This document shows positions 1 to 64,000 of a stretch of 64,000 nucleotides of DNA, in pieces. The notes below the pieces were generated by a model. The model saw only the letters and a program-made list of their open reading frames with translations, ran no database searches and was not told where the DNA came from. This DNA is from Isoetes taiwanensis (Eukaryota > Streptophyta > Lycopodiopsida > Isoetales > Isoetaceae), in assembly GCA_021234155.1 (NCBI GenBank), contig JAJEKV010000016.1, forward strand, positions 21,269,863-21,333,862. The letters are read 5' to 3'. Every line of letters begins with the position of its first letter. Position 1 is the first letter of the stretch. The translations under genes and the position numbers were made by a program.

Positions 1-1439
1 AAAGGAACATGGAACAAGAGCAGCAAGCTGGGCAGAAGAAGACTGTGGCAACGCTAGAGGTTTAAGGTGCGCTGAGGAAACCTTTTCCTGTTCATCAAAG
101 CCCAAAGTAGTTAAGCTATTATTGGCTACACTTGGGCCTTCACGAGCCAGCCTATGAGTGGCAATAACACCCTCTCGTGTTGAAGCCATAGTGAAATTCT
201 TTTCAGCATTCAATTCCGCCATGCTTGACATACATGGAGAGCATTTTGGAGGACTACAACCAGATCTTGTCATCTCTGCCAAAATGGCCAAAAGCGGGTC
301 GAAAGATTCTGATTATGAGCCCTAACCTTGAAATGTTGTGGTCAAGATGGATATCAATGGAAATCCCTCTCTTTAAGCTTTCCAATGAGTCCAGGCACGC
401 CTAAAACCGACATCGATCAAAAATTATGGCCAAAAGAGTATGATAGCCAAACCCCACCTCCGTCAATGAGCCTTCCAACGAGCCCAACCACGCTCAAAAC
501 CAATACCAGAATTAAAAGCTATGAACCAAAGACTGCAACAAAGCCAGCCATAATAGATAGAAGTTTTTTTTTTTTTTTTTTTTAAAGGATCTAATTTAGA
601 TTAAATAATTAAATTTATTTGCTAGTTATATTAGTCAAAGCATTCTCTGGACAAAATTGAACTACTTTAGAAAGGGTTCAAATCCCTATGTTGTATCAAG
701 TCCCTGCGTACGATATTTCAAAACCATAGACACTCTAATATATTATATTCAAAAATATTGATGTCCCAATGTGGTAAAATTGCCTTAAAATAAGTTAATT
801 CAACGAAATGAATTGAATTGAAGATTTTTGTGAGAAATGGTTCTAAAATCAATTATCAACATAATCTAGCTTGACATACTTATTGAAGACATCACAAACT
901 ATAGGAAAATCCCATTTAAGCATTCAATACAATTTTCGTGGACTCGAAAAATGATCGATCAGATCTGCAAAACTGACAGAGATACATATGCATGCATCCT
1001 TCTTATATTTTCAGTTCCAAATCCAATTTTCTACACATGTTTCCATTTCTTTCGTCCATATACTCAAGAAAAGTAATCTGGAAATATAAATACCATGGAA
1101 CTATGAGTCTTCACCAAAGTGATTGATCACCTTGTGACCAATGTTCATCATGAAAATACCAAGATGAATCTATCTAGGTAAAATTCCCCTTTGATCTAGA
1201 CTAATTCATAATATATATGGCATTAGTTTTCTTACATTCCCCTTTAATACCATATGTTAACTCTCTGTATTTGAATTTTCTTTCAGCATCTGCAAGATTT
1301 TTATTGAACCAGTAATCTGGTAAAATCTTAATGAATATATCAGTTGTTTGATCTTCTATGCTTTTATATTCTGATTGTTATGATTTTCTTTGCCATCATT
1401 TAAAAAATAAAAAATACTATATTAGGAAGTCACCAGATA
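1..1439. other. AT-rich non-coding stretch
   Basis: No supportable gene. Between about 345 and 535 two loosely similar segments of about 80 bases repeat a pattern around 'ctttccaatgagtcc' and 'cttccaacgagccc', and an A/T homopolymer lies at 565-582. The remainder is AT-rich sequence with no long open frame and no recognisable motif. Confidence 0.5.
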
Positions 1440-1545
1440 GCCAAGCCTAGTAGACACCTACATATCCTATCTATATCGAGTTGGTCCATTCAGCCAAGCC
1501 TAGTAGACACCTACATATCCTATCCATATTGGGTTGCGCCGAATG
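1440..1545. repeat. 53-bp tandem duplication
   Basis: Two adjacent copies, 1440-1492 and 1493-1545, begin with an identical run of about 31 bases (gccaagcctagtagacacct and onward) and then diverge. The second copy ends in gaatggacca, the reverse complement of the ggtccattc that closes the first copy. Confidence 0.8.
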
Positions 1546-1841
1546 GACCATAGTGAACATAAAGTTCTACTATGTCGAGGTTCATCATTAATATAACCCC
1601 TAGCAACTCCCATCTAGAAATGATATCTAAGAAGGGTTTGAACCCCTGACGAAAGACATCACTAGGTCTATACCAACTTGCCACACGTCTGTTGTGGAAA
1701 ACTTTTGTAGTACATGCATACTTTGTAGTCAGGATACCTCCTGCCTTGGATTAACTCCCATCAAGAAATGAGGGTTTTCTTAATCCTTAATAGCCCTTTA
1801 GCTCTTTAATCCCCTTTCACAACGTACAACCCCAAACAACC

Positions 1842-3500
1842 ATGGTTACTTATGTAACCCCTTGCCCAGACCCCCACTTGGAAGTGGACATCCCTCAAGC
1901 CACACCCCAGCCCCAGCCTGCCTGGGAGAACCAGAGGGAGGGACCGCCGCGAAAACGGCCCCGACTGGATGGCAAGGACAAGGGAGAAACCTCTTTCATG
2001 AGGAAAGAGGCCTGGGTGAAGGCCCAATCTACGAGATCAACTCGGGAGACGGATGAATCCTGCTCATGGCCGACAATGCACCAAGTGCAAGCGCAGACGA
2101 AAGCTTTGAAATAAATAGAGACACGAATTGAGAGCAACAGGACCCGGATTGCAGGCTTGGCAGAAGAGATCCAGTCTTCGGCGTCCCACATGCTCAAAAG
2201 ACAGTTGGCAGCAGAGAGGCGATGGATTGCAAAGATGGAGACCCGCATGCAGCAGTTAGAAGACGAACTTGGAACGCTTTGAGAGGCAACAGGAGAAGCA
2301 GGGTCTTGCTGACCTGCAAGCTCGCGTGGACTCCATCCTCACCACCATAGAGACCATGGCAAAGGACAGGCAGTGTGCTGAGCAGGATACAATGGCAGCC
2401 ATCTCCCGCCTCCAATCAGAAGCTAAGGGGGCTGCCACCACAATGTGGAGCGTCTGGGCTGCCTTCGAAGCGAGTCAGACAGAGCTGAGAAGTCTACAGA
2501 GTAGGGCTGAGACACAAGACCAGGAGATTCAGGAGCTCTGGGCAACCGTTGCCCAGCAAGGCAAGGGGCCCCATGCTGAGGTCCATGAACAATTTCGACA
2601 GTGCACGAATGAGTTGGCCAGGCAGCAACAGGAGCTAGGCTCCTGACTTCAGATAGCAGAGGCTGCAGCACGGGGAAGACAAGCCCACATGCCCAGCAGC
2701 CCGCAAGGCGCCAACCAAAGAGACAGACAACACTTGCTCCATCTCGAACACCATACCATCCTTGCTATGAACAGCCCACACACCCTAGACAACAACCTGT
2801 TGGGACAGCCAATGTTGCCCCGCGACTCAGTGAGTAGCAAGAGCAGGGTCGGCAACGTCACAATGTGGTGGTGTGTGGACTCTTAGAGGATGCAGGAGAG
2901 GATCTCACCAAGCGCCTCCAGGATCAAATCCTATCTCGCATGACATTTCAGACCACAGTCCAAATTGTCCTAGCAAGCCGCCTTGGGGCTCAATGCACAG
3001 ATCACCCACGCGTTATCATCTTCACGGTTGCAGACGCACGAGTGCATGAGGCAATCTTGCATCAGAGTAGGCAATTGAAGGGGACCACCCGGTATGTTGA
3101 CCAAGATCTTACACCGATGCAACAGGAGTCCCGCAGGGGAGAGTTGGCTCAAGTCAGGGACGTCCATCGTCGAGGGGACTCTGCAGGATTGGTCCGAGGC
3201 AAGCTTCACATTTTTAGGATGGCACTTACTGAGGTCACCGACACAATGCGTCAAGCTGTTGTTGCTCCTCCTGCCACTCCTACTGCTGCCATCACAGCAT
3301 TTGCCACAACTTCTCCGCAAAAAGCCAAAAAAATCTGCCACCCCTGTTGCACCTCCTGCTGCTGCTCCTGCCACCCTTGCTGCACCTCCTGCTCCCACTG
3401 CTCCAACTATTCCATCAACTTCTGCTCAGGCACCACACACTGCTCCCCATGTAGCCGGCACAGATCATCGTGCATCTACATCAAATGCCAACAAATAGGT
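1842..3500 (+). pseudogene. LINE ORF1-like relic (coiled coil plus RNA-binding region)
   Basis: Broken ORF1 of a non-LTR retrotransposon, on the plus strand and spread over several frames. 1842-2114 encodes a Pro/Arg/Lys-rich stretch. 2269-2646 encodes a Gln/Glu-rich segment with heptad-like spacing, probably a coiled coil for ORF1p oligomerisation. 2865-3260 encodes a segment starting VVCGLLEDAGEDL, with a later DLTPMQQESRRGELAQVRD; this looks like the RRM-like and C-terminal nucleic-acid-binding part of L1/CR1-type ORF1 proteins. A Pro/Ala/Thr-rich low-complexity tail follows to about 3500. The identification rests on domain order and on the endonuclease-like relic immediately downstream. 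Several stops and frameshifts separate the pieces, so it is not functional. Confidence 0.55.
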
Positions 3501-4100
3501 ATTGTGCCTCCGTAGTGTCTTGGAACTGTTGGGGCTTCCCTTATTAGAAAGGGGAGAGTCTCAACTCTATTGCACCAGATATGGATCTTATCTTCCTCAT
3601 GGAAATATGGGAACATGCAGGGCACAGACTGTCGGACCTCCCAGACTATCTGCATTTCTCGATGTTCAACGAGTGCACAGGCAAGAGGGGGCATAGAGGG
3701 TAGCCTGCCCCTATCGTACAACCTTGGTGCAGTCAGTCTCACTGCTTGTGGGTGCGCGTGCAGCTTGACAGTGGCAGCATCCTCTTTGTAGCAGCGTGCT
3801 ACTTTTTATAATGACATACATCAGCACAAACAGTTGGGCAAGGTCATGCTACTTGAAGACTTTAATGCACGTACAGGAGCCGAGCGGGTTCCAAAATTTG
3901 AGGCCCTGGCATGGATGTCTTGCAGTTGAACCCCGCAGAGGTGGCTTGGCCAAGGATATCAGATGACAACTATATTTCACGATATGGCTGGCAGTTGTTG
4001 TTGCTGGATAATAACTTTGACCTGGTTATTTGTAATGGGTTGGCACAATGGTCGTCTTCCAGCCGCTGCACTTGTAGAGAAGAGAACCAAGGGGGCGGCT
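3500..4100 (+). pseudogene. LINE ORF2 endonuclease relic
   Basis: Directly after the ORF1 relic. At about 3505-3540 one frame reads ASVVSWNCWG, the usual opening of a plant LINE ORF2 apurinic endonuclease. Around 3585-3690 another frame reads DLIFLMEIWEHAGHRLSDLP. Near 3850-3880 the segment LLEDFNARTG matches the conserved 'GDFN' endonuclease motif. Spacing is shorter than in intact endonucleases and frames change repeatedly, so internal deletions are likely. Homology is lost by about 4100 and no reverse transcriptase follows. Confidence 0.55.
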
Positions 4101-5256
4101 AGAGTATTGTGGTCATAGTTTGTGGTTTGTGTTGGGTTTTTTGTGCCTTATTTGTCTATGCATTCTATTCGCCCCAGTTTTGGCTTTCTTGCTTGTTAAT
4201 CGTGGTTGGCTCGCATCATCTTTATGAAGTTTGTATCATTTGTCTCCGTCTTCATCCCATCATTCCTTTGTTAGGTTTTGCATTCAATGGCTAGTTTTTT
4301 CACCTCCACTTTTCTCACCTCAACTCCCTTTGGGTTCACCAATCTCATTCGGCAATTGTTTCTTCTTTGGCACGCCCACGGTATCGATTGCTCTTCATAT
4401 ATTATTCTTCGTCGTTCTCTACTAGGTCACTCCAGTTCCAAGTTAGTTCTTCATCATATGAAGGTCTTAGTTTCATAGTTGTTTCCCATGACGTCTCTTT
4501 TCTGCATCTCTGCCGCTAAGAAATTGCCTGCTCTCTCAGTGATCTTACTTGTTTTTGCTCGCAGTCTCGGTCTGTGATTGGAGGAGGTAGGTTCCTCTTT
4601 GTGTCGAATATTATTGCTTTGCAGACAGGGAATAAATTACTAATCGCATATTTCTTATTAGCCAGAATGACTTTAGCTAAACTTGCTCGATATTAATCCC
4701 AAAACTTTTTGTGGTTTAGCTAAACTCCACACATTTTTCCTCTTGTTCTTTCTAGCGTTTAGCTAAACTAACCCAAACATCAACCCAAAAATATCTATGG
4801 TATGGCCAACAGAAAATATTAAGCCAAATTACTATACTTCTTTTCAATATATTCCACTTATTTTAGTCATTTTCTTTGTGAAAACATTCTAAAATAATGC
4901 TAACTAGAAAAGTCTAGGACTCAAATTAATTCATAATGCTGGAAACTAAACTACTAGTCATATATTTCATATAAACTAGAATGATGTTAGCTAAACTAGC
5001 CCGAAATTCATTCTAAAAGTTTCTATGGTTTAGCTAAACAGTACAAAATTTCACTCTCTTACTTTCTAGTGTTTGGCTAAAGAGCTCCAGGGTTGGTGCA
5101 GTCCCGAAAAAAGTTAAGCTAAAATCATTATTTTTTTTCTAATTTTTTCCATTTACTTTAGCCAATTTTTTTTGAAAATGTGCTAAAAAATCGCCAAATT
5201 GCTAAGATTAGCCCTTAAATTATTCCATGTTTGCAGAGGACCTTTTTCTAGAATGC
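4101..5256. other. Non-coding region with repeated TTTAGCTAAAC palindromes
   Basis: T-rich sequence to about 4620 with no recognisable protein. From 4670 to 5220 the motif gctaaac/gtttagct recurs at least six times, often as the palindrome gtttagctaaac, separated by 40-110 bases. A related 'tggctaaag' pattern recurs at 17.66-18.29 kb. Probably an old non-autonomous repeat; no coding evidence. Confidence 0.4.
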
Positions 5257-5504
5257 CATGGTTCTCTTCTTATATAGAAGAGAACCATCATTCTGGGGAA
5301 AAGAACGCCTGTTTTGGCATCACGCCATTTTGGGCGTCAGATCTATCCATGGCCTGAGCCTTCAATGGCGTAGCTTTCTTTGGCATATCCATGTTGCTTG
5401 CTAGCATTCCTCATCGGCGTTTCCCTGTTGGTTCTAGAGTTTCCCTCCCTCCCTCCTCTGAGTCTAGTGACCTGGTGTCAGCTCGTCTTAACATCTTTTG
5501 ATTT

Positions 5505-5588
5505 CTTCTCGTTCCATCTAGTAAGGGCTGGATCAACTCTTGTCGCTTATGGAGGGCACCTAGGGGCAGACCCTCGCGGTCGGGCCTA

Positions 5589-5590
<2 letters not shown>
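5505..5590 (+). repeat. Dispersed repeat ending GGTCGGGCCTAG, copy 1
   Basis: The segment gagggcacctaggggcagac through ggtcgggcctag recurs in the same orientation at about 8765-8805. Copy 1 runs directly into a (CT)n tract; copy 2 is followed by a short TA-rich and CT-rich tail. This suggests a short retroposon family with a simple-repeat tail. Confidence 0.45.

Positions 5591-5640
<50 letters not shown>
5590..5640. repeat. (CT)n microsatellite
   Basis: Uninterrupted CT dinucleotide repeat of about 25 units. Confidence 0.95.
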
Positions 5641-5642
<2 letters not shown>

Positions 5643-5812
5643 GTGTGGTTAGTCCACTCGTCTAGCACATTGAGGTCTCGTGTTCGAACCTCACTAGGAT
5701 CTTGGCATCCTAGGACCTTTGGCCCCTGGTATCCTTGTAGGGGGTGGTGCTCCTTGAAGAGGGAGTGTCGTATGTCCTAAAGGATGCTGGCTTGTGCTAC
5801 GACGTAAAAATA

Positions 5813-5815
<3 letters not shown>
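5641..5815 (+). mobile_element. tRNA-related SINE-like segment
   Basis: Starts directly after a (CT)n tract with gtgtggttagtccactcgtc and, about 30 bases on, has gtgttcgaacctc, which fits the RNA polymerase III B box (GGTTCGAnnCC). The first part could be a degenerate A box. A unique body follows up to the next (CT)n tract at 5815. Box order and spacing fit a tRNA-derived SINE head; I see no target-site duplication. Confidence 0.4.

Positions 5816-5880
<65 letters not shown>
5815..5880. repeat. (CT)n microsatellite
   Basis: Uninterrupted CT repeat of about 33 units. Confidence 0.95.
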
Positions 5881-5883
<3 letters not shown>

Positions 5884-6176
5884 ATACTCAGGGATTCGAG
5901 ATAAGTACAATATCCATTCAAACTCTTTGCTGGAATTCTTTGATATGCCTGGACATCACATTGGGAAATACTTGAAGGAAATATTGATACAGAGAGAACA
6001 GTTAATGAGTATTAAAGATTGTAATGTTGTACATGATGAGAGATGGGAAGAGTCTAATGCATTCTTGTCAGAAGATGCATTAGAGGATGTCTTTTATAAC
6101 GTTGAATATGTACATTGATCGTCTCATAGACCTGGTGGTCTACAGACGTAATAAATACTACATTTCATTTCATTTC

Positions 6177-6180
<4 letters not shown>

Positions 6181-6214
<34 letters not shown>
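6181..6214. repeat. (CT)n microsatellite next to Harbinger copy A
   Basis: 17 CT units. The bases that follow, gcgtcggccacatgctcgta, resemble those on the inner side of the 34.8-kb (GA)n tract beside Harbinger copy B (ttggccacatgatca on the minus strand). Confidence 0.95.
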
Positions 6215-6216
<2 letters not shown>

Positions 6217-6542
6217 GTCGGCCACATGCTCGTAAAAAATCCATCTCGTCACATACCGGCTCCTCCGAAAATGTAATATTTTTTTGGGAGGAGAGAAGAG
6301 ACGATTGTGTCTCGAGGCTTAATGACCTCGTTATTGGCATTTTTTTTTGCTGTTTGCCGGATTTTCGATCACGCATCAATTCCGGCCGACTAGAGAAAAT
6401 GTGGGATAATTCGATCGTAACGTTCAATTCGGGCGCCAAATTGTGGGATATTCAAGCCTGTATTTCTTGGTTCGGCGGGCTATGTGGGATAATTCATTTC
6501 TAGTTTTCCCTCCCCATTCTTTTTCGATTCCGCCACTAAACC

Positions 6543-7705
6543 ATGGATCCGGTCATTCTTGGTATGATTGCCATGCTTTTTTCGTGCTTTGACACTTTCG
6601 GATTTGCATTCTGAGATAATCTTGTTTGCAGCTATTGGAACTCAATGAGCTCGAAGATCCAATGACCCTCGTTTCGGACGATGATGTCTTAGAAGACAAC
6701 AATGGTATGTTCTTTTATGATCTCTGCGTTAATGGTTATGGGTTCCAGCAGGTTAGAAGACCACCAAGAAGATTTTGGATTGCTCCAAGGCAGAGAACAC
6801 AATGGGATAATATCGATAACCACGCATGGAATTGTATAGCTTCCTTTGAAGATGATATGTGGCACCAATTTTACAGGATGAAGAGAGCCACATTTGAGAG
6901 ATTGGTAGGTTTAATTGTGCCCTATCTTGTCAGGCCCGGTATTAAAGTAAGGCCCCCTGTTGATCCCAGGAAAGCAGTTGCTATGGTTCTGTATTTTCTT
7001 GCACACGGGGATATGCCCTTACATGTCGGTCAGAGATTTTATGTAGGGAAAGCAACAGTACAGAAATATACCAAGAAAATCACGCTTGTATTGGCTTCGA
7101 AGACAATGCTGTACAAACGTTTTGTTGCAATGCCTACAGGTGCAAGATTAATTCAGTGCATTAAGGAATTCCATGATGCAACAGGGTTGCCCAATATATA
7201 TGGAGCAGTTGACGGATCCCATATTTTTTTATGGAGGAAACCCAAAAAGAAGGACAATGGGGAAGACTATTACAGCAGACATAAGAGGCACTCATGTCTC
7301 ATGCAAGGAATTGTGACACACAGCAGATTGTTTATAAATGTTTGTGTAACTAGAACAGGTTCAGTCCATGATTCCAACCAGTTCAAGAAGAGTTCCATTT
7401 ACAATAAAATTGCCTCAAAACAAATTTTACAGGAACCTGTGGTGACCCTCAGTGGCAGAAAACTGAAGAAAGGGCAGCCTACTGACCAGGAAGTTCAGGT
7501 AAATATTCCACCATTACTATTAGGTGATTCAGCTTATTCCAGCAGACCCTTTCTCCTTAAAGTCTTTCCTCAAAATCAGGGTGCATATGGTAAGTTTAAC
7601 AAAAGGATATGTAGGGGAAGAGTGTGTGTAGAAAATGGTTTTGGCATTGTCAAGGAAAAGTTTAGAATTCTGAAACACTTGCCTGTGCATGTTGGAGAGG
7701 TTGAG
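6543..7705 (+). pseudogene. PIF/Harbinger DDE transposase, copy A (3' truncated, frameshifted at start)
   Basis: DDE_Tnp_4-type transposase for cut-and-paste transposition. The long frame runs from 6626. Numbering from there: a helix-turn-helix-like region at about 110-150, then the catalytic triad D196 (AVDGSHI), D301 (LLGDSAYSSRPFL) and E336 (RVCVENGFGIVKEKF), all present. The ancestral start is probably the ATG at 6543 (MDPVILGMIAML), because copy B preserves the same sequence at its own start; in copy A that start is out of frame with 6626. After HVG (about 7700) the sequence passes directly into the reversed C-terminal part of the partner Myb-like gene, so the transposase C-terminus was lost in an internal deletion. 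The catalytic core could fold, but the protein is incomplete. Confidence 0.85.
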
Positions 7706-8094
7706 GGTGCCTCCGGTTACCAATTTCATCTCGTTCAGGAGATTGAGGAATGTGGAGACACCGTGATCTGTCCATTGCACAGGGGACTTCCTATTCTTTG
7801 TGTCTATCACTTTTGAATTTTCCTTCTCATGCACAACAATAGCCAAAGCAGAATCGGTTTCTAAAGATTCACTCACAATATTGGAGGATGCCTGAATTTC
7901 GCTGAATACACGCTTGGATCTCTTTTCTTTTGACTGTCTTGAAGAGGGAATTGGCTCAGAATTAGTCTCCAATTGCACATCCATGGAGATCTGGCTTTGT
8001 CATTTTCGGGTCCTTCTTGGTGCCATTTTTCAACCCGAGGAGGCACGAAAGGCTTGCCGGGTTTCGGCAAAAGCGATCGAGAGGCCTTAGACAT
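7690..8094 (-). pseudogene. PIF/Harbinger Myb-like accessory protein, copy A (truncated)
   Basis: Second gene of the Harbinger element, convergent with the transposase. Plant PIF elements use this Myb/SANT-like protein to bind subterminal DNA and help the transposase. The start at 8094 (MSKASRSLLPKPGKPFVPPR) matches the start of copy B at 30425 (MTKATRSSMPTAKKPFIPPR). A frameshift near 7950 moves the reading to another frame, which continues with QWTDHGVSTFLNLLNEMK, the first tryptophan helix of the SANT-like domain, until the deletion junction near 7700. The rest of the domain and the C-terminal half are missing. Confidence 0.75.
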
Positions 8095-9366
<1,272 letters not shown>

Positions 9367-9944
9367 AGAAAGCCTACGCCATAGAAGGCTCAGGCCATAA
9401 ATAGTTCTGACGCCCAAAATGGTGTGATGCCAAAACAAGCGTCCCTTTCCCCAGAATGATGGTTCTCTTCTATATAAGAAGAGAACCATGGAAATAATGA
9501 TAACCAAAACTAATAATGATTAACCACTAAAACAATATTAATAACCAGTAATGTCATTTAGAAACCAATAATGATAACCAAACGTTATGTTGTTTGAAGC
9601 ATTCCAAGTTTAGTAGACTAATTGCAAATGGTTTCTTATGAACAGTAGTGGCTTCTACAAAAATTAGGGAGCAAGGGGATTTGAACCCCAACCATTTCCA
9701 AAACTCTTAAAGAATGAAAAAATTATTTCCAGAAATATGCAGCACCTGCTTTGAGTGCTCCAAATTTTGAGCTAATACTGCACTTGATACTGCAAAAAAC
9801 AAGGATACATAAAATAAAACATGCAACAAAACTTTAAAAAAGAATGAATGATCAAAATGTTTGGACCAACCGTTCTAGATCCTTGAATCATGTTAAGAAA
9901 ATGCTTTGAAACTGTAAGAACAGATATAAGCTATAACCCTTTAC

Positions 9945-10650
9945 CTGTAGCAGATGAAGTGTTTGCAGGAGGAGAAGTTGTTCGCCATGTCAAAGCAGAT
10001 ATTTGGCCATTGCTACAAACACAAAATCAGTGAAAAAGCTAATCTACATTACATGTTTAGATAAAAAATAGTAAGAAAGGAAGCCTCTAAAGCTTATCTT
10101 GATATAAGATACGCCCACCATCACTGGATATTCTAAATCAGGCTTTAGATGTCACCGCGAAGTCCTCTCCATCCTGCATGCAAAATAGATCTGTAAAACT
10201 ATTCAAATGTTAAGGGATACAAGGAAAACCTGGGGATTCCGGATAAATTTGCTATGGGTTGCCTAGAATACAGTTCGATGGAGCATGGCTGCATTGATTT
10301 CAACAAATATCGCAAAATAAACAGAACGTAAGCGGGGTTAGAATATTTGGAAAACCACCAACCATGCCTTCAAAAAAAAAAAAAAAAAAAAAAAAGGGAA
10401 TATTTGGAAAACAACAAAAGATCACGGTTTGTTTTCTAGCTTGGGATGAAGGAAGTAAATGTCAGTGTCTGCTAAGATTTTCCAATGGAAAACCTCCATC
10501 GCCTGTGTAATAAAATGGAAAACCTTCATTCACCTGTGTAAAAAATGAAGCTAAGCCGGAAAGCATTTGTGCTTCAGAAGACTTTATATGCGTTAGCTAG
10601 CTTAAAGAGCCATTTCTCATAGTTGTAGATTTCCAACGACTTCTGCACAC
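9945..10650 (-). pseudogene. Decayed exon-like fragments of an unrecognised gene
   Basis: Three minus-strand pieces look like exons. 10650 down to about 10580 follows 'ttggtgtgcag' and reads KSLEIYNYEKWLFKLANAYK. 10173-10090 follows 'ttgcatgcag' and reads DGEDFAVTSKA, then a stop where a Trp codon would fit (TGG to TGA), then FRISSDGGRILYQDKL. 10012-9945 follows 'tgtgtttgtag' and reads NGQISALTWRTTSPPANTSS up to an ACAG/GTAAAG donor. Acceptors are good, but one donor is missing and a stop is present, so I call a pseudogene. The family is not recognised. Confidence 0.3.
10356..10398 (+). mobile_element. Minimal poly(A) retroposon with 14-bp target duplication
   Basis: The 14-mer aatatttggaaaac occurs at 10342-10355 and again at 10399-10412. 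Between them lie 16 unique bases, about 24 A residues and ggg. This is what a very strongly 5'-truncated L1-type insertion leaves. Confidence 0.55.
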
Positions 10651-10949
10651 CAAATAGAGCTGTGAATCCATTAAAAATCATCAGTAAAAAAGACCATAAA
10701 GGGCCCTAACAGAAAAACCTTAGGATGTCAAAAAGCTGCCATGAATCGCCAAGGATTTGCAATCCATCGTTGTTTCTTGGAAAGGGCCAGAATGGCCAGT
10801 CGGAGCAGTTTATCTAGTGAATCTTTGACATGCAGGGCATCCAAAGTATAGGATCAGATACGTTCTGATCAAGACCAGAAAAGCCATGGGCATCATGGCT
10901 ATGGTGTCCGAGCCTCTTCAAAGGGCAATAAAAAATGAGCGGGAGAAAT

Positions 10950-11200
10950 GGGCAAAAGTATGCTAGTGGGTATCAAAAAAACGCGGCCCCAGCACTTAGA
11001 TCAACACCCTGGATGTACTATTCTATCATAGTATTCCACTTGTTATTAATTGGAGTTGTTACATATTTATATTGATTACCTAATTCCCGTGTGCTAGTAC
11101 CAGTAACACCTTAAACAAGCTGCCATATGGGGTGCTATATGAGTGCTGTCAGCATGTGTCCGGACGCCTGCTTTTGATACCCACCAGCATACTTTTGCCC
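10950..11200. mobile_element. 251-bp MITE with 29-bp terminal inverted repeats
   Basis: The left end, gggcaaaagtatgctagtgg followed by gtatcaaaa, and the right end, ttttgatacccaccagcata followed by cttttgccc, are inverted repeats with one mismatch over about 29 bases. AAAT lies immediately outside both ends (10946-10949 and 11201-11204) and may be the target-site duplication. No coding capacity. The superfamily is not certain. Confidence 0.8.
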
Positions 11201-11204
11201 AAAT

Positions 11205-12720
11205 AATGATCAAAACCAAATAAGTTAGGAGAAATAAAATAGAATAGAAGAAAGACATCTCAGAGTTGGACGCCTGATTTAATCGACTGTTACATCTAGT
11301 CTCCTCCGTATTCTAGCAAAATGCCCTCGTATTTACCTATAATTATTAAAATACCTCTATATTTTATATATTTGCCAAAATGCCCCCCACCATAAGATTA
11401 TACAGTGCCAGTTCAGAACAAGGTTCAGAACCAGAAATCTTTCGACTAAACCCCTCGTTAATTAGTAACTTAAACGTCATGTGTTATAAACCCCTAGGTG
11501 AATCTCTTTTAATTGCCTGCATCAATAAACATATTTCTTTTCGCTTTCTTCCCTTAGTCCACTTATGTCCTTACGCTGGTACAGAAGACGATCCAGCAAC
11601 AAGTAGGCAGCTCGATTCTAAAGCTTTTTATTTTGTCCCTTTATAATTCTTGCTTTATCCGACGTTTTTCTTTCCTAAATCACATTTCCTTAAGAGCTAA
11701 ATTAAGCTGTCGTTATGCTCCTCATGTTGAAGCCATTCTTATATCTCATTTGTTGTGAATATACCTTCTTGTTTTGTGCTTGCATTCAAAGCAATGCCAA
11801 ACTTGGTAACAAATCGGCAACAACAAATCCAACCCTGGCAAATCAACTACTGGGGAAAATTGATCTACAAATTTGTTTCTAATATTTTCATGCTTTCTAT
11901 TGCTTCTAGGTCTTAACCTTTTCAACATAGTTGGACGGGTTCTGAATCCGCCCTTGCAAAAGTGGAATCGTTGCCACTTACGCTTTGGATGAACAAAATT
12001 GTTACCACTGCAACTTCGTTGGAGCAACGGGTCGGTTCGAAATGGGGCGGCCGGGGGGAGGAGGAAGGGGGGAGGGGGTCATTCTTGAAAAGAAAAATTC
12101 AATTTCCTTGTTCACGTGCCAAAGTCATGTCGGACTGTCCTAGTGATCAAGTAGACCAGAAACAGATCCAGCAGCCCCAGGTCTGCTTCAAGACCTTAGG
12201 TGCGATGCACACCTGCAACTTATAATCGATAATGGAATTCCTGGATATCCGAGGTGGGTTGCTCACCCTTTATTTGATGGTTTTCAACCATTAGAAGAGA
12301 ATCCAAAAGCACGTAATACCACGACAATACCTTATATTAGATAAGTGCCCAATAGCACAAATTTTCTCTCCAAAGATTAGATGACATCTAGATATCTGGC
12401 ATGTGCTATAGTTCCTAGTGTTATAACATCATACTATAAAAGCATGTTAGCTTATACTAGTCACATGGTGCAGCATCTAAGGAGAGGTACCAAGGAAAGC
12501 TAGAAGTGTATTTGGTGTTTTTCGAGAAAGAACCTTTGAGATTCTGCCAAAGAATTCTATAATATGCCTAATTTGTAGCTTGTGAGGGAACAAAGGAGGA
12601 TGTTGAAGACATAAGATTGCCCCTTAACCATATGTCATGAGGAAAAGTCTGATATTCTCTAGATATGGCAATCGAGCTTCTCAAATGGGGTCGTGACATA
12701 ATTGTTGAGGATAATAGAAC
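11205..12720. other. No supportable gene
   Basis: Mostly AT-rich. A purine-rich G block (ggggcggccggggggaggag and onward) lies at 12042-12080. The open frames here (for example 11380-11646) show no domain or codon pattern that would support a gene. Confidence 0.45.
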
Positions 12721-12723
12721 TCT

Positions 12724-13085
12724 TTGATGGTATGTTGCAGCGTGTTTTTCCCTGAACAATGGTCCCTAAATAGGATTATTCCCATCTATAAAGTTGGGGA
12801 TAAAGATTGTGTGAAAAATCATAGAACCATCATGGTGATGAGCAGTGTGTTGGTCAAATTGTTTGAGACAGTCTTGGAAAAGAGATTGGGAAGTGGACGT
12901 AAGGGCAAAATGTCAGGGCCAGGGGACATAATGGTTTTCGTCATGATCATCTAACCACGGATCATCTAGTCACTTTAAGCATAGTCATGGAAGGATCTAA
13001 AGGAGTTGGCAATGCAATGTTTTGCTGCTTCATCGATTTTCGAAAGCATTTAACCGAGTCCTGAGGAGCAAATGAGGAGTCATGA
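12724..13085 (+). pseudogene. LINE reverse-transcriptase N-terminal relic
   Basis: The reading FPEQWSLNRIIPIYKVGDKD, followed by NHRTIMVMSSVLVKLFETVL, matches the first conserved blocks of LINE reverse transcriptase (P..W....I.PI.K.GD, N.R.I, KLFE..L..RL). About 100 bases later another frame has FCCFIDFRKH, the 'F.D..KAFD' block. Frames are broken and the rest of the domain is absent. Confidence 0.7.
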
Positions 13086-13820
13086 GACTATAAAATATTC
13101 CACGACAACCATACCATTGAGCTATTATATTATGCCAAGAATAGGCATGCACATCAAGTATTTATAAAATTGGTGTGGCAATATTTGGGCGTAACATGAT
13201 CCTCACACCGGCCCAAATGGTATCTTTTAAGGGTAGGAGATGTTTCAACATATAACATATGGTCCCTAAAGCAACACAGTGAGGTTGTATAATCTCGTCC
13301 CCCCGAAGTGCTGAATTGGATTGTCACTCTAAATCCATCCATAAGCCACATTTGTGAAGCCCAAACTAACTAAAATTACCTAATAACAAGAAGCCTATAT
13401 TTCAATTCTCAAACTTTTTTCTTTCTTAGGCAAACTCTTGAAGCTATAAACCATTTTCTAGATAATTTTCCATAAATATTCTAGGGCAACCATACCATTG
13501 AAATATTATATTACACCAAGAACAAACATGCATGTCAAGTACAAAATTGTTCTGGCAACGTCTGGGCATAGTTTGATCCTTGGACACAAATGGTAAAAAG
13601 TCAAACAAATGGTGTCTTTTAAAGGTAGGAAATTTTCCAATTAACAGATAGCATACTATTTCTAGAAGCAATGGGCGTCAATGTTATGAGGTCATATATA
13701 GTCTTGTCTGAATTGGTAGATTGGATTGTCACTCTAAGTCCCTAGGGTGCATTTTGATCCATATGCCACATTCACAAAAGTTTCAAACTAGTTAAAATGA
13801 CCTAATAACATGAAACCTGG
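13085..13820. repeat. Diverged tandem duplication (about 385-bp period)
   Basis: 13085-13395 and 13470-13815 align along their length. Shared landmarks are caaccataccattgag/aaatattatatta, gcatgcacatcaagta/gcatgcatgtcaagta, tggattgtcactctaa and aatgacctaataacatgaaa/aattacctaataacaagaag. The copies differ by many substitutions and small gaps. A third partial match (aggcaaagttttaaagctgt) begins near 14024, after an inserted segment at 13825-14010 that carries a tRNA-B-box-like gagttcgagatcgccc. Confidence 0.7.
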
Positions 13821-14304
13821 TAACACACTAGTTCTAGCAACTACATGTCTCGAGTTCGAGATCGCCCAAATTAGCACTCTGAACTGTTTGGCATCAAATC
13901 CCATGGATGCAATGTAAAGCGGTTGGGGGCAGGGCACAACCGAGCAATGTATTGTGGTGTGTGGTCACATGTCTAGTTGGATGATGCCTAGTGGCGTGAC
14001 GTTAAAACAACTATCTATCTATCTTTCTTGAGGCAAAGTTTTAAAGCTGTATCTATTTTCTAGACAAGTGCAAACATATGTTGCAATAAAAAGGAGGGCC
14101 ACAACAGAGGGAGACTATCACTTTTACGTTCGGACACTTGCCTTCATTGAGTTCTACTTTGGGAGGTCCATTAAGGGCTATATTTGACACCCAAAAGTTA
14201 CGTTTTGTAAGTTTGTTCACACTTGTTAGGAATTGATGCCAAAGCTCATTTCGTTCATTGATTTAACTACTGTACCATTGCCTTGTCTATTTTTAGAAGG
14301 TGGT

Positions 14305-15131
14305 CAATATGGACGATGCTCGTCTCCCTAAACTAGCTTATATCATGGCAATGGAGCCGCAGCGCCTCAAGGCCTGCTAGAGGGAAAAGAGAGCTCAATG
14401 GTTGGCTAGATGGAATGTGCAGGAGCACAGGTGCATACATGTGCAAACAGAGGCAGATCGCCATAGCTTGAGGCAATATCTCGACGCTTGCTTCCTCAGC
14501 AAGCTTTGGGATGCCAATGCCCCTGAACAGGTCAAGACAGCACACTACCAGCGCCACATAAATCCCACATTGGAACGAGTCCCGCAATGCTACCTGCGTA
14601 CCCGCTTGCCCATGAAAAGGCGCAGACTCATTGCCTCCATTCGCACAGGGGCACATCATCTTCGAATTGAGACGGGCAGATGGATTGGTGAGCCACGCCA
14701 GGACAGGCTCTGTCAATGCTGCCAAATGGGAGTCATTGAGGATGAATCTCATACGGACCCTTCAAAGTTGCCCAGCATATGATCAAATTCGGACACGATA
14801 TGCTGAGTTGGTCAGGCCTGGCCAGCCGTTACATGTGACATTGAGCACAGCATCCGTACGGGTGCTGGGATCATATCTTCAGGAGGTTATGGACATGCAA
14901 GATCAGCTATGTCCTCGGGCACACACTTGACATGTATATATACATTGATGTATAATTGTACAGTTTGACAGCATTCTTATTACTGCCACGGTTTTTCCCT
15001 CGAAAACCCTTCGGGGCGGGGGTTTTTTTTAACCCGGACAGTAATAAGTTTGTTGCGCTCCTTATGGGTCCCATAGGCCGATTGGCCTCAGTGGACGATA
15101 AAAAATCATTCTCATTCTCATTCTCATTCTT
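14305..15131 (+). mobile_element. LINE-A copy 1, 3' end (zinc-binding C-terminus plus 3' UTR)
   Basis: 5'-truncated LINE. The C-terminal region of ORF2 reads from about 14308 (MDDARLPKLAYIMAM), has one stop at 14377, then runs to about 14755. It contains RLIASIRTGAHHLRIETGRW followed by a Cys/His cluster (LCQCC, DESHT and, in another frame, CPAYDQIRTRY), the zinc-binding module found after reverse transcriptase in plant LINEs. A 3' UTR follows (14940-15105) whose cctcgaaaacccttcggggc segment recurs in reverse at 48.1 kb. The element ends in a (CATTCT)n tail at 15107-15131. Confidence 0.75.
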
Positions 15132-15770
15132 ATCAAAAAGATTCATTGGACGTGTTAGATCGTCCTTGAAGTTATTTGTTGCTTTCATTTGTTATTGACG
15201 ATTCTTCATGTAAATTGAATCATTGACATGTGTTCATTTTAATTGCTAAATGTAGAAGGCCTTATGCTCCATCTTACTACAGGGTTCCCTCATAATTGTT
15301 CTTTGCATGTCATTAACATGCATATGTAGTATCATGTCATGGCTACTCCAGGGATAATATCTATTTGGTTGTCTAGTAAACTACGCAATCACCTAGTTTC
15401 TTAAATGAAAAAATCTATTAAAGACATTGTTTTAATATCCCAAGTGTTCTCATGGATTAACATCACCTTTTTGGTGCATCTTGCACATATATTAAAGGGG
15501 ACAATCTCGAAATATATTGTTTTAGAATCATTGGGCACAAAAAATGTCCCAATTATTTGGAACTTATAGTAAACTTCATGATCTTCTATTAAGATTATGA
15601 TTGCCGAATGTATTAAATTAAGACAACACTGATCAATTATAGAGGGCTTGTCTTAAATGCTTGTAGAAGGTATACTCACAATTCCTTAAAATATAAAATT
15701 TCGTAGCATATATTTAAGTAATAATTTAATTTACATCATGAAATGCATAAAATCTATTGAAGTTTATGAA
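15132..15770. other. No supportable gene
   Basis: AT-rich sequence with short open frames only; no motif or repeat recognised on either strand. Confidence 0.45.
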
Positions 15771-16375
15771 TAAGCACTGTGAATAACCACCTTTTTGGTT
15801 GGGAATTATAAATAACCACCATGCAAATTAAATTGGTACGGAAACCCATGCTACGAACCATAATCGATTTTTAACTGCAATAGAAAACTAGCAAGAATAA
15901 CCACTAGATATTTATATTGGCAGTAAAAACCACCTTGTAAACTACATTGATTTTAATAAACCATACCACAAAAGAGAACCAATGTGGTCGACTTTTAATA
16001 GACAATTTTGGCAATAGAAAACCAACATGAATAACCACTAGGTATTTAAATTGGCAGTGAAAACCACCTTGTAAACTACACTAATTCTAGTAACCATACT
16101 ACAAAAGAAAGCCAATGTGAAAAATCATCGTCTAGCATTGAAAAGCCATACCATAAACCATTACCAACTTAATAACCCATGTTGTATCAATAAACTAAAA
16201 ACAAGACCATGCTAGAAACCATTATCAATTTAAGTAAACCATGTTGCAACAAAAATCAGCATGAAAAACCACATCCTACTTATAAAAACCACTATAATGT
16301 GTGGTTTCTATTAAGATTATTATTATTTCCATAAGTAACCACGTATATAGTGGTTCCTTAGTGGTTAATTATGGC
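15771..16375. repeat. Degenerate AACCAC-rich repeat array
   Basis: The motif (a)taaccac(c) or aaaccac recurs about every 25-50 bases more than fifteen times, for example gaataaccacctttttggtt, aaaaccaccttgtaaactac (twice, near 15925 and 16057) and accactaggtatttaaattg. Higher-order units of about 130 bases can be seen (15890-16010 against 16010-16135). A shorter stretch with the same motif lies at 9490-9590. Non-coding. Confidence 0.65.
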
Positions 16376-17057
16376 AGTTAAATTTTAGGATGCCTTGTGT
16401 CATGGCAGGATGCAAAGTAAACCTTCTTCTTAAGATTCAGCAGCTTGCACCAGTACTGAAACTTTAGGAGGATGCAGCAACCTTGTAACATGATTTAGAA
16501 CACGACTTTAAATATCAGGTTTTTGATATCAGGTATGTTGCCTCAAATATCAGGTAAAACACTTGATGTTGCTACATATTTATATTCTTTATTTTGCATT
16601 TGAACTAAAGCTGGAATATGAAGAATAACTCTTAAGTAGCCATACTTTAAATTGAGGACTTTGAGAAATACTTAATTTTTTGGAGTAATATATTCTAGTT
16701 TATTATTTAAAATTTGGAAGTTCTTTTTCTATTAATTGTTATTGCAACTATTTCAACTGTAATACAAAAAGTAACAATTTCAAAAATTACTTAATTTTTT
16801 ATAGTAATATATTTTGGTTTATTATTTAAATCTTGAAGTATTATTATGATTAACCACTTTAACCATTTCATGCTAATGATTATACCATACTTCCCCAATG
16901 CTATTACTTGAGCTAAGATTTGTCCATTAATGGTTTGAAAAACTACATCACAATCTACTGCTTCTCCCGTAGTCATAGCCATTTGGCTAATCTGACTTCT
17001 CTTCTTCACCTTCCTTCTTGGCAACTTAAGCCTCTGGATGACTTCCATGGAGTGATG
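16376..17057. other. No supportable gene
   Basis: AT-rich. A short repeated aaatatcaggt/gatatcaggt motif occurs at 16510-16555, and two similar 'ttttatagtaatatatt' segments lie at about 16675 and 16795. The minus-strand frame at 16791-17048 contains a gypsy-like phrase but is not assignable. Confidence 0.4.
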
Positions 17058-17255
17058 TTGTGAGAACTTCCCATATCAATGAAAGTTGTGACGTCTTTCT
17101 CTCTTATTTTGGCTATAAAAACTATTATGACACTAGGCTGGTCGTCTACTTTCTTGTGATTTCTTGTGAGAACTTCCCATATCAATGAAAGTTGTACGTC
17201 TTTCTCTCCTGTTTTGGCTATAAAAACTATTATGACGCTAGGCTGATCGTCTCTT
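17058..17255. repeat. Tandem duplication of about 107 bp
   Basis: Copy 1 (about 17058-17162) and copy 2 (about 17166-17255) share gagaacttcccatatcaatg, tttggctataaaaactatta and a 'gctaggctg-tcgtct' end. Differences are single substitutions and small gaps, so the duplication is fairly recent compared with its surroundings. Confidence 0.8.
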
Positions 17256-17284
17256 CTATAAAGAGGATGATTATGTCTTCCTGA

Positions 17285-17670
17285 AAATGGTACTAAGGGT
17301 GACTAGTTTATGACCTTTAATGAAAGGACGGGTGCCTAAGCTTACCCCCGTTATGTCGAGCCCTTTGAACATTCTGAAAAGAATAGGTCATATGTCATAT
17401 GAGTTGAGATTACCACGGGACCTTGGGATCCATCTTGTGTTACATATAAGTCAACTGAAGCATGATGTTACACTAGATACGGATAACTTGATTAGTCCTG
17501 AGAGTATACCGCTTGTTTTAAACTCCTCTATAATGCTAGAACATCTTTTGGATAAAAGAGTTCAGCAGCTGCGCAACAGAGATATTGTAAAATATTTAGT
17601 CGTGTGGCAAGGTCAAACTCTTGAGGATTCCACATGAAAGTCAGATGATTTCATGCAGGGTAATAAAGAG
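17285..17670 (+). pseudogene. Chromovirus integrase C-terminus with chromodomain (relic)
   Basis: Ty3/gypsy chromovirus pol C-terminus. The frame from 17320 carries the integrase C-terminal module (ILKRIGHMSYELRLP, then HLVLHISQLKHDV). It continues into a chromodomain, reading LLDKRVQQLRNRDIVKYLVV then WQGQTLEDST. The next codon is TGA where the family has Trp (DSTWE), followed by KSDDF in frame. The chromodomain of such integrases binds methylated histone H3 and directs insertion to heterochromatin. Upstream integrase core and reverse transcriptase are not present here. Confidence 0.8.
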
Positions 17671-19380
17671 TGGCTAAAATTCGCCAAATGGCAATTTTTT
17701 ACATCTTTAGTCAAATTTCATGGCTAAAGTAAAAGGGAAAAAATTCAGGACGCCTAGGGTTTAGCCGGAATTGTTGGCTGCATGGTGTGCTGAATTGCCT
17801 TCTCTAAGGCTGATTAGATGCACCCTATTCAATTCAAATACCCATGCCGAATCTATTCAGGGACCTCTTTGATTTAAAAATCATCATTAGCTACGTCAAT
17901 CGTGCTTTGATGAATATTGAATCTATAAGTTATTTAGGATAAACATTATAAGAATGTTATGTGATGAGCATTTTAAGTTTTAAGTAATAGTGGTGTCTTT
18001 AGCTTGTCGACCCTAAAGGCATTTGGATGCATTGACCCCAACTTAAATGAACTAATGAGTGCTCAAAGTTTGAAGTTAAATAGTTACACTTTAGCTGGGG
18101 ACCAAGAAAAAAATTGCCAACACCAGAATTTCATGTCATATAAATTTTACATTTTAGCCAATTGGGAAGATAACTAAAGGGCTTTATTTTATCAAATTTT
18201 GCCAAGAAAGAAATCTATGAGCTTTGTTTTCCATAGGTTTAGCCGACCTTAATTTGAATAAAAAAATAGTTAACGACCTTAAAATTTACCCTGATTTCAT
18301 GCATCGGTTTCCTCATAAACTAAATAAAATACCTTGAGAATGAGGTCTTAGAGGAGGAAGGAATTGTGACAGGTGCTTCCAAAGGTATGGCCAATCCTGA
18401 CAGAATTCCATGAGCATGTTAATACCGTCGATATCATGTCGGAGGCATAGTTGCTATATGGTGGACCATAAGCTCGTAATCGGGCTATGGGGATATACTG
18501 GGGTTAGCCAAATTCGGCCTAGGGGCGCCGATCCAATGTTTATAAATTAAACACTGGGGTAAGGTTTTGGAAACATTAGTTTTAATGTTAGTGTGGCCAA
18601 GTGGCATCATTAGATTGGTTTAAAGTAAACCAATAAGAAAAGAAGCCAAGAAAGGCTCGAGCGTTTCGAACCTCTCAGAATCCGAATGTATTGGGCGACC
18701 ATAGATGGGTTTTCTCCATGATTCAAGCATGGCCAGGCATGTCGACCACCTGGGTGTGGTAGGCATGCAAACTGGAGACTTAGTCTTATTTAAGTCCTGA
18801 GAATTCGAAATCAATGCAGACCAGTGAATGGGCAATTAACAAGAATCTCCTCTTTTACTATGTTACTATTGTTTGCAGGTAGACCTTACAACCCAATTTT
18901 TGATCGTTAGAGCCTGAATTTGGATCTCTGAAGCACCCTGGGTGGTGGCTACATATCAAGGGAAGAATCCAGTGCTTTTGCTTGCAAGAGTTGATTGCAA
19001 GATTGTGTCTTGTATTTTGGAATACAAGAATCTTGCTTGTATTCTATTGCAAGCATTGTGCTTGTGTTGGATAGCAAAGTTTCTGCTTGTGATCGATTGT
19101 AGGACTTGAGCTTGCATCATAGAGGTTATTTCAGAGAAAGAATTCACTGGCCTTTGTGTTTCAAAGGCATTTGATTTTCTTGGAAAGAATCAAGAGGAAG
19201 CCAGGCTTCCTGATTAGTGCTCTGGGAGACTAATCCCAGTGGTCGTGGAAAACTACGGTATTTCATGGTATGGGAGGTAGACCACTGGCCATTCCCCTTT
19301 GTTTGGTAAGCTGCATAATTACTCTGTGACAACTTGCATAAGTCCATCATCATATCTTTCAATGATGTTCTCACCTATTC
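17671..19380. other. No supportable gene
   Basis: AT-rich, with repeated 'tggctaaag' and 'tttagcc' motifs at 17.66-18.29 kb that recall the 4.7-5.2 kb repeat. A tgcttgcaag/tgcaagattgtg/ttgcttgtattc cluster at 18975-19110 forms a short degenerate repeat. No gene recognised. Confidence 0.4.
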
Positions 19381-20485
19381 CAAGTCCTTATCACAACATG
19401 TAATAGACTTGAGACAACCTTTTGATGTTTTATGCGGTAGCTAGTATGGATTACCGAGACCACATAGTAGAAGCAAATGGCGTATCCATAGATCCATCCA
19501 AAATTGAGGCAATAGAGAAATGACCGCTGCCAAAGAATATTGGGAAAACTCAAAGCTTTTTGAGCCGAGCGAGTTACTATGAAAAATTTTCCAAAGATTA
19601 CTCGTGCATAGCAGGTCCTCTAACAGGAATCACAAAGAATAATGCCAAGAAACGGGATGGTGCTTAGACAGATATGGGCAACAATGCATTTGAGGAATTG
19701 AAAGTGTCAGTGCTCCCCGGCCTTATGAGCTAATCAAAGATGCTTGCAATGAAGGGACTAGAGCAGTCTTGATGCAACAAAGCCGTCATTGCTTACGACT
19801 TGAAGAAGTTCAATGGAACAAATTCTATAAACCCGGCACATGAAAAAAATATTCTTGGCCATAGTAAGATCTTACAAAACATGGGGGTATTACCTTTTCA
19901 ATACTCCATTTTGCATCTTCACATACCATAAGAAATTGAACATTTTCTCACACATCCAATCCTAAGCATGAGGCAATGAAGGTGATCATAAGCATCTCTG
20001 TCCTTCGAGATCATCTACAAACCAAACAAGTTGATGTCAATGCTGGCGCATTCTCATGAATACACCCATAATGTTAATTGCCAACGGCACGTTTGGAATG
20101 TCATCAAAGAGACAATAGAAAGTGATCAATTCTTAAAGGGGATACAAGATAAGCTCAAAGCGCCACAACCATCAAAGTATTTAATGGTCGGTTACAAGCT
20201 ATAAGAAGGCTACCTCTACTATAAGGGTAGATTGTGCGTCCCCAATGATAAGGAGATCAAGGATCAAATACTTTATGGATATTGCATAACATTCCATTAG
20301 CCAGACAACCAAGATTCTATCGAACTTATACCGCCATAAGAAGAGGTTACTTTGGCCGAACATGAAGAAATACATTACCAAGTATGTCCAACAGTGTGTG
20401 GACTTACGACTATAAGGAAAGGAAATGATAGTATCCTTGTAGTTGTTGATTCAATATCAAAGCTAGCACATTTCATTCCATACAA
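19381..20485 (+). pseudogene. Ty3/gypsy pol debris (RNase H junction and integrase zinc region)
   Basis: From 19440 one frame reads VEANGVSIDPSKIEAIEKWP then FLSRASYYEKFSKDYSCIAG, which matches the end of gypsy reverse transcriptase and the start of the RNase H connection (FLGLASYYRRFI..FS.IA.PLT). Around 20165-20300 YYKGRLCVPNDKEIKDQIL matches the sequence before the integrase HHCC zinc finger; at 20405-20490 ILVVVDSISKLAHFIPYKS matches the first catalytic block of the integrase core (VVVDRLTKMAHFIP). Frames are broken in many places. Confidence 0.75.
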
Positions 20486-20495
20486 ATCAAGAATC

Positions 20496-20525
20496 GGATA
20501 AGATAAGATAAGATAAGATAAGATA
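20496..20525. repeat. (AAGAT)n pentanucleotide microsatellite
   Basis: Five to six units of gataa/aagat. Confidence 0.85.
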
Positions 20526-20699
20526 CAATAACATAAGATAGATTTCATTTTGAATTAACCTAGAGGTCCTATAACCTAACAAAAAATGTGTGGCATGAGC
20601 ACTGCATCAACATCACATTTGTATATTTACAAGGGTTGTTACTGAACAGCCATAGGCTAAAGAGATCGTGACTATATTCTTTGATATATATTCTTTGAT

Positions 20700-22005
20700 A
20701 GAGAAAAACTTATTCACTCGTTAGCCCATCTACCCATATGCTACTCTAATGATACTCGTTCCAAGCTTGTATTGCGGGCTTTGAATTATGTATCCTTTTT
20801 TTATTTATCTTTGTATCTTCTGGCATGCTTTTTTAAAATTGCCTTCATCCCTTTTGTTGTTGCCCTTGCCATTCTTGTATCCCCGAACCCCTTGTATATT
20901 TGAGCTGGCTAGGCCAATTTACCTCTTTCTTCATTTGGTTTCTCTAGTTTTCATATGGTAAGCATTTGTTCCAAACATGCTTCGCATTTTTAATTTTCTC
21001 CAACCAACATAGTTGATAGATTCTGTCATTTCTTTCAATTACTGGCCTCTGCCACCTCCCTTTTTCTATCCATAAGTTGTCATTCTCTGTTCTGAATCTG
21101 TGCATGACCATTTTGGTGATTTTTGAGATTGTGCCTTCCTTGTGTATCTGTTGACATGAAACTGCCTTTTGGGTTCATTGTTTTCAGGTACAATCCCATC
21201 TTAGCATCCGATTGTTTATCTATCCATGCTTTCATCCCAGCATTACATCGGTTGTTTATCTGTCATGCTTTCCTCAATCTTTCTCTGATGTTCATGTATG
21301 CTCTTGTTTATATCCTATTTTTCTTCCCAGAGATTTACTCCAGTTTTCCTGCCCACATTTGCATTTTTGCTATCCATCCTCCTTCATTATTGTGTGCTAT
21401 GTGTATAGATTCATTTATGGTCTGCCTTATCAGCTTGTTCCTGGGGACTTCTATAGTGTTTCTGTGTAAAAAGAGATTGATCTTTCCAGCACTGAGGCCC
21501 CGAATGGATTTACCTCTGTCTTATACTATAGTATGGTGTACCTCTTTTTATGCCTTAATTCCCTTGCTTAATAGTTGTTTTATCATTCTTTCTACTTTGG
21601 TCCACCCTTCTGCTGATGTGCTGCACCCCCCATGCTTTCACTCTGTATAGTGTTGCTAGGGTTATGACCATTTCAAACATTTGTGCTTTCATCCCCTCAA
21701 TTCGTTATGCCATGCTCCGTGATTGAAATGCATAATAGTTGTTCATAGCCATTTGCCATCTTTTTGTTAACCCTTGTTTCCAGGTTCTTCGATCCCTTGT
21801 TTTATATTTGAGATCCTTATATTCACTTGTAATCCCAATTAGCTTGCCCTTGTACTTGATCTCATCCCCTTCGATTATATATTTTTCAAAGCTGACGATC
21901 TTTGTTTTTTCTAGATTTATTGTCAGACCTGTTCTGTCACATAATTCTATCAGTATTTGCAGCATGACTTTCATTCCCCTTCATGGCATTTGGAAACGAT
22001 AGTTT
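20700..22005 (-). pseudogene. LINE reverse-transcriptase C-terminal relic
   Basis: On the minus strand, 21974-21705 reads LQILIELCDRTGLTINLEKT followed by KIVSFEKY. This is the block just after the YADD motif of LINE reverse transcriptases ('G+.IN..KTK'). Further minus-strand fragments down to about 20.7 kb have a similar Arg/Lys-rich character and are probably the rest of the ORF2 C-terminus, but are too broken to assign motif by motif. Confidence 0.6.
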
Positions 22006-22084
22006 TATTCGCCGCTAACATTAGGTGGCATGGCATGACAAGAGGTATAGTTGCCGGAGATCCTAAGTTCTGTGTCATCAATAT

Positions 22085-23320
22085 ATTAAAAGAATAGTAA
22101 TGTTACAAAGCAAGTGAGGAGGAAGGAGAACTGCCCCAAAGAGACAGCGATACCTCGACACTCCACAACAAACTCACAAAAAAACTGCAACTCTACTGCT
22201 GTACAAACCGACCATCACCATCTAGAACACCCAAGAAGTCCCGCCAAATGGCAAACTTCCCCTCTACTAATCCCGGGAACACCAGAAAGCTTTGAAATAG
22301 CTTGTACCTAAGTCGAGGAATCAGAGAGACTGCAGGGTGCTGAATCCCCTGAAAGATCCAGAACCACCGCCGCTTCCAAATCAGCCACACCAACCAAGCC
22401 ACGCACAGATGCAAGGCTTGCTGCCGCAAGAGCGGCCAAGCACCAGGATACACATGAAGCAGCAACTGCTGGCTAGTCAATCTCACCTGAAACAGAGCCC
22501 TGACCCAATCCCAGGCAGCCTGCAAGTGAGGGCATAAAATCAGACAATGCTCCACAGTCTCACGATGAAGGCCACAACAAGGGCAAAGAGGGCTCACACC
22601 CGGCCTAAACTGACTCACAAGGGCATTCACTCTGATACAACGGTGCACCACCTGCCACAGAAGCATCCTAACCTCGGTGGGGGAAGTGAGCTCCATGTCC
22701 ACGTCCAAACCGAGCGCCATCGAGAACCCGGAAGCTGCAGAGACCACTTGCCTGAAGGGGGCAGAGTGTCATGAATAGCCAGCACCCGGTAACAAGACCG
22801 CACAAAACAAGAAGACACAACATCCGGATGAACCTTCCAAACCTGCACCACCACATCATCTTGAGGGACTATAGGTATGTGTAGCGGAATATTGATTAGC
22901 TCCAATTTTGAAATTGGCTGCCACCACATACCTTGGGTAGGAAAAAATCTTGCAACCCAATTTTCAATCTATGAGACCACACAATGGCACCCAAACCCCA
23001 GCCCTTCATGCGATAAATAAAAAGTAGCAAGTCATAACAAGTATATGCTCCAAATCATTAACAAAATTGGCCATGATTCCAAATTTTCCACATTATGTTT
23101 TATCTCTAAATTTTTTATGCAATCTACTCAAACAAAATATGCAGAGCAAGAAAGAACTTTACTTCCCCGCCATATCAAGTTCCAAAGAGCTTTTAAGGCT
23201 ATCCAAACCTCAAGCTTAGGATCATCCATCATGCAACATACTGATAAACCTTGAGAAATGGTAAGACCTTGAACCCAATGCTGCTGCTGGGCTATTGGAT
23301 ACACTAGAGTGGCCAATCTC
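22085..23320 (-). pseudogene. LINE-B copy 1: ORF2 C-terminus with zf-RVT domain
   Basis: Frame 22747-22193 encodes the zf-RVT module at the end of plant L1-type ORF2: MLLWQVVHRCIRVNALVSQF, then a CPCC...ETVEHCLILCPHL zinc site and a WLVWLIWKRR tail. Upstream pieces in other frames (22929-22627, then to about 23.3 kb) give the preceding part, for example WWQPISKLELINIPLHIPIV. At least one frameshift lies near 22.70 kb. Related to LINE-B copy 2 at 49-50.9 kb, where WWQVIHRCLRVN is readable. Confidence 0.75.
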
Positions 23321-24170
23321 TCAATAGCAGTGCTGGATTAGCAATAAATTGCTAATTCACATCAATACACAACACTAGATCCTTGTTGGTTTAGGTCAAC
23401 CCCCGAGTCCAGGTTCAACAACTTCCAATCATTTGTATGGTAATAAGAGAGTCCAATAGATACCTTCCAATTTGTCAACAGGTGCAACTTTTAAAGAAAG
23501 GCAAACATCCAGGTTGAGAACAATTTCATTGCCAAGTTGACCTAAAATTAAACATTCACACAGAAAGTGTGGAGAAACTCCTTTTAAACCCTCAAGAAAT
23601 CTGCTGGAAGCACTTTTTGCAACACATTCATGCAGCAAATGGATCTTATATTAGACCTTTACAAAAAGGAAAATATGTGGTCCATTTTGGAATTTAGCTT
23701 CATATGCCATTTTAGAAAGGCATCTCGATACAGATATTCAATGAAAGCAAGAATATAGGACATCCTAAAAGCTCATAGATCATTTATAATTACCAAGGTA
23801 CATGTTGGCAACGATATTTGCTGTCCTATATTGGCAATTTGCTCAGGAACTTTGCTAATTTACAACAGATAGAACCAGGTGTTGGCAATCCAATGTAAAA
23901 ATAAAATCTTCTTCTAGTTTTATATTAATATACCTTGGCCATGCACATATATACAAGGAATCAGGCCTTTATTCTACAGACTAAGGGACTGTCACATAGT
24001 TGACAGGAATTTATGATCCATATATCACAGAGAATTTGAGAGGGAATAATCCATTGTGTGATGATCCTCACTTAGATTTGATCAGGATGGGCCTTTTAGC
24101 ATCTTTTCTTCCCTTTGTTCTTCAAATGGGAGACCGTATTCTCCCAGGTTGCAGCTGCTAATTCTCGCCT
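23321..24170. other. 3' flank of the CCT gene
   Basis: No coding evidence beyond short frames. On the minus strand the CCT gene 3' UTR probably enters this region; a polyadenylation-type AATAAA (tttatt on the plus strand) lies near 23965-23975. Confidence 0.4.
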
Positions 24171-24177
24171 AGTAGCT

Positions 24178-26737
24178 TTACCTTCCAGAAATTGGCCTCC
24201 TCCAAAGATCTAGTTGGTCGAGCAAAAAACCTTCATCCTCCTCAAACATTGTATCAACCTGCAGGAATAATAGGTATGAATCAATCGTAGTGGCCAGGAC
24301 TCTAGAGCAATAATTGATATGGCTTTACATCATCAGTGACCAACTCACACTCTTCTAATAAAAAGAATTGGCAGGAGGCCAATTGGGTGTCACAATGCCA
24401 AGAAGAATAAGGGAATAGTCCGTACGAGAATAGATGCAAGCTTATGCATCAAGAAATTGGAAAACCAGAGAATGCATGCCTATATATATAGCTCTGACTT
24501 TAAAAAGATATCTATGAACTAAGACATGGACCACCTTGTTCATCTGCCTGCTTAGTCTAATAAATTATCTCTTCAACTAGGAAATTAAAATGAGGGATTT
24601 ACTTTCTCTTTCCAAATCTACTACAGGAAGTATTCTATTTCTCTCCTTATATGCTTATTCTTATTTTAGGATGGATCCTGAAGAAGGAAAATCTTGAGAG
24701 CTATAGATCCAGCATACTCAGTTGTAAAAGCTTGTAATATGTTCGTTTTACCTCCTCATCATACTCCTCACTCCTATGCTTATTGACATCCTGTACATCC
24801 TCATTCTTTGCAAATCTTCCCCTTACTCGTGGTCGACTATCAGCTAAGGTCTTTCTACAGGCGTACTGCAAGTGAAAAGAAAGAAGGTTACATTTGTAAA
24901 CCAAAATGACATCAGAAAAGACAATTTCATATCCTGAATACAGCGTTCTGGGGAAAGAAATTCTTCAATCTACCTTGATTTTCTTGTTGAAATTTCGTTC
25001 TGTTCTTTTTTGTCTGTACCGATGAATTCTTATCTTCCTCTCCTCAGCACTATAACGTCCAATTCTGAAGCCACCATCCTCACATGTGTTATCAGATGGT
25101 AATGGACTTGTACCTCCAGTAAGTGTTTGAAGAGAATTCATCCTCTAAACAAATAAAACAGACAAGTTAGCAAACATACAATGAGAAAATACACATGAAA
25201 ACAACCTTATTCCAGAAAATTCAAGGCACTCAGCAAATGAAGAGAAAATTCAAGGCACTCAGCAAATGAAGAGAAATGAATGACCAGAAAAGACACAATG
25301 AATTCATGTACAACACCAGCATACAAGGATCCAATGAAAAGGTTACAAGCCAGGAAGAAAAAAAAACAAAGGAGTGTGTGTCATAGACAAGTTAAAACCT
25401 GAATGTCTCCTGTGCTACAAACCCGACGCATTCCGAGAGATTGAGGCTTTGCTTGAATGCTTGGCAGCTGTTGATGAAGTTGAGGATTCATACTGCCTAG
25501 ATGATGGTCAGGTTGATCAAGAGGCTGGCCAGAATAGTGTGCTCGACTATGTTCTGATGGAGGAGCCAAAGTCTGCAATTGGCCCAAAGCATGGCTACTA
25601 AAGCTCTTCTGCAAAGAAGAGAATGGCCTTGAAATTTGAACCAGCGGCCGAAGGCAGTCCCCATTAGAATCAACCTCTGATAAGAAGCTCTCTACAGGCT
25701 CAAGAACATTGCTGCTACATGATGCTTCTGCATTGCTTGCATAGACAATGCCTTCTTTTCTGTCCACAGAATTGGCCATAGACAGATCTTCGCATATTGA
25801 GGACATAGCCATATTCACACTGGAGGAATTCATGCCTCTGTTACATGATACCAAGCTGTTTATAGCCTCTGATACATTGGTAGAAACATATCTTGGGCTC
25901 TCTAATCCTCCAACATGAGCTTGCTTGTTTGTTGGCGACGTTAAAGAAGAAGAACTTCTCTTTGTATGTGGAGATGGACAAACATTTACTGTTAATGCAT
26001 ACTTTTCTGCTAATGGGCTTGTGCAAGATGCCGAGCTTAAGGATGTCTGATGAGCCAAATGCTGATCCAGAGATAAACAATTTAACTCATCCGCCGGAAT
26101 AGTTAGACCATTCTGCTTCAAGGCTGCCAAAGATGCAGCAATAAAACCATTGTGTTGTTTTATGGTTTGGGCAGAAAAACCATTCTGCTTCATAGCCGGA
26201 GCTGCGAAACCGTTCTGTTTGATACTTGGGTTTCCTCCTACAAAGCAGCCATTCCCAGCCAAATGTCTGGCCTTTGCTTGGGGGCTCTTGAAAGAGGGCT
26301 GCAGCTGGGCTTGGCTGCATGAGAAGCTCCTTGTGCCGGATTCAACCGCTGAGACAGAGGTTAAAGAGGGCTGGACTGTAGAAATAAATAAGGCAGAATT
26401 ATTCTCAATCTTGGCCTCCGGAGATGCCTCTTCACTCTGTTTGTTGCAATATACAGACTTGAAAAAATCCCTGTCCTGTAGCTCGGCCATAAAATCATCC
26501 GTGCCAATATCTTCCAGCCCATTTTCCTGCATAAAGAAGGACATCCTCAGATCTAAAATTCATAGAAAAGTAAAATTACAGAATTAAGATTGAAAGAAGG
26601 AGAATTTGTCTAAAGAACAGAAATAGTACCGGAAAAAAAGCTTTCTCAAACTCGTCTAAGTCTAATGCATGGCCAAAATCTTGGAAAGGAAAGGGTGTTT
26701 CTGCTTGCAAGAAAAGCAGATCACTATCTGCAGCCAT
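24178..26737 (-). CDS. CCT-domain (CONSTANS/CO-like/TOC1) protein, five exons
   Basis: Probable nuclear transcriptional regulator of the CCT-motif (CMF) family without B-boxes. Proposed exons, all phase 0 with GT-AG introns: 26737-26630, 26526-25399, 25144-24974, 24865-24752 and 24258-24178, giving 533 residues. Exon 1 starts MAADSDLLFLQAETPFPF; the N-terminus is acidic. Exon 2 encodes a long Ser/Gln-rich region with four near-repeats of KQNGF (about 26095-26225). Exons 3 and 4 encode the CCT domain, reading GRYSAEERKIRIHRYRQKRT, then NFNKKIK joined across an intron to YACRKTLADSRPRVRGRF. This is the intact-looking canonical motif, used for DNA binding with NF-Y partners. Exon 5 encodes an acidic tail (VDTMFEEDEGFLLDQLDLW). 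If the last intron is retained, the protein ends 16 residues into it at 24701. No frame breaks are seen. Confidence 0.88.
25212..25275. repeat. 32-bp tandem duplication in CCT-gene intron 2
   Basis: gaaaattcaaggcactcagc aaatgaagag is present twice in a row, entirely inside the 254-base intron 2. Confidence 0.85.
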
Positions 26738-29486
26738 AGCCAGAGGTAGAAGCAAATGAAATAATTTCTTAGGAAGAAGGATAAAATCTTGGGTCTTGAT
26801 CGGAGGAAGGAGTTAAAGAGGGCAAAGAGATAAGGTGTTCAACGAGTCAAGATAAGAAGATAAGAAGAGGCATTCAGGAGATATAAAAAAAAAAACGATC
26901 AGATGAGATCTAAGCTGCGCTAATGCATGCAGAGCGTCAAAAATGAGTTGGATGCCAGATTTGGGCCGGAGAAATCCGGCAAAAAAATGCCAGGCCTGAG
27001 CAAAAGCTTCACGTCTGGGATAAAGCCCCAAAGTCCGGGAGGCCAAGAAGGTCCGGCATGGACATGGTGGAGATGGATCGACGGATTTGGAGGCCCGCTG
27101 TGGAGAATTTGTAGTGGGCAATTAGGTGCAAGCCAGAAGCAAAATAAAAAGGCAGCAGACAGAGAGAACAGAAATACTCTAAACAATACAAATCAATGAT
27201 GATCTCAAACATTTCTGGGTCACACGCTCTTATCAAAAATCAAATTAAAGAGAACATTAACCATGGTGGTACGTAGTAATCTAACCATGGTTCATACTAA
27301 TCCAGGCCAAACCATGGATTAAAAATCTGTCTGCGCGTATACTTGTATATGTACATAGATTCAAAATGTATGTACGCTTATATACTTGTATATGTGCATA
27401 TGCCAATATAAGTAAAGATGCCCATCTATGCTCGAATATGTGTATCTTTGGAAGCTTGTAAATAAAGAACTCCTAACTTTTCCTGCTTCATTCTATCATT
27501 TTAGTCTTCGTGGACGTTAAAAAATAATTCAATTCACTCAATTATTGATTCTTTCATCGCTCAGGCTTAAACTCATGACTTCTTGGGTTTTTGTATATAC
27601 AAAAAATTAGGCTGATACAATGCAATATGTGATCTGAATAAATACAGTAGATGTTGTAAGTACTACAAAACAATACAGCATGCGAGATCTTTATGGTAGA
27701 GATTGCTGTTATTATTAATCTCTACAATTTCTAATAATGATTCAGTTGAGAAGCTTGCAAATATCTACGGCATGTGCCCCACTTAGTTGCTTACATCTAT
27801 GCATGCATTATGGAGTATATACTCGCACTTTGGATAATCGCATACTCATTATGCAGTATAATTCTGAGCATGCATAATTGTGTATTCATTATGTAGTATA
27901 TACTCCCACCTATTGTGTATATGTTGATTATATGAGAACTCAGTAGAATCTACATAGCAACTCTAAGTTGAAGCAATTTGCATCCAATGGGTCCCAAGGA
28001 GTTGTGCAGCACTCCACCTTTCACCCTTCCTTTGGAGCTTCGCAAAACCTAGAGCCTTTTCATGTTTTTAGTGGATCCTTCTTTTCCATGAGGAGATTTG
28101 TTCGATGGTGCTTCACTGATTGACTTGAGCTGCTTGCTTGTTGGGTGTACCTTGATTGCTCTAGGATGGTTATAAGCACGTGTGTCTGTCGAAAGTCATC
28201 ATACCTTGTTTTCCTAGCTACTAGTAGTCATTTTGATAATTTATTTGGAAAAAAAGGTCATATCCTAGTCAATGTCACAAACGTATCATTTCCTAATTTT
28301 GCATTACATGACAATTTAAATGATGATTGTGGGATTTTAAGGTCCATTGGGAAGTCGTAGTTTATGGGACACTTTACACTCACATGGGTCCTGCCCCTAC
28401 AATGAAACATTGATACCTACAATTCTCATCAGAACCATATTGCCATTTTATTTTTTTTATCCACTTGCCTTTTGACACGTATTCATGTTCTCCACTTGAT
28501 TTAATAAAAGAGGCATTCATTTGGTAGAGAAGAGACAAAGATTTGTATTAGTTCTATGCATGGGCAAGATTGTTGAACACTCGCTTCTTGTAGGGCCACA
28601 TTGTGCAATATTTGAATTACACTTCCAAGGCAAAGCCTGAGGTACGACGACCCTTTGAGAGTGAATTTCGCATATGACAAATCTATCTATTCAATTGTAG
28701 GGCAAAATTGTTGGGAGGGGAGAACCCACACTAAAAAAGAGGACATCATTTACGTTCATTAAGATGTTCATTAAGACTGCTGACCAATGATATACATGCA
28801 CAGCAGCAATGTTCAATCTTGAATTACCCTCTCAATGTAACAATCATGGTACAAAACCATTTGCATATGACAAATCTATCTATTCAAGACTATTACAAAA
28901 ATATTCCTAGACAAGTTTGAGCTTGCATTTAGAAGATCGAAATGGAAGAACCTATTGGGAGAAACCACAGCAATCAGAAGGTTGTTCCGTTTAGTTTTCT
29001 TTTCCTTTTCCTAAAGACAGCAAAGATGAATGCGACATATATATTGATGTCTCCAAATGCATTGGCATTCTTGTATTAGAAAGTAAGTCAATATTAATTT
29101 TGAAAGCGTTAAGGTTCCCCAATTTGTTGCTTAAGGTGGTTCAGGCTATGAAAGAAATAGTTAGAGCTAGAATTTGAGGATGACGAGGACTTTGTATTTT
29201 GCTGATAGTGGGATGGTTTTAGCATGAGTTTTTGCCACATTATGTCTTCCTTTTTGTGATTTTGCAAATCCATATTCCGAACAAATGTCCTATCTGTGAA
29301 TTTGGCTAGAGAACTTGGAATCAACGATGATAACAGGATGTTGACTCCATTTTTGTTGGTTCTTATCTGTTTGCTGAGACAGTTTTGGCAATAAAGCTTT
29401 TCAAAGGAGGGAGGTCTCGTTGAAAATCCCAGTGTTGGAGCCCCAGCAAGGTAGAGTTTCTTGTGTCCTCCCCCTCCCCTTTTTTG
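26738..29486. other. CCT-gene upstream region and intergenic DNA
   Basis: 26738-27200 is purine-rich and probably contains the 5' UTR and promoter of the minus-strand CCT gene; I cannot fix the start site. From 27240 on there are repeated catgg/ccatgg and 'gcatgcata/attatgcagtata' motifs (27790-27910) and AT-rich DNA with no recognised gene. Confidence 0.4.
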
Positions 29487-29580
29487 GAAGGACAAAAGCC
29501 AAAAAGTTTATTAATAAGATATAAAAAGAACAAAATTTACACATAATCACACTCACCTTCCTGAATTTTTAAAAGCACCT
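29109..29580 (-). mobile_element. LINE-B type 3' end fragment
   Basis: The segment at 29483-29530 (aaggacaaaagccaaaaagt then ttattaataagat) matches 49036-49080 (aaggacgaaagccaaaaagt then ttattaatcagat), the 3' terminus of LINE-B on the minus strand. Beyond about 29530 the similarity fades. The neighbouring minus-strand frame (29109-29495) has no recognisable domain. Confidence 0.5.
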
Positions 29581-30130
29581 GCGCAGCATCAGGTACCAAG
29601 CAAATCGTTTTGGTCTTCAATAGTATTGTCTTTATCTTAATTTTGCATCTTAACATGTTCTTGTTTTTTATTTTGAAGGAGAACGTACTAGGATGTGTAA
29701 TTCAGGAGGTTCTAAAGTGGGGAACTCTAGCATGAATTTCCTAGGTTTCGAGGGAATATTGAACCTCTATACGGCTTTACTTAAGATTTTAGAATATGAA
29801 ATACGGGGCTTGAACCTCTACCAAAAATAACTCAATGTCTTAATAAGACTACTTTAACCAATGTACCCAATGAGTTAATGTGATTACTTTTTATCTTGAA
29901 TCTATATTTTTTTTATAATAACCCATTCAATTGTTTAGATATATATGGTTTATGGTTTCAAGGATTGTTATTTTTACATCCATATCAAACCCCCCTAGAA
30001 CCCCCTGTTATTTTGCTACATATATTGAGGCTGGATTTTGTTCATGTACAACTTTGGGACAATAAACGCCACATAAAAAACGTATAATTTCATTGCCATC
30101 TCAACATAAGCTTGAGACTTCTAAAAGTTG
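29581..30130. other. No supportable gene
   Basis: AT-rich sequence with short frames only. It forms the left flank of Harbinger copy B. Confidence 0.4.
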
Positions 30131-30424
30131 TAAAAAGGGAGGCTAGGAGCCTGTTATGGCATTGGGCCCAACGCCCCGAAAAATTTATGGGGATCGTTTT
30201 TGGAGGCCGGAAATTTCGACCTTAATTCCGGCCTCTGTTCTAGGTGGGCGGGCTCCAAGAATCAGATCCCAATTCCTTCCCTCCTAGCGGAGCATTAAGC
30301 GCCAATTCTCAATCCGGTAAGCATTTCGAGAATTACTTTACTTCAATTCGTTCATTGCTTTGGTGATAGGCATTTTTTTAGCATCTAATAGATTGAAATA
30401 GCAGACACAAATTTTCTAAAGAAC

Positions 30425-31618
30425 ATGACAAAGGCTACTAGATCCTCCATGCCGACTGCTAAGAAGCCTTTCATTCCACCGAGGAGCGAGAAATTGGTTC
30501 CTAGAAGAACTAAAAGGATGACTGGATCAGTTTCCCAATCTGTGGCCATTGAGATAAATTCTGAACCTTCACGGGCTTCCAATGGCATTGCACGGGAAAG
30601 AAGAGGGATCAGCAGAAAATGGCTGCGTGAGGTTCAATCTGAACCCCTCCCCAATGAATTAGCCTTAGTTGTGCACGATAGCAATTACATTTGCTATGAA
30701 CCCGCCAAGAAAAGGAAAACTCAGGTTGATTGGTCCGACAATGCAATCTCCACCATGCTTGCTTTGATGAAGGAGTACAAGGTTCACAATAATGGTAGTA
30801 TTAATCTTTCTGCAGGGCAATGGAGAGAGATTATGTTGAACTTACAACCCACGGTTCATGGGCTTGAAGATTTGAGACAGTTAAGGAACAAGTGGGATAA
30901 ATTGCGAGATCAAATTCAGGGGATGAAAAAGAGGCATCCGAGAGAACTGGATCAGAACCATCTACGGCCTTGGTTTGAAGCTATGGAAGATCCGAAACAT
31001 GGAGTTACTAATGAGAGAGACATTCAGTGCGAGGGGGATGATGGGGAATTTGGGGCCGAGGCATTCCAGGATGCTGATATGTTTCCAAATACCTACATGT
31101 CTGATGCATTCTATGAGACAATTGGAACAAATGCTTCATTTGTGGAAGAAGAATTTGTAAACGTTCGGATGATAACCCCAGATCCCCCATTTGCAAATGA
31201 AGCAAATGGTAGCAAAGACAATTCAAGTGCACAAGAAAAAAATTCTGGCAAAGAAACTCCAAGTGCTTTCAATCCTTCTGGACACAAGTCCCCTGGCCTG
31301 CACGCATGTAATCAGCCAGGGGTTAGTGGTAAGCCAACAAGTAAAAAGAGATCTCGGGTTCATATTGATGAAGAAATTGCAGCAGGGATATCAAACATGG
31401 CTACCAGCTTTGGTGAAAATGAAAAAAGGAAACTAGATTTCATGAAGGAGGAATCTGTTAAGAAACATGAACTGATTAGGGAATTGGAGTCCATGAGGTC
31501 TGCCAATACTTTAAAAATTGCCCAATCAATGGCTACAATGACAGAAAGCATTTGCCAAATGACCAAAGACACTCTTCTGGAAATTGCTAAGTTGGCTGCA
31601 TCGAAACAGACAAATTAG
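30425..31618 (+). CDS. PIF/Harbinger Myb/SANT-like accessory protein
   Basis: 397-residue uninterrupted ORF, the DNA-binding partner of Harbinger transposase; in related elements it brings the transposase into the nucleus and onto subterminal sites. The N-terminus is basic (MTKATRSSMPTAKKPFIPPR). The SANT/trihelix-like domain lies at about residues 98-180, with regularly spaced tryptophans: VDWSDNAISTMLALMKEYK, then AGQWREIM, then LRNKWDKLRDQ and RPWFEAM. The middle is acidic and Ser/Asn-rich. The C-terminus is a predicted helix (about 310-395) rich in Glu, Lys and Met. The start is supported by alignment with copy A at 8094. The only clearly intact transposon gene in the window. Confidence 0.85.
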   Translation: MTKATRSSMPTAKKPFIPPRSEKLVPRRTKRMTGSVSQSVAIEINSEPSRASNGIARERRGISRKWLREVQSEPLPNELALVVHDSNYICYEPAKKRKTQVDWSDNAISTMLALMKEYKVHNNGSINLSAGQWREIMLNLQPTVHGLEDLRQLRNKWDKLRDQIQGMKKRHPRELDQNHLRPWFEAMEDPKHGVTNERDIQCEGDDGEFGAEAFQDADMFPNTYMSDAFYETIGTNASFVEEEFVNVRMITPDPPFANEANGSKDNSSAQEKNSGKETPSAFNPSGHKSPGLHACNQPGVSGKPTSKKRSRVHIDEEIAAGISNMATSFGENEKRKLDFMKEESVKKHELIRELESMRSANTLKIAQSMATMTESICQMTKDTLLEIAKLAASKQTN

Positions 31619-31921
31619 TATGCAATCTAGAGGTATGGACCTTTGTCCTGCACTGTCATTTTCAATTTTTTTATTCTCTGGTTTCTGTTATGTTCTTCAG
31701 TTTATGGAAGTTAGTTAAAAGACTATGTTCTGTTCGGGTTCAGTATGATTGGAACATACCTTTCTAAGTGGTTTGGGGATCTCAATTGGAATTAAAATGA
31801 GAGAGAAATAATATTCCTGATCTTGACTAGTATGAAATTATAATACCATAAAGGTTTCGTACTATGTCTCTTTAAATTCCATTATGCATGTCTCGTTTCT
31901 CGCGCTAGAATCTTTATTGTT

Positions 31922-32284
31922 TTGGGCTCGAAGATGGCAAGGCGCAAGGTCTTGGTCCGGCGCCATTTCCCTGTGTACTCGTCTTCGAGCTCTTCTGATA
32001 TGGCGGTAGCAGCAAGTAGTGCTTCCAGCAGCATGACAGTGGAGTCCAACGAAATTGTGGAGCTGCAGCACAAGAGTTTCCATGCCTCTGTCAACCAAAG
32101 AGTTATTCTTGGTTACATGGCTATGGAAGAGGTTTTTGTGGAAGCGGAGTTGATTGCATGGGCTGAGCAAGCCCCCTTTCGCCAGAGAGCACATGTTGAG
32201 CTTGTGCACGTCAAGCATCATGGTAGATGGTGCCTTTGGGAGGTCCGGATTCCTTCAGTTGCATGTGAGAACTGCCCAGAATAG
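31922..32284 (+). CDS. Hypothetical protein between the two Harbinger genes
   Basis: 120-residue ORF, or 116 from a second ATG at 31934 (MARRKVLVRRHFPVYSSSSS). A basic start and a Ser-rich segment are followed by a compact C-terminal part (VELQHKSFHASVNQRVILGY, then VHVKHHGRWCLWEVRIPS). An AATAAA lies about 430 bases downstream (32715-32720). It is not a known Harbinger component and I do not recognise the family. It lies in the 1.5-kb gap between the convergent Harbinger genes, so it may be a captured host fragment or an element-specific gene. The same interval was deleted from copy A, so no comparison is possible within this window. Confidence 0.4.
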   Translation: MGSKMARRKVLVRRHFPVYSSSSSSDMAVAASSASSSMTVESNEIVELQHKSFHASVNQRVILGYMAMEEVFVEAELIAWAEQAPFRQRAHVELVHVKHHGRWCLWEVRIPSVACENCPE

Positions 32285-32820
32285 CCTACTGCTTTGAAGA
32301 ACCTTTTTTTGTCTCAGGAACGCAGCCTCTTCATGAACTCAGTTTTTTTTTTTTTTACCTCAGTGCCTTTTTTTTCGTTTGTGGTTTAGTTCTTAGTTCT
32401 GAAATGTTGTATGATACTGAAACGGCCATAGGCCTTATTTTGGACTCAGACCATGATGAAATGGTCTTACTTTTGTAAATCATTGAAATGTGAATACAGG
32501 TTTTCAGATTTCCACAGATATTCTTCAGTTGTGCATATTCTACATTTTCACTAACCCATTTTTCGTAAATGCTATTGTTACAGGTTAAGTGGAGGAGGTT
32601 CATGGAGTTTAGGATTGTTTAGTTGTAGTTTAGAAGCATTCCAGGGACCACAAACATTTCTGTGGCTACTCTATTTTCCAGCATTTGTTCATGTAACAGA
32701 CCTGAGTTTTTGGAAATAAAAGCAGCTCATCATCTTCTACACTTGTCTATTATCTTGTTTTCATTGTCTTATTCATTATCTGCTGTATTTGTTCTGCTGT
32801 ATATGTTTATTCACTAGAAG

Positions 32821-32945
32821 GAAACATGCAAACACTGTTTCACTGTGGAAACATTATTTTTCGTCTGCAAACCTCCTTTAAACTCTGCAAACATTCTTTA
32901 AAGTCTGCAAACATTCTATTAAGATACAAACATTGTTTTACTTTT
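32821..32945. repeat. Short degenerate tandem repeat (GCAAACATT)
   Basis: Five or six copies of a roughly 20-25-base unit around 'tctgcaaacattctttaaag', inside Harbinger copy B. Confidence 0.65.
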
Positions 32946-33112
32946 GCTATACCTAGGTGAAGTGCACAAAATCCAAACATTGTTTCAATTCAAATGTTTC
33001 AATTCAATGATTCCATGAAAGTTCATGTACATATTTCTGCTCAACAAATGGCAGAATACATTCAATTAATGGGAACACCTCAAACCAGATGAGGTGTGTG
33101 GAATGAATCAAA

Positions 33113-34460
33113 CTAGTTTCTACCTTCTCTATTCTGAAAAATTACATGTCTTATCAAATCCCCTTCCTTCTTCAATTTCTTATTCATGTCCTCTGTCTCA
33201 TAGTAGGCAACATCTGGCAATTCTGGTTCTAAGGGCAGCATTTCCATATCCAGGTCTTCCATTATGCAGAAATTCCACAAGACACAGGCAGCATGAATAA
33301 TCTTGGCTGCCCTACCAACGTGAATAGGCAGAGCTTTCAAAATTCTGAATTTTTCTTTCACTATACCAAAACCATTCTCAACACAAACCCTGCCCTTGCA
33401 AATCCTCTTATTGAACTTGCCAGAAGCACCCGTGCCATCTGGAAAAACCTTAATCAAAAACCTTCTGCTTGGATAAGCCGAATCCCCCAAAAGCATTGGA
33501 GGTATACTAACTGTTACATCTGCATCCAGTAATTCACCTCTTCTGTTAATCTTTTTTTCTGTCATTTGAACAATAGGTTCCTGCAAAATCTGCTTTGATG
33601 CTAGCCTCTTGTACAATAGGCTCTTCTTAAACTGATTGGAATCATGCACAGAACCTGTTCTACTAACGCATACATTGACAAATATTCGAGAGTGTGTTAC
33701 TACACCTTGCATGAGGCAGGAATGTCTTTTGTGTCTGCTGTAATAATCATCCCCTTTGTCTTTTCTCCATGGCTTTACATGCGTAAATATGTGAGAACCA
33801 TCAACAGCACTCAAAAAAATATTAGGCGGCACTGTGGCATCTTCAAATTCCTTAATGATATCAAGTAGTCTTTGACCGAGGGTAAGGCAACAAACCTTTT
33901 GTAAAGCATAGTCTTGGATGCTAAAACTAAAGTCACTTTCTTGGTGTATTTACGATGTGGCCTTTCCAACATAAAATCTTTTGGCCGACATGCAATGGCA
34001 TCTCTCCATGAGCAAGAAAGTAAAGTACCATGGCTCTTGCTCACGGGATCTGAGGGAGCCTAACTTTTCGACCCGGCCTGATCGGGGTATGGCACAATGG
34101 GTCCAACCAATTTTTCAAATGACCTTCTCTTCATTCTATAGGCCGATGCCACATATCATCTTCAAATGAGGGAAGGCAATTCCAAGCATGATTGTCAATG
34201 TTATCCCATTGTGTGGTGCCTTCGGACAAACCCAAAATCTTTCCGGTGGTCTTCTTAGTCGAGAGGTTGCAGCCAAGAGCAATATTGAACATACACATTG
34301 AAGACTAGTGTTGTCTTCTTGAACTCTTCTTCCTCGACTATTGCCATAGGATCTTCCAGTTCGTTCTCTTGAATGAGATCCAAGCAAAACTTCGCAATGC
34401 TAAACCTAGCAAAATAGCCCTAAGAAGCATTGCAATCATACCTAAAATTACCGGATCCAT
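33113..34460 (-). pseudogene. PIF/Harbinger DDE transposase, copy B (frameshifted N-terminal half)
   Basis: Counterpart of the 6.5-7.7 kb transposase, with an intact C-terminus. The start is ATG at 34460 (MDPVILGMIAML). The first half is split by frameshifts among frames at 34387-34136 and 34044-33811; the latter contains YTKKVTLVLASKTMLYKRFV. From 33832 a single frame carries all three catalytic residues (SAVDGSHIF, LLGDSAYPSRRFL, RVCVENGFG) and continues through GRAAKIIHAACVLWNFCIM to a stop at 33113. Copy A lacks that final portion. Non-functional as a single protein. Confidence 0.85.
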
Positions 34461-34791
34461 GCTTGGAAGACGCTTATAGGCTTAAGATTTCCTGCCTCGA
34501 AGGTGTGAGGGATGGATTTTTCAGAGATTTTGAATGGAAATGGGACGGAAGGGAAGACGAGCTCGAAATATCCCATATCCATCATTTTGAATATCGATTG
34601 AGGAAAGAAATATCCCATATGGGATGGATCACGGAGCCAAATAGGAGGGAAAAATCCGCCGGGGAGGCTCAAAACTTCCGTTAAGGCCCGAGAGAAGCTC
34701 ATCTCCCATCTTCTCTCGGCCTATACGGTATAAAAATTGTCTCTCGCCGTATAGCGCGAGAGACAAATTTTTTTTGATCATGTGGCCAACC

Positions 34792-36330
<1,539 letters not shown>

Positions 36331-37924
36331 TGTGACATTCCTCAAAAATATACGCCATAAATACGTATATTTTTGGGCCACGTCACCGTACGAAAAGGGA
36401 GCATAGCTAAGTTATTTACACCATAATAGGTGGAAAAGGGAGCATGGCTAAGTTATTTACATAACTTAGCCAACCTTAGGCTTAAGGCCATTTCCACATG
36501 GCCTCACCCTATGGGGCACCCACCACATGGAAGCACCCAATTAGAGCCATGTGCAGTGACATGGAACCCTAACCTATAAGTACCCTAATCCTAACCCTAG
36601 GCCACTTTTCGGCTCCACTTACTTTGAGATCTGTTCTTCGCTCAAAACTCCGTTTCGAACACCGTTCATTGTGGCGCAGCTCAGATCGACAACCCCATGG
36701 TAGTGTGCTCATGAGAAGGAGGAGGAACTACCAGACTCATCAACAAGTCATGGAGACCCCCTTGGAGGAAGTCATCTAGAGCAGATATTCAAAGTAGCCT
36801 CATAGGTAGATCATCTGGAACCTAGGATTCCAGATGAGCTAGTATCTTATTTTGCTAGTAGAGCCTTCCTAGAACCTTCAGTCTAGGTTTCGAAACATAA
36901 GAAAGAAACCCTAACAAGTAGGTAGATTCATGTGTGTAAATTAGATGTTATCTTCTTTATTCATTATGATTATGCTGATGTACGATGTTGGTTGATCTTA
37001 CGTTTGCACCTTTTGTATATTGGGAACGGGGGTAGAGACCTAGTAACCATTATCTAGATGACGCTTTTAGTCTAAACCCCTTAGTTCCTACTATTATGCA
37101 GCCTGTGCATAGGAACCCACCTGGCTACGGGGCCTATGAAGTGACTTAGCACCATATAATGGGGCTTGTGGCTAAGTGGAGGGAGGCCCCTGCTGAGCGC
37201 GGCTACTGGGGACCCATAGCGGGCTAGGCCTATAGTAAGTCACTTCGTATGGGTCGGGCATGTGTCCAACACTTTCTGGGTCAATGGTATCGCCCTGGCT
37301 CTCAAGAGTTGTAGGTGTTGGCCTGGCTCTTGTTTTGGGAAGTTCAGTCGGGTACGAATTGTGTGTCGCCACAATTCTCTAGCCGCCCATAAAGCCACTA
37401 GACCTCGGGAACGGGAGATACAACCCGAAGTAGTCTCGATGGGTGATACTATGAGACTACATATCCGGCAGGTTATAGTCATGCCAGAGCCTGATTTAGC
37501 CCATCTGCAAAGTATGCACAGGAGGGGCGGATGGAGTGGTCAACCCTAGGCATTGTCTATGGCCAGCCCTACCATTGACATATTTCGGTCTGCTCTATCT
37601 TGAGGCCCAGCTGTCAATCTACTTACCTTACGAGTCTGAGCCTGGGTAGGAGCTCATATGCTTTACGGCATGCTGATATCTTTGATGTATCTATGGTTGT
37701 AGGGATGTGCTGCCCTTTGAGGTAGTTGGATGTACTGTTATTGCTAGTGCTGACGTTATGTTATGTTTTTGCTGTTATAGGAGCCCATAGAGGAAGGGTG
37801 CGCAAGACACCTTCGTGTCCCCTTCGCGCACTAGAGATGTCTCAGGTGCAGGATAGACGGAGGGCATGCTGCCGGAGGGCTGGATGGGGGATTTTCCACG
37901 AGATGTACGATGGGGCGCGTCACA
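36331..37924 (+). mobile_element. 5' LTR of the histone-bearing retroelement
   Basis: 1594-base LTR. It starts TGTGACATTCCTC and ends GCGTCACA; the 6-base ends TGTGAC/GTCACA are perfect inverted repeats with the usual TG...CA. A TATA-like CTATAAGT lies at 36574-36581. The border is supported independently by the primer binding site two bases downstream and by a second, partial copy (3' LTR) at 45434-45991, which matches about 36453-37012 at roughly 85-90% by eye. Confidence 0.85.
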
Positions 37925-37925
37925 A

Positions 37926-37937
37926 TGGTACCAGAGC
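37926..37937 (+). promoter_or_regulatory. Primer binding site, tRNA-iMet-like
   Basis: TGGTACCAGAGC starts one base after the LTR. The initiator-methionine tRNA primer site used by many plant retroelements is TGGTATCAGAGC, so there is one mismatch. It fixes the plus-strand orientation of the element. Confidence 0.8.
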
Positions 37938-38326
37938 AATATTCTTGGTTGACCAAGAGCAAGCACTGACCATATCCCTAAAGTAGAGTAACTGGCAGAG
38001 TAGAGCATGCAATGGAAAATTCCAGCATTGAACCTCGAATTGGGGGGGAAAATTTTTTCAAGTAGTAGGATCATAGAGCTAGGCTAAAATTAGGGATTCA
38101 GAAAAAAGAATGAGTGAAACGAACTTCGTAGTAAAACTGGAGTGGAAATTATCCATAAGCATCAATTTTCATCCAAAATGGGTCGAAGAATCATCCCAAT
38201 TCGAGATCCGGGTGAAACATGGCACGAATTAATACACACCAAACTATTAGAAAGAAATTCAAAATTTAAAAATTATATAATAATAAAAAGGACTAACCAT
38301 TAATAAGGGTAGTTGATTAATAGGTG

Positions 38327-38333
38327 TATAAAT
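38327..38333 (+). promoter_or_regulatory. TATA box candidate upstream of the H3-like ORF
   Basis: TATAAAT about 140 bases before the ATG at 38471, giving a plausible start near 38360. It lies inside the retroelement, well downstream of the LTR, so the H3-like gene could have had its own promoter. Sequence match only. Confidence 0.4.
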
Positions 38334-38470
38334 GGTAAAGGAATATTGCCTAGCCTAGAGAGTATCTTTCCCTTTTAAATATCATTTTGGGTCCCACTCT
38401 CCCTAATCCGCCCTAAACCTCTCTCTCTTGATCTCCAACTTAAGCTAATCTGTTTCTTTGACCGTGAAAC

Positions 38471-39567
38471 ATGGCTCGCACCAAATGCACTGCTAGGAAC
38501 ATTAGTAGCCCTAAACGGAGACCCAGCATGGCAAAAATAGTGGCGGGCGGTGGTAAGAATATCCCGGAGCACTTAAGGCCAAGGAGGAGGAGGAGCACAA
38601 TATATCGACCTACCACACCTCTGAGGAGCAGGCTCCAAGTAGCTCGGCCGAGTGCACTCAGCAGACCGGCAAGTCGGTCGACCACAGCACGCTTTCGGGG
38701 AGCCAAGGGAGACCCCAGCAGTAGGAGCAGCAGCAGGAAGAGGAGCATCCGCAAGAATAGATGGGCTCCAGTAAGAAGAAGAGGAAGGGGAAGATGAAAG
38801 AGTGGCCAGAAGAGAGAGCGGCCAGCAAGAGTAAGGAGAGAGAACATGAGGTGAGGCAGCACGAGAAAAGATCCAAGAGGGATCAGGACCGGCCGAGGGG
38901 AATGGTTACAATCGAAGAACCTCGTCGAGAAGCAACGGACGAGCAGCAAGAAGATGAAAAGGAGGTCTAAGATGAAGAGGAGGAGCTCGAAGGGGAAGTC
39001 GGGAAAACCTCAAACCCCGACGTCAGACCGCCTTATCCAAAATGGCCCAAGCCACCGAAGAAGCAGAAGGTGGGGGAATGGGAGTTCAAGCTCAAGTAGG
39101 ACCAAGAGTTTGAAAGGAAGAAGGTGGCATATCAAGAGTACTTCCAGAGGTGGACATGCTACAATAACTGGTATTGTAAGCAAAACGTCCAGAGCTACGT
39201 GAAGGGTGGCAGACCCAAGAACCAGCTGGAGCCCCTTCCATCTCGGCCAGTAGCTCCCAGGAGGGTCTATCATGGGCCCAACTCCAGGCATGCGCGGGTG
39301 TTTCGAGAGATTAGGCACTTTCAGCAGTGCACTAATCTCCTGATCTGGAAGGTGTCGTTCGAACGGTTACTCTGGGAGACAATGCAGGAGTTCAAGATTG
39401 ACTATTGGGTCACATCCCTGACAGTTCGATCCCTCCAGGAGGCAGCAGAGGACGAGCTCATCCAACTATTTGAGGAGGGCAACCTATGCGCCATATATGC
39501 CAAAAGTGTCACGGTGATGCCCAAGGATCTTCACTTGGCCCGAAGAATTAGGAAAGACAAGCTCTAA
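38471..39567 (+). pseudogene. Retroelement-borne histone H3-like protein (H3 tail start, charged insert, H3 fold)
   Basis: Starts MARTKCTARN, closely like the histone H3 tail opening (MARTKQTARK), with K4 present and K9 replaced by Asn. About 35 codons on, a one-base shift leads into a second frame that runs to the end: a 230-residue, highly charged Lys/Glu/Ser segment with four in-frame stops (near 38722, 38758, 38968 and 39100), then from about 39256 an H3 fold ending at 39567. Landmarks are REIRHFQQCTNLLIWK (alpha-N), SFERLLWETMQEFKID (alpha-1), SLQEAAEDELIQLFEEGNLC (alpha-2) and VTVMPKDLHLARRIR (alpha-3). I count about 49 identities in 87 positions to plant H3 as I remember it, with no gap in loop 1, unlike CENH3. 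Full length would be about 365 residues against 136 for H3. Location: between the LTR/primer site and gag. A nucleosomal or chromatin-targeting role is inference. Confidence 0.85.
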
Positions 39568-39655
39568 AAGCTTTAACTTTTGTGTAAAAATTTGTGATAA
39601 ATGTAATTAAAAACTTTTTGATTAATATAGCAATTCAAATTTTTCTTGAAAAATG

Positions 39656-40085
39656 AGCACTCCGTGCCAAACGCCCCTGCGTCAAGAATGCAGAGCCCTT
39701 CTGCGCGAAGTAACTAGAGTCGGCTTAGTTGTACTTGAAAATTGATAGATTATCATGAGAAAAGTTGCTAGATTGTTTAGAATTGTCTCAATCTTGCATC
39801 TTAGAATTGTCTCACTCTGCACCAAACGTCCTTGTGTCGAGAACGCAGAGCCCTTCCACGCAGAGTAACTCGTGTCGACCATTTTTGCACTTGTACTTGG
39901 CCGATTGACATGAGATAAGTTGGTAGATAGTCTAGAATAGAGAAACCTTGCATTCTAGTATTTTACATTCCCAAAAAGGTTCCAGATTAGTCAAATTTGA
40001 CCCACTCGAGTCACTCCGCTCCAGACGCCCATGTGGCGAGAACACAGAGCCCTTCCATGCAGAGTAACCCGAGTCGCTTTTGTTT
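39656..40085 (+). repeat. Three direct repeats of about 70 bp between ORF1 and ORF2
   Basis: Units begin near 39656, 39808 and 40010 and share the pattern cactc-g--ccaaacgcc, gagaacgcagagcccttcca, cgcagagtaac-cgagtcg. They lie in the non-coding gap between the H3-like ORF and the second ORF, and end about 165 bases upstream of a TATA box. Could be an enhancer-like or terminator-like block; function unknown. Confidence 0.75.
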
Positions 40086-40251
40086 GACCCAAGATTGTCC
40101 AAAATTCGCCTAACAAACTATTTTAATGTGTTTCTTGGCTTGTTTTAGATAGATTAGCATTTCATTTAGCTAGATTGGATACCCATACCTCTTAGAACAT
40201 AGATTTTTTCGAGCAGGCAGTTCTGGCATGGAAATCTAGGTAGCCCTAGTC

Positions 40252-40260
40252 TATATAAGG
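40252..40260 (+). promoter_or_regulatory. TATA box candidate upstream of ORF2
   Basis: TATATAAGG in a GC-flanked context (gccctagtctatataagggg), with a pyrimidine-rich stretch about 30 bases downstream (tttctcttcacc). The ATG of the second ORF is at 40371. Confidence 0.45.
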
Positions 40261-40370
40261 GGGGCTCATTTGACATTTTCTCTTCACCAAGTTTGTTCTT
40301 GCCTTCTCTGTGCGATTTTCCAGCTCCTTGCCAATCTTCCCAAACCATTTTCTACTCTAGTCTGCGTAAT

Positions 40371-41260
40371 AATGCCCACAAACTTCATTGAATGGTACAA
40401 CAGCGTCAATCACATAAGTGAGATCCTAGTTGAGGAGGCTTTTCAAGTCTTTGATCATCTCTTCGATCTCCATGCAACATTGACCCGGATGCCTTACTAC
40501 ACCAACATCATTTGCCAAAGCAAATCTTGCCCTGGGAAGTCAGCCTTCTTCCAAGGGGAGAAATGGGTCTCCCTAGAGTCACTAAGTCAAGTCTTAGGTG
40601 GGGGTTCCAGAGTCAAGACCCAGATGTGGGACAAGACGAAGAACATGCCAGATTACATGAGCTACAAGGTCCATAGACACAGATATGTCTCAAGCACACG
40701 CAGCTATGTCCATGTTCATGCACTTCAAGGCCATCAACAAGGTGGGGGAGCCTTCCATACAGCCTTTGGACCTCGCACCTTTGAATACAAGGGTGGACCA
40801 GGGCCTCATCCATGAGCTCGATGCCACAGAATACATCTACCACGGCACATCTTCGAGAGCGCCTCAGATTGAAGAGGACTATGAAAAAGAGTGGGATGAC
40901 AATCAGGAAGAGGAGAGCAGGCTAGCACCAAGGATGGAAAGGCGGATCGTGAGGCATGACCAGGATATCAGAAAGAGCCAACGAACCATCCATAGGCATC
41001 ACTACCTTGTCCCCGGTGGTTATCGAATGGGAGGAATACCTCTTCGCCAATGACATCCTCCACCTACCATACTGTTTAGAAGAAGGGCTCAGGATCGATG
41101 AGCTCATGGGTTGATTGTAGAAGGGCAGCAGAAAGACCTCATCGATTACACCTACCAGGAAGTCCCAAAAGAGGTAGCCGAGCATCATTCTTATGCCAGG
41201 GAGATAATGTCAGATGTGGTGGCATACGAATATATAAGGCAGGTGTTGTAGAAATTGTTC
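40371..41260 (+). pseudogene. Second unrecognised ORF of the histone-bearing retroelement
   Basis: Starts MPTNFIEWYNSVNHISEILV and stays open for about 100 codons. It then shifts frame near 40680 and continues as MSQAHAAMSMFMHFKAINKV and DQGLIHELDATEYIYHG, with an acidic Glu/Asp-rich middle. Another shift near 41020 gives VVIEWEEYLFANDILHLPYC, and the last part reads QQKDLIDYTYQEVPKEVAEH. Codon-like composition across the shifts argues that this was one protein of about 290 residues. I do not recognise a family. The position before gag recalls the extra ORF1 of Tat/Ogre-type gypsy elements, but no specific match can be claimed. Confidence 0.5.
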
Positions 41261-41580
41261 CAGAAATAGTCAGTATAACAATAGCTTTATTCACCAAATT
41301 TGCTAGACAACTTTATAAACAAGGCTTATAAAAGCTTAGATTCATGGAGCCAAAATATGGTCACTCATCCATAAACCTTTTACAAAAAACTACAACTCCT
41401 GCGCTCAGCTCTCGATCTGTAAGCCCCCCTGTCTATCCATTCCTCCAGTATTTATCTCCATATTTACCTTCCAATTCGGGTGCATCCACTTGTCAAATTG
41501 TGCATCCCCTTCATATAGAAAGTTCTCCAACTTGCCTAAAAATCAGGAGTAGATAGACTTGCCTTCCTTAAAATTCGGCC

Positions 41581-41735
41581 CTAGTTGACTTTGACTTTGA
41601 CTGGTCAACACAAACCCTAAGTGGCGGGCAGGGGGTGTCTGTGTGTTTCTAGCGAGCCCAGCAACACCCGGGTAGGGGGTGCCCGCCACTTTGACTTTGA
41701 CCCGCCACCTTTGACTTTGACTTTGACCTACTGCC
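41581..41735 (+). promoter_or_regulatory. TTTGAC/W-box array around an inverted repeat
   Basis: At least seven TTTGAC units, several forming the plant WRKY-binding W-box TTGAC(C/T), sit at 41586-41608 and 41688-41730. Between them gtggcgggcagggggtg and gggtgcccgccac form an inverted repeat. The next 100 bases repeat ctactgccactgcttctcat twice. Located in the retroelement between ORF2 and gag. Confidence 0.5.
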
Positions 41736-41869
41736 ACTGCTTCTCATAGGTCTTTCCAAAGCTTTGTATAACATGACACCATTTAACATGCCACTGCTCT
41801 AATCTACTGCCACTGCTTCTCATAGATTAGAATAGAATATCACTCACAATTATTACATGACAACTACAA

Positions 41870-42515
41870 CAGGTGTACCATCATCAACCGCCAGTCATCC
41901 AGGAAGAAGAGTTCCAGGCAATACAAAGCACATTATACAAGCCAGGGAGAGGCCCAAGCTCTAGTCCTCCGTCCGAGCAAGAAGCATGCTGGAAGGGTCC
42001 AGCAACATCAACCTGGATAATGCAGCCACCATATGGAGAGATCACGAAGACCTCCTGACAGTGGATGTCTATGGCAATGTGGCAGGGAGGAAGGGCACAG
42101 GAACACAGCTAGCAAGACCTCAGAGGGGGAAGGCCCTTCGGTACTACCTTCTGGTCCTAAGCCAGGGCCAGATGATAGTATTTCACAAAGACTTCAGCCC
42201 AAGTGGAGAGGAGGATCACTCCTGATCTCACTTACAGGGTTCGGGCAGCACGCTAAGATAAGGGAGAACACGGATCACGTCATCCTTTTCAAAAAATCCG
42301 CGGTGTTCTACAGCCTCGACTTCGTATGAGGTCATCTAAGAGACGCGCCCTTGACACTAGTGGTGGCTATGGCACCTGCGCTCCCACCTGCACAAATGAC
42401 TCGGGCACTACAAGGGGGATCATCACGAAACATACTATGCAACGTCGGCAAGGGTCTTCGACTCAAGGACGTGAAGAATTTCTTCAAGTCCATGAAGGCC
42501 TCCCGGCACTGAACA
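41870..42515 (+). pseudogene. Coding-like relic between ORF2 and gag
   Basis: Pro/Ser/Gly-rich frames 41873-42058, 42033-42329 and on to about 42510. Readable pieces are DHEDLLTVDVYGNVAGRK, AKIRENTDHVILFKKSAVFY and LRLKDVKNFFKSMKASRH. Composition is coding-like, but there are multiple stops and no family match. Probably the end of the pre-gag ORF region of the same element. Confidence 0.35.
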
Positions 42516-42749
42516 CTTTTCTTCCTTTCCTATATATTAACATGTATCAGTATGTTCTAAATTCTAATATACTAAGTATTTCTATAATAATTCAAGCTTC
42601 CAATTGAATGATCATGCCATGATTTAAAATGATTCATTGTTAACTTATAACTTGAGTTTCAATTTAATTTCTTTTATGGATAACAAGAATTAACATATAA
42701 ATGCCATCATAACGTATAACTTTGAATAACAAACATGGTGACTAATATT

Positions 42750-43975
42750 TGCAGCCAGAAACACTGGCTCAGACTCAAAAGGTCAGGGCAGGCAGCATCA
42801 CTGGCAACCTAGAAACCTTTTCGGCCAAGAATATGAAGAGGAGGAGGACATGTCGGTTGAAGCCATCAATCGGAGGCTTGTACAGATGCGCAATCGAATG
42901 GAACAACTAGTGCAATGGGCAACGCTACTAATGCATGCACAAGAATGTGGACTAATGATGCCTCCGCCCCCTCGGGAACTAGACCAAGCAGCTCAACCAG
43001 AACAGGAGGAAGTCCATGTGCCTGAGAAGAACAAAAAGAGGAAAAGAAGAAGCCGGAGAAGCCCAACTCCTTCTAGCTCCAGCCAAACGGTCAGTACAAC
43101 CAGTGTAATCTCAGAGCAGCTCTGAAAGTGAGACAGACACCTCATAGGGCAGGGACAAGAACCATAGGGCAGGAGACTACCAGAAAAAGGTGGATAGTAC
43201 CATGAGCAACATGTGGAAGACCCGGAAATTGGGGCAGTTCTCCGGGAAGGACAGGTCAGAAATAAAAGCTGAAGTTTGGTTGGATGAAATGGAAGAATTT
43301 GGAAACTCGTACGGAATGCAAGACAAAGACATAGGAAAAGTGGCAACAGCAAATCTGATTGGCCCAGTACGTAATTGGTGGAAAGAATATGCTAAGTCAA
43401 ACAAGCTAAAAAAAAACAATAGCAGATTCAAAACCTTCAGTAAGGCTTTCCGCAAGCATTATGTCCCAAGGCCGCACACAAGCAGGTAGATTCAACAGTT
43501 CTATAGGCTGGACCAAGGGACCTTATCAGTGGCCAAATATACGGAGGAATTTATGAGGCTACGGCTAAATGTTCCAAAGATCACAGAGAGACAGGTTGTG
43601 GATAGTTATATTGAGGGATTGAACAGCAACATTAAGAGATTGGTCCGGGCCATCAACCCGAAAACAGTTGGGAGGCCAAAGACAAAGCACTAAGCTTGGA
43701 GGAAGCACCGCCGACCCTGGGCTGAAACAATCATTCTACAAGGGGAAAGCAACAGGCTCTTATCCACCAAAGCAGGCATCCACCACACCAACATGGCAGC
43801 AGTCTCAGGGGAGGATGGATAGGAAAGGCTCATATGGGGATCAGAAGCATCAGGGAGGCCCAGCAGGGAAGTCAGTGAAATATTTTCTGGATAGTATTCC
43901 CAAGAAAAAGAGGGAAGAGTGCATCAAGAAGAGACTACGTCTTCTAGCTGGGACATCGTACGCATGATTGCCCTT
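42750..43975 (+). pseudogene. Ty3/gypsy gag (capsid), histone-bearing element
   Basis: Reading begins right after a splice-acceptor-like 'aatatttgcag' (42754) with GSDSKGQGRQHHWQPRNLFG and an acidic stretch. It continues through MSVEAINRRLVQMRNRMEQL and a basic KKRKRRSRRSPTPSSSS segment into the capsid core (Retrotrans_gag): LGQFSGKDRSEIKAEVWLDE, then LIGPVRNWWKEYAKSNK and FSKAFRKHYVPR. A TAG at 43488 interrupts the core where the 56-kb copy has CAG (HTSRQIQQFYRLDQ). The nucleocapsid zinc-knuckle region near 43915-43965 has lost its later cysteines. A structural protein of the virus-like particle, now broken. Confidence 0.85.
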
Positions 43976-44009
43976 TTGTTATGCAAGCACCACTGTAGAG
44001 CTTATAGAT

Positions 44010-44300
44010 TGAAAGGTGCCAACAGAACTAGACAACGACGACGATGATGACCAACAAGAACCACAAGACTATATAGAAGGTGAGTGTAGAATTTGTGCAA
44101 TCATTGAGTTAGGTGATGTCAAAAGTCAGTTCACGATTATTTCAGCAGAGGGCATCATAGACGATAAACCCTATGTAGTTCTTATAGACACAGGTAGCTC
44201 CCACAACTTTGTTTTGCTCAGATTAGCCGCTTTATTGAAATTCAATACCCTCAAATCAAAGCCAAAGTCAGAAGGAGAAGATATTTTTGCCCCATAGCCA
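44010..44300 (+). pseudogene. Ty3/gypsy aspartic protease
   Basis: Retropepsin of the same element. An acidic linker (DNDDDDDQQEPQDYIEG) is followed by the catalytic motif VVLIDTGSSHNFVLLRLAAL (D of DTGS at about 44190). The frame stops at 44295; the next frame continues with GKYDLIIGMDFWKPAKAMID, the ILGMDWL-like flap and second half of the protease domain (44312-44570). Confidence 0.85.
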
Positions 44301-44570
44301 AAGGGTGGACTATGGGGGCAGAGGTCATGGATATTGGTAAGTATGACCTTATAATCGGCATGGATTTTTGGAAGCCAGCTAAAGCAATGATCGACTGCGA
44401 CAGGCATGAGATCTCGATCACGGCACTCGACGGCAACCATTTTGTGGTCAAAGGTAAGGAAGTCCCTTCTATAATACAGTGTATGTCCTTGAAGCAGTTG
44501 CACAAATCCATAATGAAGGATAAAATTGAGTACATCCTTAGGCTAGAAACCATTGAGCCTGATCCGGGGT

Positions 44571-45425
44571 AGCAAGGTGAGTCAAGCTTGAAACAGTTGC
44601 CCAGGCCAGTTGCGAGGCTAGTCAAAGAGTCCCACGGTGTTTTTCTGGATGAAATCCGTGATTTACCGCCCTATAGAGGCGTGGAATGTGAGATTACTCT
44701 AGCATCAGGTGCTAAGCCTACCAGTAAGGCTCCTTATAGGATGAGCACTCCAGAGCTAGCTGAGCTCAAGAAGCAATTGCAAGAGTTGCTAGAGCTCGGA
44801 TTCATTAGGGCAGGCGTATGATACTTCGGGGCACTCATTCTCTTTATAAAGAAGAAGGACGGAAGTTTAAGAATGTATATTGACTACCCTCAATTGAACA
44901 AGCAGATGGTAAAGAACAAATATGCTTTGCTTAGGGCAGATGACTTGATGGATCAACTCCAAGGAGCGAAAGTCTTTTCCAAGCTAGGCTTCAGATCGGG
45001 GTGCCATCAGATAAGAAATCGAGGAAGAAGACATCCATAAGACCATCTTTAGAACGTAGTATGGGCATTATGAATTTGAGTCGTGCCTTTTGCCTATCAA
45101 ATGCCCCAGCAACGTTTATGAGGCCAATAAACAATCTTCATGGAGTTCTTGGATGAGTTTGTCATCATTTTCTTCGATGACATCCTGATCTATAGCAAGT
45201 CAATGGATGAACATGTAGCATATTTAAGAAAAGTCTTGAAGAAGCTAAGACGGCACTGTTTGTTGGCAAACTTTCTATGTGCCATTTTGCTACAACAAAA
45301 GTTGAATACCTAGGTCATGTTGTATCTGCCGAAGGTATAGGGTGGATCCATCGAAGATAAAAGCCATAGTAGATTGGCCAGTACCAAAGAACGTCTTTGA
45401 AGTGAGAAGCTTTCTTGGCTTAGCG
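44571..45425 (+). pseudogene. Ty3/gypsy reverse transcriptase, truncated
   Basis: From 44588: LVKESHGVFLDEIRDLPPYR, then ASGAKPTSKAPYRMSTPELA and LQELLELGFIRAGV, typical of plant chromoviruses, with a stop at 44819 and continuation in the same frame ([20 protein letters not shown]). Later pieces include [20 protein letters not shown] and the active site read as IIFFDDILIYSKSMDEH (FFDD in place of YLDD). Frames then shift and [14 protein letters not shown] is still readable. The domain ends abruptly at about 45420 against a partial LTR, so RNase H and integrase, including any chromodomain, are missing. Confidence 0.85.
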
Positions 45426-45433
45426 GCTACTAC

Positions 45434-45991
45434 ATAACTTAGTAAACCTTCGGCTTAAGGCCATTTCCACATGGCCTTACACTATGGGGCGCCCGCTACA
45501 TGGAAGCGCTCAATTGGAGCCACGTGGCAGTGACATGGAACCCTAATCTATAAGTACCCTAACCCTAACCCTAGGCCATTTTTCGGCTCCACCTGCCTTG
45601 AGACCTGTTCTTCGCTCGGAACTCCGTTTCGAACACCATTCATTGCAGGCAACTCTGATCTACAGTCCCAAGGTAATGCGCTCATCAAAAGGAGGAGGAA
45701 CTACCCGACTCATCAACAAGTCATGGAGACCCTAGAAGTTGGAGAAAGTTCGTCCGAAGCAGGTATTCAAAGTAGCCCCATAGATAGATCATCTGGAACC
45801 TAGGATTCAAGATGAGCTAGTATCTTACTTTGCTAGTAGAGCCTTCCTAGAACCCCCAGTCTAAGTTTCGAACGCTAAGAAAAGAACATTAACAAGTAGA
45901 TAGATTCATGTGTGTAGATTAGATGTTATCTTCTTTATTCATTATGATTATGCCGATGTACGATGTTGGTTGATCTTATGTTTGCACCTTA
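45434..45991 (+). mobile_element. Partial 3' LTR
   Basis: Aligns with 36453-37012 of the 5' LTR from acataacttag to gttggttgatctta-gtttgcacctt, including the ctataagtaccctaa TATA region. The first 120 bases and the last 900 or so of the LTR are absent. The left junction joins reverse transcriptase directly to LTR interior, so one deletion removed RNase H, integrase and the LTR start; a second break removed the LTR end. Confidence 0.8.
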
Positions 45992-47982
45992 TGAAACAAA
46001 ATATAGTCAACTTTTTTTCCCAACAAAACAATATAGCCTGAAGGCGGCTATGGCCCTCACGCTAATATCCAACACTAGATAAAAAGGAGGGAGCTTCTGA
46101 AATAAGCTATAGATGCTTAATCTGAAGGGGGCATCATTGCTTGCTTGCTGCAGTTTGCTAGCCCTTTTTTCCATTCTAATTTGATGTCTAGTCATAAACA
46201 ATTCACGGGCAAATAAGTTATCAACAATAACAATCAATGTAGCTTTCACCCAAAACTAGTAACTAGCAATATAGAATGGGCACAACCACTATTTTTAAAT
46301 TTGTTTTCTTATATATAGGGGATAAGAACATAGTAGCCATATCCTTTATTTGTAGGCAAAACTGTTTCTTAGTAGAATATTCTCAACTTTCACACAAAGA
46401 TATTCGTGGATGCCATTGCTCGGAATCTTTCTCATAAATAGAGTAAGCTTTAATCTACGGAAAGCTATCTATTGTCCTTGAACTCGCAGACAGATTTTAA
46501 GGACCATTCTTGCATAACTAAATTACACACAGTGAGCACTATAAATTATCTGGTTTAGAGCATTCACCTCTCAGGATAATGATCAAAGTTGCTTCACACT
46601 ATGATAAGATGCAAAAATAGTTTAAGGCCATGTACTCCACATCCGTTTAAGGCCATGTCTCCCAGTATTCATTCTCAACCAGTTTAACAAATAAAAGCCC
46701 TGTTTTTGGCCATGGCATAGAACATCACAAATTTTTCTGATCATTGTACTATTGTACTGCCCATTTCGGCCTCTAAGATACAATCCTACAGTAAAATAGA
46801 CTGCTTCACTCCGGTTGGCCTTCATTTTGGCAACAAGCACTAGCCGAAATCTCCAAATCTAGATTCTATAGCCATTAACATAACAAATGACGTATCAAAA
46901 ACTTGATTTTTAGTTGGAAACACCAGATTCGACAGCTTCAAATTGTGATTGTGGCCTCAAATCATGTTGTGACCATTATGGCCGCATCGCGCCAAGATAC
47001 TGATCGCCCCGATATTTCTTCAGAAAATAGGGTTTGCAAGCATTGCCACTATAACAGGGTCTTTAACCCTAAATTGACGGATTTTGCATCCCGTTAACCA
47101 CAAACAAAGGATGCTCCACAAGATCTGCAATTTCTAGTTCCAAAAAACCCTAGGAAGCAAAAGCAGTGGTTATGGCACCGGAAGTTCTCCCTTGTTGCCC
47201 CAACACGATTCTGCTTAGAAAAGGCTGCAGCCTTTTCGTAATCAGAATTACATTGTTTATACAATGGTTTGGAAAAAAGAAAAAAAAAACCAAATCTATT
47301 TTTGATTAAATCTTTTTCCCTTCAACTAAAATTTTGTAAAAAACATTTGCCAATGTAATAACTTGGTCTCCCCCCTCCTTCTCCTTTTTTCTTCTTAACC
47401 ATAGCTAACGTTGCTTTGGGGACGACTATGACGAGCCTCTTAGAAGTTCACATCGGCTGTCTGTTTGTATAGTGCGTGCCCACTTGATATAGATCATAGA
47501 TTTTGAAATTTCAGGTTCTATTTCAAGATTATGTTTGCAAATGCTTTTTACAAATTTTTGATTGGAAAAGAAAAAAGGTTTAATCAAAAATAAGATTTTT
47601 ATAAGAGGTTCTTTTTTAGCAACCATTGTGTTAATATCTAAGTTGCTAAAAATAGATAAAGACGAGAAGCACTAGAAAGAGAATGGCAATTGTTTCTATG
47701 CTCATAACTTGAGCTATAAAGGTCAGATGCAAATGATCTTGAGCTCATTGGAAAGCTTATGTAGAGAGCTTTCTATTGGCATATGGTTTGATCCAAATAT
47801 ATGAATATAGGTACCTGCTTTTTGTACTTTTCAATCCGGATACTTTTTTGCAAATCGCATGCCATGCAGATTTGATTGTAATATGGTTCTTCTCAAAACT
47901 TTTGAATACGGGCTTTGTTTTGAGTCTTTTTTATTGCGTTGGAAAGCATTTTTGCTGGGTTTCTTTTTTCTTTTTTTTTTTG
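45992..47982. other. No supportable gene
   Basis: AT-rich. The plus-strand frame at 46903-47097 has a possible Cys-x2-Cys (VCKHC) after MAASRQDTDRPDISSEN, reminiscent of a BED-type start, but is too short to call. 47270-47640 is A/T-rich. No other signal. Confidence 0.4.
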
Positions 47983-49045
47983 AAGGAAGGAAGGAAGGAA
48001 GGAAGGTACTTTTATCGTCCACGGAGACCAATCGGTCTATGGGACCCAATACAAAAACACAGCAAGCGGATTACTGCCCGGATTAAAAAACCCCCGCCGA
48101 AGGGTTTTCGAGGAAAACCGTGGCGACAATCAGCCTGCCGACAAAGCGTACTAATCATATAAAATGCGAGAAACATCCCAATATATCTGATCATGCACCA
48201 CCCCGTAGTGCCTAGTCGGTGACTGCCAGGGGGGCAAAGGTGACCTCATGAGGTCCGGTACCTCTGGATGTATGACCCCGGGGCACGCGTCTTGGCGGTG
48301 TGTTCATCGGCAAATGCAAGGGCACGTCGGCCGCGTACTAAGGGGCGTGATCCGCCCGGATCGGTGATCGGCCGGGCAACTGGAAAGTGTGAGACTCATC
48401 CTCAATGGCACCCGTTTGACAAAGCACCGACAGAGCCCTGCCCCGGCGGCTCCCCAATCCATTTGCCCGCCTCGATGCGAAGATGGTGGGCACTCGTGCG
48501 TAATGGAGGCAATGAGTCTCAAGGCTTTTCGTGGGCATTTGGGAACGCAGGGGTAGAGCCGTGGGCCCCGGGCTAACACGGGTTGATGTGCTCCTTGTAA
48601 TGGGCCATTTTGACCTGCTCTAGAGCAATGGGGTCCCGTGAGCTTGCCAAGGAAACAAGCATCTAGGTACTCCCCGCAGTCGCCACGATCGGGTCGGCCG
48701 CGCTTCAGTATGCACGACTCAGGCTCTCGCGACGTTCCATCTGGCGAACCAGCGTCTCTCTTACCCCTCCAACAAGGCCCTAAGCGGCTGCGGACTCATG
48801 GCCACGTGTAAGCCGGGGGGAGCCGAGCATCACCCATAGTAACCACTTTTCAAAATAGGCGATGTGTCTATCAAGGGCTGCTGAAGCGCAAGAATCCGGT
48901 TTCGCAGCGAGAATCTGATAGGGGACTGAAGGTTTCACCCCAAGTGCCCGTGCCAAAAATGCCTTCTGCACCTGCTCCAAGTCATTCCAGGTCGCCAAAG
49001 AGACGACCGGGCCCCAAACCTCGACCCCGTACAGAAGGACGAAAG
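47983..49045 (-). mobile_element. LINE-A copy 2, 3' end
   Basis: Minus-strand 5'-truncated LINE of the same family as 14.3-15.1 kb. It reads, from 49049, FVLLYGVEVWGPVVSLATWN then LARALGVKPSVPYQIL (post-reverse-transcriptase block), a long GC-rich stretch, the zinc-binding end (RLIASI and related pieces near 48500-48400), and a 3' UTR whose tttcctcgaaaacccttcgg / gggttttttaatccgggcag matches copy 1. The tail is (CTTC)n, seen as gaaggaaggaagg at 47983-48006, unlike the (CATTCT)n tail of copy 1. GC content is much higher than in the flanks. Confidence 0.75.
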
Positions 49046-50875
49046 CCAAAAAGTTTATTAATCAGATAAAACGTACAAAATTTAGAACAACATATGTCTC
49101 ATCTAACCGTGTAAGCACAAAAAGATGCCACAGGAGCACGAGCCTGGAGCACAATGTACTTACTCCAGAATAGGAGACTAATGATAAGAATCAATTCGAA
49201 GATACTGAATCCATATGTGTTCCATCATTTCTGATTCAAGGGAGGAACACTCGTAGGCTGTCAATATCTTTTTCTGGGCCACCATAATAACATTGCGTGC
49301 AGAAGAATTAATGCCATGAAAGATGTGGTGTCTGCGACGCTCCCATATCGACCATAGGAGCCAACCGGAACCAAGATGGAATGCCCTTTATTTAGCTGGA
49401 GGCCATGCGTTGGGATAGGACGCTAAGAGGATGCATCGGCAGTCCAATGTCTTTGTTAAACAAACCACAGCGGGACCATCTTTGGTTGAACCTCAGGACA
49501 ATCAAAGATACAATGCTCAAGAGTCTCAACGTCCGAAAGACAGAGTGGGCATACTGCAGATATGCGAGGATCATAGCGATGTCAGAAGGCATTAACCCGC
49601 AGGCACCTGTGGATAACCTGCCACCACAGTACAGAGACTTTAGGGTGGAGCAACCTATCCCAAAGCCATCGTCATGTACGACACAAAGTGGGCTGTGGAA
49701 CCTGTAGGTGCCACCCATCTGGCAACTGGAGGTGCTGTGGTGCTAAAAGAAGGCGATATACTGATCTAACAAAGTGCTTGCCTTTGTGAATATTTTCATG
49801 ACAGTCCCATGGCACCCTTTCAGCAACACCAACTTGCACTTTAAGAGGTAAATTTTCTGCGATCTTCTCCCATAGAGATACATCCCAACGAAAGAGCAGG
49901 AACTTTGCCTGAAATTCAGGCCAAGACAGTAGGCGACCCGCCTCATACCATGCTTGAATAGAGACAACACCTGCAAGAACACATCGTCTCTGTGTAAGGG
50001 GATGAACCGATGCTGCCAATGGAGGTGCTGAGGGGTCTGGAGGCAGTGGTGCCCACTTCCATGGAGTCTCCAATAGGGTATGGATAGAGGGGCATGGCCA
50101 AAAAGGATGCCTGACCGCCTCCCATGCTGTCGACAAGCCACGAAAAAATGGAGAAGCACTTAGAAAAGGCTGCAGAGTCTGAAATAAAGCCCAAGGTAAA
50201 CTGGTTTGACAGCCTTCTTGCCTAGAGGGATACAGTGACCAAGAGCTTGTCTAAGAAGGCGTGAACCAGGAGAGTCATCCTCACCATTCAGGAGTCTCCA
50301 AATGAACTTTGAAATAAGCACTTTGCTCTACAGTAAGAAGTCCATCATACCCAGACCACCTGCCCATTTTGGAAGGATGCACTTTGACCAAGCCACCTTA
50401 ACCACAGCACCTTCCTCAGTACCTACCCAAATAAAGTTCCAAACTATTGCAATGAGCTAGCAGTAAGGATGCCATATAAACATAGGTACTACTAAGGACT
50501 GACTTGGCCACTGTAATACGACCCGCAAGAGACAACTTAGCGGTGGACCACCAGAACAAGTGCTTCTCCAAACCCTTAATGATCTCCTCCCATGCAGCTC
50601 CCATAGTAACATGGATGCCAACTGGAATCCCCAATAACTTGATGGCTTGTCCATGCGCAAGTAATTTCCATGGATAATCGTGAACACATGCCGGAGCCGG
50701 ATTATCCAGTGTCCATAAAGCTGTACACTTCTGCCACCCCACAAGGACACCGGAAGCCAGTGAAAAAGTATCTAAGAGCATTTTGGCAGCAGCAAGATTC
50801 TCAGCAGTGGCGATGAGGAAGAGGAATGTGTCGTCTGCATATTGGTTGAGTTTTCTGGGTAAAAACAACAAATTT
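49036..50875 (-). mobile_element. LINE-B copy 2: reverse transcriptase to 3' end
   Basis: Minus strand. 50871-50416 carries the reverse-transcriptase active site NQYADDTFLFL and the downstream block (LAHGQAIKLLGIPVGIHVTM, then WWSTAKLSLAGRITVAKSVL). 50415-50220 gives WAGGLGMMDFLL and the SKFIWRLLNGEDDSPG segment in a shifted frame. 50136-49672 gives SLWEKIAENLPLKVQVGVAE, and about 49650-49440 the zf-RVT module (LWWQVIHRCLRVN, then CPLCLSDVETLEHCIFDC). The 3' UTR ends in the conserved aataaactttttggctttcgtcc at about 49060-49036. 5'-truncated and frameshifted. Confidence 0.85.
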
Positions 50876-53555
50876 CATGGCGGATTTGGTAGGGCTTCAC
50901 ACTCTACTAGTTGATTAAAACATGATTTGCACAACACCAAATCATACTCTTTGCCTAGCTGATCATTCTCAGCATGCCCTTTGTCCTGCATCATTGTAGT
51001 GCAATAAGCTATTATGAAGATATCGAACAGATGATGTTATCTTAGCCGTGTTTTGTGTCCGGGGAGGGGGGAGGAAATCAAACTTTTTGTTTTAGTGTGT
51101 TATGGGATTTGTGCTATATTTAATGGTTTATATGTTATTCATAAACTTGCCAATATTGTTTTGTATTTTTGGGTTGCCCCTAGGGGAGCAAGTCCTCGTC
51201 CATGTGGGTTTATGGCATATCCAGGTATATGCCACTATATGCCAGGAATATGCCAATGACTGCTTCAAACTTGCTATTGGGTGTAAACTGGCGGTGGCCG
51301 CTATTGTTGGGCAGCCACTTTCGAAACCGGCTAACCGGTTTGTGGTCGATGCTCTGGCTTTGTTGTGGGCTGTTGCACAATCGGTTTCTGCGGGAAAATG
51401 TGATTTTGGGTCATTTTCTTGGTCTCTTGCCATTGCTCCAGTGGCATAGCTTGAGCAGCACATCCATTTGTTGTTGCGAAAATTTTGCATCGGGTGCTTT
51501 CCATCACGATAGCCATTCTGTCGTTCTGTGCTATACTGAGTAGTTTAAGGAACTGGAAAGGCCGATGAGCTTCATTTATCCATTTTGAAGCTTCCCTTCT
51601 GTGATTTTTGTGGTGTACAATCGAAGTTCTGGCATTATTATGTGCTCCATCTGAGTAGAGTTTTAGCTGCGTTTGCCCTCGATGGGGCCATCGTCAATGG
51701 CTATGGTTAGGGTTTAGTTGCAGCTCTCAGGTACTCCAATTTCTATTCGATTGAGCTCGGACGTTCCATTATCTATATTTTGCTTCATTTTGCTCTTGAT
51801 CTTCTTCAGCGGTCTGAAATGAGTGCTTTGCATCAGGGTTTAGTGATCTACATCGGATTTGGAATCCTTCAAGAGCCTACACTACAAGGGTATTTTAGCT
51901 ATTAGATTTTAGAATTCTTTTCCAGTGCGTCCGTTGGGCTGGGTTATGGCAATGATCCAGTTCTGAGCTACTTTAAGATTCTGTTTTATTTTGCGATTCT
52001 TGATCTTCTTCAGGATTTTGAGACCGGTGCTTGTATCAGCCTTTGGTCGGGCGGTGGTGATTGTTGGGGTCATTTAAATTTTCCTTTGTTCACTGCTAGT
52101 TTTAAGGCATGAAGCATGTATTTGTTGTCAGGAGAATGCATAACTTACCAATTTGCTTGATCTTATTCAAATAGCCTTGAACACCGATCTAGAATTTAGA
52201 ATGAATTTTCCTTTTAATCCATTTTAGGGCATGCAGATGTGGAACTGGGCTGGAGTCTACTGCATTGATGGATGACTTATTAGAGTCTTTTCACATCGGG
52301 AAGCTTAACAGCGGACAAAATTTACCTGTGGTAAACATGAGTTTGAATATAATTTTCCTTTTTCTGGCCAATGATGCAGATGATGCTTTTGATGTTGAAT
52401 CTTCAAGAAGACGACACTGAAGATTTTGATGCATGTGTTCAGGTGCCTGGCCGGTCCATTATGGGAACCAGAATAGCTCTATATTGCACAAACAATTATA
52501 CGGTTATGTTATGCCTCCACCTCGCCACCATGATCAAATATCTATTTCTTTCTTTAACCCACGAGAAGACTTGTGTTTTTTAAGCACTTGGATTTGATTC
52601 CAAGGCATTTTCTTGATGCTACCAGAACTTCCATAGTAGCGAGTTTTTCATCAATGATTTGAAGATAACAGAGTTTTTCACCAGTGTTTCCAAGATTTAT
52701 CCTTTATTCTTCAGGTTGATCCTTGCTTCAGACGGAAAAGAGCAGCTCTTTATCTACTTCTCACAAAAGCTAACATTTTTATTTTCCAGTGAGTTTTGCT
52801 TATACAGATTTTTGCACTTGGTATTTTCAGGAGGAGTATTCTGTTGCAGTGGTACACATCTTAGCCTTCTCTGATTATGGTGTATTCTAGAGAAGGTTTT
52901 TCCAGAGCTTCTGTTCCTAGTTCAAAGATGGGGATTGTATTTCCTTATGATTGCAGCTTGCTGCTCCTATTTCTTGTGTCTCAGATTGGTATTTTGCCAA
53001 TTATTTTTGGATCAGGGGTGCAGATGCAGGTGTAGATGCCAGAATGATCTGAACAATTCTTATATAGGTTAGTCCAATTTGAAAATTCTATTATTTTATG
53101 TTGATTTGCTCTTCAAACAAAAGCTTGGATTGTGACTTGCAATTTTTGGAGTTTTTTATATGATTATAATTTGCTTTATAGTTCCTTTCTGGCGCTAGAT
53201 GCTATTCTCTAAGAGGTAGAACATGACGAGATACAATTTCTATGGTATGGATGTGCATTCTATGTGCCATTATTTCATCATAAGCTACAGCAGAATAAAG
53301 CTTTGGGTCTTAAATTCTTGTTATTGTTAGAAACATGAGAAAGGTATTTATATTTATTTATTGGTGCATCATGTAGTGTATATCTTACCTGCTAGAATCA
53401 GAGCTTGATTCTTTTACTAGACAGATAAACTGTATAAGATAGTGTAGTGAGGTGCATCTTGGATATGTTTTAGTGTTTATACTTTTGTAACAATTGATTA
53501 TCTTTCGTGTATCAGTAATTTATTCAAGTCTTGCTTTACCTTATATTGTGAAGTG
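50876..53555. other. Mostly non-coding; one dispersed repeat and an exon-like fragment
   Basis: 51165-51375 is a dispersed repeat (listed separately). 51550-53500 is T-rich and intron-like. At about 52243-52320 (+) GLESTALMDDLLESFHIGKL is readable up to CCTGTG/GTAAAC, and looks like an exon of an unrecognised gene with no clear partner exons. Confidence 0.35.
51165..51375 (+). repeat. Dispersed repeat shared with 61750-61900
   Basis: tttttgggttgcccctaggg through catgtgggttta, ggcatatcc and an aggtatatgcc/atatgccaggaatatgcc cluster, then aaaccggctaaccggtt. The same order is found at 61760-61885 (tttttgggttgcccctggca ... gctaaccggtt). Confidence 0.75.
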
Positions 53556-53556
53556 C

Positions 53557-54460
53557 AGGCCGTGATCATGCAAGCAAAATACTGTTTGGCGATAAAGTGA
53601 GCAAATGGGAATGCAAATCCAATTCTGGCGGCTTGCACATTTGCCTGCTTTGGAGGATGTGATGCCGTTTAATCCTCGTTCTCTATTGCTTGATTTGGTC
53701 CCTATAAATTGTGGAGTTCCCGAGTTGTTGCTTATCCAAGTAAGGTTTTAATTTTCCATCTAGTGGAGTAAGTGGCAGGAAAGAGAAAGAAATGTGTGTA
53801 TGAACGCCAAGATATGTCTTTAGTCACATGTTTGATGATCTTCACTAGATTATGGAAACTGCATGTAAAGAAATTTACATGTGGACATATAACCATTGGA
53901 GTTGCAAGGCAGCATCAAATAACAATTGGAGAAGTTGATGCTGCTTTTATGAATGCATGCCGCAACATGATAGATCTGAGTTGATGGCTAAAGATCCACC
54001 ACCACCAAAGTTTGAGCACTTAGAATACAGAAGACCACCTCCAAAAGATAATGCAGTCCAGCCTGAGTACCCTCCCTTAGCAGTTAAGAAACTTCATTTG
54101 ACATGTTGAAGAAGATAAAAAACAAGGCTGCCAAAACAGGTGATGATCAGAAGGAGACTTATTCGACATTTGTAAGTCTGACAGCACACTTGTGGAAGTG
54201 CATAACCATTGTCAGGGGGTAGAAGATGTTGAAACAAAATTGCTTGTTGTTGCCAATGGAAGGAAAAGGTTGGAGCCCCCCCATGCCTGATGAATATTTT
54301 GGTAATGTTATTTTCCATTCTTGCACATGTGTGGCTGCAAGAGATCTTGTGAAACAGCCATTGTCTTTTGCTTATGGACTTCTTCACAAAGTGATCAAAC
54401 GTATCAACAATGATTGCATGCGATCTGCCTTGGGTTTCGTTGAATGGAGTAGGGAAGGAA
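53557..54460 (+). pseudogene. BAHD acyltransferase (HCT-like) pseudogene
   Basis: Relic of a BAHD acyl-CoA transferase, the family that includes hydroxycinnamoyl-CoA shikimate transferase. Readable pieces in order: LPALEDVMPFNPRSLLLDLV; ITIGVARQHQITIGEVDAAF, where the catalytic HxxxDG reads HQITIGE, so His is kept but Asp is lost; PPPPKFEHLEYRRPPP; TYSTFVSLTAHLWKC; ETKLLVVANGRKRLEPPMPD; YFGNVIFHSCTCVAARDLV. The C-terminal DFGWG motif is absent; sequence diverges after 54445. Several frameshifts. No introns are needed to connect the pieces after 53770, but a gap remains before that point. Confidence 0.75.
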
Positions 54461-55944
54461 TAAACCAGAGGATTCGGCAGCGGATTTGGTCCAGAATATG
54501 GGGTCTTTGCTGGAGCATCGACCTGCAGAGAATGTGGAAGTCTAGCAGAGAAGGCTTGGGTGCCATGTCCAAAGTAGTTGGGTTCTGACAGCCAAATAAA
54601 GAGAGCACCCATTTGCTGAAGCTGTTGGCATAACCCAGCCCCAAACCACACAACCAATTTTTATATTCGTCATTTTGCAATTTGGGCTCTTCACCTTTTG
54701 CAGCAGCTAAGCCATTTCCTTTCCCAATTTTTACATTACTGATCTTCTCTTACTGCCCATTACTTTGGGTTCCCTAAAACTGGCGGCGAGTCCTGCAAAC
54801 AAAAAAGCTTCAAAAATGGGTCGAGTTCATGTGTTTTGGCCCCCAGAATCTAAAAAGTGATGCATCAAATCCATGCAAATCCATGCACTACAATGACATG
54901 TTTTTTGTTTCACAGGTTGCAAACTCTCAATTGGCAAAAGAGTTAACCATGTTCGGCGACATCGACACTGCATCCAAGACGCTACATGTCAGAATGGTAG
55001 GAGCATTGCTTGACAAATTTCTCGATTACCCATCAGGAGGCGCAGTAGCTACAATAAAGACAGATCCTCGATCATTGTGCTAAAGCGTACTAAAGAGTTC
55101 GAGATCAGCCATGGACTCCAAATCATTGCCTTCGACAGGGCCTAGGCTCAGAACACGACCCATAACTATTGAGCAACAAAAGACATGCCTTCGCATTTCT
55201 AAGCATTGCAACTTCCATGTATTTCATGCTATTAAATTCTAGGCAACCTTCTTCAATTTAAAATATGGAGTTCTTCCTTCATACCCTGAACAAAATTGAC
55301 ATGCAAAACAATTCACAATTCCTAAGTTCTTTTGGATTGTTCATATATTGTTTCGCATATTATCAAGTATTCTATTGTCTTGATGTAGCAATTTGAATTG
55401 ATTGTCAAAACATGACTTTGAACTATGATTTAAGCCACTTCACCCCTCGGCCATGGAGGCCAACCCTCCGTGCGCAGCACCTTGTTATTTCTTTTTTGTT
55501 TTCTAGATTCTAATAGTCACTTTTGGATCAGGGTTTGCTATCGTGGCCATTGGGTTATGGAAGTTCAAATCTCTTCTTTTAAGTAATCATAGAGAGTGAA
55601 TCTTTGTAATCCAGGGAGGGCATTGATCAAAAATTTCAATAAGCATCAAGCTGGACTTTGTAGAAATTAACACTTTAATAAATTCCCTTCTGTAATTGAG
55701 TACGTGAAGAGAAACGTTCGCAACGCCACGAGAAATTTCTTGTATTCTCTAAGTGCATTTACATTTCACAAAGATACTAGACAAGGGTGAGTGTTTGATG
55801 GTTACTTTGCGTTACAACATAAAAATTTCCCTATGTGATTGACTTTCTTACACACAAGGAGTCAGGAAACAATGCCGTCGCAATAAATTTTTTGTATAAA
55901 TAATTCACCTTGTTAATTATTTCACATAGAATTTGGTCAATACT
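54461..55944. other. Unassigned region upstream of the second gag
   Basis: 54829-55083 (+) has an open frame with SQLAKELTMFGDIDTASKTL and HVRMVGALLDKFLDYPSGGA after a 'gtttcacag' acceptor-like site. It is coding-like but not recognised. The region lies where the pre-gag ORFs of the histone-bearing element would be, but I see no H3 fold here. Confidence 0.3.
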
Positions 55945-56715
55945 TGCAGCTAGGAACCGGTTCAGGGTCTCAAGGCCAAGGCCGGCAGCACCAGTGGCAA
56001 CCTAGGAACTTGTTCGGCCGGGTACACGACGACGAACAAGACATGACAGTTGAAACAGTGAATGCAAGGTTGGCTCAGATGAGGAATCAGATGCAGCAGT
56101 TACTACAGTAGGCAACACCACTAATGCATGCCCAAGAGTATGGACCTCCACCACCACCTCCACCACCTGTGGGAGGTATTGACGAAGCTCCTCATCCGGA
56201 AAGGGAGGAAAATCAGGCTGCAGAGAAGGATAGAAAGAGGAAAAGAAGAGGCAGGAGGAGTCCATCCCCTTCCAGCTCTAGCAAATCAGAGACCTCAGAC
56301 AGTGAATCCGGCAGTAGCCCCGACAGTGAATCAGACACATCACAGGGCAGAAACAAGAACAGAAAGATAGATGACTACCAAAAGAAGGTAGACAGTGCAA
56401 TGAGCAATGTCTGGAAGACAAGAAAGCTGGGATAGTTCTCAGGTAAGGACAGGTCAGGTATGGAGGCCGAAGCATGGCTGGATGAGATGGAAGAATTCGG
56501 AAACTCTTATGGGATGAAGGATAAGGACGTAGGTAAAGTGGCAACGGCAAACTTGATAGGGCCAGCCAGAATATGGTGGAAAGGATACGCAAAGTCCAAC
56601 AAGCTAAGAAGAAACAATTGCAAGTTCAAGACTTTCAGCAAGGCATTCCGCAAGCACTACGTGCCGAGATCCCACACGAGTAGGCAGATACAGCAGTTTT
56701 ACAGGCTGGATCAGG
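55945..56715 (+). pseudogene. Second gag copy of the histone-bearing retroelement family
   Basis: Starts after 'caatacttgcag' with GSGSQGQGRQHQWQPRNLFG, parallel to the 42.75-kb gag. It has a stop at 56109 (TAG where the other copy has TGG, Q-W-AT) and another at 56431 (TAG where the other has CAG, KLGQFSG). The capsid core reads EAWLDEMEEFGNSYGMKDKD, LIGPARIWWKGYAKSNK and SKAFRKHYVPRSHTSR, and ends abruptly after YRLDQ at about 56715. No protease or reverse transcriptase follows. Confidence 0.85.
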
Positions 56716-57126
56716 TAGCAAAATGTCATTTGAAAGTAGGGATAAAAGGCCATCTTCATGGTGCAACTATTGATTATTGACCTACACACAGAGAAGGGAG
56801 CTAAATCTATACAAGAAAGCGTTGGCCACTAAAGCTTATTTTTTACAAGACGGTTTTGCGGCGGTCGAAGGGTTTTTTGAAGTAGGAGTGTGTATGCTAG
56901 TGAAAATTTTCAAACAGAAATGTCACCTCATGTAGAAGTTAGTTCAGGAATACATTGGATGTACCCCAAGACAAAACAAATAACCAGTCTTCTTGACCCA
57001 TCAAATAGGTGCCGCTAAGAAGTGGACTTGCACCAACTCTAAAAAGAAACCAAATAACCTTGTATAAGCAAGCACACATAGCTAAGCATCTAAGCCATGG
57101 GACAAAAAACAGTCAACGGCATCTAA
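56716..57126. other. No supportable gene
   Basis: AT-rich sequence with no recognised motif; left flank of the Tourist-like MITE. Confidence 0.4.
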
Positions 57127-57322
57127 GGGTGCTTTCCCATGAGATTGGTGACCTGAAAATCTGAATCCAGGTCAAAAACCTGAGCGTTAAGAAATGCTTG
57201 ATGATTACTTTTGATTCAGGTCAAAAACCTGAGTCTTTGAGGTTGAGGTGCTCATGGAACCTGCATGTCTTGATCTGGACCACAAGAAAATCTTGAGGTC
57301 GAAGGCTCATGGGAAAGCACCC
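57127..57322. mobile_element. 196-bp Tourist-like MITE with TAA target duplication
   Basis: 17-base perfect terminal inverted repeats (gggtgctttcccatgag at 57127-57143, ctcatgggaaagcaccc at 57306-57322), flanked on both sides by TAA (57124-57126 and 57323-57325). A 3-bp TWA-type duplication with G-rich ends fits the Tourist/PIF-Harbinger group. The interior repeats the phrase 'caggtcaaaaacctgag' twice. No coding capacity. Confidence 0.85.
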
Positions 57323-57684
57323 TAAGCCATGGCACAAAATTTTAGCTGCATCTATTCCTTGTTTAACACTCCCGGCTTTCTTATGCTGCCCATTATCATT
57401 TGCTGAACTAGTCTAATACAGAGCTTGGGGATGCAACACATTATCTCATCTAGTGAGCAGTATTTCTAAAAATAATGACGCAGACAGCAGACATCATTTT
57501 CTGCCCGCAGCATGAAACTGCTTGGCAGTTATGACCTCACATAAAAATCTGCTCAAACCTCACGAAAGCCATTCAGCTAGAGACAACCTAAATTTCAAAG
57601 CAGAAAAGGCACAACATATACACTGCTTACCTTTGATTCTTCTCCCTCTATCTCCCCGTTCGTTCTCGCCAAATCTATCTAAAT

Positions 57685-57966
57685 CTATTCGCCAAATTTA
57701 TCTGCTAGGTGAAACAATGCAAACAATCCTGTGGTGGGTGCTGATCTAGAGAGCAAATAGTTGGAGAAATCCAGATATTTCAAAGATTCAATCTTGCCTA
57801 GATATGCAAGAAATGCACTGGCCAATTGGGCAGGAATCTCTCCCATCAATATGTTGCTGTGAATAAAGCATGTGGTAGAAGCACACCTGCGTAGGCAGGC
57901 CAATCCTTTTAGGATCAAGGATCGGGCGGCTCCAAGAATCGAATTGTTTGTCTTCAGAAAATACAT
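57685..57966 (-). pseudogene. Leucine-rich-repeat fragment
   Basis: The minus-strand frame contains SNILMGEIPAQLASAFLAYL followed by GKIESLKYLDFSNYLL. This matches plant LRR receptor-like proteins (N.L.GEIP..L..L..L..LDLS.N.LSG). One to two repeats only, without kinase or signal peptide, so a decayed fragment. Confidence 0.65.
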
Positions 57967-58169
57967 GCTGGTTCAGAAACTGCAGGAACTACTTATAAAT
58001 TTATCCTCAATTATCTCCGCAGGTTCATGCAGTTGTTATGGTATTAGATCCACATACACAGATCTCCTTCTACCCACCTCCTTGCAGCAATCGCTCCAAT
58101 CGCTCCATGAGCTGAAGAGCAACCAAATCCACATTTCCTAAATAGTCATCATTTACATTCTGCCTTCAC

Positions 58170-58388
58170 AACATTTTGAGAATCAGGTTTCTTTAACCAT
58201 CGTTAGCTATCTTATACTTCTTTTGTTTTGCTGTTACTCATTTGAATAAGTTTCAGTTCATAGAGGATGAAGAGGTTGAGGTTACTCCTGTAGTAATCCT
58301 CTATGAAGTTTTGAAACATTGTACTCTGTACTTTTTATTATATAAAATATAAAAACTTCCTTTTCTCCAAAAAAAAAAAAAAAAAACG
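58170..58388 (+). mobile_element. Processed-transcript-like retroposon with 12-bp target duplication
   Basis: ttctgccttcac is present at 58158-58169 and 58389-58400. Between them is a 3'-UTR-like sequence (ending tttattatataaaatataaa ... ctcc) and a poly(A) tail of about 20. This is the signature of L1-mediated retroposition of a truncated transcript. Confidence 0.7.
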
Positions 58389-58400
58389 TTCTGCCTTCAC

Positions 58401-59665
58401 TTTTGTTCTAAAGAAACGTGTTCTGGTGCTTAAGAGTTTGGGAAAGAAGTTGTCTTTTTCCTGCAAGTGTTTGAAACCGTCAATACCTCAATTTGTGCAC
58501 AATTTTTCCCTTTCTAAATGGGTCAGGACTTTGAAATCCCAATCGCTGCTCAAGCAAGGTAAGGTTTACGCTGAGTTTGATTTAAAGCTTCCATTTTTTT
58601 GTTGCCCACGCTTGCCTCCCGGCCAATTTTCGCCCATGAAATTGGATTGGAATTCGACGCACCCTGTTACACAGTACACAGAGCATTCGAAATCCAGAGG
58701 ATTACTTTATTTTGATGCCAATGCAGTGTTTGGAGAGGCTTGAGAAGACGGCGAAGAATAATTGCCTTAAAGATGGCTTAATTAAGCACGAAGAGCACGA
58801 ATTTGAGCGAACCGGCGATTCCAGAGGCGCACTTCTAGCTATTTTCAACACTAAAAACATTAAGCACAAAAATTTCCAGACCTCAGTCCCAAGAACACCA
58901 AAAAAACCTGAAAACACCGAAACCGAACCTAAAACCCTGATTCCGGCCACTTTGGATCCCCTTCACCTTGTTGCATTCGACGAATTCCCATCGATCCCTA
59001 TTCACACCCTATTGTCCACGTGGAATTTTTTGCCCCTGTACATCTCATCTTTTTTTCGCCACATCACCAAAAAACAGCTCCCACAATTTTATATGATGGA
59101 GATAGCTGTCATAGGTTTGTATCATGGACTTTGTAGCCATGGCCCATGTCCATGAGGAGAAAAAGTATTAACACTCGGAACAAGAGAATTCTAGCGGACC
59201 AACACAATCTGTACAGAATTTCTACTGCTTTTTCATGTAAAACAAAAGCTATTTCAGTCACAAACAAAAGCTATAGTACAAAAAACAGTGAAACAACTAA
59301 CAACTAGACTTGATGCCCACCTGGTAACCCTCAATAATTGGAAGAAATCCCTCTTGTTAAACCTCTCCACAATATATATATATATATAGAACGCTTCTCA
59401 TCATATACAATGAGAGAACCAAAGATGCTTGCATGTAGATTTTCTTAGAAGAGACACGGTGTAGATAGACTCTTTTAACCCCAGCAAGCATGCCTTCTCC
59501 CATGCCTTGACTGCTTACGGAGCATGGACAATGACTAATTCCCTAAAGATGCCTGCATGTAGACTTTCTTAGAGAAAGACACAGTATGACTGAACTCTTT
59601 TGAAGCCAGCAAGCATGAGGTTTGCCTTCTTCCATGCCTTCACTGCTTAGAGCATGTACAATTGA
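58401..59665 (+). other. Two overlapping unrecognised open frames and gene flank
   Basis: 58426-58743 (105 residues, with LKLPFFCCPRLPPGQFSPMK) and 58712-59155 (147 residues, Lys/Pro/Thr-rich middle) overlap in different frames and show no known domain. A short (TA)n lies at 59372-59390. 59400-59660 contains two related segments of about 110 bases ('tgcctgcatgtagactttct', 'gcttgcatgtagattttctt'), a diverged tandem repeat. The 3' UTR of the next gene probably ends here. Confidence 0.3.
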
Positions 59666-61644
59666 CTAATTCCCGCCAACCACACCAGAGACCCACGGCA
59701 CAATAACTGGAGCTGTGGGATGTGTGTGCCTGTACTCTTCTTCATAATGTCCTTTGAAATTTAAGTGGGGCTTATCCGACTGCAACAATAAAATAAGCAA
59801 CATCAGAAACTAAATACATTAGTAACATCAGAAAAATATTATTAACACATATAATAGAAAATCACTAAGAAGCACACTAATCTTTACTAACACATGTTTC
59901 CATTAGAAAGTAAAAGGAGCCCTTCGGAACAAAATAGAGTACCTGTTTCAACCAGCACTCTTGGTGTTTATGTTCGTAAATGTCGGGAGAAAAACAGCCA
60001 TTTTCTGCAGGACAGAACACCCATATGTTGCATTTCTTTTCACCTGGTTTGGCCCCTCTAGCCTGATCTATGCATGCTTGACAACAATCAGCAGCACTTT
60101 CAGTGTGATGGGTAAGGCCCCACCTTACTGCAACCCCATCATAATCACTGTGGGCCTCAGCATGACACTCTTCAGGAACTGTTCTTCCTGGTATAATGCC
60201 ATCCTCTGTAGAACATTACATAAATGCATGAAATTCCTTTGAAGCTAAATGAAGAGGGAAGAAACATAGAATTACTCTTGTACCTATCTCAGGGCCAAGT
60301 ACTGTTGAAGTTCCATCTCCATCAGCATCTGCATCAGTCTTTGGAGCTTCAGATGGTATAGGTGCACCACTGATTACCTGACGTAACAAAGATTCCCATC
60401 CCAACTCCAAAAGTCTGGCCACTTCTTCTGCTCAGGTTACCCGCAGTACAGAATCGTAAACATGTAGCTCAAAACCTGGAATTATAATTAGTTCAATGCC
60501 ACAACCCTCCATCCCATGTAGCATATAAACAGACACTTTGCTCCCCATTTTTAGACTCATAATTACCCTAAAAGCAGAGCAACCATACCCTCAGCCAGGG
60601 ATCTAGCTATATTGTCAGGATCAACACTTCTTTTTATTTTGCTTGCAACAGCATGATTCCAATTTGCGAGCTTCTTAGGCCATTCGTCTACAGCTGAAAG
60701 ACACCCACAAATTTTCATCAATAAACACACACAAGAAATTAATGAGCATCAACCAAAAATTGACAAAACTTTCTACAGAATGTAAGTACGAGCCTGCAAT
60801 GTGCAGAAAGAATAAAACGAAATAACATTGCAAAATTATTGGATGTAAAATGTTGTTTTCCACACATTTCTTGACGAACAGTACAACATTAGAAAAGTTA
60901 TATCTATCTAAGATAAGAGTAGTCATTTACCCTTTTGATTGGACTGGTTATATAATAACTGTAAATCCTCCAATCTTTGTGAAAGCTCTAACGCAACTTT
61001 CTCCATTATGGCATTTGATATGCCCTCTGTGCCTACATCAAGATTTTCGTGTTCAATCTCTTTCACCTAAGAGATGACGCTTAAAAGGTCAGGTGAATGT
61101 TGAAAGACGTTCAAACATAAAACAACATAACTTGAAGTTTTAAAATTAGAAGTTTTGTGAATGGCTTTGAAATTAAAAGTTTCTTTTGCCATGGATAAGG
61201 CAACTACGTCTTCTACAATACCCTTTCTATAAGGTCATGCGGTTCAACAGCCCTCCTTATCTCGTTGGATTCCTGAACTCGATTAGCTTCCTCTGCTGAA
61301 TAACCAATCACTGCAAGTAGCAAAGGTAGTTCTTTCAAAATATAACCATTTTCAACCATATCCAAAACCCAAAAACGGTACCGATAAAGAAATTATTTCC
61401 AAGTAAACCCAAAACCGAAGTAAGAAACTAACAAGAAAATACCAGTTCTCCGATGCAAATGTGCGCTCTTGGAACCGGGAGAGGAAGAACGAGGCCCGAT
61501 ATGAACAGGGCCAAGCAATGTTTGAAGCACAAAGAGGGCTCCCACAAAATTGAAAGCGCAGATGAAAGCAATAGCTTTTTTGAAAGAACATCTGACTGCT
61601 GGTCTGCTACTGGGCGCATCGGCGGGAATACCATGCTGCGCCAT
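59666..61644 (-). CDS. Seven-exon gene for a conserved-looking type II membrane protein with Cys-rich domain
   Basis: Proposed exons: 61644-61443, 61310-61222, 61066-60931, 60693-60589, 60475-60284, 60205-59943 and 59779-59666; all introns GT-AG and phases agree (366 codons plus stop). The N-terminus has a single hydrophobic anchor (AIAFICAFNFVGALFVLQTL) after a short basic segment, so the rest is probably luminal. Exons 2-4 are helical and charged (EEANRVQESNEIRRAVEPHD; LELSQRLEDLQLLYNQ). Exon 6 is Cys-rich: SAADCCQACIDQARGAKPGE, then KKCNIWVFCPAENGCFSPD and HQECWLKQ, reminiscent of PAN/apple-type domains. It ends TAPVIVPWVSGVVGGN. One lesion: a TGA at about 60436-60434 in exon 5 (VLRVT-stop-AEEVARLLELGW). 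It looks like a real plant gene; the family name is not recalled. It could be a recent null, a decaying copy or an assembly error. Confidence 0.72.
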
Positions 61645-61749
61645 AGCCCGAAGCTTGAAGCCAAGGCGGATCTTGGCGTGGCAATTTTTTAGTTCACAGA
61701 GTACTTGTTTCGCAATTATTACGTGGCACTGGCTGGAGAAAGAATTTCA

Positions 61750-61905
61750 AGTTCTTTCAACATTTTTGGGTTGCCCCTGGCAGGGGGGCAAACCCTCATG
61801 TGGGTTTTTAGCATATTCTAAGTATATGCTAGAATATGCCAGAAACCGCTGCAAACCGGCAAACAGGCTAACCGGTTGTGCTGTTTCTACTGAATCTGAG
61901 AGCAG
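61750..61905 (+). repeat. Dispersed repeat, second copy
   Basis: tttttgggttgcccctggca followed by catgtgggttttt, an agcatattctaagtatatgc/tagaatatgcc imperfect palindrome and gctaaccggttgtg. It matches 51165-51375 in order. It lies just upstream of the minus-strand membrane-protein gene. Confidence 0.75.
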
Positions 61906-62097
61906 AGCTCTTTCATTGCAATCATACCAAATTGAGAGGGGAGAGATTTGGCAGCGGTGATGTTGAAACTAGAAGGTGCGGAAGTGGAGTTAGTGTTGAG
62001 CAAACACTGGCAGAATCGTTGAAAAATTTTTAAAAATTAGGGCCAGCGTGTTGTCCAGTTCTTGGGTCAATATGGTAAAACAAGGTGCGTTGCAGCT

Positions 62098-63385
62098 ATG
62101 TCGGGGACGTGCTAGAACAAGCTAGATTAGCACACGAAGAAATCGAACGCTTGGAAAGACTGGTTGTAAATAAGCTTCAGAAGGAGGTGAAACACAAAGA
62201 AACTCTGCAACAAAATCATAGGGTTAAGCACATGATCGATTCAATTCTTGCTATTGAGGCTAGGCTTGTGGAAATCTATGAAGACAAGGATAGTGCTATA
62301 AAGGAAGAAATTGATGCTCTTGCAGGTGAACGCGCTGATTCAGGTACAAATAATGTCTTTGGCAGCTTCTATGACAGGCTGAAGGAAATTAAGGACTATC
62401 ATAGGTGGCACCAACATTCTCAAGTTTTAGACCCAGATTTTGTTTTAGAGGAGATGCTTAAAGAAGAGCCTGTCATTGAGTCTAGTGGAGAAGAAGGATA
62501 CGACAGGTATCTTGATATGCACGAGTTGTTTCATCATTTCCTCAATGCCAAGTTCGGCACAGAAGCATTCCAATCAATACCAAGAATATATGGAAGTCTT
62601 CTTGCATTATCTCGTATCATTTTTTGAGAGAACACAGCCTCTAAAGGACGTGGGAAAGATTTTTTTTTTAAGTTGAATCAGAGTTTGAAGAGCAATGGGC
62701 GGCTGGAAAAGTGAAAGGTAAAAAGATGGATCAATAGAAGATGATTATGATTCTGCTGAACAGCGGGCTGAACTCGGTGAGGATAAACTGAAATGCGCTC
62801 TGACTGCTATTGGCTTGAAGAGTGGTGGCACAGCGCAATGGCATGCACAAAGATTGTTTTTGACAAAGTTTACTCCATTAAAAAGTTGGATAAGAATCTC
62901 TTTGCAACAGAAAAACCAAAATATTGTCTGAAGGACATTGCATTGCTGGAGACAAGGTCTCGCACTTATATAAGCTTCTCAATGATGTAATTGAGGAAAC
63001 CAAGGCTCATGTTGAGAAAAAACAAGCTTTAAGATATGAAGAAATGGAAGTAGAATGAGAAGAGGAAGACATGCAACCCGAGAGTGAGAGTGATGATGAC
63101 GAGCAACAAGTGTATAATCCATTGAAGCTGCCTGTGGAATGGAATGGAAAGTTTATCCCCTATTGGCTTTACAAGCTTCATGATCTTGGTCAAGAGTTCA
63201 AGTGTGAAATATGTGGAAATTCTAGTTATTGGGGTCGTAGAGCCTTCTAAAGACATTTCAAGGAATTTTAGCACTAGCATGGAATGCGATGCTTGGGGAT
63301 ACACAATACAAAAAAAAAGTCATGAAGTCACCTCTATCATATAGAGACTTGCAATGGCAAGGATTGATCTGATGAAGAAAGGTTA
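62098..63385 (+). pseudogene. SF3A3: SF3A3 (SF3a60) splicing-factor pseudogene
   Basis: Intronless copy of the U2 snRNP SF3a 60-kDa subunit. ATG at 62098 (MSGT) is followed by a one-base shift, then VLEQARLAHEEIERLERLVV and NVFGSFYDRLKEIKDYHRWH, then RYLDMHELFHHFLNAKFG. The frame breaks near 62570 (EVFLHYLVSFFERTQPL continues in another frame). A damaged middle includes the SAP-like stretch. The C-terminal C2H2-type matrin finger region is readable at 63110-63300 ([20 protein letters not shown], then [20 protein letters not shown]). It stops matching at about 63385, just before a GTTAGT. At least four frameshifts or stops. Lack of introns over 1.2 kb suggests a retrocopy, but the sudden end leaves a partial gene duplicate possible. 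Confidence 0.85.
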
Positions 63386-64000
63386 GTCAAACATATGCAT
63401 TGTAAGAATTGTAGTGAACTTATCATATTGCGCCTGATGTGAAATCATGTTGTAACCACTTGGGCTTTTGTTTATCCTTTATTGCCTGCATAGCTTGATT
63501 TTAGGTTCTCTTGTTTTTAATGTTGTTTCTTGATCAACTTCTGGAGCTGTAAGCATTCTGGACGAAAGAACAAATTTGGCAAAGAAACAATGAAGGATAA
63601 TATATGAATCTTTTGTATGACCTGGTCAAGTAACAATAAAAAAATATGCTCCATTTCCAAAAGTACTCTTAGTTTTCTTCACAAGCAACGACCATTTCAG
63701 TTTCAACAAGCAAATGCAACTAGGAACTACCTAAAATTGGTTATAGCTTGAAACATAATACTACTACTACTGTAAAGATAAGTTTCCATGTCTTCGTGAA
63801 GCCAGGTTGTTAGATTGAATTTTAAATTGTATTTTTGTGATGTCTCTTGGTTGTTGTTTCTGATGCCTTATTTATCATTTTAATGTCTTAGACATTCATT
63901 TGTATTTCTTATTGATTCATTTTCTCCTCATTTGAAGTCAATGGTGGATTAGCCACTAGTCCATTGGTTTTAAAAAAAAAAAAAAATTGTTACCATGAGA
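63386..64000. other. No supportable gene
   Basis: AT-rich; a poly(A) tract lies at 63973-63986. Nothing recognised on either strand. Confidence 0.45.

Follow-up and report, generated by a model that had tools for sequence, protein, structure and literature searches.

Histone H3 is known as cargo of mobile elements in fungi. In Pyrenophora tritici-repentis, a hAT DNA transposon carries H3L and is described in 26 nearly identical copies with ESTs (PMC3538342), and capture of H3 by a hAT element is reported from Pseudocercospora fijiensis and five further genomes (PMC6710886). Histones encoded by parasites are also documented in viruses. Bracovirus H4 joins host nucleosomes (PMC10208167), and in the portions covered of a review of viral histones the string 'retro' does not occur (PMC9145170).

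Plant LTR retroelements are likewise described as carriers of additional genes. Transduced genes sit in one or few copies, according to the part covered of a review of their extra ORFs, in which the word 'histone' has no occurrence (PMC7264820). A survey of 13,863 elements treats 5' sense extra ORFs as a category of their own and reports that 21.4% of extra-ORF proteins match a domain (PMC6317226), and orchid Gypsy elements are reported to have kept a host-type m6A demethylase domain through several rounds of replication (PMC9289625). Across titles, starts of abstracts and passages of open-licence PMC full text, we found no LTR retroelement that was described as encoding a histone, although one may be listed in the domain table of PMC6317226. 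A preliminary description of the DNA analysed here had stated that no plant retroelement was known to carry a core histone. This literature agrees with that statement, but H3 as mobile cargo was not new, given the fungal hAT elements (PMC3538342, PMC6710886).

Here we describe an H3-derived gene, real but decayed, that occupies the 5' part of the internal region in a Ty3/gypsy copy which is itself decayed and deleted. The window, by which we mean the whole stretch of DNA that was analysed, is 64,000 nucleotides long.

Results

The gene lies within the remains of a Ty3/gypsy element

The H3-derived gene is surrounded by the parts of an LTR retroelement (Table 1). The preliminary description had named an LTR, a primer site, gag, protease and reverse transcriptase (RT) around it, and we recovered all of them on the same strand, with the protease and RT pieces falling below the Pfam cut-offs. 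Retrotrans_gag matched 43490-43690 with 28.0 bits, which passes its cut-off of 24.1, and 43190-43486 with 23.5 bits. Asp_protease_2 matched 44016-44294 (E 0.0011, 20 bits, cut-off 24.3), and RVT_1 matched two RT pieces (E 6e-4 and 1.4e-5; 20 and 25.4 bits; cut-off 29.6). We attribute the low protease and RT scores to the broken reading frames.

Table 1 Features of the H3-derived gene and of the element around it, in window coordinates.
Feature	Position	Strand	Basis and remarks
5' LTR, TGTGAC...GTCACA	36331..37924	+	Ends from sequence; second copy confirms only 36458-37015
Primer-binding site, initiator-Met type	37926..37944	+	14/19 bases to tRNA-iMet complement
H3-like N-terminal tail, MARTKCTARN...	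38471..38583	+	Frame 2; 8/10 to MARTKQTARK, best of 2,879 ATGs
Charged linker	38584..39255	+	Frame 1, four stops; codon-position GC.57/.38/.67, like fold in same frame
H3 histone fold, including stop codon	39256..39567	+	Pfam Histone E 8.1e-21; Protein Data Bank H3 best E 4.8e-26
ORF2, broken into several frames	40372..41250	+	Reading frames; no Pfam or NCBIfam family
gag (capsid)	42744..43690	+	Retrotrans_gag; second copy at 55939
Aspartic protease region, two frames	44016..44572	+	Asp_protease_2 below cut-off
Reverse transcriptase, broken, 3' side truncated	44573..45430	+	RVT_1 below cut-off
3' LTR remnant	45431..45993	+	87.8% identical to 36458-37015

The gag, protease and RT pieces follow the order expected of Ty3/gypsy elements, and the copy, which may be chromovirus-like in look, has neither RNase H nor integrase. 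Both are missing because RT breaks off near 45430 and runs straight into the 3' LTR remnant. This remnant has lost its outer end, and its position against the truncated RT marks the host element as a decayed, internally deleted Ty3/gypsy copy. With 52 transitions and 16 transversions over 557 sites, the two LTR sequences have diverged by a K2P distance of 0.136.

LTR remnants on both sides and the order of parts on one strand (primer site, H3 gene, gag, protease, RT) fit an H3 gene that is inside the element. The rearranged 3' side, with RT passing directly into LTR sequence, would also be expected if assembly or recombination had joined unrelated fragments into a chimera. However, from primer site to RT the parts have the order and strand of a single element, and the region is gap-free in the window; we regard a chimera as hardly credible.

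About 4.8 kb separate the primer site from gag. Besides the H3 gene, this interval holds three 66-nt repeats, ORF2, an insert-like stretch and an intron-like stretch. The repeats (39657-39722, 39812-39877 and 40011-40076) follow one another at uneven distances after the H3 gene and before ORF2. The insert-like stretch is bracketed by CAGGTGT at 41240-41246 and 41870-41876, contains internal repeats, and is perhaps a solo LTR or another small insertion within ORF2. A single-sequence structure model of ORF2 had a pLDDT of 43 and was set aside. The intron-like stretch (42531-42743) is AT-rich, with a GC of 0.23, and ends in TTTGCAG.

A second gag of the same lineage is present at 55939-56713. It is 72.6% identical to the first over 778 nt, has two in-frame stops, and is flanked by splice-like TTGCAG and CAG/GTAGC; the sequence upstream of it is unrelated to that of the first copy. 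Over 94 codons of the capsid part, the two copies differ at 0.077 of replacement sites versus 0.85 of silent sites, which indicates an old element lineage with a strong constraint on gag. As the second gag, the only other one in the window, is cut at its 5' border, it is uninformative on H3.

Elsewhere in the window are a Myb/SANT-like ORF (30392-31615) and two DDE transposase copies (6620-7813 and 33113-34304; DDE_Tnp_4) that are related to each other and oppositely oriented; together we read these as PIF/Harbinger. A transposase matches Plant_tran weakly, with 19.4 bits against a cut-off of 22. At 62079-62624 there is an exon for the splicing factor SF3A3/SF3a60, probably part of a host gene and presumably plant-like in look. 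On these two features, and on the preliminary description, the host is probably a plant.

The gene has an H3-like start, a charged linker and an H3 fold

The gene begins and finishes where H3 does. The ATG at 38471 opens the sequence MARTKCTARN, and its agreement with the start of H3 is beyond chance: the runner-up among all ATGs on both strands matched at 5 residues, and the best H3-start score in one-strand mononucleotide shuffles (n = 200) was 6 of 10. Residue 9 is Asn, not Lys, and the likeness to H3 stops at about this point. Another candidate H3-like start, at 38219 in a 15-nt repeat common to 38464, ranked ninth of 2,025 ATG reads by gapped score and was dismissed as chance.

In a typical H3 of about 136 residues, the tail sits directly on the fold. 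Here, some 224 mostly charged codons occupy the place of the remaining H3 tail and lie between the start and the fold. The preliminary description had read all of 38471-39567 as one ORF with a MARTKCTAR start and an H3 fold at its end. The start and the fold are both borne out, but the single ORF is not, as MARTK is in frame 2 and the fold in frame 1, with frame-1 stops at 38722, 38758, 38968 and 39097. All four precede the open stretch of frame 1 that contains the fold and runs from 39100 to the stop codon ending at 39567. Codon-position GC in the linker is like that of the fold (.53/.36/.66; gag,.60/.43/.48), and on the basis of this likeness the linker and fold were assigned a common frame 1. 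By codon usage, frame 1 was the best of the three in windows starting from 38711 to 39071, and the frame was unsettled in those starting at 38471 and 38591.

The fold, too, is beyond chance. The match to Pfam Histone comes from a 147-aa frame at 39124-39564, and H3 chains of the Protein Data Bank match the fold as well (Table 1). Aligned with Arabidopsis H3.1, the fold is identical at 49 of 88 columns; of the RPGTVAL segment ahead of alpha-N, the RPG columns are unmatched in the window gene. H3 identity was 32/42 at columns in which the CENH3s of Arabidopsis and maize have retained the residue of H3 versus 17/46 at the others (Fisher test, p 2e-4), and 33/47 versus 16/41 under a looser rule of at least three of four divergent relatives (p 0.003). 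We found hydrophobic character retained at 32 of the 35 core positions, 23 of them identical, and at all 8 H3-H3' positions; bundle positions were identical to H3 in 12 of 16 cases. Identity at DNA-contact positions was just 7 of 13, with Trp in place of three arginines, encoded by TGG each time. Arginine to tryptophan via TGG is a common pattern when methylated DNA decays.

As the identities cluster at positions conserved in divergent H3s and the core is retained, the fold appears to have evolved under H3-type constraint before it decayed. This points to a constraint that preceded the decay of the present copy and that acted either inside the element or on a host variant. A fold so far from H3.1 that has nevertheless kept its core suggests long evolution under constraint somewhere. 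The lack of stops in the fold was dropped as a proof of selection, because 323 of 3000 runs of a neutral simulation were also stop-free.

A structure model of the fold (mean pLDDT 61, pTM 0.44) has its helices in H3 order. Among the 50 Foldseek matches listed for this model, the titles refer to a histone, nucleosome or hexasome in every case but one, the UAF complex. With TM-scores near 0.4 and an rmsd of 9-15, the model adds little.

The fold is not of CENH3 type

The cargo might have descended from CENH3 instead of H3, in which case its effect would have been to direct the element, or the element's DNA, towards centromeres. The motifs RHFQ..TNLLI and LQEAAED resemble plant CENH3, and a MARTK start followed by a long variable tail is usual in CENH3, with P0006 as an example. 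However, loop 1 of the fold has the length of H3, without the CENH3 extension. There are eight columns at which three CENH3s agree against H3, and at these the window fold is CENH3-like in one, H3-like in three and neither in four. The profile comparison proposed in the preliminary description turned out positive, through the Pfam Histone match, while the tree that went with it kept the fold outside the three CENH3s, which it unites (96/95); the fold branch is long (1.27) and its exact place unsure. On loop 1 length and the diagnostic columns, we rejected the CENH3 origin to which RHFQ..TNLLI had pointed and hold it to be very improbable. Judged by its sequence, the fold is divergent but H3-type, not CENH3-type, in loop length.

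Long-tailed H3 proteins share the plan of the gene

A protein search with ORF1 led from 1,447 candidates to 6 proteins; all bear a Pfam histone domain, and coverage of the query is 23-24% in every case. The 147-aa frame of the fold gave 7 candidates, none of which passed, and the ORF2 and gag pieces gave 4,634, again with none passing. P0002-P0004 are proteins of 431-447 residues that, like the window gene, combine an H3 start, a long insert and a terminal H3 fold. Their insert is glycine-rich and acidic. In contrast to the window fold, with its 49/88, their folds are much nearer to H3.1 (71/86, 73/88 and 71/88 identical), and the 90 residues before the fold have no detectable kinship to the window linker. 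In a comparison of the linker with the final 90-100 residues ahead of their folds, 410, 313 and 403 of 500 shuffles scored as high, and a kinship was discarded.

We also considered a viral origin, and abandoned it: P0003, the window fold, a gag piece and an ORF2 piece had no relative in viral contigs, a collection in which plant repeats are not expected. The same holds for prokaryote genomes, where plant repeats are likewise not expected and no relative was found.

Borders and base composition bear on when the gene was acquired

The H3 gene and gag-pol are somewhat unlike in base composition. At 0.65, third-position GC in the fold and linker exceeds that of ORF2 (0.59-0.60), gag (0.48-0.51), RT (0.48) and the protease (0.37). 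The CHG ratio is 0.93-0.96 in the H3 gene, 0.69 in the LTR and RT, and 1.28 in gag. CpG ratios are 0.58 for the tail and linker, 0.55 for RT, 0.53 for both the fold and the LTR, 0.50 for the upstream flank and 0.41 for gag. Depletion of CpG and CHG was not retained as a sign of common age, as CpG is alike even in the upstream flank and CHG of the H3 gene is unlike that of LTR and RT. In view of its difference from gag-pol, the H3 gene may be a later or foreign acquisition.

Two histories would account for this. The first is passenger transduction, in which one or a few copies captured an H3-related host transcript that gave the element no help and then decayed. The third-position GC of the gene, unlike that of gag-pol, is compatible with such a capture, as is the outcome of the protein searches with the ORF1 and 147-aa queries, which gave no relative. 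However, the fold is far from H3.1 with its core kept, so that a fresh capture needs an equally divergent host gene, and none was seen in the protein searches. We consider transduction a serious possibility, if a rather doubtful one.

The second history is a nested arrival, whereby a divergent host H3 variant gene or pseudogene entered the element after the element's own insertion. The CHG ratio and third-position GC of the gene, unlike those of LTR and RT, would agree with this, and the region did take up other DNA, namely the CAGGTGT-bracketed stretch. The gene is also flanked by a perfect 11-nt inverted pair (38161-38171 and 39736-39746), although by our estimate about one such pair is expected by chance in 2.5 kb. 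Moreover, there are no direct repeats of at least 11 nt with one copy before 38471 and one after 39567 (shorter target duplications are possible), no long A-run follows the stop codon, and the gene is on the same strand as the element. A nested arrival is therefore unlikely in our judgement.

Discussion

We tentatively favour, at somewhat less than an even chance, a third reading: H3 was captured as an extra ORF in a Ty3/gypsy element and was under constraint before the present copy decayed. Under this reading, the interval between primer site and gag would have gained an H3-type gene, in sense orientation, as an extra ORF of the element, and the gene would have become fixed in the family and been translated. 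Its product would be a long-tailed H3 variant in which an insertion of some 220 residues, mostly charged, separates an ARTK-type start from a fold with the loop length of H3. Most likely, this variant would have used its retained dimer and tetramer surfaces to pair with host H4, and its nucleosomes would have been placed on element cDNA or on newly inserted copies. Retention of the surfaces that pair with H4 and with H3 makes a role in chromatin a natural suggestion; it could have been in packing, targeting or the prevention of silencing.

Several observations stand against capture as a constrained extra ORF. A single copy was seen, and it is decayed; no relative of ORF1, ORF2 or gag came up in the protein, viral-contig and prokaryote searches; DNA-contact identity is low, with the three Arg to Trp replacements; third-position GC of the H3 gene is higher than in gag, protease and RT; and its CHG ratio is above that of LTR and RT and below that of gag.

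With Asn instead of Lys at residue 9, no H3K9 silencing mark is possible in the present copy, and the Asn may itself be a product of decay. A more far-reaching proposal is that a plant LTR family encodes a long-tailed H3 without the K9 mark, which would form nucleosomes with host H4 on element DNA. New copies would thereby escape the loop between H3K9me and CHG methylation, or would otherwise be chromatin-marked to the benefit of the element. We offer this as a speculation that is, on present grounds, improbable.

Plants silence retroelements largely through histone H3 marks. If the proposal is true, an element with its own H3 would attack H3-based silencing directly, and would also be a tool to study silencing. 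Even as a mere captured gene, it would add an LTR retroelement to the fungal DNA transposons that carry H3 as mobile cargo.

Among the described systems, bracovirus H4 and the Marseillevirus doublets resemble the proposed product in being a parasite's own histone that acts in nucleosomes, but these are viruses with other histones or doublets, and the portions covered name no retroelement (PMC10208167, PMC9145170). The extra ORFs of plant LTR elements correspond in arrangement, since there too a plant Ty3/gypsy element has a further sense ORF in its internal region, but include no histone in the parts covered (PMC7264820, PMC6317226, PMC9289625).

The closest parallels, as far as these accounts were covered, are fungal. 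The hAT element of P. fijiensis is a DNA transposon present in hundreds of copies, mostly truncated to 71-100 residues and decayed by RIP; like the window element, it carried an H3 coding sequence that was multiplied and then inactivated by cytosine-to-thymine decay (PMC6710886). The nearest precedent is H3L of P. tritici-repentis. Its carrier is a fungal DNA transposon, whereas the gene described here is in an LTR retroelement, is seen in one decayed copy and has a far longer insertion. In both cases, however, an H3-like gene is the cargo of a mobile element, has insertions in its N-terminal tail, lies beside an ORF of unknown function and fully matches neither H3 nor CenH3 (PMC3538342).
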